64,000 bases of DNA from an uncultured Pseudomonadota bacterium (GTDB lineage: Bacteria > Pseudomonadota > Gammaproteobacteria > Steroidobacterales > Steroidobacteraceae). The notes under the pieces were generated by a model. The model saw only the letters and a list, made by a program, of their open reading frames with translations, had not been told where the DNA came from and did no database searches. Below, piece after piece: positions 1 to 64,000 of this stretch (positions are counted from its first letter, which is position 1; each line of letters begins with the position of its first letter). The translations under genes were made by a program, and so were the position numbers. Location of the stretch: the NCBI GenBank assembly GCA_903898785.1, contig CAIUGU010000038.1, forward strand, positions 1 through 64,000, written 5' to 3'.

Positions 1-29
1 CGATCAATGAATAAATAGTCGTTTAATGG

Positions 30-129
30 GTTGCGCCTCTAATCCTCTGCTGCGTCGTTACGGACCTTGTCAATATTCCCGATATTGCCTGCGGTCCGAT
101 GCCTCGCAGCAGAGGATTGGAGACGCAAC
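30..129. repeat. Nested inverted repeat / long hairpin element
   Basis: Arm 30-54 GTTGCGCCTCTAATCCTCTGCTGCG pairs with 105-129 CGCAGCAGAGGATTGGAGACGCAAC (23/25); nested inside CGGACC(61-66)/GGTCCG(93-98) and CAATAT(71-76)/ATATTG(82-87). Confidence 0.8.
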
Positions 130-157
130 GCGGTCGCGAAACCTGTGCAGAGGTTCC

Positions 158-1213
158 CTAGCGATAGCGCTGCAGGATCTTCTGCAATCCTGCGTTGCCG
201 GGGGACAGCTTTTCGTAAGGCATGCGGTTCATCGGCGTCGCGACGCTGCCCTGGACCTCATGGAATTCCGGACTCTGCTCGTCGATGTAGATCAAACCCG
301 TCACGTACTCCCCCTGCGCCTGCTTCGTACGGATGTACTCGAACGCCTTGCCGCGATCGGTCGGGTCGTAGGTGGGATCGAGTTTGCGCAGGACGACGCG
401 GCTGCCGTCATGCAACGTCACGGGCAATGCCTCGCCCGGTCCGTAGTCGGCCTTGATCTCGCTCCGCAACGGTACGAAGTCTGCGTGCACCAGCTCGTCG
501 TAGTGGTCGCGAACGAACTGGTAGCTCTTGGTGGAGCCCTCGTGATCGTTGAAGGTCACGCACGGCGACAGCACGTCCACCATCGCAAAGCCCGGGTGGC
601 TCAATGCGGCCTGCAACAGCGGTACGAGCTGTTCCTTGTCGCCCGAGAAGCTGCGCGCGATGAACGTGCAGCCCAGGCTCAAGGCCGCGAGGGCCGGATC
701 GATAGGCGGCTGCTGATTGACCTCGCCCTTCTTCGCTTTGGTACCGATATCCGCGGAGGCCGAGAACTGACCCTTGGTCAGGCCGTAAACGCCGTTGTTC
801 TCGCACACGTACAGCATGTTGATGTTGCGCCGGATTGCATGCGCGAACTGGCCGAAGCCGATCGTCAGCGAATCGCCGTCGCCGGACACGCCGATGTAGT
901 GGAGGTCGCGGTTGGCGGCGATCGCGCCCGTAGCGATGGAAGGCATGCGGCCGTGGACGCCATTGAATCCATGCGCGCCGCTGACGAAGTAGGCCGTGGT
1001 CTTCGACGAACAGCCGATGCCGGACAGCTTCACGATGTCCTGCGGCCGCAGCGACAGGCTCCAGACGGCCTCGATCAGCGCCGCCGTAATGGAGTCGTGG
1101 CCGCAGCCCGCGCACAGCGTCGACATGCCGCCTTCATAGTCGCGGCGCGTGAGCCCGAGCTCGTTGCGGGGCAGGCTCGGGTGGGCAACCTTCGGCTTGG
1201 TCATGAAGCTCAT
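158..1213 (-). CDS. korB: 2-oxoacid:acceptor oxidoreductase beta subunit (TPP-binding)
   Basis: 351 aa; CAGCGHDSI, GIGCSSK, GDGDSLTIG TPP-binding motifs; adjacent to alpha subunit. Confidence 0.9.
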   Translation of the reverse strand: MSFMTKPKVAHPSLPRNELGLTRRDYEGGMSTLCAGCGHDSITAALIEAVWSLSLRPQDIVKLSGIGCSSKTTAYFVSGAHGFNGVHGRMPSIATGAIAANRDLHYIGVSGDGDSLTIGFGQFAHAIRRNINMLYVCENNGVYGLTKGQFSASADIGTKAKKGEVNQQPPIDPALAALSLGCTFIARSFSGDKEQLVPLLQAALSHPGFAMVDVLSPCVTFNDHEGSTKSYQFVRDHYDELVHADFVPLRSEIKADYGPGEALPVTLHDGSRVVLRKLDPTYDPTDRGKAFEYIRTKQAQGEYVTGLIYIDEQSPEFHEVQGSVATPMNRMPYEKLSPGNAGLQKILQRYR

Positions 1214-1222
1214 GTCGGTTCC

Positions 1223-3091
1223 TCAAGGTTTGCCGGCAGTGGCTGTCCGGGGCGTGAGCGAATTCGCGAGCGAGGCCAGCACGCCGTCGACGATGCAATC
1301 GGATGAAATCGGCAGGCCACTGTAGTGCAGGATCGATTGCAGCTTGGCTTTGGCGACTGCCGTCTCCAGGATCAGCAGCGACTTGAGCTGGGCATCCCGA
1401 TTCTGCTCGACGACGAAGACCGTCTCGTGGGCAGCGAGGAAGTTCTCCACCTCCTCACCGAACGGGAAGCCGCGAACGCGCAGATAATCCGCATGGATGC
1501 CGCGCCGGCCCAGCATATCGAGCGCCTCGCGCACGGCGCCGTCGCAGCTGCCGAGCGACAGCAGGCCGATGTCGCGATTCATCGTCCCCACTGCGACGGC
1601 CTTGGGCACCAGCTTCTTCGCAGTTTCGAACTTCCTCTTGAGGCGGTCGACGACGATCTGGTAGTCCGTCGAGTCCTCGGTGTATCCGCCGAACTGGTTG
1701 TGCCCGGAGCCGCGGGTGAAGTAGGCCCCCTTGGGATGCGTGCCTGGCAGCGTGCGGGCGGCGATCGCATCGCCGTCCTTGTCGACATAGCGGTGGAACT
1801 TCGGCAGGGCCTCGATCTCGGCAGCGGTCAATACCTTGCCGCGATCCGGTTGCCAGGTGTCGTCCCACTTGAAGTCCCGGACCATCCAGTCGTTCATGCC
1901 GATGTCCAGGTCGAGCATGACGAACACGGGTGTCTGCAACCGCTCCGCGAGATCGAATCCCGTGGCGGCCATGTAGAAAGCTTCCTCCGGGTTGGCCGGG
2001 AACAGCATCACATGCCGCGTGTCGCCGTGGGATGCGTACGCGCACATCATTAGGTCGCACTGCTGCGTGCGCGTCGGCATGCCGGTGGACGGACCCACCC
2101 GCTGCACGTCGAAGATCACCGCCGGAATCTCGGTGTAGTAGGCGAGGCCGATGAACTCGTTCATCAGCGAAATGCCGGGGCCGCTCGTCGGCGTGAAAGC
2201 CCTGGCGCCATTCCAGGATGCGCCCACCACCATGCCGATGGCGGACAGCTCGTCCTCGGCCTGCATGATCACGTAGTTGTGCTTGCCGGTCTCGGGGTCG
2301 ACACGCAGCTTCCCGCAGAAGTTCTTGAAGGCATCCATCAACGACGTGGACGGCGTGATCGGATACCACGCGCCGACGGTGGCGCCGGCGAAGACGCAGC
2401 CCAGGCCCGCCGCCGTATTGCCGTCGATCAGGATGTGGCCCGCGGTCTTGTCCATGCGCTCCAGCCGGAACGGCAGGGGACACGCGAAGTGCTCCCTGGC
2501 ATAGGCATACCCGAGGTCGAACGCCTTGCTGTTGGAGTCAAGCAGCGCCGGCTTCGCGCCGTAACTCTCCTTGAGCAGCGCGCGGACCACGTCCATGTCG
2601 ATGTCCAGCAGTGCTGCCAGCACGCCTGCATACATGATGTTCTTGAGCAGGATGCGGTTGCGCACGCCGTTGAAGTTCTCGTTGGCGAGCTTCGCGAGCG
2701 GCACGCCGAGGACCGTGATGTCGTCGCGCTTGAGCAGCGTCGACCGCGGCCACGTCGAGTCGTAGATCAGGTAACCGCCCGCGCTCAGCTCCTTGATGTC
2801 GCGGGCATAGGTCTCCGCGTTCATCGCGACCATCAGGTCGACCCGGCCCGAGCGGGCGACGTACCCGTCGCGGCTGACGCGGATCTCATACCACGTCGGC
2901 ATGCCCTGGATGTTGGACGGGAAGTAGTTCTTGCCCATCACGGGCACGCCCATGCGGAACACCGACTTCATCAGCAGCGTGTTGGCGCTGGCGGAACCGG
3001 TGCCGTTGACGTTCGCCAGCTTGATGACGAAGTCGTTGATGCCGGCCTTGCGGGCTTCCCTCAGGCTGTCTTGCGCTGCGGATTCGACCAT
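1223..3091 (-). CDS. korA: 2-oxoacid:acceptor oxidoreductase alpha subunit (gamma-alpha fusion)
   Basis: 622 aa; N-terminal gamma-like domain then GNTAAGLGCVFAGATVGAWYPITPSTSL. Confidence 0.9.
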   Translation of the reverse strand: MVESAAQDSLREARKAGINDFVIKLANVNGTGSASANTLLMKSVFRMGVPVMGKNYFPSNIQGMPTWYEIRVSRDGYVARSGRVDLMVAMNAETYARDIKELSAGGYLIYDSTWPRSTLLKRDDITVLGVPLAKLANENFNGVRNRILLKNIMYAGVLAALLDIDMDVVRALLKESYGAKPALLDSNSKAFDLGYAYAREHFACPLPFRLERMDKTAGHILIDGNTAAGLGCVFAGATVGAWYPITPSTSLMDAFKNFCGKLRVDPETGKHNYVIMQAEDELSAIGMVVGASWNGARAFTPTSGPGISLMNEFIGLAYYTEIPAVIFDVQRVGPSTGMPTRTQQCDLMMCAYASHGDTRHVMLFPANPEEAFYMAATGFDLAERLQTPVFVMLDLDIGMNDWMVRDFKWDDTWQPDRGKVLTAAEIEALPKFHRYVDKDGDAIAARTLPGTHPKGAYFTRGSGHNQFGGYTEDSTDYQIVVDRLKRKFETAKKLVPKAVAVGTMNRDIGLLSLGSCDGAVREALDMLGRRGIHADYLRVRGFPFGEEVENFLAAHETVFVVEQNRDAQLKSLLILETAVAKAKLQSILHYSGLPISSDCIVDGVLASLANSLTPRTATAGKP

Positions 3092-4869
3092 GGCTGTTTA
3101 CCGTCCGAGGCGTGCGGAATGTTGATTGTTGATTTCTGCATGTCCCACGCCGCCGTCGGGCAGCGCTCGGCGCACAGCCCGCAATGCACGCACAGGTCTT
3201 CGTCCTTCACCATGACCCGGCCGGTCATCTTGAGCGCGGCCGAGACATAGAGCGGCTGGCTCTTGTTGGCGGCGGGGGCCTTGAGGCGCGGACGGAGTTC
3301 TTCTTCGGTGCCGTTCGGCGTCATCGTCAGGCAGTCGACCGGGCAGATGTCGATGCAGGCATCGCATTCGATGCACAGCTTCGCGTCGAATACGGTCTGC
3401 ACGTCGCAATTGAGGCAGCGTTGCACCTCGGCCTCGGCCTGCTCGGGCGTGAAGCCCAGCTCCACCTCGATGTTCAGCTTCTTGAAGCGCTCCTTGAGGC
3501 TCACATGCGGCATCAGTCGCCGCTCGACCGGGTTGTAGTCGTTCTTGTACGACCACTCGTGGATGCCCATCTTGCGGCTCGCGAGCGTCACCATGGGAGG
3601 CGGGCGCTCGGCGACCGGCAACCCCTGCACGTACTGGTGGATCGAGATCGCGGCCTGATGGCCGTGCTCGACGGCCCAGATGATGTTCTTGGGACCGAAG
3701 GCCGCATCGCCGCCGAAGAAGACCTGCGGCAGCGTCGACTGGTGCGTGACGGGATCCACCTTGGGGACGTTCCACTTGTCGAACTCGAGGCCCAGGTCCC
3801 GCTCGATCCACGGAAAGGCGTTCTCCTGGCCGATGGCGAGGATCACGTCGTCGCAGGGGATCAGTACCTCGCCCTTCACGCGCTCGCCGGTGATCTGGCC
3901 GTCGACCAGGTCGTACTCCATCTGGTCGAAGAGCATGCCGGTCAGCTTGCCGCCCTGCGTGACGAAAGCCTTCGGCGCGTGGTTCACGACGATCTCGACG
4001 CTCTCTTCCTCGGCGTCGTCCAGTTCCCATTCGGAAGCCTTGAAGAAGCCCCGGGGCTTGCGGGCCATGACCTTCACGGACTTCGCGCCCATGCGCAGCG
4101 AAGAGCGGCAGCAGTCCATTGCGGTATTGCCTACCCCGATGATGAGCACCTTCTCGCCGATCGTCTTGATGTGCTCGAATGCAACCGATTCGAGCCAGTC
4201 GATGCCGATGTGGATGCGATCAGCGTCCGTCCTGCCAGGGATCTTGAGGTCCTTGCCCTTGGGTGCGCCGCTGCCGATGAAGACGGCGTCGAATTCGCCG
4301 GACTTGAGCAGTGCATCCAGGCTGGCGACGGGCGTACCGAGTTTCAGGTCCACGCCCATGTCGATGATGTAGCGGATCTCGTCGTCGAGCACGCCCGCGG
4401 GCAGGCGGAACGACGGAATGTTGGTGCGCATCAGGCCGCCTGCCTGGCCCCATTTCTCGAAGATCGTGACCTGGTAACCGAGCGGCATGAGGTCGTTCGC
4501 CACGGTCAGCGAAGCGGGCCCGGCGCCGATGCATGCAATGCGCTTGCCGTTCTTCTCGGGGGGCGCCTGCGGCAGCAAGTGCTCGACCGGGTCGCGGTGA
4601 TCGGCTGCGACGCGCTTCAGCCGGCAGATCGCGACCGGCTCGGCCTCGACACGTCCGCGGCGACATGCGGGCTCGCACGGGCGATCGCACACGCGGCCTA
4701 GGATGCCGGGAAAGACATTTGATTCGCGGTTGACGAGATAGGCTTCGGTGAAGCGGCCCATCGCAATGAGGCGGATGTATTCAGGTACATCCGTGTGCGC
4801 GGGGCATGCCCACTGGCAATCAACAACCCGGTGGTAGTGGTCCGGGTTGCGAACATCGGTCGGTTCCAC
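3061..4869 (-). CDS. FAD-dependent NAD(P) oxidoreductase with GltD-like and 4Fe-4S ferredoxin domains
   Basis: 602 aa, GTG start; GAGPASLTVANDL dinucleotide-binding motif; CIECDACIDICP and CVHCGLCAERCP clusters; overlaps korA start by 31 bp. Confidence 0.87.
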   Translation of the reverse strand: MEPTDVRNPDHYHRVVDCQWACPAHTDVPEYIRLIAMGRFTEAYLVNRESNVFPGILGRVCDRPCEPACRRGRVEAEPVAICRLKRVAADHRDPVEHLLPQAPPEKNGKRIACIGAGPASLTVANDLMPLGYQVTIFEKWGQAGGLMRTNIPSFRLPAGVLDDEIRYIIDMGVDLKLGTPVASLDALLKSGEFDAVFIGSGAPKGKDLKIPGRTDADRIHIGIDWLESVAFEHIKTIGEKVLIIGVGNTAMDCCRSSLRMGAKSVKVMARKPRGFFKASEWELDDAEEESVEIVVNHAPKAFVTQGGKLTGMLFDQMEYDLVDGQITGERVKGEVLIPCDDVILAIGQENAFPWIERDLGLEFDKWNVPKVDPVTHQSTLPQVFFGGDAAFGPKNIIWAVEHGHQAAISIHQYVQGLPVAERPPPMVTLASRKMGIHEWSYKNDYNPVERRLMPHVSLKERFKKLNIEVELGFTPEQAEAEVQRCLNCDVQTVFDAKLCIECDACIDICPVDCLTMTPNGTEEELRPRLKAPAANKSQPLYVSAALKMTGRVMVKDEDLCVHCGLCAERCPTAAWDMQKSTINIPHASDGKQPWSNPQRKTA

Positions 4870-5092
4870 GTGCGCGTGGCCTTATTGTAAGGCCCCCACT
4901 CGATCATCCCCGCCGTACTCAACCTCAAGCGTGGGTGAAGACCGGTAAAGGCAAAACCCCCTGGCTGAAACGCCTGACGCACACGGGGTGCGCAACAGGC
5001 TCACGCGCAGACTAGCGGGGTTTGCGCGCCAAACGCAAGAGAGGAAAGCCGAAGTCGGGGCCGCTGTATTTGACGCACCTGCAGCAACGGAA

Positions 5093-5887
5093 TCAGCCGA
5101 ACCGGTACGACGCCATCGCGACGTCCATGACGTTGTCGAGAAAATCCCGACGACCCAGGTCATCCCCTGCAGCGCCCGCTGCGACCATCAATGGAATCAG
5201 GTGATCCTCGCGCGGATGGGACGAGCGCGCGGCGGGCGCCTGTTCCCAGGCCAGCAGCCGCGAGTTGCGTGTGGCGACGTTGGGCTCCGAAACCGCACTC
5301 GTCAGCCATTGCTCGAACGCCTGCGAGGCGGGTCCGCCGCCGCCGCGAAAGCCGCGCATGTTGTGATAGCTGAGTCCGCTGCCGACGATCAGGACGCCTT
5401 CGTCCCGAAGCGGCTGAAGGGCAGTGCCCGCGTGCAGATGGTCGCGGGGATCCAGCGAGTGCTTGATCGACAGCTGCACCACAGGGATCGTCGCCTGCGG
5501 ATACATCACGTAGAGCGGCACGAACGTCCCATGGTCGAAGCCGCGGGTGGCATCCGTGTCGCAGCGAATCCCTGCCTCCGTCAGCAACAGGCGCACACGC
5601 TCGGCGACGGCGGGCGATCCCGGTGCGGGATACCGGATGTGATAGGTGTGTTCCGGGAACCCCGAATAGTCGTACACCATCGGCGGTTGTGCCGACGTAC
5701 CGACGGTGAACTCCGCTGCCTCCCAGTGGCCCGTCACCGACAGGATGGCCTTCGGCGTGGAGGGCAGCGTCTGCGGCAGCCCGGCCAGCCACCGGGCCGA
5801 GCCTGCGAACATCGCCCGCATCTCGTCGATCCACGGCCAGGGGCCGCCGCCATGGGAGATGAAGAAGGTCGGAAGCCGGCTGGTCAT
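5093..5887 (-). CDS. LigB-family extradiol dioxygenase (4,5-DOPA dioxygenase type)
   Basis: 264 aa from MTSRLPTFFISHGGGPWPWIDE; internal start of the 5093..6286 ORF; ATGA overlap with upstream gene. Confidence 0.85.
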   Translation of the reverse strand: MTSRLPTFFISHGGGPWPWIDEMRAMFAGSARWLAGLPQTLPSTPKAILSVTGHWEAAEFTVGTSAQPPMVYDYSGFPEHTYHIRYPAPGSPAVAERVRLLLTEAGIRCDTDATRGFDHGTFVPLYVMYPQATIPVVQLSIKHSLDPRDHLHAGTALQPLRDEGVLIVGSGLSYHNMRGFRGGGGPASQAFEQWLTSAVSEPNVATRNSRLLAWEQAPAARSSHPREDHLIPLMVAAGAAGDDLGRRDFLDNVMDVAMASYRFG

Positions 5888-8800
5888 CGGGGAGTCCGCG
5901 GCGGGGCCTTGAGCGTGAAGTCGTAGCTGCCGTAGTGGAGGTAGTCGGCCCAATCGACCGAACCGAGCTTGCGGACCGCTGCGCGCGAGGCGTTGAGGGC
6001 GGTGCCGACCGAGTCGCCGCGGACGAGTGCGCGATAGAACGTGGCCGCGAAGGTACCAGCCTCGTCGTCGCCGACGGGCCAGTACGTCCCGACATAGTTG
6101 GCCACGCCCCCGCGCAGGAAGGTTTCTGCGAGGCTCACGTTGCGACGCAGCCGCTCCTCCGCCTTGCCCGCAAAGCGCTGTCCCGCGCGCAGGCGGCCCA
6201 CTTCGCAGGCATTGAAGAAGGCGAGCGCCGGCAGTTCCGCGACGTTGGCGAGATCCGGGCCGGACAATACCTTCTGGTCCGCGCACACGATGCCGCTGCG
6301 CCCGGGCTGTTCCGCGTCAAAGAAGGCGTGGCCGGCGTAATGCAGGACGTCGTAGCGCCCGGAGCGGAACTCCTCGAGCAGGCGCTCGCGGCTGGCCTCG
6401 CTGCCCTCGATCCTGACGATGCGGATGTCCTTCCGCTTGCCGAGCAGCGATTGCAGTCGATCGCCTTCTGCCGCCGCGCCCTCGAGATCGCCGCTCGGAT
6501 TGACGACGAGCAGCACGTCGAGCGTGGCGTCCTGGCGCCGCGCTTCGCGCCAACGGGCGACCGACAGGTTCTCCGCCGCATAGCGGCGGCTCAACCCCGC
6601 ATCGGCAGCGGGGAAACGGCCGTTCACGCTCAGCGTCTCCCACGGATACGCCGCCGCTGCGTTGTCATGGACGACGACGAGGTGATGCGCCTTGACGGTA
6701 TCGAGTGCCTGCAGCACGTCCCGATGCAGCAGCATCGCGCCCAGCACTTCGCCGTAGCCGGACAGCCGCCTGGCGGTGAAGTCGCTGCCCTCGATGCGCC
6801 GCAGGTGCTCGTCGAGTTGCCGCTTCGGCACCTGCTTGGTTCCCGTCAGCACGGCCGCCTTGGAGCCGGAGGTCAGCACGGACGCGCGCAGCGCCAGCAC
6901 CTTGGGCTGCGAGGTGTCCTGCGACACGATGAGATACGCGAACCGCTGGGCCGCACCGCGACGGACGGGCACCACCTCAGCGGGTGCGGCCGTCGTGACC
7001 GTGGGCAGGTCGACCTCGTCGAACGACACCTCGATGTCGTCGAACAGCGGCGTGGCCGACAGCTTGAAGAGGGCATCCCGGAGGGCCGCGCACTTGGCGC
7101 GATCGAACTCCACCAGCGTGATCCGCCTCAGGCGACGGTCGGTATCGCTTTCCTTCAGCGCGCGGAAGTAGCCGCCCAGCTGGTTGGCCAGCGCAGCCTC
7201 GATGCTGACGCCGGAGCCGCCGCCGAGCAGCACCGTCGCGAACTCGTCGACATGCGTGCGCGCAAACGTGCGGACGACATTCCCGGCGACGAACGCCTGT
7301 GCATCGGCATCGAAGCGGTCGAAGTCGCCGAGTCCTGCGAGCAACACCAGCTCCGCGCCGAGACGACTGCGTGCGGTCGGCAACACGAACACTTCGCCGC
7401 GATTTCCCGAGAACATGCGTCGCAGCGTGAACTCCTTGATCGCGCCGCCGAGGCGCTTGTCGATGGCGGCCGCCGCACCGCCGGGTTCGACGCCGCGGAA
7501 CACGCCCAGCACGATCGCCTCCGACTGCACTTCCGTGATGCTGCCGCAGGCGAGGCGGATCTCGAGCGTACGGCGACGCTGCTGCGCATCGATCAGGCGT
7601 GGTTGCGGCGCAGCCGGAGCTCGCGCGGGTTCGGCCGCGCGGCCGAGGAATTCCGGCGAGATCACCGGTTCCAGGAACCTGCGGCGCGACTCCAGCGACA
7701 GGTCCGTCCAGCGGATCTTGCCTTTCACCCGCTGGCGCAACACGGAGTCACGGACCTTGCCGACGACCACGCGACGCTTGCGCGACACCGTGGACGGCAG
7801 CTGCTTCGTGTCATTGGTCTTGAGCAGGTCCACGACGGCTGCGGCCACGAGGGTGCTGTTCGTGAGTCCGCCGTGCGTTTCCTCGGCGAACCAGGTCCGG
7901 GCTTTGGGCCATTCGGCAAGCGCCCGCGGCACGGTGCCATCGCCTTCCAGACCCAGCGTGTACTCGAAGGAGTCCTTCACCCGACGTGCGCCGACGACCG
8001 TTTCCTGGTTCACGCCCATGATCAGGCAGCAGCGTTCGTCGGCAGGGGCGAGTCCGTCGCGCACGCGACGCGCTTCCTCCAGCAGCGCAGCGTCCGGTGC
8101 CAGGCCATCGCGTGGCCACGAGCGCGGATCGAAGAAGTCGAGGGCGGGATGGCGCTCGGGGGCCGGCAGCATCTGGTAAAGGCCGGGCAGCGTGCGGAAC
8201 ACTTTCTCTGCCAGTTGTTCGGCCGTGTGGTGCAGGTCGAGCGCGGCGATCTTGCGGACCGTCGGATAAGTGGCGCGCAACGCCTGCACGGGAGCGAACG
8301 AGCCGTAGTTCGGCGTGCCGAGCTGGACGAGCTGCGCGATCCGCTTGCTGCCCGGACCGTTCAGCGCCGCGCGCGCGACCAGCCCTCCCATGCTGTGTGC
8401 GACGAGCCGTACCGAGGTCGCCCGTTCGCCGGCAATTCGCTCGCCGAGTTCCTTGCCCAGGACGTCGAGCCCGAGGCGCCAGTCGAACGGATGGAAGCTC
8501 GCGTCGAAGCCGGCAAGCTGCAGCGACAGCTTCAGCTTGAGGTAGCCGAACAGCATGACGCCGAGAGGCTGCAGTTTCCGGCCACGCGGCAGGGCCAGGT
8601 CCGTCAGATTGCCCGCGATCACCTCGACCGGATCCAGCCACAGCACGTCGTCGTTGACGCGGCCGGGCGTGCCGATCTTCGAGCCCATGATGCCGGGCAG
8701 GATCAGTACCCGCGGCCCGCCGCGAACACGCCGCGTGGCGACTGCCTCCGCGAGCTGCCGCAGTTCGCGATACTCCGCCTCGCCGAAGTTGGCCTCAAGG

Positions 8801-8907
8801 ACCGCTGCATTCTCGCCGCTTCGCAGCCAGGCCTGGATCTGTTCGTCGTGCAGGCTGCCCAGGTGGAGGACGGGGGTAGCCTTGCCGGCAGGCGGAGTGG
8901 CGCTCAT
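5884..8907 (-). CDS. Multidomain protein: alpha/beta-hydrolase (lipase-like) + M17 aminopeptidase N-domain-like + CHAT protease domain
   Basis: 1007 aa; AHSMGGLVARA, EGDGTVP and ETHGG (lipase Ser/Asp/His context); AIVLGVF...AAIDKRLGGAIKE (M17-N-like); LHYAGHAFFD and FFNACEVG (CHAT His/Cys). Confidence 0.85.
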   Translation of the reverse strand: MSATPPAGKATPVLHLGSLHDEQIQAWLRSGENAAVLEANFGEAEYRELRQLAEAVATRRVRGGPRVLILPGIMGSKIGTPGRVNDDVLWLDPVEVIAGNLTDLALPRGRKLQPLGVMLFGYLKLKLSLQLAGFDASFHPFDWRLGLDVLGKELGERIAGERATSVRLVAHSMGGLVARAALNGPGSKRIAQLVQLGTPNYGSFAPVQALRATYPTVRKIAALDLHHTAEQLAEKVFRTLPGLYQMLPAPERHPALDFFDPRSWPRDGLAPDAALLEEARRVRDGLAPADERCCLIMGVNQETVVGARRVKDSFEYTLGLEGDGTVPRALAEWPKARTWFAEETHGGLTNSTLVAAAVVDLLKTNDTKQLPSTVSRKRRVVVGKVRDSVLRQRVKGKIRWTDLSLESRRRFLEPVISPEFLGRAAEPARAPAAPQPRLIDAQQRRRTLEIRLACGSITEVQSEAIVLGVFRGVEPGGAAAAIDKRLGGAIKEFTLRRMFSGNRGEVFVLPTARSRLGAELVLLAGLGDFDRFDADAQAFVAGNVVRTFARTHVDEFATVLLGGGSGVSIEAALANQLGGYFRALKESDTDRRLRRITLVEFDRAKCAALRDALFKLSATPLFDDIEVSFDEVDLPTVTTAAPAEVVPVRRGAAQRFAYLIVSQDTSQPKVLALRASVLTSGSKAAVLTGTKQVPKRQLDEHLRRIEGSDFTARRLSGYGEVLGAMLLHRDVLQALDTVKAHHLVVVHDNAAAAYPWETLSVNGRFPAADAGLSRRYAAENLSVARWREARRQDATLDVLLVVNPSGDLEGAAAEGDRLQSLLGKRKDIRIVRIEGSEASRERLLEEFRSGRYDVLHYAGHAFFDAEQPGRSGIVCADQKVLSGPDLANVAELPALAFFNACEVGRLRAGQRFAGKAEERLRRNVSLAETFLRGGVANYVGTYWPVGDDEAGTFAATFYRALVRGDSVGTALNASRAAVRKLGSVDWADYLHYGSYDFTLKAPPRTPR

Positions 8908-9800
8908 GTCTTGTCGGCCATCGTCGCGTGGATGAGGTGCCCGACGGCCTTGATGGCGGCGGTGCGCGTGCTGCTCTTGCGCCAGACGGCGCCCACCGTG
9001 CGGGTGGGTACCGGGTTCGCAAAGGGCTTCAGCGTGAGGCTGCGATTCGATGCGAAAGGACCGCTCGTCGCGAGCGCCGGCAGCAGCGTGACGCCGAGAC
9101 CCGCCGCCACCATTTGCCGCAGCGTCTCGAGGCTCGTCGCGCGATAGTCCAGGCTCTCGCGGACATCCACGCGGCTGCAGACGGCGAGCGCCTGGTCGCG
9201 CAGGCAGTGCCCGTCCTCGAGCAGCAGCAGCGTCTCGCCGGGCAGGTCCTCGGGCTTGACGCGCGCCTTTTTCGCGAGCGGATGATCGGACGGGACGGCG
9301 AGCAGGAAGTCCTCTTCATAGAGCTTCTGCGACTCCAGTCCGTCCATGTCGACCGGCAGCGCCAGGATGCCGACGTCGATCTCGCCCTTGTGCAGCTTGT
9401 CGAGCAGCACGGCGGTCTGGTACTCGTACAGCATGAGCTGCAGCTTGGGCAGCTGCTTGTGCAGCTTCCGCGCGACGAGCGGCAGCAGGTACGGACCGAT
9501 CGTCGGTATGAGCCCGACTTTCAGCTTGCCCGACAACGGGTCGCCTTCCTTGCGCGTGAGCGCCTGGATGCCATCGGCCTCTGCCAGCAGGCGGCGGGCG
9601 CGTTCGACGACTTTCTCGCCCATGTCGGTGAGCGCGATGCGGCGGGGCTGCCGTTCGATGAGATCGACGCCGAGGTAGTTCTCCAGCTTCTTGATCTGCG
9701 CGGACAACGTCGGCTGGCTGACGTGGCAGCGCGTCGCCGCCTGCCCGAAATGGCGCGTGTCGGCGAGGGCGACGAGGTAGCGGAAGTCGCGAAGATTCAT
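8904..9800 (-). CDS. oxyR: LysR-family hydrogen peroxide-sensing regulator OxyR
   Basis: 298 aa from MNLRDFRYLVALADTRHFGQAA; LLEDGHCLRDQALAVC contains the two OxyR redox cysteines. Confidence 0.93.
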   Translation of the reverse strand: MNLRDFRYLVALADTRHFGQAATRCHVSQPTLSAQIKKLENYLGVDLIERQPRRIALTDMGEKVVERARRLLAEADGIQALTRKEGDPLSGKLKVGLIPTIGPYLLPLVARKLHKQLPKLQLMLYEYQTAVLLDKLHKGEIDVGILALPVDMDGLESQKLYEEDFLLAVPSDHPLAKKARVKPEDLPGETLLLLEDGHCLRDQALAVCSRVDVRESLDYRATSLETLRQMVAAGLGVTLLPALATSGPFASNRSLTLKPFANPVPTRTVGAVWRKSSTRTAAIKAVGHLIHATMADKT

Positions 9801-9847
9801 GGGGGGAGTATAGAGGACAGTGGCCGGCGGCCGCCGACCCCGCAACG

Positions 9848-10330
9848 CTAGTCGCGGAAGTTGTTGAACTGCACCGGCATGTCGAGCTTGCCCCCGCGGA
9901 CGAGGGCGATCGCGGTCTGCAGGTCGTCGCGATTCTTGCCTGTCACGCGGACCTTCTTGTCCTGGATGGCGGCCTGCACCTTCAGCTTCGATTCCTTGAT
10001 GAGCTTCTGGATCTTCTTCCCCAGCTCCGCTTCGACGCCCTGCCGCAACGTGATCGCCTGTTTCGCGGTCGCGAGGTTGATGACCGGATCGTCGATCTTG
10101 AGGCACGCAATATCGATGCCCCGCTTGGTCAGCCTGAGCTTCAGGATGTCGAGCAGCTGCTTGAGCTGGAAGTCCGCCTCCGCGACGAGCGTGATGACCT
10201 CCTTGGCGTGTTCGAAACGGCACTTGGTGCCCCGGAAGTCGAAGCGGGTTTCGAGTTCGCGGGTGGCCTGGTCGATGGCATTGGCCACCTCGTGCATGTC
10301 GAGTTCGGAAACAATGTCGAATGAAGGCAT
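9848..10330 (-). CDS. yajQ: YajQ-family nucleotide-binding protein
   Basis: 160 aa from MPSFDIVSELDMHEVANAIDQATRELETRFDFRGTKC; characteristic of YajQ. Confidence 0.93.
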   Translation of the reverse strand: MPSFDIVSELDMHEVANAIDQATRELETRFDFRGTKCRFEHAKEVITLVAEADFQLKQLLDILKLRLTKRGIDIACLKIDDPVINLATAKQAITLRQGVEAELGKKIQKLIKESKLKVQAAIQDKKVRVTGKNRDDLQTAIALVRGGKLDMPVQFNNFRD

Positions 10331-10557
10331 GACGGGGTCAACCTCACCATGGTGGAACGCTGCGCCGAAGCACACGCAAGTGCCCGATTGAACTGGAAAA
10401 GCGGACGATCACGGGCTGCGGCTGGGCGGCTATTCTGGCCGAATGCCGGCCGTTGTGAAACCTGCGCAAACCCCCTGTCGGGCAGCGCACTTGAATGGCA
10501 TGATGCGCACCCCCGCACCCATGCGGGCGCTTCGGAACCCCGCCGTTACGCCAGGCC

Positions 10558-11778
10558 ATGACTCAAGAGACTTCTTCCACCCCCCTGCCTACGAGGGTCG
10601 TCCTGCTGCTCGGCGCCATGATTGGTCTTGGCCCCTTGAGCATCGACATGTATTTGCCCTCGTTCCCGACCATCGAACGGGAGTTCGGCGCGGTGAGCGG
10701 GTCGTTGCAGCTCACGCTCGCCACCTATTTCGTCGGCCTGGCGGCGGGCCAGGCGTTCTATGGCCCGATCAGCGACCGCTTCGGCCGCAAGCCGCCGTTG
10801 TACTTCGGCCTGCTGCTGTTCCTGCTGGCAGCCGTGGGCTGCGCGCTCAGCTCGACCGTCACGCAACTCGCCACGTTCCGCCTGCTGCAGGGGCTCGGGG
10901 GCTGTGCCGCGATGGTGGTCACGATGGCGATCATCCGCGACTGCGCGACCGGCGCCGCTGCGGCCAGGCTGTTCTCGCGGCTCATCCTGGTGATGGGCAT
11001 CGCGCCCATCATCGCCCCGCTGGTGGGCGGCTGGCTGCTGACGCAGTTCGGCTGGCGCGCGATCTTCTTCCTGCTGGCTTCTGCCGGGACGCTTGCGCTC
11101 GTCGGCGTGCACTTCCTGCTGAAGGAGACCCGCGATCCCGCGCATGTCGTGCCGCTGAGCGTGCCCTCGGTGCTGAGGAGCTACGGCCAGCTGCTGACGG
11201 ACCGGTCGTTCGTGGGCTACGCACTCGTCGGCGCCACGGCCCTGACCGGCATGTTCGCGTACATCGCCGGGTCGCCGTTCGTGCTGATCGAGATCTACGG
11301 CGTCGAGGCGCAGAACTTCGGCTGGTTCTTCGGTGCGAACGCGGCCGGCTTCATCCTGGGCAGCCAGATCAACGGTCGACTGGTCGGGAGGTTCGGCGCG
11401 ACGCGTGTGCTCCACCGCGCCGTCGTGATCCCTGCCGTCGCTGGTGTCGGCCTGGCGGGCTTCGCGCTGGCGGGCTGGTTGCCGTTGTACGTGCTGTCGA
11501 TCGGTTTCTTTGCGTACGTCGGCAGCCTGGGCTACATCAACCCGAACTCGATGGCGCTGGCACTGGCGAAACAGGGCCATCGCGCCGGCACGGCGTCCGC
11601 GCTGTCAGGTTCTGCGCAGTTCGTCTTCGCAACGATCGTGGGCGTCATCATGAGCGCGTGGCACGACGGCACCGCATGGCCCCTGGCCTGTGTCATGGCC
11701 GTGTGCGGCGTCTCTGCGCTGGTTGCAGAGCGCGTGCTGACGGCTCCTTTCAGGGCCCCCGCCACCGCCACGAATTGA
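10558..11778 (+). CDS. Bcr/CflA-type MFS drug resistance transporter
   Basis: 406 aa; 12-TM pattern; [16 protein letters not shown] and [11 protein letters not shown] motifs. Confidence 0.88.
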
Positions 11779-11848
11779 CCGTACTCGCTGTTTAAATTGC
11801 TCGGGCCGGCCCCATGTCGGCCTCTCTTCCTTGCTGACCGGACAAACG

Positions 11849-13450
11849 ATGCTCTCCACTTCCAATATCTCCATCCAGTTCGGCGCGAAGCCGCTGTTCG
11901 AGAACGTGACCGTCAAGTTCTCCGACGGCAACCACTATGGCCTGATCGGCGCGAACGGCTGCGGCAAGTCCACGCTCATGAAGATCCTGGGCGGCGAGCT
12001 CGAGCAGAGTTCCGGCGAGGTGATGCTGCAGACGGGCATGCGGCTCGGCAAGCTGAACCAGAACCAGTTCGGCTACGAGGACCAGCGCGTCATCGACGTC
12101 GTCATGCAGGGCCACGTCGAGATGTGGAAGGCGATGACCGAGCGCGATGCGATCTACGCGAACCCCGAGTCCACCGACGACGACTACATCCGCGCAGCCG
12201 ATCTCGAGGCCAAGTTTGCCGAGTACGGCGGCTACAACGCGGAGGCGCGCGCGGCCAGCATCCTGTCGTCCGCCGGCATCGAGGAGAAATACCACAATGG
12301 CCCGATGCGGGAAGTGGCGCCCGGCTGGAAGTTGCGTGTGTTGCTTGCCCAGGCGCTGTTCTCGCAGCCCGACGTGCTGCTGCTCGACGAACCGACCAAC
12401 AACCTCGACATCAACTCGATCCGCTCGCTCGAGGGCGAACTCAACAATTACGACGCGACGATGGTGATCATCAGCCACGATCGCCACTTCCTGAACCAGG
12501 TCTGCACGCACATGGCGGACCTCGACTACGGCCAGCTCAAGATCTATCCCGGCAACTACGACGACTTCATGCTCGCATCGGTGCAGGCGCGGCAGCGCGT
12601 GGAGTCTGCCAACGCCAAAGCCAAGGACCGGATCTCGGACCTGCAGGAGTTCGTCCGCCGCTTCTCCGCCAATGCGTCGAAGGCACGCCAGGCCACGTCG
12701 CGCCGCAAGCAGATCGAGAAGATCAAGATCGAGGAGATGAAGCCCTCGTCGCGCGTGAGTCCGTACATCCGCTTCGAGCAGGCGAAGAAGCTGTATCGCA
12801 ACGCCGTGTCCGTCGAAGGCTTGGGCTTCACGTATCCCGATTCGGATGCGCAGGTGCTGAAGAACGTCAATATCGAGGTCGAGGCGGGCGAGCGCATCGC
12901 CATCATCGGCGCCAACGGCATCGGCAAAACGACGCTGATCCGCTGCCTTGCGGGTGACCTGAAGCCCACCAAGGGCACCGTCTCCTGGGTCGAGAACGCG
13001 ATGCTCGGCTACATGCCGCAGGATCCGCAGGCGGAGTTCGCGAAGAAAGTGGACCTGTTCACGTGGATGAGCGACTGGCAGACGCCGAGCGACGACCAGA
13101 TCGTCCGCGCCACGCTCGGCCGCATGCTGTTCTCCGGCGATGAGATGAAAAAGATGGTCACGGTGCTGTCGGGCGGCGAGAAGGGCCGCATGATCTACGG
13201 CAAGCTCACGCTGACGAAGCCGAACGTGCTGCTGATGGACGAGCCCACCAACCACATGGACATGGAGACCATCGAGGCCTTGCAGATCGGCCTCGAGAAG
13301 TACCCCGGCACGCTGATCTTCGTCTCCCACGATCGCGAGTTCGTCGGCGGCCTCGCCACGCGCATCCTCGAAGTCCGCGCCGGCGGCAGCGTGGTCGACT
13401 TCCGCGGCACGTACGACGAGTACCTCGAGGCGAATGTGGCCAAGGCATAA
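11849..13450 (+). CDS. ABC-F family ATP-binding protein (YbiT-like)
   Basis: Two Walker A ([18 protein letters not shown]); [11 protein letters not shown] and [11 protein letters not shown]; no TM. Confidence 0.9.
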
Positions 13451-13675
13451 ACCGGCCGACTCTGTCGGCAAGGGGGCCTGCCGGCAAGTGGGCCGACTCT
13501 GTCGGCAGGTAGGCCTGCCGGCAGGTCAGAGCTGATCATCCGGTAGCGAAGCGTCGTTGAGCGTCTGGTTCTCGCGCAGAGCCATGGGAAGCTACTGAGC
13601 CTCTGGCTTGCCGGAGGCCTACTTGGCGCACGCCCTACCTGCCGGCAGGCCCCCTTGCCGGCAAGGCCGGCCGGT
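13451..13675. repeat. Intergenic inverted repeat family, copy A
   Basis: AAGGGGGCCTGCCGGCA (13470-13486) exact inverse of 13640-13656; outer ACCGGCC/GGCCGGT; two GCCGA-CTCTG-TCGGC unit hairpins. Confidence 0.85.
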
Positions 13676-13691
13676 CACCTCATTTATCGCG

Positions 13692-13728
13692 ATAGCCATT
13701 CCCTATCGCTCCCATCGTAACCATTTAC
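13692..13728 (+). promoter_or_regulatory. Putative OxyR binding site upstream of ahpC
   Basis: ATAG-N7-CTAT-N7-ATCG-N7-TTAC, matching the ATAG-N7-CTAT-N7-ATAG-N7-CTAT OxyR pattern with an exact first half. Confidence 0.65.
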
Positions 13729-13793
13729 TTCCTAAATGGTGCGCCGCCACCTAGCATGGCCCCCGTCCCAAACACTGCTCGAGGAATTCCGCT

Positions 13794-14357
13794 ATGTCGC
13801 TGATCAATACTGAAGTCAAACCGTTCAAGGCCAATGCCTACCATAACGGCCAGTTCGTGACCGTCACGAACGAGGACCTGAAGGGCAAGTGGTCCGTGTT
13901 CGTGTTCTATCCCGCCGACTTCACGTTCGTGTGCCCGACGGAACTGGGCGACCTCGCCGACAACTACGCCGAATTCAAGAAGCTGGGCGTGGAGATCTAC
14001 GGCGTGTCGACCGACACCCACTTCACGCACAAGGCGTGGCACGACACGTCGGACACGATCAAGAAGGTGCAGTACCCGCTGGTCGCCGACCCGACCGGCC
14101 TGCTGTCCCGCAATTTCGAGGTAATAATCGAGGAAGAAGGCCTCGCGCTGCGCGGCACGTTCGTCATCAACCCGGAAGGCAAGATCAAGATCATCGAGGT
14201 GCACGACAACGGCATCGGCCGCGATGCGAAGGAGCTGCTGCGCAAGGTGCAGGCGGCGCAGTACGTCGCGTCGCATCCGGGTGAAGTCTGCCCGGCCAAG
14301 TGGACGCCCGGTGCGGCCACGCTGGCGCCGTCGCTCGACCTGGTCGGCAAGATCTGA
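13794..14357 (+). CDS. ahpC: Alkyl hydroperoxide reductase subunit C (peroxiredoxin)
   Basis: 187 aa; [19 protein letters not shown] and [10 protein letters not shown]. Confidence 0.97.
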
Positions 14358-14449
14358 TCGATCGCTCTCACTGGGTCCTTGAAGGGCCGCGCCGGCAAGC
14401 CAGGGCTTGACGGCGCGGTCCACCCCCCGCGAAGACACAGGATAAATCC

Positions 14450-16012
14450 ATGCTCGATGCGAACCTGAAGACGCAGTTGAAGGCCTATCTCGAACGGGTC
14501 TCGCAGCCCATCGAACTCATCGCTTCGGTGGATGACGGCAGCGCGTCGCTGGAAACGCTCGAGTTGCTTAACGACATCGCCGGTCTGTCCGGGCTCATCA
14601 CGGTGCAGGTGCGCCGCGACGATGCCGAGCGGAAGCCGTCGTTCTCGGTCGGTGCGCCGGGCGGGGCACCGCGCATCCGCTTCGCGGGACTGCCGATGGG
14701 GCATGAATTCACGTCGCTGGTGCTCGCGTTGCTGCAGACCGGCGGCTATCCGCCCAAGGCCGAGCAGGACGTGCTCGACCAGATCCGTGCGCTCGACGGC
14801 GAATTCGTCTTCGAGACCTACATTTCCCTGACCTGCCAGAATTGTCCTGACGTCGTGCAGGCCTTGAACCTCATGGCAGTGCTCAACCCGAGCATCCGCC
14901 ACACGATGATCGATGGCGCGCTGTTCCAGGACGAAGTGAACCAGCGCCAGATCATGGCGGTGCCGACTGTTTTCCTGAACGGCGTGTCCTTCGGCCAGGG
15001 CCGCATGGGACTCGAAGAGATCGTCGCGAAGCTGGATACCGGTGCCGTGAAGCGCGACGCGGAGAAGGTGAGCGCCAGGGCACCTTTCGATGTCCTCGTC
15101 GTGGGCGGCGGCCCTGCCGGCGCAGCTGCGGCGATCTACGCCGCGCGCAAAGGCATCCGCACGGGCGTTGCGTCAGAGCGCTTCGGCGGCCAGGTACTCG
15201 ACACGATGGCCATCGAGAACTTCATCTCCGTGCAGGAGACGGAAGGACCCAAGCTCGCGATGGCGCTCGAGCAGCACGTGAAGTCCTACGACGTGGATAT
15301 CATGAACCTGCAGCGCGCGGTCGCGTTGATCCCGGGCGATCTCATCGAGGTCCGGTTCGAGAGCGGCGCGTCGGTCAGGTCGAAGTCCGTGATCCTCGCC
15401 ACCGGTGCCAGGTGGCGCGAGATCAACGTGCCCGGCGAGAAGGAGTACCGTAATCGCGGCGTGGCGTACTGCCCGCACTGCGATGGCCCGCTGTTCAAGG
15501 GCAAGCATGTCGCCGTGATCGGCGGCGGCAACTCAGGCGTGGAAGCCGCCATCGACCTCGCCGGCGTGGTGAGCCAGGTGACGCTGATCGAGTACGACGC
15601 GCAACTCCGGGCCGACGCGGTCCTCACGCGCAAGCTGCACAGCCTGGCCAATGTCACCGTCATCACCAGCGCCCAGACCACCGAGATCACGGGCGACGGC
15701 CAGCGCGTGAACGCGCTGCACTACAAGGATCGCCAGTCCGGCACCGTCAACAAGGTGGACCTCGCGGGCGTCTTCATCCAGATCGGCCTCGTCCCGAACA
15801 CCGATTGGCTGAAGGGCGTCGTGAAGCTGTCCCCGCGAGGCGAAATCGAAGTCGATGCCCGCGGCCAGACGTCAGTCCCCGGCGTTTTCGCCGCCGGCGA
15901 CTGCACCACCGTGCCCTTCAAGCAGATCATCATCGCGATGGGGGACGGCGCCAAGGCGTCGCTTGGAGCGTTCGATCATCTGATCAGGAGTCCGGTGTCG
16001 ATGGCGGCCTAG
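14450..16012 (+). CDS. ahpF: Alkyl hydroperoxide reductase subunit F
   Basis: 520 aa; thioredoxin-like N domain ([13 protein letters not shown]), FAD motif [22 protein letters not shown]. Confidence 0.95.
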
Positions 16013-16030
16013 CGGACGCGGAGGAGTAAG

Positions 16031-16210
16031 CCGGCTGACTTCGTCAGCAAATGGCCTCCGTCGAATGGCCAACTCTGTTGGCAAATGGACTACCGTCAGG
16101 CCAGAAAGGGCATTCAGACCAAGCGCGATTTGACCTCTGGCCTGCCGACAGGCCATTTGCTGACGAAGTCAGCCATTCGCCGGAGGCCATTTGCCAACGA
16201 AGTTGGCCGG
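16031..16210. repeat. Intergenic inverted repeat family, copy B
   Basis: Four unit hairpins; GCTGACTTCGTCAGCAAATGGCCT (16034-16057) is the exact inverse of 16150-16173; outer CCGGC...GGCCGG. Confidence 0.87.
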
Positions 16211-16250
16211 TTGCGCCTATGCCGCTGCCAGCGGAGTTCGCCGGTCGCTC

Positions 16251-17012
16251 CTATCCGGCTTGGTCGCGGCACGCGACGTCGATCGTCGCCCCCGTCGTTC
16301 TGTCCGCCTCGTCTGAAATCAGCCACAGGATCTGCTTCGCGGCTTCGTCTGCGTACGTGCCGAGGTCCATGGCCATGGGGCCGACGGCGCGGTCGGCGCG
16401 GTTCGCCAGACCGCCGCTCCAGTTCGTGACTCGGGGTGCGGAGGGCCTTACGGCGTTGACGCGAATGCCATCGACTTGCAGCCCCTTCGCGAGCGTCGTG
16501 GTCAGCGCGTCGCGAGCGGCGTCGAGCACCGCTTCTTCGACGGACTGTACCCCGCCCACCGAGCGTAGCGCCTGCGGCGTGACGAACACGATCGAGCCGC
16601 CTTGCGCGCCACGCCGGACCGACATGCGATGCACAGCCTCACGCGCGCACAGCAGGCTCCCGAGTACTGAGGTATCGAGCTGCTGTCCGGCGCGCCGTCC
16701 ATCAAAATGCTCGATCGGCAAGCGAGTCGGAGGCGTTCTGGCGTTGCATACAACCGCGGTGACGGCGCCGAGCGCAGCGTCGCACTCCGCGAACAACCGT
16801 GTGACTTCCGCCTCCCTGCCGACATCCGCGCGGCAGGCATGGACGATGCCACCCCCGTCCCGAATGTCCTGGCTGAGCGCAGTCGCCGTCTTGTCGTCCT
16901 GCAGGTAGTTGATGCAGACAGCGAACCCGTGCGCTGCTGCGAGTCGCGCGGTCGCTGCACCGACCCCTCGCGTGCCGCCGGTGACCAGCAAGACCTCGTT
17001 CGCCTTGTTCAT
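16251..17012 (-). CDS. SDR-family protein with apparently lost catalytic residues
   Basis: 253 aa from MNKANEVLLVTGGTRGVGAATA; TGxxxGxG retained; YxxxK position reads EAVLD. Confidence 0.85.
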   Translation of the reverse strand: MNKANEVLLVTGGTRGVGAATARLAAAHGFAVCINYLQDDKTATALSQDIRDGGGIVHACRADVGREAEVTRLFAECDAALGAVTAVVCNARTPPTRLPIEHFDGRRAGQQLDTSVLGSLLCAREAVHRMSVRRGAQGGSIVFVTPQALRSVGGVQSVEEAVLDAARDALTTTLAKGLQVDGIRVNAVRPSAPRVTNWSGGLANRADRAVGPMAMDLGTYADEAAKQILWLISDEADRTTGATIDVACRDQAG

Positions 17013-17169
17013 GACGGGAAGCGTAGCAGGTACGCGAACACCGGCGGAGCCCCAGGCATTGCGGCGATTGCGTAAGGGGTTCGGCAACCAACGCTATCGC
17101 CTTGGCCCACATCAAGCGCAAAGTATGCTGTCCGTCCCCAGGAACGAAACCCCACCAGGAGGGTGTCCC

Positions 17170-17367
17170 ATGAATGCCAATGTAGGAAGTGCCGACCGCG
17201 TCGTTCGCGTCATCATCGGCCTCGTCATCTTGAGCTATCTGTTCATCGGCGAAGGCAGCGCCCGCTACTTCGGCCTCATCGGCCTCGTGCCGCTGCTCAC
17301 GGCTGCGATGGGCTATTGCCCGCTGTACAGCATCATCGGGCTGAATACGTGTGGGGTGAAGAGGTAG
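17170..17367 (+). CDS. DUF2892-family small membrane protein
   Basis: 65 aa MNANVGSADRVVRVIIGLVIL...CPLYSIIGLNTC; upstream AGGAGG-type SD. Confidence 0.85.
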   Translation: MNANVGSADRVVRVIIGLVILSYLFIGEGSARYFGLIGLVPLLTAAMGYCPLYSIIGLNTCGVKR

Positions 17368-17375
17368 CGGCAGCT

Positions 17376-17407
17376 GGCGAACCGGCTGGCGTTGTCAGCC
17401 GTTCGCC
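17376..17407. terminator. Hairpin between convergent genes, possible bidirectional terminator
   Basis: GGCGAACCGGCTG / CAGCCGTTCGCC stem with one bulged C; no clear T tract. Confidence 0.45.
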
Positions 17408-17411
17408 CCGT

Positions 17412-18785
17412 TCAGATCAGGAATCCCAGGTCCCGGGTCGCGAAATTGCCGAGGCTGGGCGCGATGTAGTTCAGGTTCTGCTCTGATACGCCGAACCATC
17501 TCGCGAGCGTCGCTGCATACTGATCGGCAGAAGTGGTGGGTATCATGCGGCCCGCGCCTACGTCGTCCGGGCCGTTGATCTCGAGCCGCGGGTAGGTTCC
17601 GTACAGGGTGCGGCCTCTGACAGCGTCGCCCATCACCAGCTGGATGCCGCCCCAGGCGTGGTCCGTGCCGTCGCCATTCGAGGTGAGCGTGCGGCCGAAG
17701 TCCGATTCCGTGAAGGTAGTGACCGCATTTGCGACCCCGAGCTCGACGGTGGCATCGTAGAACGCCCTCAGCGAGCTACTCACGTTGCCGAGCAGCCCTG
17801 GCTGGTCGGCCAGTTGATCATCATGGGTATCGAAGCCCCCCGTTGAGACCAGGAAGATCTGGCGAGACATGCCAAGCTGGCTACGCATGGCAATCAGCTT
17901 GGCGACGGTACGCAACTGCGTAGAGAGCGGGGAGAGAGCGGTGACCGGATTGTCTGGCAAGGCTACGAGAGGCGGCGCCGCAGTCAGCGCCTGATTGACC
18001 CTGTCCGAGAACTGCACCGCACGCCGATGGACCTCGGCAAAGCCGCGCTCGTACACCGTGTCGAAACTGGCTCCCGCGATGCTCTCGAACGCGCGGCGCC
18101 GGGCGAGCGTGCTCCCGCTCGTGCCGAACCCCCTAAAGGCGACTGCACCATTCGCTCCCATGATGTAGGGAACGGTCGTGTTGCCTGCCTGCAGCAGCAC
18201 TTGGCCGGCGAGCGACGCATTGAGCGCCAGCTGCTGGCCGGTGACTCGTTGCGCCATCACATCCGCGATCCGTCCCGCCCAGCCCGACTTGAGGACGCCC
18301 CGGCCTTTCAGCGACTGCCACTGGTCCTGCTGGTCGTTGTGCGAGAACAGCTGCGGCGGCAACGGCACGGACTTGTCCAGATACTGGGTCTTGGTCGTCG
18401 GCGCGATCAGCGGGCCGACATTGGCAACCACCGCGCAACGAGACTGCTCGAACAGACTGGCGAGGCCGCCCATCGACGGATGGAAGCCGTACGCGGCGCC
18501 ATCCGGCACGAGGGGATTGATCGGGATCAGCTGATCCTGCGCGATGGCGAGGTTCTGGCGTGAAGCCGCATAGGCAGCGTACTCCGCCGTGCTGCGGGGT
18601 ACGACGACGTTGAACGAATCGTTGCCGCCAAACAGGAACACGCAGACCAGCGCCTTGTAGTCCGTGAAGGGGCCACCGGTTTCGAAGGTCTGCGCCATCA
18701 CTGCTTGCGGCGTCCTACCGAACGCATACGCAAGGCCACCGGCGGCGGCGGCACGGAGGAAACGACGGCGATTGATGCGGTTCAC
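17412..18785 (-). CDS. DUF1501 domain-containing protein
   Basis: 457 aa; Tat-like N-terminus NRRRFLRAAAAGGLAYAFG; paired with DUF1800 gene. Confidence 0.88.
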   Translation of the reverse strand: MNRINRRRFLRAAAAGGLAYAFGRTPQAVMAQTFETGGPFTDYKALVCVFLFGGNDSFNVVVPRSTAEYAAYAASRQNLAIAQDQLIPINPLVPDGAAYGFHPSMGGLASLFEQSRCAVVANVGPLIAPTTKTQYLDKSVPLPPQLFSHNDQQDQWQSLKGRGVLKSGWAGRIADVMAQRVTGQQLALNASLAGQVLLQAGNTTVPYIMGANGAVAFRGFGTSGSTLARRRAFESIAGASFDTVYERGFAEVHRRAVQFSDRVNQALTAAPPLVALPDNPVTALSPLSTQLRTVAKLIAMRSQLGMSRQIFLVSTGGFDTHDDQLADQPGLLGNVSSSLRAFYDATVELGVANAVTTFTESDFGRTLTSNGDGTDHAWGGIQLVMGDAVRGRTLYGTYPRLEINGPDDVGAGRMIPTTSADQYAATLARWFGVSEQNLNYIAPSLGNFATRDLGFLI

Positions 18786-18802
18786 GATGTCTCCTCGATG
18801 CT

Positions 18803-20530
18803 TCAGCGCTGCAATGCGAAGTCAGGCGACGTCGCAATGAGATACAAAGCCTCCGCCACACGTTGCTGGGCGCTGTTGACGGGCACGATGTCCACCATGC
18901 CCCGGGCCTGCGTCCGTAGCGTGGCCGATATCTGGCCGGCCAGCAGGCGTTCCGCGATGCGCGTGACGAGCGCATCGGAATTGGCTGCCAGCGCGAGCTC
19001 GGACGAGGTGTCGAGCACGATCGTGTCGGGCCCCAGCGCCGCGCAACCGGTAACGGGAGTGGGCACGTAGCAGAAGGACTGTGTGTACAGATAGTTGGTG
19101 ACCTGGGTGTTCAGGTACTCGGTGGCCAGCTGCAGTTCCGGGGCAACCAGCCCCTGCGTGCTGATCTCGCCCGGCGGTGCATAGAACGGACTGAAGAAGT
19201 TGAACACGGAGGGCGAGTTGAGGGGCGCCTGTCCGAACGACGTCGTGAGCTGCTGGGGCGTGATGAAGTAGCGGCCGCTTGCGGCCTGGGCGTTGTAGGC
19301 GCGCAGCACCTGCGTCAGCCTCAACAGCGGCTCCTTGAGCTTGCCTGCCGTAGTAGAGGCGGGGGCGTTGCGTGCTTCGCTATCGAGAAGGATGGCCTTC
19401 ACGACGGCGCCCAGGTTGCCCCGCTGCCCGGTGCCGTCATTATTGAAGACGCGGGCGATGCGCTCGACATACTGGGGCGAAGGATTGCTGGTGACGAGCT
19501 TCTGAATGAGCTGCTTGCCGATGAAGGGGCCGACATTCGGGTGATTGACGATGTTGTCGAGCGCTGCCGCCAGGTCCTGAGCCGGAGTCTGGCCTGCGGG
19601 CAGAGTGACCGGCACACCGTTCACTGGCAACAGACGCTTGCTTCCTGTCGAGTGCTGCTCCGGATAGGCCTGCATGGGCAGGATCTGATTCTGCAGGGTG
19701 CGTCGCGCCTGCGCGAAGCTGGCGGCTCCCGCATAGTTCCATCCCGTAAAGACGTTGGCGAACCCTTCGATGGTCTCCTGGCTGTAGGTTGGCAGCGGTT
19801 GATCCTGCGCGTCGCGCCGGGTGCTGCCGTCAATATTGAGCTCCACCAGGCCGACCGTGAACAGCTGCATCAGCTCGCGCGCATAGTTCTCGTCCGGCCG
19901 GATGTTGAGCGCCGTGTTCGGCCTCTGGTTCCCGAGCATGGACAGGTAGACGCCCATCGCCGGATGCAGCGTGACGTCCTGGATCAGGGCGCGGAAGCTC
20001 CCGAAGGCATCGCGCGCCAGCATGTCGTGGTAGTCCGCCAGCGCGTGCGGCATGTTCACCAGCGTGCTTGCCTGCGAAACGACCATGATCTCGGACAGTG
20101 CAAAGGCAACCCTTTGCCGAAGCTGGTCAGGTCCCCGCACTGCGTTGCGCATCCAGGCATCGGTGCGATCGCCGTTCAGCGAACCAATCATCTGCGCAGG
20201 GTTCGTCAGGAGAAGATAGGCAGCCTGCACAACGGGCAGTTGCACGGAGGCGGGTTGGGCGAGTTGCTGGTCGATCCAGGCGCTGTAACCCAGAGCGGCC
20301 ACTGCCGTGGCATCTGCTTCCGTGGCGCCGAACGTGGCCTGGTTGAGGAAGCGGTAGGCTTCGGGCTTGGTGGCGAACGATACGGTTGGAGGTGTGGTCG
20401 TCGCAGGCGCAGGTGCGGTATCACCACCACCGCCACAGGCCGCTGTCAGCGCAAGTAGTGCTGCAATGCCGCATGAAAGGCCCTGCCGAAAACGCGTGCC
20501 CCACGGGGCTGCGGGTAGTACGAGAGTCAT
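18803..20530 (-). CDS. DUF1800 domain-containing protein
   Basis: 575 aa; lipoprotein-like N-terminus; RFLNQATFGAT, ENYARELMQLFTVG. Confidence 0.88.
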   Translation of the reverse strand: MTLVLPAAPWGTRFRQGLSCGIAALLALTAACGGGGDTAPAPATTTPPTVSFATKPEAYRFLNQATFGATEADATAVAALGYSAWIDQQLAQPASVQLPVVQAAYLLLTNPAQMIGSLNGDRTDAWMRNAVRGPDQLRQRVAFALSEIMVVSQASTLVNMPHALADYHDMLARDAFGSFRALIQDVTLHPAMGVYLSMLGNQRPNTALNIRPDENYARELMQLFTVGLVELNIDGSTRRDAQDQPLPTYSQETIEGFANVFTGWNYAGAASFAQARRTLQNQILPMQAYPEQHSTGSKRLLPVNGVPVTLPAGQTPAQDLAAALDNIVNHPNVGPFIGKQLIQKLVTSNPSPQYVERIARVFNNDGTGQRGNLGAVVKAILLDSEARNAPASTTAGKLKEPLLRLTQVLRAYNAQAASGRYFITPQQLTTSFGQAPLNSPSVFNFFSPFYAPPGEISTQGLVAPELQLATEYLNTQVTNYLYTQSFCYVPTPVTGCAALGPDTIVLDTSSELALAANSDALVTRIAERLLAGQISATLRTQARGMVDIVPVNSAQQRVAEALYLIATSPDFALQR

Positions 20531-20706
20531 GGCTTCCCTCGCCGAGTGCGCTGTTGTTCTGGTTTGACAGACTGATACTAACGGTAAACACGGCCAGGCG
20601 TTGACACGGAGGAGGCACGTGGGAGCCCACCGGCCAGCTTCGTCGGTTTACGCCCTGGCCGCAGGGTGCAGGGTGCTGGCTGCAAACGGTGCCCAGAAGA
20701 ATGAGC

Positions 20707-20872
20707 GACCGGCCGACTCTGTCGGCGAGGGGGCCTACCGGCGAATGGCCTTTCGGCGGGTCAGAGGCAAGACCACAGTCCCATTGTCTTCACTCTGGCT
20801 CGACGGCAGTCCGTTCGCCAACGGAGTTGGCCACTCGCCGGTAGGCCCCCTCGCCGACAGAGTCGGCCTGTC
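20707..20872. repeat. Intergenic inverted repeat family, copy C
   Basis: 34-bp perfect inverted repeat 20711-20744 vs 20835-20868 (GGCCGACTCTGTCGGCGAGGGGGCCTACCGGCGA); three unit hairpins. Confidence 0.92.
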
Positions 20873-21126
20873 TATTCCTCCTCGGGCGCCAGCCCGCGAT
20901 GGCTCCCATCACACAGCGGCGCCGTGGCCGTGTGCTTGCACGCGCAGAACCAGACCTGTCCGGTCTGCTCGGCGACGTACTTCAGGGGCTTGAACTGCGT
21001 GGGGTTGTGGGTGCCGTCGCAGAAGGGCTGGCGGGTGCTGCGGCCGCAGGTGCACCACCAGTAGGTACGGCCTGCGACGACGTCCACGCCGATCGGGCTG
21101 CGGTCTGCAATCACGGGGTCGGTCAT
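20872..21126 (-). CDS. CDGSH iron-sulfur domain protein
   Basis: 84 aa from MTDPVIADRSPIG; CTCGRSTRQPFCDGTH and CACKHTATAPLCDGSH. Confidence 0.92.
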   Translation of the reverse strand: MTDPVIADRSPIGVDVVAGRTYWWCTCGRSTRQPFCDGTHNPTQFKPLKYVAEQTGQVWFCACKHTATAPLCDGSHRGLAPEEE

Positions 21127-21157
21127 TCCGGTTCTTCTTGTCGTGACGGTCGAGCGT

Positions 21158-21888
21158 TCAGAGCGGCGTCGGCGCTTCTTCTTCCGCGGTGGTCTCGATC
21201 TCCGCATCCGGATTGCGCCTCGCCGTCCAGCGTGCGGAGCCGGTGAGGTTCGACCAGGCCTCGCCTTCCAGGTCGCCGCCGTCGTTCACCGTGGCCGTGA
21301 ACAGCCGTGCCGTCTGGCCATCGAAGCTCGACAGACGCACGGCATCGCCCTGCACCTGTCCTGTCACGGGTTGCTCCATGCCGCCCGGGCCGTAGAACGT
21401 GCCCGACACCTGGTCGTGCGACTGTGTCAGCACGATGACCCAGTCGGAATCGGCAGCACCGCTGCTGAACGACGCCGACCAGCGACCCGCGACATCGGCA
21501 TTGTCGGTCGACGACTCGCGAAAGAACCGATAGACCGGACCCGACTCCGCGGTGAACGTGAACTCATCCGTCGCGCCGGCGCTGTTCGGCAGGCGCAGGT
21601 AGCCCGAGAGCTTCTGGCCGCGTGCCGTGAAAGCGAGCATGCCCTTGCCGCCGGGCAGCCGCGCTTCGAGCGCCTTTTCCACGCGAGCCACGCTGTCGAA
21701 CGCGATCTGCCTGTCGCCTTCGAGCAGGAGCAGCGAGGGCGCCCGTGGGTCGCCGCCCGTCGCGGGAGCACCCAGTTCCAGTCCGAACGGAATCTCGCCT
21801 TCCGGTGCTTCGATGACCGCGCGATAGAGCCCAGGCTCCGGCTCGTTGCTTGCCTGCCCGCATGCAGCAAGCGTGATCACACCCATCA
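21158..21888 (-). CDS. Putative lipoprotein of unknown function
   Basis: Lipobox MGVITLAACGQ; internal start of the 21158..21979 ORF. Confidence 0.6.
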
Positions 21889-21963
21889 GGCCGGCCCATC
21901 TGATTGCCAGCCACCGACTCTCCGCCCTCAACACACCATCCCTCCCGTGAGCACGACCCGACG

Positions 21964-24369
21964 CTAACTCGCCACCCACACCAGTGCCGCCGGCGTCACG
22001 CTCGTATCCGCCTTCCTCGGCTTCACGCCGACCTTCTCCACGTCGATCACCGACGGGTCGAGCTCGCCCTGCAGCTTGCCGATCTCGAGCTCCAGCTCGT
22101 TCTGCAGGTCGGCCAGTTGCTGCGACTTGGCCTCGACGCCTTCCTGCGCCCGGCCGACATCCGCCTTCTCGCGTGCCACGCGTCCCGCGCTGCGCACTGC
22201 CGATCCCGCGCGCCCGACATTCGTACTGCTCAGGGCCTTGCGGCCGAGCAATGCGCCGAGCAGGGTGGTCCCGATGGAAATCGCCGTCTGCATGGTCTGG
22301 TCCGTCACCTGCGACTTCTCGCGCTCGACCCGTTCCTCATTGCGACGAACCTGTTCGGTGAGCGCAGCGAGTCGCGGGGCGTACTTCTTGCGCAGCTTCT
22401 CGATCTCGGCATCCCGCTTCTCACGCAAGGCAAGCGAGATGTGCGCGCGGAAATCTCCTTCCGAGCCGCCTGGCGCCGATGTCATTTTCAGCAGCGGGCA
22501 GCTGAAGACATCGAGCTTCGCCGTCTGGTACACATACTCGCCGAGCTGCTTGCTCCACGCCGCGTAGTTCTGCGGCCTGAGTACGGCGGCGGGCGCGTCG
22601 GCGTAAGCAGCCCCTGTCGGAGCAGTGGTCTGCAGACGGTCCTTCAGGTCGGCGCTCACCGTGGCTTGCGACCAGTCCGGACCCGACTCATCGTCGAGCA
22701 GGGGTGCGAGATACGTCTGCGTCTCCCACGCGTCGAGGCCCCACTTCGCATCCACGAAATGCGTCCGCACAGTGGCGGCAATGTGGGGGCGATGGGTTCC
22801 GCCTGTCGCGCCGGCAAGGTGATACTCCGTGACGCCCGCGGGAATCATCGGTTTCGTGGAAGTGGACGGTGGCTGGCGGCTGGTGGCCGGAGGGAGAATT
22901 GTCCCGTCAGACCGGTCACCGGGCACCGGCCGCTGCCCACCTGCCGGCTTCAAGCGCCCGATTTCCTGCAGCGTCATCGGTCCCTTGAGATAGGACAGCG
23001 CCCAGCGCGTGCGGAACAGCACCGGCGCGTCGTCATGCACGTTACGCATCAGGAATACGCGATTGCCGAGGTTCGCGATCAGCGGTTCCAGCGCTGCCTT
23101 GTCGAGCGAGCCGTCACCTCCGCTCAGCAGGCCGTCGATCACCCGCGCCTTGTCCCGCTCCGTCTGCAGACGGCCGATGAACCACGTGCCGGCGTTCGAC
23201 AAACCCTTGTAGTCGAGGTCCACCGGGTTCTGCGTCGACAGCACGACACCGAGGCCGAAGGCACGGGCCTGCTTCATCAGCGTCAGCAGCGGGATTTTCG
23301 ACGGCGGCATCGCGCTCGGCGGGAAGTAGCCGAAGATCTCGTCCATATAAAGGAGCGCGCGCAGGCTCGACGTACCAGATTGCCGCCGCATCCACGCGAC
23401 GACTTCGTTCAGCAGCAGCGTCACGACGAACATGCGCTCGGCATCGTTCAGGTGCGCGATCGACACGATGGCCACACGAGGCTTGCCGGCCGGCGTGTAC
23501 AGCAGCCGCTGCACGTCCATCGGCTCGCCTTCCCTCCAGGTGGCAAAGCCGGGCGCGGCGAGCAGGTTGTTGATGCTCATCGCCAACCCCAGGCGCTCCT
23601 TGGCCGGGAAGAAGCTTTCGAGGTCGAACACGCCGACCTTCGTGAAGGAGGGCTTCTGGATCGACTGGATCAGGCCCGCGATGTCGAGGCTGGTGCCTGC
23701 CGCCCAGGCCTGGTCGAAGATCGTGGCCAGCAGGATGTGTTCGCGGCTCCGCAGCGGATCGGCGTCGATGCCAAGCAGGCCGAGCAGGCCCGATACCGCC
23801 GAGCTGATGCGGTCGCGCAGGGCCGTCGTGTCGTCGCGCAGCTCAGGGGGCGGCGCGTCGAACGACCGCAACACGGATAGCGGCGTACCGGCGGTGCTGC
23901 CCGGGGTGTAGATCTCGACATCCACGGCGTCACGGAATCGCTGGATGCGCGCGCCGTCCTGCTCCCAATCGGCCAGACCTTTCTTCCAGATCTCCGACGT
24001 TGACGCCGCGTAGGCGTCCGGATCGAGCCCTTTGCGCGCAGCTTCGCCCGGATCGACCCATGGCCTGAAGTCGCCCGGGGCGAGATTCGGGAAGGTCAGC
24101 TTCAGGTTGCCGAGGTCGCCCTTGGGGTCGATCACGATGGCCGGGACGCCGTCGATGGCCGCTTCTTCCAGCAGGGCGAGGCACAGGCCGGTCTTGCCGC
24201 TGCCGGTCATGCCGACGCAGACCGCATGGGTGGTCAGGTCGCGCGAGTCGTACAGCAGCAGATCCTTCGTGTCCGCCGACGTCGCTGCGTCGAAGGTCCG
24301 GCCCAGGTAGAAGGATCCGAGTTTTTCATAGACAGGCAGGGTCATGGACGGGCTCGCTTGGAATGCCAT
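21964..24369 (-). CDS. HerA/FtsK-like ATP-binding protein (DUF87-type ATPase)
   Basis: 801 aa; VGMTGSGKTGLCLALLEEA, VIDPKGDLGNL, LLYMDEIFGYFPP, STQNPVDLDYKGLSNAGTWFIGRLQTERDK; C-terminal coiled-coil-like region. Confidence 0.85.
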   Translation of the reverse strand: MAFQASPSMTLPVYEKLGSFYLGRTFDAATSADTKDLLLYDSRDLTTHAVCVGMTGSGKTGLCLALLEEAAIDGVPAIVIDPKGDLGNLKLTFPNLAPGDFRPWVDPGEAARKGLDPDAYAASTSEIWKKGLADWEQDGARIQRFRDAVDVEIYTPGSTAGTPLSVLRSFDAPPPELRDDTTALRDRISSAVSGLLGLLGIDADPLRSREHILLATIFDQAWAAGTSLDIAGLIQSIQKPSFTKVGVFDLESFFPAKERLGLAMSINNLLAAPGFATWREGEPMDVQRLLYTPAGKPRVAIVSIAHLNDAERMFVVTLLLNEVVAWMRRQSGTSSLRALLYMDEIFGYFPPSAMPPSKIPLLTLMKQARAFGLGVVLSTQNPVDLDYKGLSNAGTWFIGRLQTERDKARVIDGLLSGGDGSLDKAALEPLIANLGNRVFLMRNVHDDAPVLFRTRWALSYLKGPMTLQEIGRLKPAGGQRPVPGDRSDGTILPPATSRQPPSTSTKPMIPAGVTEYHLAGATGGTHRPHIAATVRTHFVDAKWGLDAWETQTYLAPLLDDESGPDWSQATVSADLKDRLQTTAPTGAAYADAPAAVLRPQNYAAWSKQLGEYVYQTAKLDVFSCPLLKMTSAPGGSEGDFRAHISLALREKRDAEIEKLRKKYAPRLAALTEQVRRNEERVEREKSQVTDQTMQTAISIGTTLLGALLGRKALSSTNVGRAGSAVRSAGRVAREKADVGRAQEGVEAKSQQLADLQNELELEIGKLQGELDPSVIDVEKVGVKPRKADTSVTPAALVWVAS

Positions 24370-24473
24370 TCAAAGTGTTTGGTTATGTGCATATGGCCAC
24401 CCTGGGGGATGCGCCGGCAAGAACCCCGCCGTTTCCGGGAAATCATCGTAAATCATCCTGGCCGCGCTCCCGC

Positions 24474-24531
24474 AGTTATAACCATTTTGTCACCGCGAGG
24501 CGACTGACGCTGGAACCGGGTGGCGGTAGCA
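24474..24531 (+). promoter_or_regulatory. Shared box plus promoter upstream of cysA operon (site S1)
   Basis: Box 24474-24507 GTTATAACCATTTTGTCACCGCGAGGCGACTGAC; -35-like CTGACG 24503-24508, 17 bp, -10-like TAGCAT 24526-24531. Confidence 0.65.
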
Positions 24532-24579
24532 TGTCAGGCCCGAAGTCTCCTCCACATTAGAAGAAGCCCCGCTGCCTTC

Positions 24580-26340
24580 ATGTCCATCACGCTCGACCAG
24601 GTCACCAAGCGGTATCAGGGCTCCCCTGTCGTCAACGATGTGTCGTTGAACGTCGGCGACGGCGAGTTCTACGTGCTGCTGGGCCCGAGCGGCAGCGGCA
24701 AGAGCACGCTGCTGCGTTCCATCGCCGGACTGACCGGCGTGGACCACGGGCGCATCTCCCTCCACGGTCGGGATGTCACGCATGTGTCGGCCCGCGATCG
24801 CGGCGTCGGCCTCGTGTTCCAGAACTACGCGCTGTTCCGCCACATGAGCGTGGCCGACAACATCGAGTTCGCACTGCGCGTCCGGCGCATGAAGGCGGCC
24901 GACCGTCGCGAGCGCCGCAAGGAGCTGCTGCGTCTGGTCGCCCTCGAAGGCATGGATGATCGCCTGCCGACGCAATTGTCCGGCGGCCAGCAGCAGCGCG
25001 TCGCCGTGGCTCGCGCCCTGGCGCACAAGCCGGAGGTACTGCTGCTCGATGAGCCGTTCGGCGCACTGGACGCCAAGATCCGCGAGGAATTGCGCCGGAC
25101 GATCCGCCAGGTCCAGCGCGAGCTCGGCATCACGACGGTGCTCGTGACGCACGACCAGGAAGAAGCCTTCGCGCTTGCCGATCGCATCGGCGTCATGAAC
25201 CTCGGACGCCTGCTCGAGAGCGACAAGCCCGACGAGCTGTATGCCCGCCCGGCCACGCGTTTCGTCGCCACGTTCCTGGGCGCCGCGAACCTGCTGCTCG
25301 CGCGCCAGACCAGCGAAGGCATCCGCTTCGGGACGACACCGGTGAACGCCCGCGCCGTCGAGCGCGTGGATACCGGGCGCGAACACGAAGTGGTCGCCGT
25401 GTTGCGTCCCGAGGAAGTCGAGCTCGCCCCGACGCGCGAGCAGTTGCAGGCCGGCTATCTCGCCCAGGGCCAGGTCGAGGAGATCGTGTTCACCGGCGCC
25501 ATCGAACGCATGCGCGTGCGCCTGCAGAGCGGCGCCGAGGAAGCGCAGCTCGCAGGCCCGGCCGGCGATTCCGGTACGGCGTTGATCGAAGTGACCCGCA
25601 CGCAGCCCGAACAGCGCGCATTTCCGCTTGCCCCGGGCCACCCCGTGTTCATCGGCGTCCGCCGCATTCACGTGCTGCCCACACCGCTGTCGAGTTTCTC
25701 TGTCTTTGCCGCCGAGGAGGCCGATGCGAAGAAGCTGTCCCAGCATCCGCTGCTGGCCGGTCTGGCCGCCGGCATGAAGACCCGCGTTTCCGTGCGGGTC
25801 GATGCGACGCTCGATACCGTGCGCGCACCCGGCTCGAAGCCCGATCTCGCGGGCGTCGCCGTGATCGCCGCCGGCCCCGAGTCGGCGCGACAGGTCCAGG
25901 TCCTGTTGCAGCGAGGTGCAGGCGAAGTCCTCGTCCTGCCGGAGACGGTCGTCGCGCCCCAGCGCATCCTGATTCACTGGGTCGATGAAACCCCGCGTCG
26001 CGCGACACTCGCGGTCTCGGCCAGCCTGCTGCGTCATGTGCCCGCGGAGGCCGTCTATGTCGGCATTCTTCCCGAGGGCGCGAGCGAAGCGGCCCGCCCG
26101 CAAGGCGTGCGCACGCTGCTCGATGCACGGTCGGAAGCACAGGCCGTCCACGGCCTCGAGATGCGCACGGAACTGCGCGTCGGCGATGTCGTCGAGCAAC
26201 TCGCCGGGCAACTCGCGGAGTCGCCCGACCAGCTGCTGATCCTCGGCGTCTCGAACACCGAGGTGCTCACGGAGCGCTTCAACCGCCTGTTCACGGCCTC
26301 CCCGGGCTGGCCGATGCTCATTGTCTATCGCTCCGCATGA
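24580..26340 (+). CDS. cysA: Sulfate/thiosulfate ABC transporter ATP-binding protein with C-terminal USP-like extension
   Basis: [43 protein letters not shown]; about 586 aa versus typical CysA of ~330-360; followed by sbp/cysT/cysW. Confidence 0.88.
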
Positions 26341-27464
26341 GGCCCCACGTGACAACCCCCAACATGACGCCGAGCCTGTCCCCGCTGCGCGCACTGCTGC
26401 TCGCTGCGGCGTCGGTATTGCTGCTGGCCGGGTGCGGAGGCAGCGACAGTGCTGCGAGCGCAGGAGCGGCGAAGCGCGTTGAACTGCTGAACGTCAGCTA
26501 CGACCCGACGCGCGAGTTCTATCGCGAGTTCAACGCGAGCTTCGCCCGCTACTGGCAGGAGAAGACCGGCCAGGAAGTGGCAGTCAAGCAGTCGCATGGC
26601 GGCTCCGGCCAGCAGGCGCGGGCTGTCATCGACGGCCTCGACGCCGACGTGGTCACGCTGGCGCTCGCATACGACATCGATTCCATCCAGAAGATCGGCA
26701 AGCGTCTCGGCGCCGACTGGCAGACGCGGCTGCCCAACAACAGCTCGCCGTACACGTCGACGATCGTGTTCCTCGTCCGCAAGGGCAACCCGAAGGGCAT
26801 CCACGACTGGGCCGATGTCGCGAGGCCCGGCATCGAGGGCGTGGCGCCGAACCCCAAGACCGGAGGCGGAGCACGCTGGATCTATCTTGCTGCCTGGGGC
26901 TATGCGCTGCAGCGTGAACTCGGAGGCAGCTTCGACAAGCTGCAGGATCCTGCGGCAGCGGCGGAAGTGGCCAGGGCCCAACAGGTAGCCGAACAGTTTG
27001 TCGGGCAGATCTACCGCCAGATGCCGGTGCTCGACAGCGGCGCCCGCGGGTCGACAAACACGTTCGTGCAGCGTGGCATCGGCGACGTGCTGCTCGCTTG
27101 GGAGAACGAAGCCATGCTGGCGCTCAAGGAGATGGGGCCTGACAGCGTCGAACTCGTCAGGCCGTCGATGAGCATCCTCGCCGAACCGCCGGTCGCGATC
27201 GTCGATACCGTCGTCGACCGCAAGGGCACGCGCCAGGTCGCGGAGGCCTACCTGCAGCACCTGTTCACGCCAGAAGGCCAGCAGATCGCCGCGAAGTACT
27301 TCTACCGGCCGAGGGACGCGGCTGCGCTCGAGCAGTACAAGGCGCAGTTCCCCGACATGCAGATGTTCACGATCGATGCGGCCTTCGGCGGCTGGCAAAA
27401 GGCGCAGGCAGACCATTTCGCCGATGACGGCAGCTTCGACCGCATTTCCCTGGGTCGCCGCTGA
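26337..27464 (+). CDS. Sulfate ABC transporter substrate-binding protein (lipoprotein-type)
   Basis: [17 protein letters not shown]...[16 protein letters not shown]; lipobox [11 protein letters not shown] overlaps cysA stop (internal ATG at 26364 possible). Confidence 0.9.
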
Positions 27465-27467
27465 ATC

Positions 27468-28304
27468 ATGGCCTTTCGCCAGCCCAGCATCCTTCCCGGC
27501 TTCGGCCTGACGTTCGGATTCACGACGTTCTTCCTCGGCGCCATCGTGCTGCTGCCGTTGACCGCGCTCGTGGTCCGCACGGCGATGACGGACTGGAACC
27601 ACGTGCTCGAAGTGGTGTTCTCCGCGCGGGCGCTGGCGTCGTACCGGCTGTCGTTCGGCGCGTCGCTGCTGGCGGCCAGCATCAATGCCGTGTTCGGGTT
27701 CATCATCGCGTGGACGCTCGTGCGCTACGACTTTCCGGGCCGGAAGATCATCGACGCGCTCATCGACATGCCTTTCGCATTGCCAACGGCGGTTTCCGGC
27801 ATTGCGCTGACCGCCGTGTTCGCGCACAACGGCTGGTTCGGCCAGTACCTCGAGCCGTTCGGGATCAAGATTGCGTATACGTGGATCGGCATCGTGATCG
27901 CGCTGACGCTGATCGGGCTGCCGTTCGTCGTCCGCTCGGTGCAACCCGCGCTTGCCGAAGTGCAGCGCGACCTCGAAGACGCCGCCGAGACGCTCGGTGC
28001 GGGACGCTTTTATGTGTTCCGCCGCATCATCCTGCCCACCGTGCTGCCGGCACTGGCCACGGGCTTCACGATGGCGTTCGCGCGCGCCGTCGGCGAATAC
28101 GGTTCCGTCATCTTCATCGCCGGCAACCTGCCGCTCAAGACCGAGATCACGCCGCTGCTGATCGTGATCCGGCTGGAGGAATTCGATTACGGCGGTGCCG
28201 CCGCGCTCGGCTTCGTGATGCTGCTGATCTCGTTCGTGATGCTGCTGACGATCAACCTGCTGCAAGCCTGGGGGCGCCGACGACTCGTCGGTGACCGACG
28301 CTGA
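27468..28304 (+). CDS. cysT: Sulfate ABC transporter permease CysT
   Basis: 278 aa; [44 protein letters not shown]. Confidence 0.93.
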
Positions 28305-29179
28305 TGGCCGGCCACGGCAGCAGCGCCCACGCCGCCGAGCTCGCAAGCCGCCCGGGTCGCGACGGCCTGATGAGTGCGCTTGCCCGCTGGGCGTTCATCA
28401 GCGTGTCGCTGGCCTTCCTCGCCGCGTTGCTGTTTGCACCGCTGGCCACGGTGTTCGTCACCGCCTTCAGCCGGGGCCTCGGCGACTATTTCGCGAGCTT
28501 CTCGGACTCCGATACGGCCGCCGCCATCAAGCTGACGTTGATCACGGCCGCCATCGTCGTGCCGCTCAACACGATTTTCGGGCTCGCGGCGTCCTGGGCC
28601 ATCGCCAAGTTCGACTTCAAGGGCAAGAGCTTCCTGATCACGCTGATCGACCTGCCGATCGCGGTGTCGCCGGTGATCTCGGGCCTCGTCTACGTACTGC
28701 TGTTCGGCCTGCAGGGCTGGTTCGGCGCGTGGCTGCAGGAGCACGACATCAGCATCATCTTCGCGCTGCCAGGCATCGTGCTGGCCACGCTGTTCGTGAC
28801 GTTCCCCTATGTCGCACGCGAGTTGATCCCGTTGATGGAGCAGCTCGGCAACGACGAGGAAGAAGCGGCGATCACGCTCGGCGCGGGCGGCTGGATGACG
28901 TTCTTCCGCGTCACGCTGCCCAAGATCCGCTGGGGCCTCGTGTACGGCGTGATCCTGTGCAATGCCCGCGCGATGGGCGAATTCGGTGCCGTGTCCGTGG
29001 TGTCCGGCCACATCCGCGGCCTCACGAACACGATGCCGCTGCACATCGAGATCCTCTACAACGAATACGCGTTCGTCTCGGCCTTTGCGGTGGCGTCGCT
29101 GCTGACGCTGCTCGCCGTGGTCACCCTGGTCATCAAGACCCTGGTCGAGTGGCGCACGGGCTACCGGCGCAGGAGGTAA
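28304..29179 (+). CDS. cysW: Sulfate ABC transporter permease CysW
   Basis: 291 aa; [22 protein letters not shown]; 1-bp overlap with cysT. Confidence 0.93.
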
Positions 29180-29183
29180 CGAC

Positions 29184-31298
29184 GTGCCGGCCCGCCTGCA
29201 GCAACTCCTGCTGAAGCTGAAGTTCGATCCGCAGCGTGCTTCGTTGAGTGCGTGGCTGGCGCTGACGAACGTCGTCATCGTCGTGCTGGTGCTGGCCGGC
29301 ATCTCGCTGTCCGCGATCAGCATGCTGCGCAACCTGGCCGACGACCAGGGACAGGCGCGCGTGCAGCTTGCCGGCGCCATGGCGCGCGAGGATCTGCGCC
29401 GTTACGGCGAGGACACCCTGAAGCAGGCCCGCGGCCTCGCTGCGCTGCCCACGCTGCAGCGACTCGTGACCGAACGGCGGCCCGAGTCCGTCGAGCAGGT
29501 GCTGAAGCGCGCTTGCGAAGCCGACGGCCTGTCGTCCTGCGCGGTCTTCAGCGGGTCGACGCTGGTGGCGCAGTCGGGTGTTCCGCTTCCCTGGGAGGAA
29601 GTGCTGCTCGCCAGCGACGAGCAGGGCGAGCGCTTCATGGCCGCGCCGTCGGGCGGCGGGCCTGCGCTGCTCGGGTCCGCTGCACCCGTGAACGGCGATG
29701 CGAACCTCCGCCTGCTTGCGATCCGCCTGTTCGACACGGACCTCGCGACCCGCATCACCGAGCGGGTGGGGCTGCCGGTCCGGCTGCTCAATTACCGCAA
29801 CTTCACCGGCGCGCCGGTCGACGAGTTCACTCAGCTCCACTCTGCCGGACTGTCGGATGGCCGCTTCGCGGTCCAGCGGGTGGATGCGTTCGACCTGTAT
29901 GCATCGAGCTTCCCGGTGTTTGCCACGACGGGCGAGGCGGTAGCATTGATCGAGGCGCGACTGTCGGCCGCCGACATCGACAGCTCCGTGAGCCGGCTGA
30001 TCAAGCAGCTGCTCGTCACGGCGCTGATCCTTGCCGCACTGGCGGTGCTGGCGGGCTACATCCTCGGCCAGCGTGTCGCGGGTCCTGTCAGCGACCTGAC
30101 GCAGGCGGCGATACGACTGGGCGAGGGTGATTTCTCCGCATCCATTCCGACTGGCGGGACGGCCGAAGTCGGCGTGCTCGCGCGGACGATGGAAGACATG
30201 CGTCGCAACCTCGTCGAGTTGACGGGGGCGTTGCGCCGTCGCGAGGCCGAAGCACAGGCCGTGCTCAAGGGCGTCGTCGAGGGCGTCTATGCCGTCGACA
30301 AGGGCCGCGTCATCACCTACCTGAATCCGCAGGCCGCCCGCATGCTCGGGGTGGAGCCGCAGCAGGCGATCGGCCGCTTCTGCGGCGATGTTCTCAAGCC
30401 GTGCGTGGCCGAGAATGGCCAGCGTCCGTGCGACACCCATTGCCCGATCCTGTTGGCGCGCAGCGAGGGCAGTGCGCAAGCGATCGAGCGGCTGGACCTC
30501 GGCAAGGGGGCGCCGCGGACGGCCGTCATCGTCAGCGCCGCCAGCGTCGACGGACTGCAGGTACAGGTGATCCGCGACGAGACCGATCTCGAGGCAGTCC
30601 GCCGCGCGCGCGATTCGACGCTGGCCAATATCTCGCACGAGTTCCGCACACCGCTCGCGGCCCAGCTCGCGTCGATCGAACTGCTGCGTGAAGGCCTGAA
30701 CACGATGCAGCCGCACGAGAGGGAAGAGCTGGTGCTGTCCCTGGAGCGCGGCACGCTGCGGCTGACTCGGTTGATCGACAACCTGCTCGAGAGCGTGCGC
30801 ATCGAGGCCGGCCAGCTCGGTATCCGGCACCAGAGCGTCGTGCTCGCCGAGGTCGTGGAAGATGCCCGGGCGCTCATCGGCTCGCTGCTCGTGCAGCGGC
30901 ACCAGACGCTGGCCGTGGAGCTGCCTGAGGACCTGCCGAACATCGACGGCGACGGTTCGCGCCTTACGCAGGTGTTCGTCAACCTGCTTGCCAACTCGAT
31001 CAAGTACGCGCCCGACGGCAGCGTCATCCGGATCGGCGCCGAGGCACGCGGCGATCGGGTGGCCGCTTGGGTGGAAGACGAGGGGCCGGGCCTGCCGCAT
31101 GTCGACTCGGGTTCGATCTTCGACCAGTTCCATCGCGGCGCGCAGGCCGAGCCGGAGCCGGGCGGCCTGGGCCTCGGACTCTGGATCGTGAAGTCCATCG
31201 TCGAGCGGCATGGCGGCCAGATCATCGCCGCGCGAACGCCGGAAGACCGCACCCGGTTCGTGATCACGCTGCCGATTGAAGCAGGGCTTGAGGCTTGA
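29184..31298 (+). CDS. Sensor histidine kinase (HAMP-PAS-HisKA-HATPase)
   Basis: 704 aa, GTG start; ISHEFRTPLAAQLASIELL H-box; VNLLANSIKYAPDG N-box; two TM. Confidence 0.9.
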   Translation: MPARLQQLLLKLKFDPQRASLSAWLALTNVVIVVLVLAGISLSAISMLRNLADDQGQARVQLAGAMAREDLRRYGEDTLKQARGLAALPTLQRLVTERRPESVEQVLKRACEADGLSSCAVFSGSTLVAQSGVPLPWEEVLLASDEQGERFMAAPSGGGPALLGSAAPVNGDANLRLLAIRLFDTDLATRITERVGLPVRLLNYRNFTGAPVDEFTQLHSAGLSDGRFAVQRVDAFDLYASSFPVFATTGEAVALIEARLSAADIDSSVSRLIKQLLVTALILAALAVLAGYILGQRVAGPVSDLTQAAIRLGEGDFSASIPTGGTAEVGVLARTMEDMRRNLVELTGALRRREAEAQAVLKGVVEGVYAVDKGRVITYLNPQAARMLGVEPQQAIGRFCGDVLKPCVAENGQRPCDTHCPILLARSEGSAQAIERLDLGKGAPRTAVIVSAASVDGLQVQVIRDETDLEAVRRARDSTLANISHEFRTPLAAQLASIELLREGLNTMQPHEREELVLSLERGTLRLTRLIDNLLESVRIEAGQLGIRHQSVVLAEVVEDARALIGSLLVQRHQTLAVELPEDLPNIDGDGSRLTQVFVNLLANSIKYAPDGSVIRIGAEARGDRVAAWVEDEGPGLPHVDSGSIFDQFHRGAQAEPEPGGLGLGLWIVKSIVERHGGQIIAARTPEDRTRFVITLPIEAGLEA

Positions 31299-31451
31299 GG
31301 CTGGAGGCCGCGGGCAGTACGTTGTCGTCCTGGCGGCCGAAGAACAGGTTCGCTTTACGCATGTTCACATTGCCAACGACTATTACCTGACGATGCGCAA
31401 TTTGCGAAGGTTGCTTTCCTCCTTCAGGCGAAAGCCCCCAGCCTCCAGTCC

Positions 31452-32126
31452 ATGAAGATCCTCATCGCCGACGACGACAGCGACCTGCTGGGCCTGATCG
31501 GCTTCACGCTGACGCAGGCCGGCTATCTCGTCGTGAAGGCGATCGACGGACCGTCTGCCATCCGCGCCTTTGAGGCCGAGCAACCCGACATCATCGTGCT
31601 CGACATCAACATGCCGGGCGCCAGCGGCTTCCAGGTCTGCGAAGCGGTGCGCCAGAAATCGCGCGTGCCGATCATGATGCTCACCGCGCGCGGCGAGGAA
31701 GAGGATCTCGTGCGCGCACTCGAACTCGGTGCCGATGACTACCTGACGAAGCCCTTCAGTCCCCGCACGTTGCTGGCGAGAGTGAAGGCCCTGCTGCGCC
31801 GTGCCGGTGTCGATACGGCAACGCCGCTCGCCGCCGGCCGCATGAAGCTCGACGTAGATGAGCACACGGTCCAGGTAGGCGAGGGCGAGCCGATCCGCCT
31901 CACGAAGCTCGAACTGCGCTTGCTGCAGATGCTGCTCGCGAATTCCGGACACACCGTCAGTTCAGATCGGCTGCTGATGCAGGTCTGGGGACATCGCGGC
32001 GCCGGCGATCGCCAGCTCCTGAAGCAGCTCGTGCATCGGCTGCGCCACAAGATCGAACTCGATCCCGCCGTGCCGCAGCTGTTGCAGACGGCGCCGGGGG
32101 CGGGGTATCGGCTAATCGTTGATTAG
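31452..32126 (+). CDS. OmpR/PhoB-family response regulator
   Basis: 224 aa; DDDSDLLGL, VLDINMPG, ADDYLTKPF; C-terminal winged helix. Confidence 0.93.
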   Translation: MKILIADDDSDLLGLIGFTLTQAGYLVVKAIDGPSAIRAFEAEQPDIIVLDINMPGASGFQVCEAVRQKSRVPIMMLTARGEEEDLVRALELGADDYLTKPFSPRTLLARVKALLRRAGVDTATPLAAGRMKLDVDEHTVQVGEGEPIRLTKLELRLLQMLLANSGHTVSSDRLLMQVWGHRGAGDRQLLKQLVHRLRHKIELDPAVPQLLQTAPGAGYRLIVD

Positions 32127-32141
32127 CCAGCGCTGCTGCTG

Positions 32142-32307
32142 GACCGGCCAACTCTGTTGGCAAGGGGGCCTACCGGCAAGTAGGCCGACTTCGTCGGCAA
32201 GGGGGCTGATCCTGTCAGCAGGCCAGATCTGACCTGACGGTAGTCCTACCTGTCGCGTCCGCGACCTTCCTGCCGGTAGGCCCCCTTGCCAACAGAGTTG
32301 GCCGGTC
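32142..32307. repeat. Intergenic inverted repeat family, copy D
   Basis: 37-bp perfect inverted repeat 32142-32178 vs 32271-32307 (GACCGGCCAACTCTGTTGGCAAGGGGGCCTACCGGCA); four unit hairpins. Confidence 0.93.
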
Positions 32308-32315
32308 TGGCTTTG

Positions 32316-32837
32316 CTACTCCGGCTCCACCGCAATCACCGACGCCCCTGGCGACTTCGGTACCACCGGCCTGAGAAACGCCTTGTCTATGGCCTTGTGG
32401 CAATCGAAGCACTCGCCGAGGCCTTTCTTGTAGGCGACTTCAAACGCTTTGACGTCGTGTCTGTCGATGGCGACCTTGAGGTCGGCATAGGCGGACTGTT
32501 CGATATGGGTTTGCATCGGGCGAAGGTCGATCTCGCCGCCGCCGGGCAACGGACGCACCGGGCGGATGCGGACGGCCCACGCAATGCGGAAGCGGCTCTC
32601 ATTCATATAGAACGTAGCCAGGGGCCAGTTCTTCGCACGCGCAGCAAACCACAGGTTGCCGTACTGGTGATCCACGTCGGACATCACGTGGGCCTGCCCC
32701 GGCAGCAGGCGCTTCAGGTCCTCGATTTCCTTCTGCAAGGACGCGATGTCCGGCGGCGGAGCCGGTTCGGCTGCGAACGCTGCGACGGGAATGAGAAGAA
32801 ACAAGACGAGCGGCAAGAATCCGGATCGGGTGTTCAT
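32316..32837 (-). CDS. Periplasmic c-type cytochrome-like protein
   Basis: 173 aa; signal peptide; single heme motif CFDCH. Confidence 0.78.
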   Translation of the reverse strand: MNTRSGFLPLVLFLLIPVAAFAAEPAPPPDIASLQKEIEDLKRLLPGQAHVMSDVDHQYGNLWFAARAKNWPLATFYMNESRFRIAWAVRIRPVRPLPGGGEIDLRPMQTHIEQSAYADLKVAIDRHDVKAFEVAYKKGLGECFDCHKAIDKAFLRPVVPKSPGASVIAVEPE

Positions 32838-32932
32838 GGCAATGTCCTGACTGCAACTATCCGGAATCTACTTGACGCTTGCGGCCGGCGCCAGCTGGCC
32901 TTGACTGCGATTCAGTTCACGGAGCGGGACGA

Positions 32933-32948
32933 TGTCACTCAAGTGACA
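32933..32948. promoter_or_regulatory. Perfect-arm palindrome in divergent intergenic region
   Basis: TGTCACT-CA-AGTGACA, 7-bp arms, between cytochrome gene (-) and small ORF pair (+). Confidence 0.5.
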
Positions 32949-33018
32949 CCCTGTTGCTACCGAACTGTCACTGGCAGAGGGCTACTCTCCGCGCACTGTC
33001 GCAAACGGAGGCACGTCG

Positions 33019-33201
33019 ATGCGCGGGCAGACCTGGTTTCACTGGCAGCTGGAAGTCGTGGAGGCGATCCGCGACCTCTATCACGACCTGTTCTCGGACA
33101 TCGAAGCCTCTGACATCGACTGGTCCGCCTGGCGTCCGCTCTATGAAGAGGGTCGTTCGCCGCTGGCCGCCGTCAATCGCGCGTTCGTCCAGGATTTCTG
33201 A
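33019..33201 (+). CDS. Small hypothetical protein
   Basis: 60 aa MRGQTWFHWQLEVVEAIRDLYHDLF; SD-like GGAGG upstream. Confidence 0.55.
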   Translation: MRGQTWFHWQLEVVEAIRDLYHDLFSDIEASDIDWSAWRPLYEEGRSPLAAVNRAFVQDF

Positions 33202-33210
33202 GGAGCTTCA

Positions 33211-33420
33211 ATGGAGAACCGATACAGCTGGCAGAGAATGGCGGTAGCGCTGTTCGACAAGGCCACGGCAAAGCTGGGAGAGGATGCGCGGCAACTGCAG
33301 GACGCGATGTTCTGGCTGCGCCGGGTACCTGACGGCGTTACCCTGCGCAACGCAGCGGAGCGGGAGCTGGACGATGGCGTCGAGCCGGGCAATCCCTGCC
33401 AATCCCCAGTCATCCCCTGA
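33211..33420 (+). CDS. Small hypothetical protein
   Basis: 69 aa; SD GAGGAG just upstream of ATG; 9 nt after preceding ORF. Confidence 0.5.
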   Translation: MENRYSWQRMAVALFDKATAKLGEDARQLQDAMFWLRRVPDGVTLRNAAERELDDGVEPGNPCQSPVIP

Positions 33421-33631
33421 TGACCCACTGATACCTGCCGCAGGCAGGTTGCCCGCGGTCCGCAGCCGGCTCCGGATTGCGGTCCTTTGACGTCCGTCGG
33501 GTACTCCAAAGCATCGAGCATGTAGCCATGCCATAGCGATATGGAGCGGACACTGCTTTGTGACCGCCTTGTTGCTACTGTTGCCTGCATCCCGGACCGC
33601 ATCCGGATTCCATCGTGCCACTGGAGCCTTA

Positions 33632-34867
33632 ATGATCCGCAGACTCGTCCTGTCAGCGTTGCTCGTCGCCGCGCTGCCTGCCCACGCCACGAATGGCTAC
33701 TTTTCCCACGGCTATGGCATGCGCGCCAAGGGCCAGGCCGGTGCCGGCATCGCACTGTCCCAGGATGCGCTGGTCATTGCCACCAACCCGGCCGGCTTGT
33801 CCGGCGTGCAGGACGGCTTCGAGCTCGGCGTCGATTTCTTCGCACCGTCGCGCGGCAGCGTCATCCGCCAGGGAGGCACCACCGTCAAGTACGAAGGCAA
33901 TGGCGAGCGCGTGTTCTTCATTCCGGAATTCGGCTACAGCCGGCACCTGGGCGACCGCCTGGCAGTCGGCCTCGCGCTGTACGGCAATGGCGGCATGAAC
34001 ACGGACTACGACGTCAATCCCTACGGTCGCTTCGGTGCATAGGGCAAGATGCGCATGGATCTCTCGCAGGCGTTCGTCGCACCCGCGCTCGCCTACAAGG
34101 TCACCGCCACGCAGTCGATCGGCATCGCGTTGAACCTCGCCTACCAGCGCTTCGAGACGCAGGGCCTCGGGCTGTTCGGCGGCTTCTCCCTGGCCCCGGG
34201 TAACGTGTCCAACCGCGGCTACGACGATTCCACCGGCTGGGGCGTGCGCATCGGCTGGACGGGCCAGTTCGGCGACCGTGTCACCCTCGGCGCCACCTGG
34301 CAATCGAAGACATGGATGAGCCGCTTCAAGGACTACAGCGGCCTGTTCGAGGGACGGGGCAGTTTCGACATTCCCGAGACCTACGGTGCGGGCATCTCGC
34401 TGCGCGCCACCGACAAGCTCACGCTGGCGCTCGACTGGCAGGAAACGCTGTATTCGGAGGTGCCGGCCGTCGGCAACAGCAGCACGCTGCTGTTCGCCGG
34501 CGTGCCCCTCGGCGCCGACAACGGCCCGGGCTTCGGCTGGCGCGACGTGTCGACCTGGAAGCTCGGCGCGAGCTATGTGTTCAGCAACGCGTTCACGCTG
34601 CGTGGCGGCGTCAGCCGCAATTCGCAGCCGATCCGTGCCCAGCAGACCTTCATCAACATCATCGCGCCAGGCGTCGTGCGCACGCACGCGACACTCGGCG
34701 GCACGTGGACGCTGGGCGGGCGCGATGCCCTCAACGTTGCGTACATGCACGCGTTCCGCGAAACCGTCACCGGTTCGGGCTCCATTCCGCCGGCCTTCGG
34801 CGGCGGCGAGGTCGACAACTACCTGTCAGAGCACTCGCTCGGCGTGTCGTGGTCGCGACGCTTCTGA
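33632..34867 (+). pseudogene. FadL/OmpP1-type outer membrane transport protein interrupted by an in-frame TAG
   Basis: ORFs 33632-34042 and 34049-34867 share the frame; TAG at 34040-34042 only; N-part signal peptide ATNGYFSHGYG, C-part FadL-like beta barrel. Confidence 0.85.
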
Positions 34868-34883
34868 CGGGTGAGGAGTATTC

Positions 34884-35300
34884 ATGACCATTGACGCTGA
34901 CACGATCCTGCGTGCCTTTGCCGGCGGGCTGATGATTGGGGGCGCCACTGCCGTCTTCCTGCTGGTGGTCGGCCGGATTGCCGGCATCAGCGGCATCGTC
35001 GGCAGCGTGCTCAAGGGACACATGGGGCCGCGGGGCGCCTTCGTCGTCTTTCTGGTCGGCATGCTCCTGCCGGCGCTCGTGCTAGGCACGGGTCCGGCGG
35101 AGTTCTCGCTCGGCTTGCCTGGGCTTGCACTGGCCGGTGTGCTGGTGGGCGTCGGCACGCAGGTGGGGTCGGGCTGCACGAGCGGCCACGGCGTCTGCGG
35201 ACTGGCGAACGTATCGCCCCGGTCACTGGTTGCCGTGCTGACGTTCATGGTGACGGCCGGCATCACGGTGTGGGTCGTTCGCCACGGAGGTGTACTGTGA
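34884..35300 (+). CDS. YeeE/YedE family transporter component
   Basis: 138 aa; GVGTQVGSGCTSGHGVCGLANVSPRS. Confidence 0.9.
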   Translation: MTIDADTILRAFAGGLMIGGATAVFLLVVGRIAGISGIVGSVLKGHMGPRGAFVVFLVGMLLPALVLGTGPAEFSLGLPGLALAGVLVGVGTQVGSGCTSGHGVCGLANVSPRSLVAVLTFMVTAGITVWVVRHGGVL

Positions 35301-35746
35301 TCCTGGTCGGCGCCCTGCTGGCAGGCTTGCTCTTCGGCGGCGGCCTGATGCTGTCCGGCATGACGAACCCGGCGACCGTGCTGGCGTTCCTCGACGTGGC
35401 CGGTGCCTGGAACCCGGCCCTCGCGTTCACGATGGCTGGCGCCATCCTGGTCGCCGCACCGGCCTTCCTGCTCGTCAGGCGTCGTTCGCGCAGTGTGCTC
35501 GGCGCCGAAATCCGGCTGCCGGATCGTGAACGCATCGATGCGCCGCTCGTCGGCGGCAGCGCGCTGTTCGGCATCGGCTGGGGCCTGTCCGGCATCTGTC
35601 CCGGCCCCGGCATCGTGCTGCTTGCGAGCGGATCCATGCAGGCACTGACCTTTGTCGGCAGCGTCATCGTCGGCACGCTCATTGCCCGCTTCCTGCCGAG
35701 GCCGCGCGCCGCCACCGGTACCGCATCGGCCGGTGTTCAGCGATAG
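35297..35746 (+). CDS. YeeE/YedE family transporter component (second half)
   Basis: 149 aa, GTG start; GGLMLSGMTNPATVLAFLD, GIGWGLSGICPGPGI; overlaps previous gene by 4 bp. Confidence 0.88.
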   Translation: MILVGALLAGLLFGGGLMLSGMTNPATVLAFLDVAGAWNPALAFTMAGAILVAAPAFLLVRRRSRSVLGAEIRLPDRERIDAPLVGGSALFGIGWGLSGICPGPGIVLLASGSMQALTFVGSVIVGTLIARFLPRPRAATGTASAGVQR

Positions 35747-37581
35747 CCCTTCGCCTGCAGCTTGAAGAGATGGGCGTAGTGCCCATCAAGGTGCATCAGT
35801 TCTTCGTGGCTGCCGCGTTCGATGATGTGGCCGTCGCGGATCACGATGATCTGGTCTGCCATGCGCACCGTCGAGAAGCGGTGCGAAATCAGGATGGCGA
35901 TGCGGTTGCTCGTCAGGTTGCGGAAGTGCTCGAAGATCTGCGCCTCGGCACCCGCATCCATCGCGGCGGTCGGTTCATCGAGCACGAGGATGTCCGCCTG
36001 TGAGCGCATGAAGGCGCGGGCCAACGCGATCTTCTGCCACTGGCCGCCGGAGAGCTCCCGACCCTCCTTGAACCACTTGCCGAGCTGCGTGCCGTAGCCC
36101 TGCGGCAGCGTGTCGACGAACGGCGTGGCCATGCCCTTGTCGCCCGCTTCACGCCAGCGCGCCTCGTCCTCGAAATGCCGCACGTCGCCGGCGCCCACGT
36201 TCTCGCCGACGCGCAACTGGTAACGCGCGAAGTCCTGGAAGATCACGCCGACCCGCTGCCGCAGTGCTGCCTCGTCCCACTCCTCGAGATCGCGTCCGTC
36301 GAGCAGGATGCGGCCTGAAGTCGGGTGATACAGGCGCGTCAGCAGCTTGATCAGCGTGGTCTTGCCGGAGCCGTTCTCGCCGACGAGCGCGAGCGACTCG
36401 CCGGGGCGGATGTGCAGCGTGATGTCTTCGAGCGCAGGCTTGTCGGCATCGGGGTACGTGAAGCTGACGTGCTCGAAGCGGATGCCGTCTTCCGGGTGCG
36501 GGCCCTTGCTCTCCGCGCCCCTGGGCGGCGCTACCGGGGTCTCGAGATACTCGTACAGCGTGGACAGGTACAGGTTGTCCTCATACATGCCGCCGACTGC
36601 CGACAGGCTGGCCGACACCGCGCTCTGCCCCTGGCGGAACAGCATCAGGTACATTGTCATCTGGCCGAGCGTGATGCGGCCTGCAATGGTCGTCAGTGCG
36701 ATCCAGCCGTACGCGCCGTACAGCGCGAGCGTGCCGATGAGGCCGAGGCCGAAACCCCAGCTGTCGCGGCGGATCGTGAGGTCGCGGTCCTCCTTGTAGA
36801 GCTTGTGGAAGATGTTGCGATAGCGATCGAGCAGCAGGGGGCCGAGGCCGAACAGCTTCACTTCCTTGGCATGGTCCTCGCGCGCAATGACGGTTTCCAG
36901 ATAGAGCTGCATGCGGGTTTCGGGCGACCGCCAGCGGAACAGGCGAAACGCGTCGCCGGAAAACTTCGCTTCAGCCAGGAACGCGGGGAGCCCGGCCAGC
37001 AGCAACACCGCCACGGCCCATGGCGAGAACTGCACGAGCAGCGTACCGAAGCTGACCAGCGACACGGCATTCTGTGCCAGGCCGAAGGTGCGCATCACGA
37101 GCGACAGCGGCCGGCTCGACGCCTCGCGCCGTGCACGCGTCAGCTTGTCGTAGAACTCGGAGTCCTCGAACTGGGACAGGTCGAGCGTCAGGGCCTTCTC
37201 GAGGATCATCGCGTTGACCCGCTGCCCCAGTTGGGCCCGCAACAGCGACTGGCACGTCGAGAGTCCCCGCTGTGCCCCGGCCGTCACGGCGACCAGCAGG
37301 CCCTCGAGCGCGACGAGTTCGATGACCTGCCTGCTCGAACCCGGGGCGTGGGTCTGCATGGCCATGACGACGGCATCGACGATCAGCGCGCCCACGTACG
37401 CAATCGCGGCGGGCAGCACGCCGGCCAGCACCGTCAGCAGGGCGAGGCCGATCGTCAGCGGCCGGCTGGTGGTCCAGACCAGGTCGAGGGCCCGCCGGCT
37501 GTACCTGAAGACGCCGAAGAAGCCGCGCCTTGAGCCGGTGGAATCGGCCGGGCGGTTGAGGGTTCGAGGGTGCTCTGCCAT
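35737..37581 (-). CDS. ABC transporter, fused permease/ATP-binding protein
   Basis: 614 aa; VGENGSGKTTLIKLL, ELSGGQWQKIALARAF, LVLDEPTAAMD. Confidence 0.9.
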   Translation of the reverse strand: MAEHPRTLNRPADSTGSRRGFFGVFRYSRRALDLVWTTSRPLTIGLALLTVLAGVLPAAIAYVGALIVDAVVMAMQTHAPGSSRQVIELVALEGLLVAVTAGAQRGLSTCQSLLRAQLGQRVNAMILEKALTLDLSQFEDSEFYDKLTRARREASSRPLSLVMRTFGLAQNAVSLVSFGTLLVQFSPWAVAVLLLAGLPAFLAEAKFSGDAFRLFRWRSPETRMQLYLETVIAREDHAKEVKLFGLGPLLLDRYRNIFHKLYKEDRDLTIRRDSWGFGLGLIGTLALYGAYGWIALTTIAGRITLGQMTMYLMLFRQGQSAVSASLSAVGGMYEDNLYLSTLYEYLETPVAPPRGAESKGPHPEDGIRFEHVSFTYPDADKPALEDITLHIRPGESLALVGENGSGKTTLIKLLTRLYHPTSGRILLDGRDLEEWDEAALRQRVGVIFQDFARYQLRVGENVGAGDVRHFEDEARWREAGDKGMATPFVDTLPQGYGTQLGKWFKEGRELSGGQWQKIALARAFMRSQADILVLDEPTAAMDAGAEAQIFEHFRNLTSNRIAILISHRFSTVRMADQIIVIRDGHIIERGSHEELMHLDGHYAHLFKLQAKGYR

Positions 37582-37722
37582 GGTGCGGGCGTCGGGGCGG
37601 GCTTGTTTTCCGTAGCAACTTCGGACAATGGTTCCTGCGGCACCCTATTGCAAGTGCCTGAAGCCACGAACAGAATGGACCCATTGTTACGGTTGTCGAA
37701 CCCGAGGCGCGCCCTGCAATCC

Positions 37723-38151
37723 ATGAGCGATCCCAAGGACCCCAAGGACAAGAAGTCCCCGCCCGGAGCGCCGCCTGCCGCAAGCACGAACGAGAAGAGT
37801 TCGGGTCGCGTTGCATTCGATGCGCGGGGCAATCCCGTCTGGGAGTGGCAGACGTCCACTGGCGTGTTTGGCCGCGAGGTGAGCACGCAGCGGCTCAAGA
37901 AGCTGGAGGCGAAGGAACTCGCCATCGTCGACACGCCGCCGACCGCACCCCAGAAGAAGAAAGGGTTCGAACTGTCGCTCGACGAGCCGCAGATGCCCAA
38001 TCGCGAAACGGGCTTCAACCCCTACAACAGCGCGCCGGCTCCCAAGGCCAAGGTCGCGGACGAACCCCGCAAGTCGCCCACCGACCTCCACAAGCTGGAC
38101 GCGTGGATCAAGATGAAGAAGGGGTTGGCGGAGAAGGACAAGAAGAAGTAG
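37723..38151 (+). CDS. Hypothetical protein
   Basis: 142 aa from MSDPKDPKDKKSPPG; Lys/Pro-rich ends, internal conserved-looking GFNPYNS segment. Confidence 0.6.
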   Translation: MSDPKDPKDKKSPPGAPPAASTNEKSSGRVAFDARGNPVWEWQTSTGVFGREVSTQRLKKLEAKELAIVDTPPTAPQKKKGFELSLDEPQMPNRETGFNPYNSAPAPKAKVADEPRKSPTDLHKLDAWIKMKKGLAEKDKKK

Positions 38152-38337
38152 GCCACTCTGTAAGGCAGGGGCTTACGCCAAGTAGGGCTGCCGCCAAGCC
38201 AGAATCGACGGCCAGACTCGACTGGGCCGAATTCATTTAACGCCGCCCTTACCATCGCTCGTACTCCGCCTCTGACTTGGCGGCAGCCCTACTTGTCGGA
38301 GACCTACTTGGCGCAGCCCCGCTTGGCGGCAGCCCTT
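38149..38337. repeat. Intergenic inverted repeat family, divergent copy E
   Basis: CAAGTAGGGCTGCCGCCAAGCCAGA (38179-38203) vs 38271-38295 inverse 24/25; shares ACTTGGCGCA segment with copy A. Confidence 0.75.
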
Positions 38338-38345
38338 CCCTCTCT

Positions 38346-38678
38346 CTATCGGGCCTTCTTCCCCACTTCCTGCCTGTACTTCTTCACCAGCTCGCCGAAG
38401 CGCGGCGTGAGTCCTACGTCTTCATAGATCGGGTCGCCCTGCTCGTCGTGCGAGATCACCTTCGCGCCGGGGCGATACGGCATGGCGCCTTCGACTTCCT
38501 GTAACGCTACCGACAGCAGGTCGGAGAGGATGTCTTCCTCCGAGTGGCCGGGGAAGAGGTCGGCCAGTGCATGGATGCGGGCCGCGTCGTCGATGTTGAG
38601 GCGGATCGCGTATTCGCGAGCGGTCTTCATGGGCCGCGACGCTTCGCTCCACGAATCGAGCAGTTCCCTGAATTTCAT
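38346..38678 (-). CDS. Hypothetical protein (small, ribbon-helix-helix/pilin-assembly-annotated type)
   Basis: 110 aa MKFRELLDSWSEASRPMKTAREYAIRLNIDDAARIHALADLFPG. Confidence 0.6.
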   Translation of the reverse strand: MKFRELLDSWSEASRPMKTAREYAIRLNIDDAARIHALADLFPGHSEEDILSDLLSVALQEVEGAMPYRPGAKVISHDEQGDPIYEDVGLTPRFGELVKKYRQEVGKKAR

Positions 38679-38733
38679 GTCGTCACCGGTTAGGGCTGGC
38701 GGGGACTCCAGAATAACCGAATCCTTCGCAACC

Positions 38734-40134
38734 TCAGAACTGGCTGGTGAGGTTGACCGACAGGTAGTGCGTGTCGCCGGTTTGCGGCGCGTTCGGCGCG
38801 TCCTTCAGGAACCGCCCCTTCGCGAGGAACACGGCATCGACCTCGAACCGCAGCGATCGGGGGATCACCCAGTAGCGCAGGCGGGCGTCGACCTGATGGC
38901 CCGCGAAGTCGCCCGAGCGGCCGGTGACATCGCGGACGCCGGTGGTGGAGAAGCTGTCTGTCCGCGAGGCAAGCCACAGCACCCGCCAGCTCGCCATGTA
39001 GTCGAGGCGCGCTGTCGGTGTAGCCTCGAGGCGCAGTCCGGCTGCACGAAGGTTGGTCCGCCCCACGGCTGCATACAGGCCGGACGGTGCAAGGTCTCCA
39101 CGCCGCATGCCGAACAGCGTGTCGAAGCGACCGTACTTGGCATCGCCGTCGTCGCCGCCCGCGTAGTCGACCTCGAACGCGAGATGGGGCCGCGAACCCC
39201 CTGCCCACTGGTAGCCTGCTTCGACGTGGTAGAACCAGGCGGATACATCGAGCAATGCGGCTGCCGCAGCCGTGCTCGCACGCACGGAGCCGGTCTGCTG
39301 GATGGCTTCAAGTTCGAAATCGACCGTCTCTGCCTTGGGATCCCGGTACAGCCTGAGCCCCGCGGAGTGCAGGTTGCGATCGCGCGTGGCAAGGTCGGCT
39401 CGATCCCGCTCTCGGACGCCGAACCAGGATCCCTCCAGCGTTGCGAACGGCAACAGCTTCGGCACGGCGGTGACGCCACCCCACAACACGAGGTCCGAGC
39501 TCTCCCGGTCGAGCTTCACGTCGTTGTCGAGGACGCCGGGCAACGCATCGGGCAGGCGCACTTGCGGTTGCGTGTAGATGAGCGTGACCGCGTTGCCGCC
39601 CGCGGACTTGAGGTCGACGCGCAAGCCTGAATAGCCGTTGGTCGCGTTGCGATAGTCGTCGGCCGCCACAAGTCGGCGCGAGCCCAGGTTCAGCAAGAAT
39701 CTTCCGAGCTGTGCAGAGGCGGCCGAGCCCTCGCCGAACGGAGTACCGAAGTCCGCACCGACGTAGGCCTGCACCGCTTCCAGCGCGTTGACGTCGTTGC
39801 TGCTGACCCCGCTGGTCGGCTCCTGCGGGTAGGCGCGGCTATCCCATAGCTCGCCGCCGATCCGGAACCAGTCCTTGCGGTACTCGGCGAACACGTTCGA
39901 GCGCAGGCTGGCCAGGCTGAATGAGGAGTCCAGCCCGGCACGCGACTGACCGGACAGTGTCTCGAGGCGCGCTCGGAAGGAACCGGACAGTTGCAGGCTC
40001 GCCGGGGCCCCGACGGCGTCGTGCAGGTTCCACGGCGTGGGGGCCGGATCTGCTGCGAACGCCGCGCCGGCGGCAAGAAACAGCGCGACCGGCAGGCAGC
40101 ACCGTGCGCGGAAGACTGGGAGCGGTGGGGTCAT
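38734..40134 (-). CDS. Alginate-export-type outer membrane porin
   Basis: Signal peptide; SFRARLETLSGQSR, LGRFLLNLGSRRLVAADDYRN; C-terminal aromatic-type end SVNLTSQF. Confidence 0.8.
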   Translation of the reverse strand: MTPPLPVFRARCCLPVALFLAAGAAFAADPAPTPWNLHDAVGAPASLQLSGSFRARLETLSGQSRAGLDSSFSLASLRSNVFAEYRKDWFRIGGELWDSRAYPQEPTSGVSSNDVNALEAVQAYVGADFGTPFGEGSAASAQLGRFLLNLGSRRLVAADDYRNATNGYSGLRVDLKSAGGNAVTLIYTQPQVRLPDALPGVLDNDVKLDRESSDLVLWGGVTAVPKLLPFATLEGSWFGVRERDRADLATRDRNLHSAGLRLYRDPKAETVDFELEAIQQTGSVRASTAAAAALLDVSAWFYHVEAGYQWAGGSRPHLAFEVDYAGGDDGDAKYGRFDTLFGMRRGDLAPSGLYAAVGRTNLRAAGLRLEATPTARLDYMASWRVLWLASRTDSFSTTGVRDVTGRSGDFAGHQVDARLRYWVIPRSLRFEVDAVFLAKGRFLKDAPNAPQTGDTHYLSVNLTSQF

Positions 40135-40194
40135 GATATGCAACGAGATCCGGCGACCAGGGTACGTCACCGGATTCTAGTCGAGGTCGCGCAG

Positions 40195-41214
40195 CTACTG
40201 CGGCGTGTACACCTGGTCGAAGACGCCTCCGTCTCCGAAATGCGCCTTCTGCACCTTGGCCCAGCCGCCGAACTCGGCAATGGTCACCAGCGGCAGCTTC
40301 GGATACTGCGCCGCGTACTTCGCTGCCACTTTCGCATCGCGCGGGCGATAGTAGTTGCGCGCGATGATCTCCTGGCCCTCAGGCGTGTACAGATACTCAA
40401 CGTAGGCCTGCGCCACGTCCTTGGTGCCGCGCCTCAGCGCGACCTTGTCGACGACGGCCACTGGCGGTTCGGCGAGCACGCTGACCGAAGGAATCACGAT
40501 CTGCAGCTTGTCCGCGCCCACCTCCCTGATCGCGAGGAACGCCTCGTTTTCCCAGGCGATCAGCACGTCGCCGATGCCCCGCTGCACGAACGTCGTCGTC
40601 GAGCCGCGGGCACCCGTGTCGAGCACCGGCACGTTCTTGTACAGCTTGCGGATGAACTCCTTTGCCGTCGCATCGTTGCCGCCCGGCTGCTTCAACGCCC
40701 AGGCGTATGCGGCAAGGTAGTTCCAACGCGCGCCGCCGGAGGTCTTCGGGTTCGGCGTGATGACCGAGATGCCCGGCTTCACGACGTCGCTCCAGTCCTT
40801 GATGTTCTTCGGGTTGCCCTTGCGGACCAGGAACACGATGGTCGACGTGTACGGCGAGCTGTTGTCGGCCAGGCGGCTCTGCCAGTTCACGGGCAGCAGC
40901 TTGCCGTTGGTGGCGATGCCGTCGATGTCCGCCGCGAGCGCGAGCGTGACGATGTCGGCCTGCAAGCCGTCGATCACGCCGCGCGCCTGGGCGCCCGAAC
41001 CGCCATGCGCCTGGTTGACGCGGACGTCGTCACCGGTTTTCGCCTTCCAGTACCTGGCAAACGCCTTGTTGTAATCGACGTACAGCTCGCGTGTCGGGTC
41101 ATACGACACGTTGAGCAGCGTGATGTTCTTGGCATGGGCCGCCGTCGACCCGACCAGCAGGGCCCCGAGGGCCACCGCAGTGGTCGCGTGACGCAGCCAG
41201 CTATTCCTGTTCAT
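40195..41214 (-). CDS. Sulfate ABC transporter substrate-binding protein (second copy)
   Basis: 339 aa; [56 protein letters not shown]. Confidence 0.93.
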
Positions 41215-41327
41215 GGATTCTTCCGCTCCGGTTCAGACATGGGTCCGACGCAGGACCGAGCCCCATCAGCCGATGCAGCCGTCACCCCGAGGGGCACGCT
41301 GCAGGAAAGGGCAAGGCCATGGACGGA

Positions 41328-41385
41328 ATACTAGGGAGTGGGCGGTTACGGGTCAGTCGCCAAGCGGTTACAGAAAGGTAACAAC
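41328..41385 (-). promoter_or_regulatory. Shared box plus promoter upstream of second sbp (site S3)
   Basis: Minus strand GTTGTTACCTTTCTGTAACCGCTTGGCGACTGAC (41385-41352), -35-like CTGACC, 17 bp, -10-like TAGTAT (41333-41328). Confidence 0.65.
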
Positions 41386-41418
41386 GGCCAAAAAGTGTGC
41401 AAAAAGCGGCCAGGAATC

Positions 41419-41434
41419 GGCATATGTATATGCC
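41419..41434. promoter_or_regulatory. Palindrome in sbp/TonB receptor divergent region
   Basis: GGCATA-TGTA-TATGCC. Confidence 0.4.
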
Positions 41435-41584
41435 CAAGTGCTCGCGTCGCCGGTATGGAATCGTGACTCCCGGTAACGGGGGCGCGACCGACAGCCGGGA
41501 GAGGGGCCCGTGCGCCGTGTCTCGATCCGCGCATTCGTCAGCCTCCGTGCGAGTTCATCCCCAACTATCACCTGCACTGCGGTG

Positions 41585-41642
41585 CGCGTAACCGCTTTGT
41601 CACGGTGGCGCGACTGCAATCTCACACTTCGCTCCCTACGAT
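41585..41642 (+). promoter_or_regulatory. Shared box plus promoter upstream of TonB receptor (site S2)
   Basis: CGCGTAACCGCTTTGTCACGGTGGCGCGACTGCA 41585-41618, -35-like CTGCAA, 17 bp, -10-like TACGAT 41637-41642. Confidence 0.6.
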
Positions 41643-41700
41643 GCTGATCCATCGCGCGCGACCTGCGCCGCTTGAATTCAAACAGTAGGGATGACCACCA

Positions 41701-44112
41701 GTGAGTGCACGATTGATCTCGAGACAGAACGCCGGTTACACGTTGAGCCTGGCAGCCGCCATCGCCGCCCTTGTCGGCAGCGTACCGGCCCCCATCCATG
41801 CAGCCGCAGCGCCGGACGCAGCGGACAACCTCGATAACGTCGTCGTGACGGCGCGTCGCCGCGAAGAGCAGTCGCAGGATGTGCCGCTCGCCATTTCGGT
41901 GCTGAACTCCGCAACCATCGAATCGACGGGCACGTTCAACGTCGGCAAGCTGACGCAGTTGCAGCCGTCCATCCAGTTCTACTCCAGCAATCCGCGCAAC
42001 TCGGCCGCCACCATTCGCGGACTCGGTGCGCCATTCGGCCTCACGAACGACGGCATCGAGCAGGGTGTCGGCATCTACATCGACCAGGTCTACTACGCGC
42101 GCAGCGCGACGGCCACGTTCGACTTCCTCGATGTGGACCAGGTGGAAGTGCTGCGCGGCCCGCAAGGCACGCTGTACGGCAAGAACACGACTGCCGGTGC
42201 GATCAATGTGACGACACGTCGCCCGAGCTTCACCACCGAAGGGCGCGCCGAGGTGAACTACGGCAATCTGGACTATGTGCAGGCCAAAGGCTCGATTTCG
42301 GCACCGCTGATCGACGACAAGCTGGCGTTCCGGCTCGGCACTTCCTTTACCGACCGGCGCGGGACGATTTACAACGTCACGACCGGCCGGTGGATCAACG
42401 AGCAGAACAATCTCGGCTTCAAGGGACAGCTGCTGTGGCGCGCCGCCGACTCGCTCGACGTGACGTTCTCGACGGACTACTCGCGCCAGAACCCGTACGG
42501 ATTCGGCACCGTGTTCGTACGCACGGGCGCGACGCAGCGGCCGCTCAATCGCCAGTACGCCTCGCTCGCGGCAGCCTCCGGCAACTATGCGCCGCCCAGC
42601 CTCGACCCGTTCGACCGCCTCACGGATATCGATGCGGAACTGTCGGCGGAGCAGCAGTTCGGCGGTGGTTCGGTGCTGGCGGAATGGAAGGTAGGCCCGG
42701 GACTGCTGACGTCCGTTTCCGCTTATCGCAAGTGGGATTGGGGCCCGGAGAACGACCGCGACTTCACCGGCCTGCCGATTACGACGATCTCACAGAATCC
42801 TTCGCAGCAGCGTCAGTGGTCACAGGAAATCCGCTACGCATCTTCCGGCTCCACCATCGACTATGTCGCTGGCCTGTACGGCTTCTATCAGACGATCGAC
42901 ACGAAGGGTGTCCAGGAGCAGGGGGCGCTCGCGAGCCGCTGGCTGCTGAGCGGAGCCAATGCGAGCCTGCCCGCGATCCTGAATGGCCTACGTGCGAACA
43001 ATGACATCGGCCTCAAGAATACGAGTGCGGCTGCATTCGGGCAGGTCACGTGGCACGTGTCCGATTCGTTCCGGCTGCAGCCGGGACTGCGCTTCAACTA
43101 CGACAGGAAGGAAGGCAAGTACATCGCCACCGTCACCAATGCGACCGGTACCGCGTTGACGGCAGCGCAACTGGGCGTCCTTGCACCCCAAAGCTACCAG
43201 CCCAAGTTCGATGACACGAACATCTCTGGTGACTTCACGGCCTCATACGATTTCACGCCGGATGTGCTCGGCTATGCGACCTATGCGCGCTCCTTCAAGT
43301 CGGGCGGCATCAATCTCTCCGGCCTCCCGCTCGATGCGAGCAACGCACCGATCACCGCTGTGGAAACCGTGAAGCCCGAGTCGGAGAACCACTACGAGGT
43401 GGGCCTCAAGACGCAGCTGCTCAACCGGACGGTCACGTTGAACCTGGCAGGGTTCTGGACCGAGATCTCGGACTACCAGGCGACCGTGACCAACAGCCAG
43501 GCCAACGTGATCCGCGGCTATCTCGCGAATGCGAAGAAGGTCCGCGTGCGCGGCCTCGAGGCCGACCTCGCCGCACGGCCGGCCGAAGGCCTGAACCTCT
43601 ATGTCAACGGTGCGCTCACGGACCATGAGTACGTCGAGTTTCCCGATGCGCCATGCCCGCCGGAGTTGTCAGGCGGCACGGCCGCGACTGCGGTCAGTCC
43701 GGCGAGCGCACCGGGTACGGCAGGCGGCTTCAGTCCGGCCTTCTGCAACATCTCGGGCCAGTGGCTGCCCGGCATCTCGAAGCTGTCGTTCTCGTACGGG
43801 TTCCAGTATGAGCGGCCCACGCTGCTCCTCGGCAAGGCCGGTGATGCGTACTTCGGCGCGGATGCAAGCTATCGGTCGAAGTTCTCGTCCAATCCGTCAC
43901 GCTCGCTGTACACCGACGTGGCAGGGTATGGCCTCGCGAGCTTCCGACTGGGATTCAAGACGGACGGCTGGGAAGTCTACGGCTGGGTGCGCAACGCATT
44001 CGACCGGGAATACTTCGACTACCTGACGACACAGTCGGGCAGCACGGGCCTCGTGGTTGGCCAACCAGGCGAGCCTCGCACTTACGGACTGACGGTCAAG
44101 GCGTCGTTCTGA
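41701..44112 (+). CDS. TonB-dependent receptor
   Basis: 803 aa, GTG start; DNVVVTARRREEQSQDVPLAISVL TonB box/plug; VEVLRGPQGTLYGKNTTAGAIN. Confidence 0.93.
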   Translation: MSARLISRQNAGYTLSLAAAIAALVGSVPAPIHAAAAPDAADNLDNVVVTARRREEQSQDVPLAISVLNSATIESTGTFNVGKLTQLQPSIQFYSSNPRNSAATIRGLGAPFGLTNDGIEQGVGIYIDQVYYARSATATFDFLDVDQVEVLRGPQGTLYGKNTTAGAINVTTRRPSFTTEGRAEVNYGNLDYVQAKGSISAPLIDDKLAFRLGTSFTDRRGTIYNVTTGRWINEQNNLGFKGQLLWRAADSLDVTFSTDYSRQNPYGFGTVFVRTGATQRPLNRQYASLAAASGNYAPPSLDPFDRLTDIDAELSAEQQFGGGSVLAEWKVGPGLLTSVSAYRKWDWGPENDRDFTGLPITTISQNPSQQRQWSQEIRYASSGSTIDYVAGLYGFYQTIDTKGVQEQGALASRWLLSGANASLPAILNGLRANNDIGLKNTSAAAFGQVTWHVSDSFRLQPGLRFNYDRKEGKYIATVTNATGTALTAAQLGVLAPQSYQPKFDDTNISGDFTASYDFTPDVLGYATYARSFKSGGINLSGLPLDASNAPITAVETVKPESENHYEVGLKTQLLNRTVTLNLAGFWTEISDYQATVTNSQANVIRGYLANAKKVRVRGLEADLAARPAEGLNLYVNGALTDHEYVEFPDAPCPPELSGGTAATAVSPASAPGTAGGFSPAFCNISGQWLPGISKLSFSYGFQYERPTLLLGKAGDAYFGADASYRSKFSSNPSRSLYTDVAGYGLASFRLGFKTDGWEVYGWVRNAFDREYFDYLTTQSGSTGLVVGQPGEPRTYGLTVKASF

Positions 44113-44137
44113 CAGCCTCGCGTTACCCGTTAGCGAA

Positions 44138-44170
44138 AGAAGGGCCACCGCAGGGTGGCCCTTCTTGTTT
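44138..44170 (+). terminator. Intrinsic-type terminator after TonB receptor
   Basis: AGAAGGGCCACC-GCAG-GGTGGCCCTTCT followed by TGTTT. Confidence 0.75.
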
Positions 44171-44204
44171 AGGCTGATCGGCAGAGTCCCGCGATGCCGG
44201 TGGC

Positions 44205-45179
44205 TTACCGGATCGGCAACGTGATGTCAGCGAACAGCGCATCGACTTCCTGCTGGTCGGCCGCGTTGGCCGCGTCGTCGATCAGGCGGCGCTTCAGGTG
44301 CGGGGCGAACAGTTGCATGAACTCGTACATGTAGCGACGCAATAGGCCGCCGCGCGAGAAGCCGATCCACGTCGTGTGCAGCGGGAACAGGTGCGACGCG
44401 TCGATGGACACGAGGTCCTTGTCGGTCTCCGGATCCACGGCGACATCCGCGAGGATGCCGACGCCAAACCCCAGGCGCACGTAGGTCTTGATGACGTCCG
44501 CGTCCCGCGCAGTCAACGCGACGTTCGCGGTCAACCCGGCCTTCGCGAAGATCTGGGGCAGCGACGAAGACCCCGTGAAGCTGAAGACATAGGTCACGAT
44601 CGGATAGGCTGCGATCTGTGCCAGCGTCGGCTTCTTCACGGTCGCGAGCGGATGATCGGCGGGCACGACGATGCGCCGGTACCACTGGTAGCACGGCAGC
44701 AGCACCAGGTTCGGGAACAGGTCCTGCGAGCCGGTGGCGATGGCGAAGTCGATGCGGTCGAGCGCCGCCATCTCGGCAATCTGTTCCGACGTGCCCTGGT
44801 GCAGGTGCAGCCGGACCTCCGGATACCGCGCACGGAACTGCTGGATCACCGACGGCAGCACGTAACGCGCCTGCGTGTGCGTGGTGCCGATGGACAGGGT
44901 GCCGCGGTGTTCGTCCTTGAGGTCGTCCGAGATGCCCTTGATGTTCTGCACCTCGCGCAGGATCTTGATCGCGCGGTCGATGACCTGCTGGCCGGCGGGG
45001 GTGATTTTCGTCAGCGTGCGGCCGCTGCGCACGAAGATCCGGAAGCCGAGCTCGTCCTCGAGCAGCTTCAGCTGCTTGCTGACCGCCGGCTGCGAGGTGT
45101 GCAGCTTTTCCGCGGCCGCCGTGATATTCAGTCCGCTCTGGGCGACGGCAGCGAGGTACCTGAGTTGCTGGAGCTTCAT
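44205..45179 (-). CDS. cysB: LysR-family sulfur assimilation regulator CysB
   Basis: 324 aa; MKLQQLRYLAAVAQSGLNITAAAEKLHTSQPAVSKQ; TTHTQARYVLP. Confidence 0.93.
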   Translation of the reverse strand: MKLQQLRYLAAVAQSGLNITAAAEKLHTSQPAVSKQLKLLEDELGFRIFVRSGRTLTKITPAGQQVIDRAIKILREVQNIKGISDDLKDEHRGTLSIGTTHTQARYVLPSVIQQFRARYPEVRLHLHQGTSEQIAEMAALDRIDFAIATGSQDLFPNLVLLPCYQWYRRIVVPADHPLATVKKPTLAQIAAYPIVTYVFSFTGSSSLPQIFAKAGLTANVALTARDADVIKTYVRLGFGVGILADVAVDPETDKDLVSIDASHLFPLHTTWIGFSRGGLLRRYMYEFMQLFAPHLKRRLIDDAANAADQQEVDALFADITLPIR

Positions 45180-45248
45180 ACGCGTCGACGTATAGGTAAG
45201 ACAAAGGGTCGGTCGTTACAATAACCGAAAGATCACTTCGCAGCACCC

Positions 45249-47084
45249 ATGAAGCACATTCCGGTATCAGTCCTGTTCTTAGCGGCGCTTGGCGCCTTCC
45301 TGGCAGGGTGCGACAAGCCTGGCCCGAACCCGGCCGAGGTTGCGGCCAGCCGGCAACAGGAAGCGGATACGTTCAATGCCTTCCTGGCCAGGGCCTGGGA
45401 GGCCCGGCTGGCCGACAGCCCGCAGCTCGCGTCCCGGCTCGGCCGGCAGGCCGGCAACGACCGGTGGGACGACGTGTCGGTGGAAGCGCTGGACAGGCGC
45501 CATTTCCGGGTCCGGACGGACCTCGCCAACATGCTGATGCTGGACTACACCAGGCTCGATGCCGGCCAGCGCCTGAGCTACGAACTCTTCGGGAACGAGG
45601 CCGAGCGTCGCATCGAGCTGCATCGCTGGCGGCTGTACCCGTATGTCATCGAGCCGCACAACGGGCTGCATACGGAAGTCCCGGCGTTCCTGATGACTGT
45701 CCACGACATCAGGAACGAGGCGGATGCCGAGGCCTACATCGCCCGGTTGCGAGGGATCCAGCCGCTGTTCCAGCAGGCGGAGGGCAGGCTTGCCGCGAGC
45801 GAGGCAGCCGGCATCGTTCCCCCGAAGTTCGTTTTCCCGCAAGTGGCATCGCGTATCCGCACCGTGCTGATCGGGCGCCCCTTCGATCGCTCGGCCATGG
45901 ACAGTGCGCTGCTCAACGATTTCACTGACAAGGTCGCCGCGCTCGGCCTGCCCGCAGAGCGAGAGACTTCGCTCGTCGCCGCCGCGCGCACGGCGCTGGT
46001 GGAGTCGGTGCAGCCCGCCTACGAATCGCTTGCCCGGACGCTCAACGCACTTGAGAGGAAGGCAACCAACGATATCGGCGCCTGGAAGCTGCCGAGTGGA
46101 GACGGTTACTACCGCGCGTTGTTGCGGTTCTACACGACGTCGGACCTGTCACCGGGCGAATTGCACGAGATGGGCCTGGCCGAGGTCGCGAGGCTCGAGG
46201 ACGAAGTGCGGCAACTGGCACCTGCGCTTGGGCTTGCCGGTTCGTTGCCTGCCCTGTTCAAGGCCATGGGCAGCCGCCCAGGCACTTATTATCCGGATAC
46301 GGAAGCGGGTAGGGCCGCCTATCTCAAGGAAACGGCGGACCGCCTCGACTCGATGCGGCAGCAACTCGGACCCCTGTTCAGCATGCCACCAGACGAGACC
46401 CTCGTCGTGCAGCGGGTCGCGAGGGTGCATGAGCCGTTTGTCCCCAAGGTGTTCTATGAGAGTGGGGCCGACCAGGCTGCCTACTACGTCAATGTCGCCC
46501 GCATGGGCGACCTGCCGAAGCACGAGCTGGAGCCGCTCGCGTACTACGAGGGGTTGCCTGGCCGGCATCTGGAGCGATCAACGGTGCGCTCGCACAAGGC
46601 GCTACCCGACTTCCGCCGCTCGTTCCCCGTCATGTCGTTCACTGAAGGGTGGGCGCTGTATGCGGCCAGGCTTGCCAGGGAAGCGGGTGGCTACGCGACG
46701 CCGGAGGCCGAGTACGGCCGGCTCGTCATGGAATTGAATCGTGCGGTGGACCTGGTCGTCGACACCGGCATTCACGCGAAAAGATGGACGCGGGAGGATG
46801 CGATCAAGTACATGCTCGATCACACGCCGTTGTCCCGCGCAGTGGTGACCCGCGTGGTCGAGCGCCGTGCCGTGCAGCCCGCACAGGGTGCGGCGAGTGC
46901 CGTGGGATTGCTGCGCATCCTGGAGCTCCGCCAGCGTGCCGCGACCGAACTCGGTGAGCGCTTCGACCTGCGCGAGTTCCACGACGCCTTGCTGGGCGCC
47001 GGGCCTGTGCCGCTCAATGCACTGAGCCGTGAGGTCAACGACTACATCGAACGCAAGCGTTCGACTCCGAAGGCTCCTTCCTAG
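45249..47084 (+). CDS. DUF885-family lipoprotein
   Basis: 611 aa; lipobox FLAGC; SFTEGWALYAARLAREAGGY, VDTGIHAKRWTREDAIKYM. Confidence 0.88.
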   Translation: MKHIPVSVLFLAALGAFLAGCDKPGPNPAEVAASRQQEADTFNAFLARAWEARLADSPQLASRLGRQAGNDRWDDVSVEALDRRHFRVRTDLANMLMLDYTRLDAGQRLSYELFGNEAERRIELHRWRLYPYVIEPHNGLHTEVPAFLMTVHDIRNEADAEAYIARLRGIQPLFQQAEGRLAASEAAGIVPPKFVFPQVASRIRTVLIGRPFDRSAMDSALLNDFTDKVAALGLPAERETSLVAAARTALVESVQPAYESLARTLNALERKATNDIGAWKLPSGDGYYRALLRFYTTSDLSPGELHEMGLAEVARLEDEVRQLAPALGLAGSLPALFKAMGSRPGTYYPDTEAGRAAYLKETADRLDSMRQQLGPLFSMPPDETLVVQRVARVHEPFVPKVFYESGADQAAYYVNVARMGDLPKHELEPLAYYEGLPGRHLERSTVRSHKALPDFRRSFPVMSFTEGWALYAARLAREAGGYATPEAEYGRLVMELNRAVDLVVDTGIHAKRWTREDAIKYMLDHTPLSRAVVTRVVERRAVQPAQGAASAVGLLRILELRQRAATELGERFDLREFHDALLGAGPVPLNALSREVNDYIERKRSTPKAPS

Positions 47085-47120
47085 CAGCGCGAAAGGCCGC
47101 ACGGCGGCCGCCCGATCCCG

Positions 47121-47483
47121 TCACTTGCCGCAGAAGATGTCCTGCAGGACACCGAGCACCCGGCGCACATCCCCGTCCGGAACGGAATACGTGATGGTCT
47201 GCGCCTGACGTTCTGCCGTCACGAGTCCGCCTTCGCGCAACACGGCCAGGTGTTGTGACAACGCGGACTGGCTGAGGTCCACCTCCGCGTTCAATTCACT
47301 GACCGAGAGCGGCCGATCGAGCAGCGTGCACAGGATGCACAGGCGCTGCTCGTTCGCGAGCGCCTTCAGGAAGGCCGATGCCTCCGCAGCGTGCGCCAGG
47401 ATCTCATGCGGCGCGAGCGCCGGCTTGCGCACGGTGCGGGACTTGGCTTTCGAACGGGACGGCTTCGGGCTGCTCGTATTCAT
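47121..47483 (-). CDS. ArsR-family regulator, BigR/SqrR-like
   Basis: 120 aa; ANEQRLCILCTLLDRPLSVSELN, SQSALSQHLAVLREGGLV; distal Cys in DIFCGK. Confidence 0.87.
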   Translation of the reverse strand: MNTSSPKPSRSKAKSRTVRKPALAPHEILAHAAEASAFLKALANEQRLCILCTLLDRPLSVSELNAEVDLSQSALSQHLAVLREGGLVTAERQAQTITYSVPDGDVRRVLGVLQDIFCGK

Positions 47484-47502
47484 GGCCGCAGGATATCAGT
47501 AT

Positions 47503-47530
47503 TGACTAAATTAGAAAAGCCTAATATAAA
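47503..47530 (+). promoter_or_regulatory. Sigma70-like promoter with embedded palindromic operator
   Basis: TTGACT-16 bp-TATAAA; spacer contains ATTAG-AAAAGC-CTAAT (47510-47525). Confidence 0.65.
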
Positions 47531-47815
47531 GCCACTCACCGGGAGGCGCCCGGCAGATGGACCGGATTCTACGGATGTCAGGCATGCATACAACCGATAC
47601 GGCAGGAGTGCTGCGAGTCGCGGCGGGGCAGGCGTTGCTCCCGACGGAGAGAGCGCACGCCGCTACAGGCTTACGTAGTTCTCCCGGACGCCGCCGCAAT
47701 GCCATTGCGAGCATTCTCCGGGGTCTGGTTCATGTCCCGCAGCCATCACGACCGGCCGGACCGCCATCACGGGGGTTACAGCCGCCCTACTTCACTTTTC
47801 TTGCGGAGCATTCCC

Positions 47816-48016
47816 ATGAGCATTGATCGCATCGTCCTCGCGTTTGCAGGCACCGTCGTCCTCGTGAGCCTCGCGCTCGGCATCTACGTCAGCCCCAACT
47901 GGTTCTGGCTGACCGCGTTCGTCGGGGCCAACCTGTTCCAGTCCTCGTTCACGGGCTTCTGCCCGCTGGCGGTGATCCTGAAGAAGCTGGGTGTCAGGCC
48001 CGGCGCTGCTTTCTGA
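47816..48016 (+). CDS. DUF2892-family small membrane protein
   Basis: 66 aa [59 protein letters not shown]. Confidence 0.9.
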
Positions 48017-48042
48017 TCCCCTTTTCACCGGAGAACAGGCCC

Positions 48043-49098
48043 ATGCCCCACCCGCGCAGCCTTGTCGCGTCCGTCTCGTTGCTGATTGGCCTCTGCGCCG
48101 CGGCAGTGACGCAGGCGGCGGACCCGTTGCCGACGCTCGCGTTGAAGCGCGAGCGGGCGCCGCTCGAACGCCGCGTTGACGGGACGATCGAGGCGGTGAA
48201 CCAGGGCACGGTGTCCGCGCAGACGTCAGGCCGAGTGCTTGAAGTGCTCTACGACGTGAACGACTTCGTGCCTGCCGGGGCCGTGATCGTGCGCCTGCGA
48301 AACACCGAACAGCGAGCGGGCCTGGAACAGGCACAGGCAGCGCTGACCGAAGCGACCGCACGCGAGGCGGAGGCGCGCACCCGCTTCGACCGGATCGCCG
48401 GACTCCTTGCGGATCGTGCTGTTTCCAGGCAGCAATACGACCAGGCCCTCGCCGATCGCGATGCCACGGTTGCCAGGCTCGCTGCTGCACGGGCCGGCCT
48501 GACCGCTGCCCGCGAAGGCGTGAGCTACACGGAAGTCAGGGCACCGTATGCCGGCGTGGTCACGCGTCGGCTCGTGCAGGCGGGTGAATCGGTGCAGCCC
48601 GGTACCCCGCTCATGAGCGGACTGTCGCTGCAGTTCCTGCGCGTCAATGTCGACCTGCCCCAGAGCCTCGTGGAGAAGGTCCGTGTTATCCGCAAGGCAG
48701 CGATCTACGTGAACGGGCGCAGGATCGATGCCACCAAGCTGACCCTCGCGCCCCAGGCATCGCCCGAGACCAATACCTTCCGCGTGCGAGTGGACCTGCC
48801 GGAGAACGCGGCAGACCTGTACCCCGGCATGTTCGTGAAAGTGGCGTTTGTGGTCGGCGAGGCCGAGCGGCTGCTGATCCCGGTCAACGCGCTCGTGGAG
48901 CGGAGTGAAGTGACGGCGGTCTACCTCAGCGCCGGCGACGGCCGCATCACGTTGCGGCAGGTCAGGGTGGGGCATCGCTTCGACGACAAGGTCGAAGTGC
49001 TGGCAGGTCTTGAGGCCGGCGACGTGCTGATCACCGATCCGCTGCTTGCCCTTGAACAGTTGCGGACCGCCCCTGCGGCTGCCGCGAAGCAGGACTGA
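48043..49098 (+). CDS. RND efflux periplasmic adaptor subunit
   Basis: 351 aa; GTIEAVNQGTVSAQTSGRVLEVLYDVNDFVPAG lipoyl-like; YTEVRAPYAGVV. Confidence 0.92.
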   Translation: MPHPRSLVASVSLLIGLCAAAVTQAADPLPTLALKRERAPLERRVDGTIEAVNQGTVSAQTSGRVLEVLYDVNDFVPAGAVIVRLRNTEQRAGLEQAQAALTEATAREAEARTRFDRIAGLLADRAVSRQQYDQALADRDATVARLAAARAGLTAAREGVSYTEVRAPYAGVVTRRLVQAGESVQPGTPLMSGLSLQFLRVNVDLPQSLVEKVRVIRKAAIYVNGRRIDATKLTLAPQASPETNTFRVRVDLPENAADLYPGMFVKVAFVVGEAERLLIPVNALVERSEVTAVYLSAGDGRITLRQVRVGHRFDDKVEVLAGLEAGDVLITDPLLALEQLRTAPAAAAKQD

Positions 49099-49100
49099 CG

Positions 49101-52100
49101 ATGGATACCCCGCAACTTGGGCTAAGCGGCCGCATCGCGAAGCTGTTCCTGCGCAGCGAACTCACGCCGTTGCTGGCCCTTGCCGCCATGCTGCTTGGCG
49201 TCTTCGCCGTGCTCGTCACGCCGCGTGAAGAAGAGCCGCAGATCGATGTCACGATGGCAAACATCATCGTGCCGTTTCCCGGCGCCAGCTCCGAGCAGGT
49301 CGAGAGCCTGGTTGCCTCGCCGATGGAGCAGGTGCTGGGCGAGATCGACGGCGTGAAGCACGTCTACTCGGTGTCGCGACCCGGTGTCGCGGTCCTCACG
49401 GTCCAGTTCGAGGTGGGCGAGCCCCGCAACGAAGCCATCGTGCGTCTCTACAACGCGGTGTACTCGAATCGCGACTGGCGCCCCCAGGGACTCGGCGTGC
49501 TGGAACCGATCATCAAACCCAAGGGCATCGACGACGTCCCGGTGCTGTCGCTGACCTTGTGGACGAAGGACGCCGATCGCGGCGCCCATGAGCTGCGCCA
49601 GGTCGCGCATGCCATCGAAGCCGAGATCAAGCGCGTTCCGGGCACCCGTAACGTCTACACCCTCGGGGGACCGGACGACACGGTGCATGTCTCCCTCGAT
49701 CCGCAGCGCCTGGCGGGCCACGGCCTCACGGCACTCGGCCTGGTCGAATCCCTCAAGGCAGCCAACGTCGTGCTGCAGGCGGGCGATGTCGTGGGCGATG
49801 GCGGCGTCCTCCCCGTGCAGGCCGGCGAGTTCCTGGCCCACCGCGACGACGTTGCGGAAGTGGTCGTCGGAATGCAGGAAGGGCGTCCCGTCTACCTCGA
49901 AGACGTCGCAGACGTGATCGCGGGCCCGGACCAGCCCGAGCAGTACGTGAAGTTCGGTGCCGGCGCCGCTGCTGCTGCGCGACGCCTCGATCTCAAGGGG
50001 GACGTGCCCGCGGTGACCATCGCGGTCTCCAAGCAGCCCGGCCGGAACGCCATCGACGTCACTGACCAGGTCATTGCCCGGATCGAGGCCCTGAAGGGCA
50101 CGTTCATTCCCGATGGAGTCGAGGCAACCGTCACGCGCAACTATGGCGAGACGGCCAACGACAAGGCGCAGAAGCTGATCCAGAAGCTGATGTTCGCCAC
50201 GGTTTCCGTGATCGTGCTGGTGATCGTTGCCGTGGGCTGGAGGGAGGCCATCGTCGTTGGCGCTGCCGTGATCGTCACGCTCGCCGCGACCCTGTTCGCG
50301 TCGTGGGCGTGGGGCTTCACGATCAACCGCGTGTCGCTGTTCGCGCTGATCTTCTCCATCGGCATCCTGGTCGACGATGCGATCGTGGTGGTCGAGAACA
50401 TCCACCGCCACCTGCTCATGGACGGGACCGATCCCGACCGGATCGTGCCTGCCGCCGTCGATGAAGTCGGCGGTCCCACCATCCTCGCGACCTTCACCGT
50501 GATCGCGGCGCTGCTGCCGATGGCGTTCGTCAGCGGGCTGATGGGGCCTTACATGGCCCCCATCCCCATCAACGCGAGCATGGGCATGGTGATCTCGCTC
50601 GCCATTGCGCTCATCTTCACGCCCTGGCTGTCGCGTCGTCTGCTCGGCAATCTGTCGCCATCGCATGCGGCGCACGACCCGGGTCCCACGAAGATCGACG
50701 CGCTGGCAGAGCGTGTTCTCGGTCGCTTCCTGCGGGGTGAAGAGAGCCGCAAGCGTCGCCATCGCCTGTACGCGGGCACCGGCATCGCGATCCTGGTGGC
50801 GATTTCGATGGTCGGCTTGCAATGGGTAGTCATGAAGATGCTGCCCTTCGACAACAAGTCGGAATTCCAGATCGTCGTCGACATGCCGGAGGGCACCGCG
50901 CTCGAGACGACGGTGCGCGTGCTCGACGAACTCGCGGGTTCGATCGCCACGATTCCGGAAGTGACGGATTACCAGGTCTACGCCGGCACCGCCGCACCGA
51001 TCAACTTCAACGGGCTGGTGCGCCAGTACTACCTGCGCTCGGGCCCGAACGTCGGCGACATCCAGGTCAACCTGACCGACAAGCATGTGCGCGATCGCCA
51101 GAGCCACGAGATCGCGCTTGCAGCACGTCCGGCCCTCGCGGAGATCGGTGCGCGCTACGGTGCGACGGTGCAGGTGGTGGAAGTCCCACCAGGACCGCCC
51201 ATCCAGGCGCCGATCGTCGCCGAGATCTACGGGCCGTTCTACGCCGCGATGCGCTCAACGGCATTGCAGGTGCGTGACGTCTTTGTCGCCACGTCGGATA
51301 TCGTCGACGTCGACTCCAGTGTCGAAAAGCCGGCTCCGCGCTATGTCCTGGAGGTCGATCGAGGGAAGGCCGCCTTGCTGGGCGTCAGCCAGCAGGCCGT
51401 ATCAGAGACGCTGGCCGTTGCGCTGTCGGGTCACGATGCCACGTACCTTCATGCAGGTCGGGAGCGCTATCCGGTTCCGGTCCGGCTGGAATTGCCCGTC
51501 GCCGAGAAGAGCGAGATCGAGGCGGTACTCGCACTCGAGGTTCCGGCGGCCAACGGCAAGCGCATTCCGCTGACTGAGGTGGTCACTGTCCGCGAATCCA
51601 CGTGGGACGGCGCGATCTACCACAAGGACCTGCTGCCGGTGGCGTACGTCACGGGCGACATGGCGGGCGACATCGACAGTCCGCTCTACGGCATGTTCGG
51701 CATCATCGGCAAGCTGGGGGACCAGTATCCGGCGATCGAGCAGCGCTTCATCACACAGCCTGCCAACCCGGAGGCGTTCTCCATCAAGTGGGATGGCGAA
51801 TGGCAGATTACCTACGAGACCTTCCGCGACATGGGCCTCGCATACTCGGTGGGGCTGATCCTGATCTACCTGCTGGTGGTGGCGCAGTTCAAGTCGTATG
51901 CCGTGCCGCTGGTCATCATGGCGCCGATTCCACTCACGATCATCGGCGTCATGCCGGGCCATGCGTTGCTGGGCGCGCAGTTCACCGCGACTTCCATGAT
52001 CGGCATGATCGCGCTGGCCGGCATCATCGTGCGCAACTCCATCCTGCTCGTCGACTTCATCAACCTTGAAGTCGCCGCAGGGCGGGATCTCGTCGATGCC

Positions 52101-52310
52101 GTCATCCGTGCCGCGGCCGTGCGCGCCAAGCCCATCGTGCTCACCGGCCTCGCGGCCATGATCGGCGCCTTCTTCATCATCGACGACCCGATCTTCAACG
52201 GCCTGGCGGTGTCGCTGATCTTCGGCATTCTCGTTTCCACCGCGCTCACGCTCGTCGTCATCCCGATCCTGTACTACAGCTATCTGCGCCGGAAGGCTAA
52301 GGCCGCATAG
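49101..52310 (+). CDS. RND efflux permease (HAE/AcrB-like)
   Basis: 1069 aa; FPGASSEQVESLVASPMEQ; GILVDDAIVVVENIHRH; MIALAGIIVRNSILLVDFI. Confidence 0.94.
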   Translation: MDTPQLGLSGRIAKLFLRSELTPLLALAAMLLGVFAVLVTPREEEPQIDVTMANIIVPFPGASSEQVESLVASPMEQVLGEIDGVKHVYSVSRPGVAVLTVQFEVGEPRNEAIVRLYNAVYSNRDWRPQGLGVLEPIIKPKGIDDVPVLSLTLWTKDADRGAHELRQVAHAIEAEIKRVPGTRNVYTLGGPDDTVHVSLDPQRLAGHGLTALGLVESLKAANVVLQAGDVVGDGGVLPVQAGEFLAHRDDVAEVVVGMQEGRPVYLEDVADVIAGPDQPEQYVKFGAGAAAAARRLDLKGDVPAVTIAVSKQPGRNAIDVTDQVIARIEALKGTFIPDGVEATVTRNYGETANDKAQKLIQKLMFATVSVIVLVIVAVGWREAIVVGAAVIVTLAATLFASWAWGFTINRVSLFALIFSIGILVDDAIVVVENIHRHLLMDGTDPDRIVPAAVDEVGGPTILATFTVIAALLPMAFVSGLMGPYMAPIPINASMGMVISLAIALIFTPWLSRRLLGNLSPSHAAHDPGPTKIDALAERVLGRFLRGEESRKRRHRLYAGTGIAILVAISMVGLQWVVMKMLPFDNKSEFQIVVDMPEGTALETTVRVLDELAGSIATIPEVTDYQVYAGTAAPINFNGLVRQYYLRSGPNVGDIQVNLTDKHVRDRQSHEIALAARPALAEIGARYGATVQVVEVPPGPPIQAPIVAEIYGPFYAAMRSTALQVRDVFVATSDIVDVDSSVEKPAPRYVLEVDRGKAALLGVSQQAVSETLAVALSGHDATYLHAGRERYPVPVRLELPVAEKSEIEAVLALEVPAANGKRIPLTEVVTVRESTWDGAIYHKDLLPVAYVTGDMAGDIDSPLYGMFGIIGKLGDQYPAIEQRFITQPANPEAFSIKWDGEWQITYETFRDMGLAYSVGLILIYLLVVAQFKSYAVPLVIMAPIPLTIIGVMPGHALLGAQFTATSMIGMIALAGIIVRNSILLVDFINLEVAAGRDLVDAVIRAAAVRAKPIVLTGLAAMIGAFFIIDDPIFNGLAVSLIFGILVSTALTLVVIPILYYSYLRRKAKAA

Positions 52311-52320
52311 GAGAATCACC

Positions 52321-53589
52321 ATGGCACACGTCGTCATTCTGGGAGCATGCGTAGGGGGCGTGCCGAGCGCCTATGAACTGCGCAAGCTGCTCGGCAAGGA
52401 ACACCGCATCACGCTGGTGGGGTCGAGTCCCTACTTCGAGTTCACGCCGTCCAATCCGTGGATGGCGGTCGGCTGGAGAACCCGCGAGCAAACCCGGGAA
52501 GAGCTCGCGGGTCCGCTCGCGAAGAAGGACATCGCCTGGCATCCGCAGAAAGCGACGGCGATCGATGCCGAGGCTTCATCGCTCACCCTCGCCGACGGCA
52601 CGGTGCTCAAGTACGACTATCTCGTCATTGCGACCGGTCCCAAGCTCGCCTTCGAGGAAGTACCCGGACTCGGTCCCGATGCCTTCACGCAATCCGTGTG
52701 CACGCACGATCACGCCATGACCGCGTGGGACCGTTACCAGGAGTTCCTGAAGAACCCCGGGCCGATCGTGATCGGCGCAGCGCCGATGGCGAGCTGCTTC
52801 GGCCCGGCCTACGAATTCGCAATGATCCTTGATGCCGACCTGCGGAAGCGCAAGCTGCGCGACCGCGTTCCCATGACGTATGTCACCAGCGAGCCCTACA
52901 TCGGGCACCTGGGTCTCGGCGGCGTGGGGGACAGCAAGGGCCTGATGGAAAGCGAGATGCGCCAGCGCCACATCAAGTGGATCACCAACGCGAAGATCAC
53001 GTCCGTCGAAGCCGGCAAGGTGAACGCGACCGAGCTCGCCGAAGACGGTACGGTCAGGAAGGAGCATCAGCTGCCGTTCGCGTACAGCATGATCCTGCCC
53101 GCGTTCAAGGGCGTCGACCCCGTGGCTGCGGTGCCGGGGCTGTGCAACCCGCGTGGCTTCGTGCTGATCGATGCGCACCAGCGCAATCCGAAGTACAGGA
53201 ACATTTTCTCCGCGGGCGTCTGCGTGGCGATTCCGCCCGTCGAGCCGACACCGGTCCCGACGGGCGCACCCAAGACCGGCTACATGATCGAATCGATGGC
53301 GACGGCGCTGGCCCACAACATCGCAGCCGAGATCGCAGGCAAGCCCGCCGAGTCACGGGCCACCTGGAACGCCATCTGCCTCGCGGATTTCGGTGACACC
53401 GGCGCTGCCTTCGTCGCGCTGCCGCAGATCCCGCCGCGCAACGTCACCTGGGCGAAGGAGGGCAAATGGGTGCATCTGGCGAAGATCGCGTTCGAGAAGT
53501 ACTTCCTGCGCAAGATCCGCACCGGCGAAACCATCCCGGTCTACGAGAAGTACGTCCTCAAGGCCCTCGGCATCGAGCTGCTCAAATGA
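52321..53589 (+). CDS. sqr: Sulfide:quinone oxidoreductase-like FAD enzyme
   Basis: 422 aa; YDYLVIATGPKLAFEEVPGLGP; conserved-type cysteines SVCTHDHA, ASCFGPAYEF, PGLCNPRGF. Confidence 0.82.
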   Translation: MAHVVILGACVGGVPSAYELRKLLGKEHRITLVGSSPYFEFTPSNPWMAVGWRTREQTREELAGPLAKKDIAWHPQKATAIDAEASSLTLADGTVLKYDYLVIATGPKLAFEEVPGLGPDAFTQSVCTHDHAMTAWDRYQEFLKNPGPIVIGAAPMASCFGPAYEFAMILDADLRKRKLRDRVPMTYVTSEPYIGHLGLGGVGDSKGLMESEMRQRHIKWITNAKITSVEAGKVNATELAEDGTVRKEHQLPFAYSMILPAFKGVDPVAAVPGLCNPRGFVLIDAHQRNPKYRNIFSAGVCVAIPPVEPTPVPTGAPKTGYMIESMATALAHNIAAEIAGKPAESRATWNAICLADFGDTGAAFVALPQIPPRNVTWAKEGKWVHLAKIAFEKYFLRKIRTGETIPVYEKYVLKALGIELLK

Positions 53590-54902
53590 GCAACCGCCTT
53601 GCCTTGCTGCGCGTTTCGACGGTGCCGTTCGCAGCCAGCTTGTTGCTGATGGGACTCGCAGCGAAGGCGGAGACCCTCGAGGAAGCCTGGGCGCTGGCCC
53701 AGGGCAATGACCTCGGTCTCGCCGCGGCGCAGAGCGATGCGGAGGCAGCGCGACTGAATGCGCGGGCCGCCAAGGGAGAACGCTGGCCGACCCTGGTGGC
53801 GAGCGGGACGTTCACGCAGATGCAGGACGCGCCGGCATTCAGCTTTGGCAGCAACGTACTGCCGTTCCAGCTGCCGGAGGTGTTCAGCCACGACAACTTC
53901 GCAACGGCGGGGGTCAGCGTCGATGTGCCTCTGTATACCGGCGGGCGTATCACCAGCCAGATCGCAGCAGCCGAAGCGGGTGGCGCGGCGCGGACTGCCG
54001 ATGCGGAGCGCGCGCGGGCAGACCTGCGCCTGGCCGTGGCGGAAAGCTACGTGGCGGTCCAGCGGGCCGAGCGTGCGCTCGCGATCGCACAGAGCAACGT
54101 GGACAGCCTCACGAGGTACGTGAGCGATGTGCAGTCCATGTTCAATCGGGAAGTCGTGCCGCGCAACGACCTGCTGTCCGCGCAGGTTGCACGGGCCAAC
54201 GCGGAACAGGGCCGGCTGCAGGCTGCGAATGCGCTGGACCTGGCGAAAGCGGCTTACAACCGCCGGATGGGCCTGCCGCTTGATCGCGAGTTCACGCTGG
54301 CACCGATCACGACGTCGGTGATGGCCGACGCCGGCAGCGGGCAGGTGTCCTCGTTTGAAAAGGAGGCATTGCAGAGCCGCCACGAGATCGCCGCATTGAC
54401 TTCGCAGGGTGAGGCATTGGGCCACGCTGCTGCGGCGGAGCGTTCGAGGCTGGCACCACAGGTGAGCCTGACCGGCGGCTACCAGTACCTCGAGAACCAG
54501 GCGCTTGATCGCGACACGTTTGCGATGGCCGGTGTGGGCGTCAAGTGGGCGTTGTTCGACGGCGGGCAGGTGCGCAACCGCAGTGCGAGCCTGCGCCAGA
54601 CGCAACGGGCCACCGAACAGCGACTCGACGACCTGCGTTCGATGATCGCGCTCGAGGTCCGCCAGGCGTGGTTTACGCTGCAGGAGTCACGGGCCCGGAC
54701 CGAGGTTGCCCGCGGCGCGGTGGAGCAGGCCGAAGAAAACCTGCGCATCGCGAGCCAGCAGTACGCCGCGGGGCTCGTGAACAGCACTCGCGTGCTTGAA
54801 GCGGTAGCGCTGCGCGTACAGAGCCTCGGCAATCGCGAGAACGCCGTGCTCGATGTCAGTCTCGCGCAATTGCGACTCGCCCGGACGATCGGCAGGCTGT
54901 AG
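53586..54902 (+). CDS. TolC-family outer membrane efflux protein
   Basis: 438 aa from MSNRLALLRV; ATGA overlap with SQR; ETLEEAWALAQGNDLGLAAAQSDAEAARLN. Confidence 0.9.
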   Translation: MSNRLALLRVSTVPFAASLLLMGLAAKAETLEEAWALAQGNDLGLAAAQSDAEAARLNARAAKGERWPTLVASGTFTQMQDAPAFSFGSNVLPFQLPEVFSHDNFATAGVSVDVPLYTGGRITSQIAAAEAGGAARTADAERARADLRLAVAESYVAVQRAERALAIAQSNVDSLTRYVSDVQSMFNREVVPRNDLLSAQVARANAEQGRLQAANALDLAKAAYNRRMGLPLDREFTLAPITTSVMADAGSGQVSSFEKEALQSRHEIAALTSQGEALGHAAAAERSRLAPQVSLTGGYQYLENQALDRDTFAMAGVGVKWALFDGGQVRNRSASLRQTQRATEQRLDDLRSMIALEVRQAWFTLQESRARTEVARGAVEQAEENLRIASQQYAAGLVNSTRVLEAVALRVQSLGNRENAVLDVSLAQLRLARTIGRL

Positions 54903-54950
54903 TCAGGCCAGGGGGTTGAAATTCCCCGTCGCGAGACCTAAACAGGAACC

Positions 54951-55403
54951 ATGGAGTCAAACACCGCCTCGTTGCACATCGTCTGTCCGGCCTGCAGCGC
55001 GATCAATCGCGTTCCCGAGGGCAGGCTGGCGGATGCTCCCCATTGCGCCAGGTGCAAGCAGCCCCTGTTCCAGGGCAAGCCCGTCGCGCTGGAGGCAGCC
55101 GCGTTCGAGCGGCAACTCACGCGCAACGACATTCCGCTGATCGTCGACTTCTGGGCCGAGTGGTGTGGTCCCTGCCACATGATGGCACCTACCTTCGCCG
55201 AGGCGGCAAAGCGGCTGGAGCCCCGCGTTCGACTCGCCAAGGTGGATACCGAAGCCGAGCCGGGGATCGCGGGCCGCTATGCGATCCGCAGCATCCCCAC
55301 ACTGATTGCGTTCCGCGGCGGCCGCGAGATCGGAAGGCAGTCGGGGGCCCTGCCACTGGAAGCGTTGCTGGGCTGGAGCCGCCAGGTCCTGGGCATCAGG
55401 TAG
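54951..55403 (+). CDS. trxC: Thioredoxin 2 (TrxC-type, N-terminal Zn motif)
   Basis: 150 aa; CPAC...CARC and DFWAEWCGPCHMMAP. Confidence 0.92.
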   Translation: MESNTASLHIVCPACSAINRVPEGRLADAPHCARCKQPLFQGKPVALEAAAFERQLTRNDIPLIVDFWAEWCGPCHMMAPTFAEAAKRLEPRVRLAKVDTEAEPGIAGRYAIRSIPTLIAFRGGREIGRQSGALPLEALLGWSRQVLGIR

Positions 55404-55536
55404 CGTCGCCCGCTCGAACTCCGGCGAGCGTTCCTGGGGCCGGCGCAGGGAATGCAACTCCGTCGAAGTCCTTCTGGACAGCATCAGGCGGAAAGGGAAG
55501 ACTCTTCTCCCTCTTCCTGCCGTTTCCACTACGCCT

Positions 55537-56226
55537 ATGAGACATCGAGAACTTCACCGCGCCTCGCGCATCGGCTGGTTGCGTGCCGCCGTCCTCGGTG
55601 CGAACGACGGCCTGATCTCGACCGCCAGCCTCGTTGTCGGTGTCGCGGCATCGGCGGCCACCCGCTCCGAGGTGATGGTGGCCGGCGTCGCCGGGCTCGT
55701 TGCCGGTGCGTTGTCCATGGCGGCAGGCGAGTACGTGTCGGTGAGCTCGCAGTCCGATACCGAGGAAGCGGACCTCGCACGCGAGCGCAAGGAGCTTGCA
55801 ACGGATCCGGAGTCCGAGCACGCGGAGCTCGCGAACATCTACGTGAGTCGCGGTGTCGAACCCGGGCTCGCTGACCAGGTGGCGACGCAGATGATGGCGA
55901 AGGATGCGCTCGGTGCGCATGCACGCGACGAACTCGGCATGTCCGACATCACGATGGCGAAGCCGCTTCAGGCCGCCTGGGCTTCCGCGGCGACGTTTGC
56001 ATCCGGCGCCGTACTGCCGTTGATTGCCGTCATGCTGCTGCCGACTGCATACCTGTTGCCCGGTCTCGGATTGATCGTGCTGGTCCTGCTCGCACTGCTC
56101 GGCGGACTCGCTGCGCGCACGGGCGGCGCGCCGATGGGAAAGGGCATCCTGCGCGTGACGTTCTGGGGCCTCGTGGCGATGGCAGTTACGGCGGGCGTGG
56201 GCCGGTTGTTCGGCGCCGTCGCATGA
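55537..56226 (+). CDS. VIT1/CCC1 family transporter
   Basis: 229 aa; GWLRAAVLGANDGLISTASLVVGVAA; SMAAGEYVSVSSQSDTEEADL. Confidence 0.92.
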   Translation: MRHRELHRASRIGWLRAAVLGANDGLISTASLVVGVAASAATRSEVMVAGVAGLVAGALSMAAGEYVSVSSQSDTEEADLARERKELATDPESEHAELANIYVSRGVEPGLADQVATQMMAKDALGAHARDELGMSDITMAKPLQAAWASAATFASGAVLPLIAVMLLPTAYLLPGLGLIVLVLLALLGGLAARTGGAPMGKGILRVTFWGLVAMAVTAGVGRLFGAVA

Positions 56227-56534
56227 AGCCGCAGCACATGGCAGCCGCGCTGGCGGGGATCGGCATGCTGGCCGCATGCACTGTGGCCGCGCCGCCAGAG
56301 GCTGCCCCGCGTGCGTCGGCAGAGTCGGCAGCGCGGATCGACTGGGATCAGGCGATCGCGCTGCTGCGCTCGGGGCGCGTGCTTGCAGTGACCCAGCTGC
56401 ACGACCTCAGCGTCACGTTGACCACCGACGACGGCAGGCAACATGTGACGACAGAGCCGGCGATCGACGCGATCTTCAGCGCGATGACGCTCAACGCTCC
56501 CAACGCGCAGTCGATCGTCGTGGCAACGGAATGA
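56223..56534 (+). CDS. Small putative lipoprotein
   Basis: 103 aa; lipobox MLAACT; ATGA overlap with VIT gene. Confidence 0.6.
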   Translation: MKPQHMAAALAGIGMLAACTVAAPPEAAPRASAESAARIDWDQAIALLRSGRVLAVTQLHDLSVTLTTDDGRQHVTTEPAIDAIFSAMTLNAPNAQSIVVATE

Positions 56535-56546
56535 CCCGGGTATTGC

Positions 56547-57683
56547 CTAGAGCGCCTTCACCGGGTTCGTCAGCGTGCCGATGCCTTCGTACGTGCAGAC
56601 GGACAGGTCGCCGTCCTTGAAGAAGATCGGCGGCTTGCGCGCATTGCCCACGCCGCCCGGCGTACCGGTGGCGATCACGTCGCCGACCTGCAGCGTCATG
56701 ATGTTCGACGCGTAGACGATCTGCTCGAACACGTTGTGGATCATCAGGGCGGAGTTGTCCTCCTGCAGCACCTGGCCGTTCAGCGAGAAGCGGATGTTGA
56801 TGTTCTGGGGATTCGGCACGAACTCCTTCGGAACGATGAACGGGCCCATCGGCGCAAACGTGTCGTGCGACTTGCCCATCATCCAGTCCGACCCGTAGCG
56901 CGTGTCGCCGCGGCCCTCGCGATCCGACACGTCGTTCTCGAGCGTATAGCCGAAGATATGGTTGGCCGCCTGTGCGAGGGGTACGCGGCTCGCGGTCTTG
57001 CCGACGACCACGCCCATCTCGCATTCCCAGTCCACCATCTTGCGGCCGGGCGGTATCAGGATGGTCTCGCCGTCGGCGATGATGGCGGACGGTGCCTTCA
57101 GGAACATGTACGGGTTCCAGCGCTTGTCGTCGGGCGCGCGCTCCCAGATGGCCGTGGCGCTCTTCGTGCCGGGAGGAGGGGCCCCCGGTCCGTTGTTCAA
57201 CGGCACGCCCATGTCGCGCACGCCGCGCATCTCGGTGTCGTGGTCGCGGTAGTTCACCGCCACGTTCAGCAGCTTGCCGGGATACATGATCGGCGGACGC
57301 ACGCGCAGGTCCTTCAGCTGGTACACGTACGGCAATCGCTGCGTCGGCGGCGTCGAGTTCACGAGCGCAACGACCTGCAGGATGCGTTCACGGATGCCCG
57401 CATCGTAGCGGTTGATGAGGTCCTTCATGTCGGAGGGCGCGGCCACCGAGGATGCCGGCGTGCGGATCGCGGCGTGCGCGGCGGCGAAGTCGACGATCAC
57501 GGTGTCCCTGAGCACGAGGCCGACGAAGGTGCGGCCCTGCGACTCGAACGTGCCGAGCTTGAAAGCGGCCTGGGCCTGGGGGGGTGCGGCGGCATGGACG
57601 GCCGCTGACGCGAGTCCGACGCTTCCGAGTAACAGGATGCGACCCAGCTGCAGCGCGAGGGAACGGAACGAAATTCTTGTCAT
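56547..57683 (-). CDS. Fumarylacetoacetate hydrolase-family protein with signal peptide
   Basis: 378 aa; DWECEMGVVVGKTASRVP, YTLENDVSDREG, GTPGGVGNARKP; N-terminal hydrophobic signal ending AVHAAAPP. Confidence 0.85.
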   Translation of the reverse strand: MTRISFRSLALQLGRILLLGSVGLASAAVHAAAPPQAQAAFKLGTFESQGRTFVGLVLRDTVIVDFAAAHAAIRTPASSVAAPSDMKDLINRYDAGIRERILQVVALVNSTPPTQRLPYVYQLKDLRVRPPIMYPGKLLNVAVNYRDHDTEMRGVRDMGVPLNNGPGAPPPGTKSATAIWERAPDDKRWNPYMFLKAPSAIIADGETILIPPGRKMVDWECEMGVVVGKTASRVPLAQAANHIFGYTLENDVSDREGRGDTRYGSDWMMGKSHDTFAPMGPFIVPKEFVPNPQNINIRFSLNGQVLQEDNSALMIHNVFEQIVYASNIMTLQVGDVIATGTPGGVGNARKPPIFFKDGDLSVCTYEGIGTLTNPVKAL

Positions 57684-57781
57684 GGCAGGACCCCGTAAGG
57701 ACAGACATCTGTAAAGTAATGCGGTTGCAGGCAGAAAGCCACGGCTGGAACGCGAGGCCGTCAATGCGAAGGAGCAGATCC

Positions 57782-58528
57782 ATGATCCCGCGAAGAATTC
57801 TTGGAGCGATTGCCCTGCTGTTGTCCAGCCAGCTGGCAACGGCAGCGACCCTCAGGGTCCTCAGCACGGGGGCTGTCGAACCCGGCATTCGCGCGGCCGC
57901 CGCGGAGTTCGAGCGGGCTACGGGCCACGAGGTGCAGCTGACGTTCCAGACTGCCCCGGAAGTGAAGCGGCATCTGGAAGCACGCGAAGTCTGGGACCTT
58001 GCCGTCGCCACCCCCGCAACGATCGACGAGCAGACCAAAGCCGGCTTGTTGCTCGGCGGCGCGGTGACGTTGGGTCGCGTCGGCGTCGGTATTGCGGTGC
58101 GGCAGGGCGTGGCCTTCCCCGACATTGCCACGGTGGAGGCCGTCAAGCGGGCGGCCCTTGCTGCGGACACCGTGTTCGTCAGCCGGGGCTCGACCGGCGT
58201 GTATGCCGAGGGATTGCTGAAGAAGCTCGGCGTGTTCGAGCAGCTCGCCCGCGTCGTCCGTGAGGATCGGGGCTCCGAGGCGATGCATCGCCTCGCCACG
58301 ACGCCGGGCAACGGGCTCGCCTTCGGCGCGCTGACCGAGATTGCGTCCGCCCGCGAGGAGGGAGTCCTCCTGGTCGGGCCGCTGCCGGCCGAACTGCAGA
58401 ACTACACCGCCTATGTGATCGCCCAGATGAGGCAGGCGCCGGCCCCGGACGCGGCCGCCGCGTTCCTTAAGTATCTGAATTCACCCGCATCGCAGGCGAT
58501 CTTTCGCGCCGCAGGGATCGAAAAGTAG
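57782..58528 (+). CDS. Extracellular solute-binding protein (ModA-like)
   Basis: 248 aa; signal peptide; RVLSTGAVEPGIRAAAAEFERATGHEVQLTFQTAPEVKRHLEA. Confidence 0.82.
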   Translation: MIPRRILGAIALLLSSQLATAATLRVLSTGAVEPGIRAAAAEFERATGHEVQLTFQTAPEVKRHLEAREVWDLAVATPATIDEQTKAGLLLGGAVTLGRVGVGIAVRQGVAFPDIATVEAVKRAALAADTVFVSRGSTGVYAEGLLKKLGVFEQLARVVREDRGSEAMHRLATTPGNGLAFGALTEIASAREEGVLLVGPLPAELQNYTAYVIAQMRQAPAPDAAAAFLKYLNSPASQAIFRAAGIEK

Positions 58529-58782
58529 GCCTCCCTGTCCATGCCGTGCGCCGCCGCGGCCACGATTCTGCGCGCCTGCCCGAGGCATGCCGGCAAATCG
58601 ATGAGCCAAAATAGAGCAGGAACAGAGACCTATGCACCTTTGCTCCGCGGGGAAACACTGGCATTCTCCGGCGCAGACGTTATGGCATACCACTTGCAGC
58701 GGGCTGGGCGAGGCAACCCGCCGCCGCATCGGTCCGGGAGTGCGCCGTTCGTACATCCGACCAACACTGAGTGAGGCATTTC

Positions 58783-61206
58783 ATGGATACCCTGACCCAG
58801 CGCGCCGGCGCCTACCGTCTGGCCGCCGCGATCTCCGCAATTCTTGCCGCCGGCTCGGTCCAGGCCGCCCAGCCCGCAGAGGAAATCGCAGAGATCATCG
58901 TGACGGCGACGCGTCGAGCCGAAGACATCCAGGACATTCCCCTCAACATCGCCGCCATCGGCGGGGAGCAGCTTGAGCGCCAAGGCATTACCGACCTTGC
59001 GAACCTCGGCCGTGCGGTGCCGGGCCTGTACGTCATCGACCAGGGCAAGCGCACGTCCAACCAGATCATCGTCCGCGGCCTCAACGTCAGCAACGTCGGT
59101 GCCCAGGACAGCGCGGGCAATGACGCCGGCGACATCGTGTCGACCTATGTCGGCGAGATTCCGCTGTACATTGACCTCGATCTCGAGGACATGCAGCGAG
59201 TCGAAGTCCTGCTCGGGCCGCAAGGCACGCTGTACGGCTCGGGCACCATGGGCGGCGCGATCCGCTACATCCCGAACCGGCCGCAGCTGGATGCCACTTC
59301 GCTGACATTGCGCGGCGCAGGCTACAGCCTCTCGCAGAGCGATGACTGGGGCAAGAAAGGCGGATTCACGGTCAACCTGCCGCTCACCGACATCCTGGCA
59401 TTCCGCGCGTCGCTCGATTACACGGACGACCCCGGATTCATCGACCAGCCGTTCCTCGTGAAGCAGGCGGGGTTGTCGGATCCCGAACCGAACTTCGCGA
59501 ATGCGTCGGCGGTGGCGGCGAACCTGTTCCGCAAGGACGACACGAACTACACCGAAACGACGTCCGGGCGCGTGGCCCTGCGCGGCCAGCCGGTGGCGGG
59601 CGTCGACGTCAACTTCACGCACTATTTCCAGACCATGGAATCGGGCGGTCGCAACGGCAATTCCGTCGCTGCCTTCGGTACCGGCCGCTATGAGTCGGCA
59701 AGCCGTTACCTCGAGCCCAACAAGCGCGTCAACCGCATGACGGCAGTCGAGATCACCGCTGACCTCGGATTCGCAGAGCTGACGTCCGCCACGGCGCAAT
59801 CGCGGTACAAGGACATCGGCGGCCGCGACCAGACGGACCTGCTGATCACGCTCGAATACAGCTACGAAGCGTTCCCGACGTTCTCCGCCTTCACGCGCGA
59901 CCTGGCGAGCGAAGACACCTTCAACCAGGAGCTGCGGCTCGTCTCGAAGTCCGATGGTCCGTTCAACTGGATCGGCGGCCTGTTCTACAACAAGCTGCAC
60001 GGCGACGCCGTCAGCATCGAGTACACGCCGCACTACGACGACTACCTTGCCGGTTTCCTGGGCGGCACGGGCCGTCCGGACGACATCGAGTACATTGCTC
60101 CGACATCCGAGGACCTCACCGAGAAGGCCGTGTACGGTGAAGTCAGCTACGACTTCACCGACAAATGGCAGGTCACGGCAGGCGCGCGCCTGTACAAGTA
60201 CGATTACGCTGCCGAGAGCGGTGCCGATTTCCCGGTGCTCAACTCGGCCCTTGGGCTGGCGGGACCCGACGAGATCAACGTCGACCTGAATCCGAGCGGG
60301 CAAAAGGACAGCGGCGCGCTCTACAAGCTCAATACGCGCTACCAGTTCACCGACGACCTGATGGGTTACCTGACTTTCAGCCAGGGCTATCGCATCGGCA
60401 GCAGCAACGGCCTCGATCTCTGCCAGAGCGGGTCGACCACCCAGACGGTGTGCGCGAGCGCCGGCGAGTTCGAGTACTTCCCGGACAAGACCAACAACTA
60501 CGAACTCGGCATCCGCAGCCAGTGGCTGAACAACACGCTGACGCTCAACGGCTCCGTGTTCTTCATCGACTGGGTCGATCCGCAGTTGTCGAGCGCGACC
60601 CTCGTGGGATCGTCGCCGATCATCAAGAACGGCAAGGGCGCGGAGTCGAAGGGTGTGGAAGTGTCCTTCAACGCGAAGCTCACGGACCGGTTCACCATGA
60701 GCGGCAGCTATGCCTACACGCAGGCCGAGTTGTCGGCGGATGCCCCGGCGCTGCTGCTCGGCATCGGACCTCCCGGCTTCTTCACGGGCACGTTCACGAA
60801 CGGCCGGGCGGGCGACCGACTCCCGGGCTCGCCGGAGAACCAGGCGACGTTCCAGGCCAACTACCAGATGCCGCTCGGCGCGGACTGGACGCTGGACTTC
60901 GACTACGGCCTCGCCATGGTCGGCAACATCATCACCAAAGTCGGCCTGCGCGAGAGCGGCGAAACGTTGCCCGGATACACCGTCCACCAGGCTGCGGCCA
61001 CGCTGCGCGGCGATGCGTGGAGCCTGAGCCTGTACTCGCGGAACCTGTTCAACAAGTACGCCGTGACGGGCGTGCGCTCCACCCGGAACTTCATCCAGAC
61101 GGTGGCGGACGAGAACGGCGATCCGGTGCGCGTGCGCAGCTACATGGAAGACGTGCTGCGTCCCCGCGAGATCGGCCTGCGCTTCAGCTACGACTTCAAG
61201 CTCTGA
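58783..61206 (+). CDS. TonB-dependent receptor
   Basis: AEEIAEIIVTATRRAEDIQDIPLNIAAI; VEVLLGPQGTLYGSGTMGGAIRYI; C-terminal IGLRFSYDFKL. Confidence 0.93.
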   Translation: MDTLTQRAGAYRLAAAISAILAAGSVQAAQPAEEIAEIIVTATRRAEDIQDIPLNIAAIGGEQLERQGITDLANLGRAVPGLYVIDQGKRTSNQIIVRGLNVSNVGAQDSAGNDAGDIVSTYVGEIPLYIDLDLEDMQRVEVLLGPQGTLYGSGTMGGAIRYIPNRPQLDATSLTLRGAGYSLSQSDDWGKKGGFTVNLPLTDILAFRASLDYTDDPGFIDQPFLVKQAGLSDPEPNFANASAVAANLFRKDDTNYTETTSGRVALRGQPVAGVDVNFTHYFQTMESGGRNGNSVAAFGTGRYESASRYLEPNKRVNRMTAVEITADLGFAELTSATAQSRYKDIGGRDQTDLLITLEYSYEAFPTFSAFTRDLASEDTFNQELRLVSKSDGPFNWIGGLFYNKLHGDAVSIEYTPHYDDYLAGFLGGTGRPDDIEYIAPTSEDLTEKAVYGEVSYDFTDKWQVTAGARLYKYDYAAESGADFPVLNSALGLAGPDEINVDLNPSGQKDSGALYKLNTRYQFTDDLMGYLTFSQGYRIGSSNGLDLCQSGSTTQTVCASAGEFEYFPDKTNNYELGIRSQWLNNTLTLNGSVFFIDWVDPQLSSATLVGSSPIIKNGKGAESKGVEVSFNAKLTDRFTMSGSYAYTQAELSADAPALLLGIGPPGFFTGTFTNGRAGDRLPGSPENQATFQANYQMPLGADWTLDFDYGLAMVGNIITKVGLRESGETLPGYTVHQAAATLRGDAWSLSLYSRNLFNKYAVTGVRSTRNFIQTVADENGDPVRVRSYMEDVLRPREIGLRFSYDFKL

Positions 61207-61237
61207 GGCGGCTCGCTTCGGCTATCATCCGGAGGGA

Positions 61238-62830
61238 ATGAACGGACCCGAAGGACAGGACGACGTCGCGAAGTGGCAGCGGGAGGCTGGGCGCGCGCTC
61301 AACCGCCGCGAGTATCGCCTCGCGCACGAGCTGTGCATCAAGATACTGACGCGTCGGCCGGAATCGGCCGACGCGTTTTTTTTGCTCGCGATGATCGCGG
61401 CGGTCCATGACAACTTCCCCAAGGCCGTCGAGCTGATCGAGCGCTCCTTGCGGCTCGACCCCGCCAATGCCGAGTATCACGCGCAGCTCGGCCGGTGCCT
61501 GATCGCCCTGCAGCGCCCCCGCGAAGCCTTCGAAGCCGCAGTCCGGGCGCTGTCGCTGAATCCGCGGGAAGCACTGACGCTCGACACGATCGGCGTCGTC
61601 ATGACGCGCGCCGGTGCCCATGCCGAGGCGCTCGAGCCTTTCCACCGCGCCGTGGCGGCTGATGCCACCAAGGCGCCCTTCTTCTACAATCTCGGTGCTT
61701 CGTTGCAGTTCACGGGTGACTTCGCTGCAGCCGCGGACGCCTATCGCAAGGCGCTGGACATCGACCCCGCCTACTACCGGGCATGGTCGTCACTGGCGCA
61801 AGTCACCCGAGCACCGTTCACCGATGCAGAGGTGGCGAGGCTGGATGCGCTCCTTGCCGAGCGCTCGCTGGATGCCGATTCCGAGTTGCATCTGTGCCAT
61901 GCGCTCGCCAAGCAGTGCGAGGACCTCGGGCGCCATGGCGAGTCGTTCGCGTATCTCGAGCGCGGCAAGCGACGCAAGCGGCAGTCGATCCACTATTCCT
62001 TCGAAGCCGATCGCGCCCTCTTTGCAGCGGCAAGGCAGACCATGGCGTCGAGGCCCATGCAGACGCGCGGCTGCGAATCGGGCGAGCCGATCTTCATCGT
62101 CGGCATGCCGAGAACGGGCACGACGCTGGTCGAGCGCATCCTTTCCAGCCATCCGGCCGTGTTCGCGGCGGGGGAGCTCACGAACTTCGCGCTGGCGCTG
62201 AAGCGCGCGGCCGCCACCCCATCGAGGCTCGTGCTGGATCCACAGACGCTGGCTGCCGCAGGGTCCGTCGACCTCGCCCGGGTGGGCGCGGAGTACGTGG
62301 AGAGCACGCGGCCTCGCACCGGCCACACGCAGCATTTCATCGACAAGATGCCGCTCAACTTCTTTTATGCCGGGCTGATCCATCGGGCCTTGCCGAACGC
62401 GAAGATCATCTGCCTGCGGCGCAATCCGCTCGACACGGCCCTGAGCAACTACCGACAGTTGTTCGCGACCAGCTTTTCGTACTACAACTATGCCTACGAC
62501 CTGCTGGATGCGGGCCGGTACTTCATCGAGTTCGATGCGCTCGCGAAGCACTGGCTGCGGACGATCCCGGAGAACTACTGCGAGGTCCACTACGAGTCCG
62601 TGGTCGCCGACACGGAGACGGAGGCGCGGCGGCTGGTTGCGTTCTGCGGCCTCGAGTGGGATCCCGCGTGCCTCGCGTTCGAGCGGAACGCCGCGCCGGT
62701 CGCCACGGCCAGCTCCGTGCAGGTCCGCCAGCCGATCTATCGCACGGCGGTCGAGCGCTGGCGGAAGTATGAAAGCGAGCTCGCTCCCCTGAAGGCCCTG
62801 CTGGCGGGGGCGGGGCTGGTCCAGGCCTGA
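61238..62830 (+). CDS. TPR-repeat sulfotransferase family protein
   Basis: 530 aa; N-terminal TPRs; FIVGMPRTGTTLVERILSSHP (PAPS-binding type loop). Confidence 0.9.
   Translation: MNGPEGQDDVAKWQREAGRALNRREYRLAHELCIKILTRRPESADAFFLLAMIAAVHDNFPKAVELIERSLRLDPANAEYHAQLGRCLIALQRPREAFEAAVRALSLNPREALTLDTIGVVMTRAGAHAEALEPFHRAVAADATKAPFFYNLGASLQFTGDFAAAADAYRKALDIDPAYYRAWSSLAQVTRAPFTDAEVARLDALLAERSLDADSELHLCHALAKQCEDLGRHGESFAYLERGKRRKRQSIHYSFEADRALFAAARQTMASRPMQTRGCESGEPIFIVGMPRTGTTLVERILSSHPAVFAAGELTNFALALKRAAATPSRLVLDPQTLAAAGSVDLARVGAEYVESTRPRTGHTQHFIDKMPLNFFYAGLIHRALPNAKIICLRRNPLDTALSNYRQLFATSFSYYNYAYDLLDAGRYFIEFDALAKHWLRTIPENYCEVHYESVVADTETEARRLVAFCGLEWDPACLAFERNAAPVATASSVQVRQPIYRTAVERWRKYESELAPLKALLAGAGLVQA
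61349..61383 (+). terminator. Intrinsic terminator-like hairpin inside coding sequence
   Basis: ACGCGTCGGCCG-GAAT-CGGCCGACGCGT, 12 bp perfect stem, then run of eight T. Confidence 0.8.
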
Positions 62831-62844
62831 TCGGGAGAGTTGCC

Positions 62845-63327
62845 ATGAGCCCTGCAGATCCGCCGATTGCCATCGCCGCAGTCGATGCGCCCCTCCGCAA
62901 GAAGCCGTCCAGTTATCCGGAGCCGTTTGCCTCGCTGATGGCGGGCCGGCAGAAGCGGCCCCTCGGGGACCTTTTCGGCCTCAGGAACTTCGGCGTCAAT
63001 CTGACGATCCTCGAGCCGGGCGCCGTGTCTGCGCTCAGGCACGCGCATTCGCTGCAGGACGAGTTCATCTTTGTCCTCGAAGGCGAACCGCTGCTCGTCA
63101 CCGATGCCGGCGAAACGCCGCTTGGGCCCGGCATGTGCGCGGGCTTTCCGGCGGGCAACGGCGATGCTCATCACCTGCTGAACCGGACTGCACACCGCGT
63201 CGTCTACCTGGAAGTCGGTGACCGCACGAAGGGCGATACCGCAGCGTATCCCGATGACGACATCCAGGCGGTCATGGGTCCGCTCGGCACATGGATCTTT
63301 ACCCATAAGGACGGGCGGCCGTATTAA
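62845..63327 (+). CDS. Cupin domain-containing protein
   Basis: 160 aa; LRHAHSLQDEFIFVLEGEPLLVTDAGETPLGPGMCAGFPAGNGDAHHLLNRT. Confidence 0.9.
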   Translation: MSPADPPIAIAAVDAPLRKKPSSYPEPFASLMAGRQKRPLGDLFGLRNFGVNLTILEPGAVSALRHAHSLQDEFIFVLEGEPLLVTDAGETPLGPGMCAGFPAGNGDAHHLLNRTAHRVVYLEVGDRTKGDTAAYPDDDIQAVMGPLGTWIFTHKDGRPY

Positions 63328-63407
63328 GATCGCCGCAGCAGGCAACGCAGGACATCGGGTACCGACCCTCGACGGGGACGCCCCGGGTCCCACCAGCAGG
63401 GGGAATC

Positions 63408-64000
63408 GTGAGCACGAGAAGAACCAACCATGCGCGGGTCGCGATGGCGCTCGGCGCGTTGTCGGCTTGCGCCGGCGCGCAGCCGGCCTTCGCACAGGGT
63501 GCGGCAGAGGCAGACGCCCACTGTGGCGCGCTCGCCAACCTGTTCCTTCCCGACACCCGCATCACGCTCGCGCAGGCCATTCGGCCGAATCCGACGTACC
63601 CGGTTCCGGGCACGGAGCGGCCGCAGCGCGGGCCGGTCACTGTCAACGTTCCCTTCTGCAGGGTAGCGGGCACCGTGTCCCCGGCGGTGCAGTTCGAAGT
63701 GTGGATGCCCCTCGGTGAATGGAACGGCCGCTTCGTCGGCCTCGGCATCGGCGGCTTCAGCGGCGCGATTGCGTATGACCAGCTCGCACAGATGGTGGCG
63801 AACGGCTACGCCGTCGGTTCGACGGACAACGGTCACCAGGGATCCGATCCGCGGTTCGCACTGAAGCCGGATGGCACGTTCAACGAGCAGACGGTCGGCG
63901 ACTGGGCCCATCGCGCCATGAACGAGATGACCGTAAAGTCGAAGCAGGTGGTTGCGGCGTTCTACGGCAAGGGCGCGCACCACAGCTACTTCACGGGGTG
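63408..64000 (+). CDS. Tannase/feruloyl esterase-family protein, truncated by window end
   Basis: GTG start; hand translation MSTRRTNHARVAMALGALSACAG...VWMPLGEWNGRFVGLGIGGFSGAI...STDNGHQGSDPRFAL...WAHRAMNEMTVKSKQVVAAFYG; absent from ORF track because no stop in window. Confidence 0.82.
   Translation, partial: MSTRRTNHARVAMALGALSACAGAQPAFAQGAAEADAHCGALANLFLPDTRITLAQAIRPNPTYPVPGTERPQRGPVTVNVPFCRVAGTVSPAVQFEVWMPLGEWNGRFVGLGIGGFSGAIAYDQLAQMVANGYAVGSTDNGHQGSDPRFALKPDGTFNEQTVGDWAHRAMNEMTVKSKQVVAAFYGKGAHHSYFTG

What the first reader, a model, noticed from the sequence alone, without database searches (positions are those of the whole stretch)
5884..8907. Three-domain putative effector: lipase-like hydrolase + M17 N-domain-like + CHAT protease
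One 1007-aa chain carries a lipase-type Ser/Asp/His context (AHSMGG, EGDGTVP, ETHGG), a leucyl-aminopeptidase N-domain-like (macro-related) segment without the M17 catalytic domain, and a C-terminal CHAT domain with intact HYAGHA and NACEVG. CHAT domains are caspase-like and often serve in immunity or programmed-death systems, so this may be a proteolysis-controlled membrane-damaging effector or a ligand-gated protease (inference).
Basis: partly seen in the sequence, partly recalled or inferred. Interest (0 to 1): 0.75.

Follow-up and report, generated by a model that had tools for sequence, protein, structure and literature searches.

The report
OxyR-linked lipase–CHAT protease fusion protein
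This bacterial gene makes one protein that joins a fat-splitting enzyme to a caspase-like protease through a macro-fold domain; it lies in the same operon as the peroxide sensor OxyR, while its distant relatives sit beside immune-type genes, so it looks like a defence-type enzyme pair adopted into a stress-response locus.

Summary
Minus strand 5884-8907 encodes 1007 aa: a PGAP1/LCAT-type lipase (Ser172/Asp323/His345), an M17 N-domain with a macro fold and no M17 catalytic domain, and a CHAT protease (His860/Cys901). Pfam, structure prediction, conserved catalytic residues in homologues and low dN/dS support all three domains.

The gene is translationally coupled (ATGA overlaps) to an upstream OxyR and a downstream LigB-type dioxygenase. 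In its bacterial family the gene usually follows oxyR, often with ahpC/ahpD divergent. Many genera keep only the lipase half at that locus, so the lipase does not need the protease and is probably not a lethal caged toxin. More distant relatives are 1.8-2.0 kaa proteins with TPR-S sensors. They lie next to TIR genes more often than chance (4 of 9 genomes, P about 7e-6 under a simple null), and others lie next to SIR2-pYEATS, caspase or restriction genes. In one plasmid the protease is a trypsin instead.

Best reading: a conflict-system-type hydrolase-protease module wired into an OxyR operon, with the CHAT half regulating or complementing the acyl hydrolase. Trigger, substrates and phenotype are untested. 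A new variant of a known kind.

The parts
5884..8907 (-). lipase–M17N(macro fold)–CHAT protein, 1007 aa
   Evidence: orthologues
8728..8862 (-). N-terminal helical extension (residues 16-60), also present in lipase-only orthologues and in the lipase-trypsin relative
7672..8727 (-). alpha/beta-hydrolase (LCAT/PGAP1 type), residues 61-412; Ser172 8392-8394, Asp323 7939-7941, His345 7873-7875
7570..7671 (-). disordered Ala/Pro/Arg-rich linker, residues 413-446 (low pLDDT, dN/dS 0.43)
6988..7569 (-). M17 aminopeptidase N-terminal domain, macro fold, residues 447-640
6757..6987 (-). beta-rich extension leading into CHAT, residues 641-717
5908..6756 (-). CHAT protease, residues 718-1000; His860 6328-6330, Cys901 6205-6207
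8904..9800 (-). OxyR-type LysR regulator, 4-bp ATGA overlap with the start of the finding gene
5093..5887 (-). LigB / 4,5-DOPA-dioxygenase-like protein, 4-bp ATGA overlap with the end of the finding gene
13794..14357 (+). AhpC peroxiredoxin (peroxide context)
14450..16012 (+). AhpF (peroxide context)

Best explanation
The protein is a cytosolic hydrolase-protease pair in one chain, of the kind found in bacterial conflict systems, settled in an oxyR operon. Shown: three intact domains under purifying selection, translational coupling to oxyR, a conserved oxyR position in the family, and a lipase able to persist alone. Inferred: the gene is made together with OxyR. A stress or infection signal reaches the M17N-CHAT half, perhaps through the macro-fold domain, and opens the separase-like protease. 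The protease then changes the attached acyl hydrolase, for example by cutting the disordered linker, and may cut other proteins too. The hydrolase acts on membrane acyl lipids. The outcome is lipid remodelling or repair under peroxide stress, or growth arrest if strongly activated.
For: Domains and catalytic residues. C-half model pTM 0.78, matching separase, TPR-CHAT, SAVED-CHAT and the PepA N-domain/macrodomains. Lipase profile closest to lipases, group XV phospholipase A2 and LCAT. ATGA overlaps on both sides. OxyR and AhpC/AhpF/AhpD models. oxyR upstream on the same strand in about 34 family loci of both architectures, often with ahpC/ahpD divergent. Flexible linker between two well-folded halves. 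Immune-type neighbours and TIR adjacency in relatives. Published precedents: caspase-type domains in VMAP systems always come with an alpha/beta-hydrolase gene (PMC7159879), and caspase- or trypsin-activated pro-enzymes act in phage defence (PMC12799240).
Against: No ligand, cleavage site, substrate or phenotype was tested. Lipase-only orthologues show CHAT is not needed for the lipase's basic role. Some genera carry the gene away from oxyR. OxyR binding sites were not mapped. The full-length model has a modest pTM of 0.52, so the placement of lipase against CHAT is unknown.
Confidence: 0.42

Rival explanations
1. The core function is a housekeeping OxyR-linked acyl hydrolase that removes damaged (for example peroxidised) acyl chains or related esters. 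The M17N-CHAT half is a dispensable accessory gained or lost repeatedly.
For: Lipase-only orthologues with intact triads occupy the same oxyR/ahpCD locus in many genera. Architecture changed about 8 times on the lipase tree. No M17N-CHAT remnants lie beside lipase-only genes.
Against: In the window's genus the C-half is more constrained (dN/dS 0.055-0.058) than the lipase (0.138), so it is not decoration. All outgroup relatives found keep a protease half.
Confidence: 0.28
2. It is an anti-phage effector: the macro-fold domain senses a nucleotide-like signal of the kind made by TIR or SIR2 enzymes and activates CHAT and lipase to stop an infected cell.
For: TIR genes within 5 kb of relatives in 4 of 9 genomes, expected 0.16, P about 7e-6 under a simple null; one TIR gene overlaps the lipase-CHAT gene by ATGA. 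SIR2-pYEATS beside the Rhizobium plasmid homologue. TIR-NB-ARC-TPR and caspase beside another. TPR-S sensors in the long forms.
Against: No TIR, SIR2 or defence gene beside it in the window. The gene is near-universal, vertical and chromosomal in the family rather than patchy. The macrodomain adenine Asp is not conserved. No phage record carries it.
Confidence: 0.18
3. The M17N-CHAT half is a stress-signalling protease that cuts a regulator, with the lipase half serving localisation or a separate task.
For: Structural matches to separase and to the anti-sigma factor DdvA. M17N-CHAT proteins without a lipase exist in other lineages (L043, L030).
Against: Lipase triad intact in nearly all members, so the lipase is not a mere anchor.
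Confidence: 0.1

Closest known systems
Caspase-type domain plus alpha/beta-hydrolase effector pairs of MoxR-vWA (VMAP) conflict systems (Kaur et al. 2020, PMC7159879)
   Same: Caspase-superfamily protease tied to an alpha/beta hydrolase; trypsin versus caspase exchange
   Different: One fused chain, no MoxR, vWA or VMAP; sits in an oxyR operon
TPR-CHAT (Csx29) of Craspase (PMC9729208)
   Same: CHAT fold and His-Cys dyad
   Different: No TPR, no Cas7-11; carries lipase and M17N instead
SAVED-CHAT filament protease (PDB 8tl0)
   Same: Sensor-like domain joined to CHAT; best bacterial CHAT sequence match in the PDB
   Different: M17N/macro fold in place of SAVED; extra lipase
DUF7379–LCAT–M17N-like–CHAT–TPR-S proteins (relatives L053, L084-L089)
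   Same: Lipase, M17N-like and CHAT order
   Different: The window protein lacks the N-terminal DUF7379 hydrolase and the C-terminal TPR-S, and has no TIR neighbour
M17 leucyl aminopeptidase (PepA)
   Same: N-terminal domain sequence and fold
   Different: Lacks the metal-dependent catalytic domain

Membership tests
CHAT protease (PF12770) | Profile match over cut-off | tested here: met
   110.5 bits against 24
CHAT protease (PF12770) | Conserved His-Cys dyad | tested here: met
   His860 and Cys901 in all C-half rows
CHAT protease (PF12770) | Separase/caspase-like fold | tested here: met
   Foldseek matches to separase, TPR-CHAT and SAVED-CHAT
CHAT protease (PF12770) | Endopeptidase activity | not testable with these tools
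   needs biochemistry
LCAT/PGAP1-type alpha/beta hydrolase | Profile match and Ser-Asp-His order | tested here: met
   PGAP1 28.0 and LCAT 25.8 bits over cut-offs; Ser172 after strand 166-171, Asp323, His345
M17 aminopeptidase | Metal-binding catalytic domain | tested here: not met
   no such domain in the Pfam scan
ADP-ribose-binding macrodomain | Macro fold | tested here: met
   TMt about 0.65-0.8 to TTHA0132, Af1521 and YmdB
ADP-ribose-binding macrodomain | Conserved adenine-contacting Asp after the first strand | tested here: inconclusive
   position is S/D/E/N among relatives, Ser in the window; identification by eye
Thoeris-like TIR plus caspase systems | TIR gene in the same locus | tested here: not met
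   none beside it; the genome's only TIR hit is on another contig. Met in four distant relatives
Craspase | TPR-CHAT with Cas7-11 | tested here: not met
   no TPR or CRISPR protein in the Pfam scan of the gene and its neighbours
OxyR operon member | Adjacent, same strand, translationally coupled to oxyR | tested here: met
   ATGA overlap; OxyR best model 310.8 bits, just under its 329 cut-off
OxyR operon member | Peroxide-dependent expression | not testable with these tools
   needs RNA data

The most novel reading that the evidence does not exclude
The M17N macro-fold domain is a sensor for an NAD-derived or redox signal that gates a CHAT protease, which in turn gates a phospholipase. TIR/SIR2-linked relatives use this in immunity, and this lineage has rewired the same module to OxyR, joining peroxide sensing to caspase-like membrane action.
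Probability: 0.17. Interest if true: 0.8.

Novelty: new variant of a known kind. Interest (0 to 1): 0.55.

Why it matters
It links three things rarely seen together: a caspase-like protease, a phospholipase-type hydrolase and the peroxide regulator OxyR. The same locus exists with and without the protease half, so nature has already made the comparison needed to ask what the protease adds. The TIR/SIR2 neighbours of relatives suggest that M17 N-domains can act as sensors in immunity, which a binding assay could test.

Tried and rejected
Defence island around the window gene: not found; PADLOC gave only a weak BovA match to the CHAT part. Phage origin: no match in 50,697 phage records. Viral contig scans failed for technical reasons. 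Ancestral state of the fusion: equal-rates and unequal-rates models disagree (P(full) 0.98 against 0.11) and the C-half tree is only partly resolved, so gain versus loss is left open. M17N in the lipase-trypsin relative: not detected. Literature: no paper on this architecture was found in the searches made.

Full report
Observation. The finding lies on the minus strand, 5884-8907, and encodes 1007 aa. Pfam places PGAP1/LCAT lipase, Peptidase_M17_N and CHAT above their gathering cut-offs, with no M17 catalytic domain.

Reality of the domains. In an alignment of 61 members the CHAT His and Cys are kept in every C-half, and the lipase Ser, Asp and His in nearly every lipase (one distant row has HGM in place of HSM). 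Against the same-genus orthologue (87% identical) dN/dS is 0.138 for the lipase, 0.43 for the linker, 0.058 for M17N and 0.055 for CHAT. AlphaFold gives mean pLDDT 75 and pTM 0.52 for the whole chain, and pLDDT 80 and pTM 0.78 for residues 447-1007. Foldseek matches the C-half to separase, TPR-CHAT, SAVED-CHAT and DdvA, and the middle domain to PepA N-domains and macrodomains. A profile search puts the lipase near lipases, group XV phospholipase A2 and LCAT, and the middle domain near PepA. Coordinates of the models were not available, so active-site distances were not measured.

Local context. The gene overlaps the upstream LysR gene by ATGA and the downstream LigB-type dioxygenase by ATGA. 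The LysR protein scores best as OxyR, 310.8 bits against a cut-off of 329, and carries the two Cys of the GHCLRDQA...C segment (comparison with E. coli OxyR is from general knowledge). AhpC and AhpF lie 4-6 kb away on the + strand. YajQ lies upstream of oxyR.

Family context. Of 200 genomes of the same family, 127 carry a homologue, in 22 of 25 genera. In about 34 of the loci examined the gene has an OxyR gene upstream on the same strand, often with divergent ahpC and ahpD, and in some a PCu(A)C gene in between. This holds for three-domain proteins and for proteins of about 420-480 aa that are the lipase alone. On the lipase tree the two architectures need 8 changes. Whether the protease half was gained or lost repeatedly is not resolved, and no remnants of it lie beside the lipase-only genes. 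The lipase can therefore persist at this locus without CHAT.

Wider family. Class-level relatives are 1.8-2.0 kaa proteins with DUF7379, LCAT, an M17N-like segment, CHAT and TPR-S. In a set of 399 genomes across the phylum only 3 had a match, the window's own included. A Rhizobium leguminosarum plasmid carries a full-length relative beside SIR2-pYEATS and a DNA/RNA non-specific endonuclease. An Azotobacter plasmid form lies beside restriction-modification and recombinase genes. A Qingshengfaniella plasmid protein joins the same lipase to a trypsin-like protease. Other neighbours are a TIR-NB-ARC-TPR gene with a caspase gene, a TIR gene, a TIR-PASTA gene and HipA. A TIR scan of 13 genomes shows a TIR within 5 kb in 4 of 9 non-family genomes, expected 0.16, P about 7e-6 under a uniform-placement null. 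The scan was prompted by TIR neighbours already seen in three of those four genomes, and defence genes cluster, so this P value is optimistic; the fourth, a TIR-membrane gene overlapping the long lipase-CHAT gene by ATGA in L087, was found by the scan itself.

Mechanism. The evidence fits a hydrolase-protease module of conflict-system type that this lineage keeps in an OxyR operon. Precedents are the caspase plus alpha/beta-hydrolase association in VMAP systems (PMC7159879), protease-activated pro-nucleases including caspase-nuclease loci (PMC12799240), and allosteric activation of TPR-CHAT (PMC9729208). The linker between lipase and M17N is disordered and fast-evolving, a plausible cut site, but this is inference. 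The macro-fold domain might bind a nucleotide-like ligand, but the adenine-contacting Asp is not conserved. The lipase-only orthologues argue against a lethal lipase held in check only by CHAT.

Verdict. Its effector idea is partly supported by relatives and partly weakened by the lipase-only orthologues. The link to peroxide stress is the strongest new point about this locus. I call it a new variant of a known kind.

Noticed in passing
L087:4714-5763 and 5760-11378: A TIR-membrane protein gene overlaps the end of the DUF7379–LCAT–CHAT–TPR-S gene by ATGA: a coupled TIR plus lipase-CHAT pair that looks like an undescribed immune locus.
   Followed up: partly
L086:4117-13675: TIR-NB-ARC-TPR, caspase C14 and lipase–CHAT–TPR-S genes in a row on one strand.
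   Followed up: partly
L030:1827-9685: Two tandem M17N-CHAT genes without a lipase, next to a trypsin and a pentapeptide-repeat protein, in a Verrucomicrobiales MAG.
   Followed up: no
L102:8001-10523: Same lipase with its N-terminal extension fused to Trypsin_2 instead of M17N-CHAT.
   Followed up: partly
L037:6995-9799: The reading frame of the genus g9 orthologue is broken by one in-frame TAG just before the lipase Ser; recent nonsense change or assembly error.
   Followed up: no
L032 and L033: Near-identical genes in MAGs labelled proteobacterium and Planktophila (actinobacterium): probable mis-binning.
   Followed up: no
window 158-4869: Pyruvate:ferredoxin oxidoreductase-type genes and a GltD-like Fe-S flavoprotein downstream, also beside the lipase-only orthologue in genus g4.
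   Followed up: partly
window 5935-9147: A 1070-aa open frame antisense to the finding gene; a high-GC by-product.
   Followed up: no
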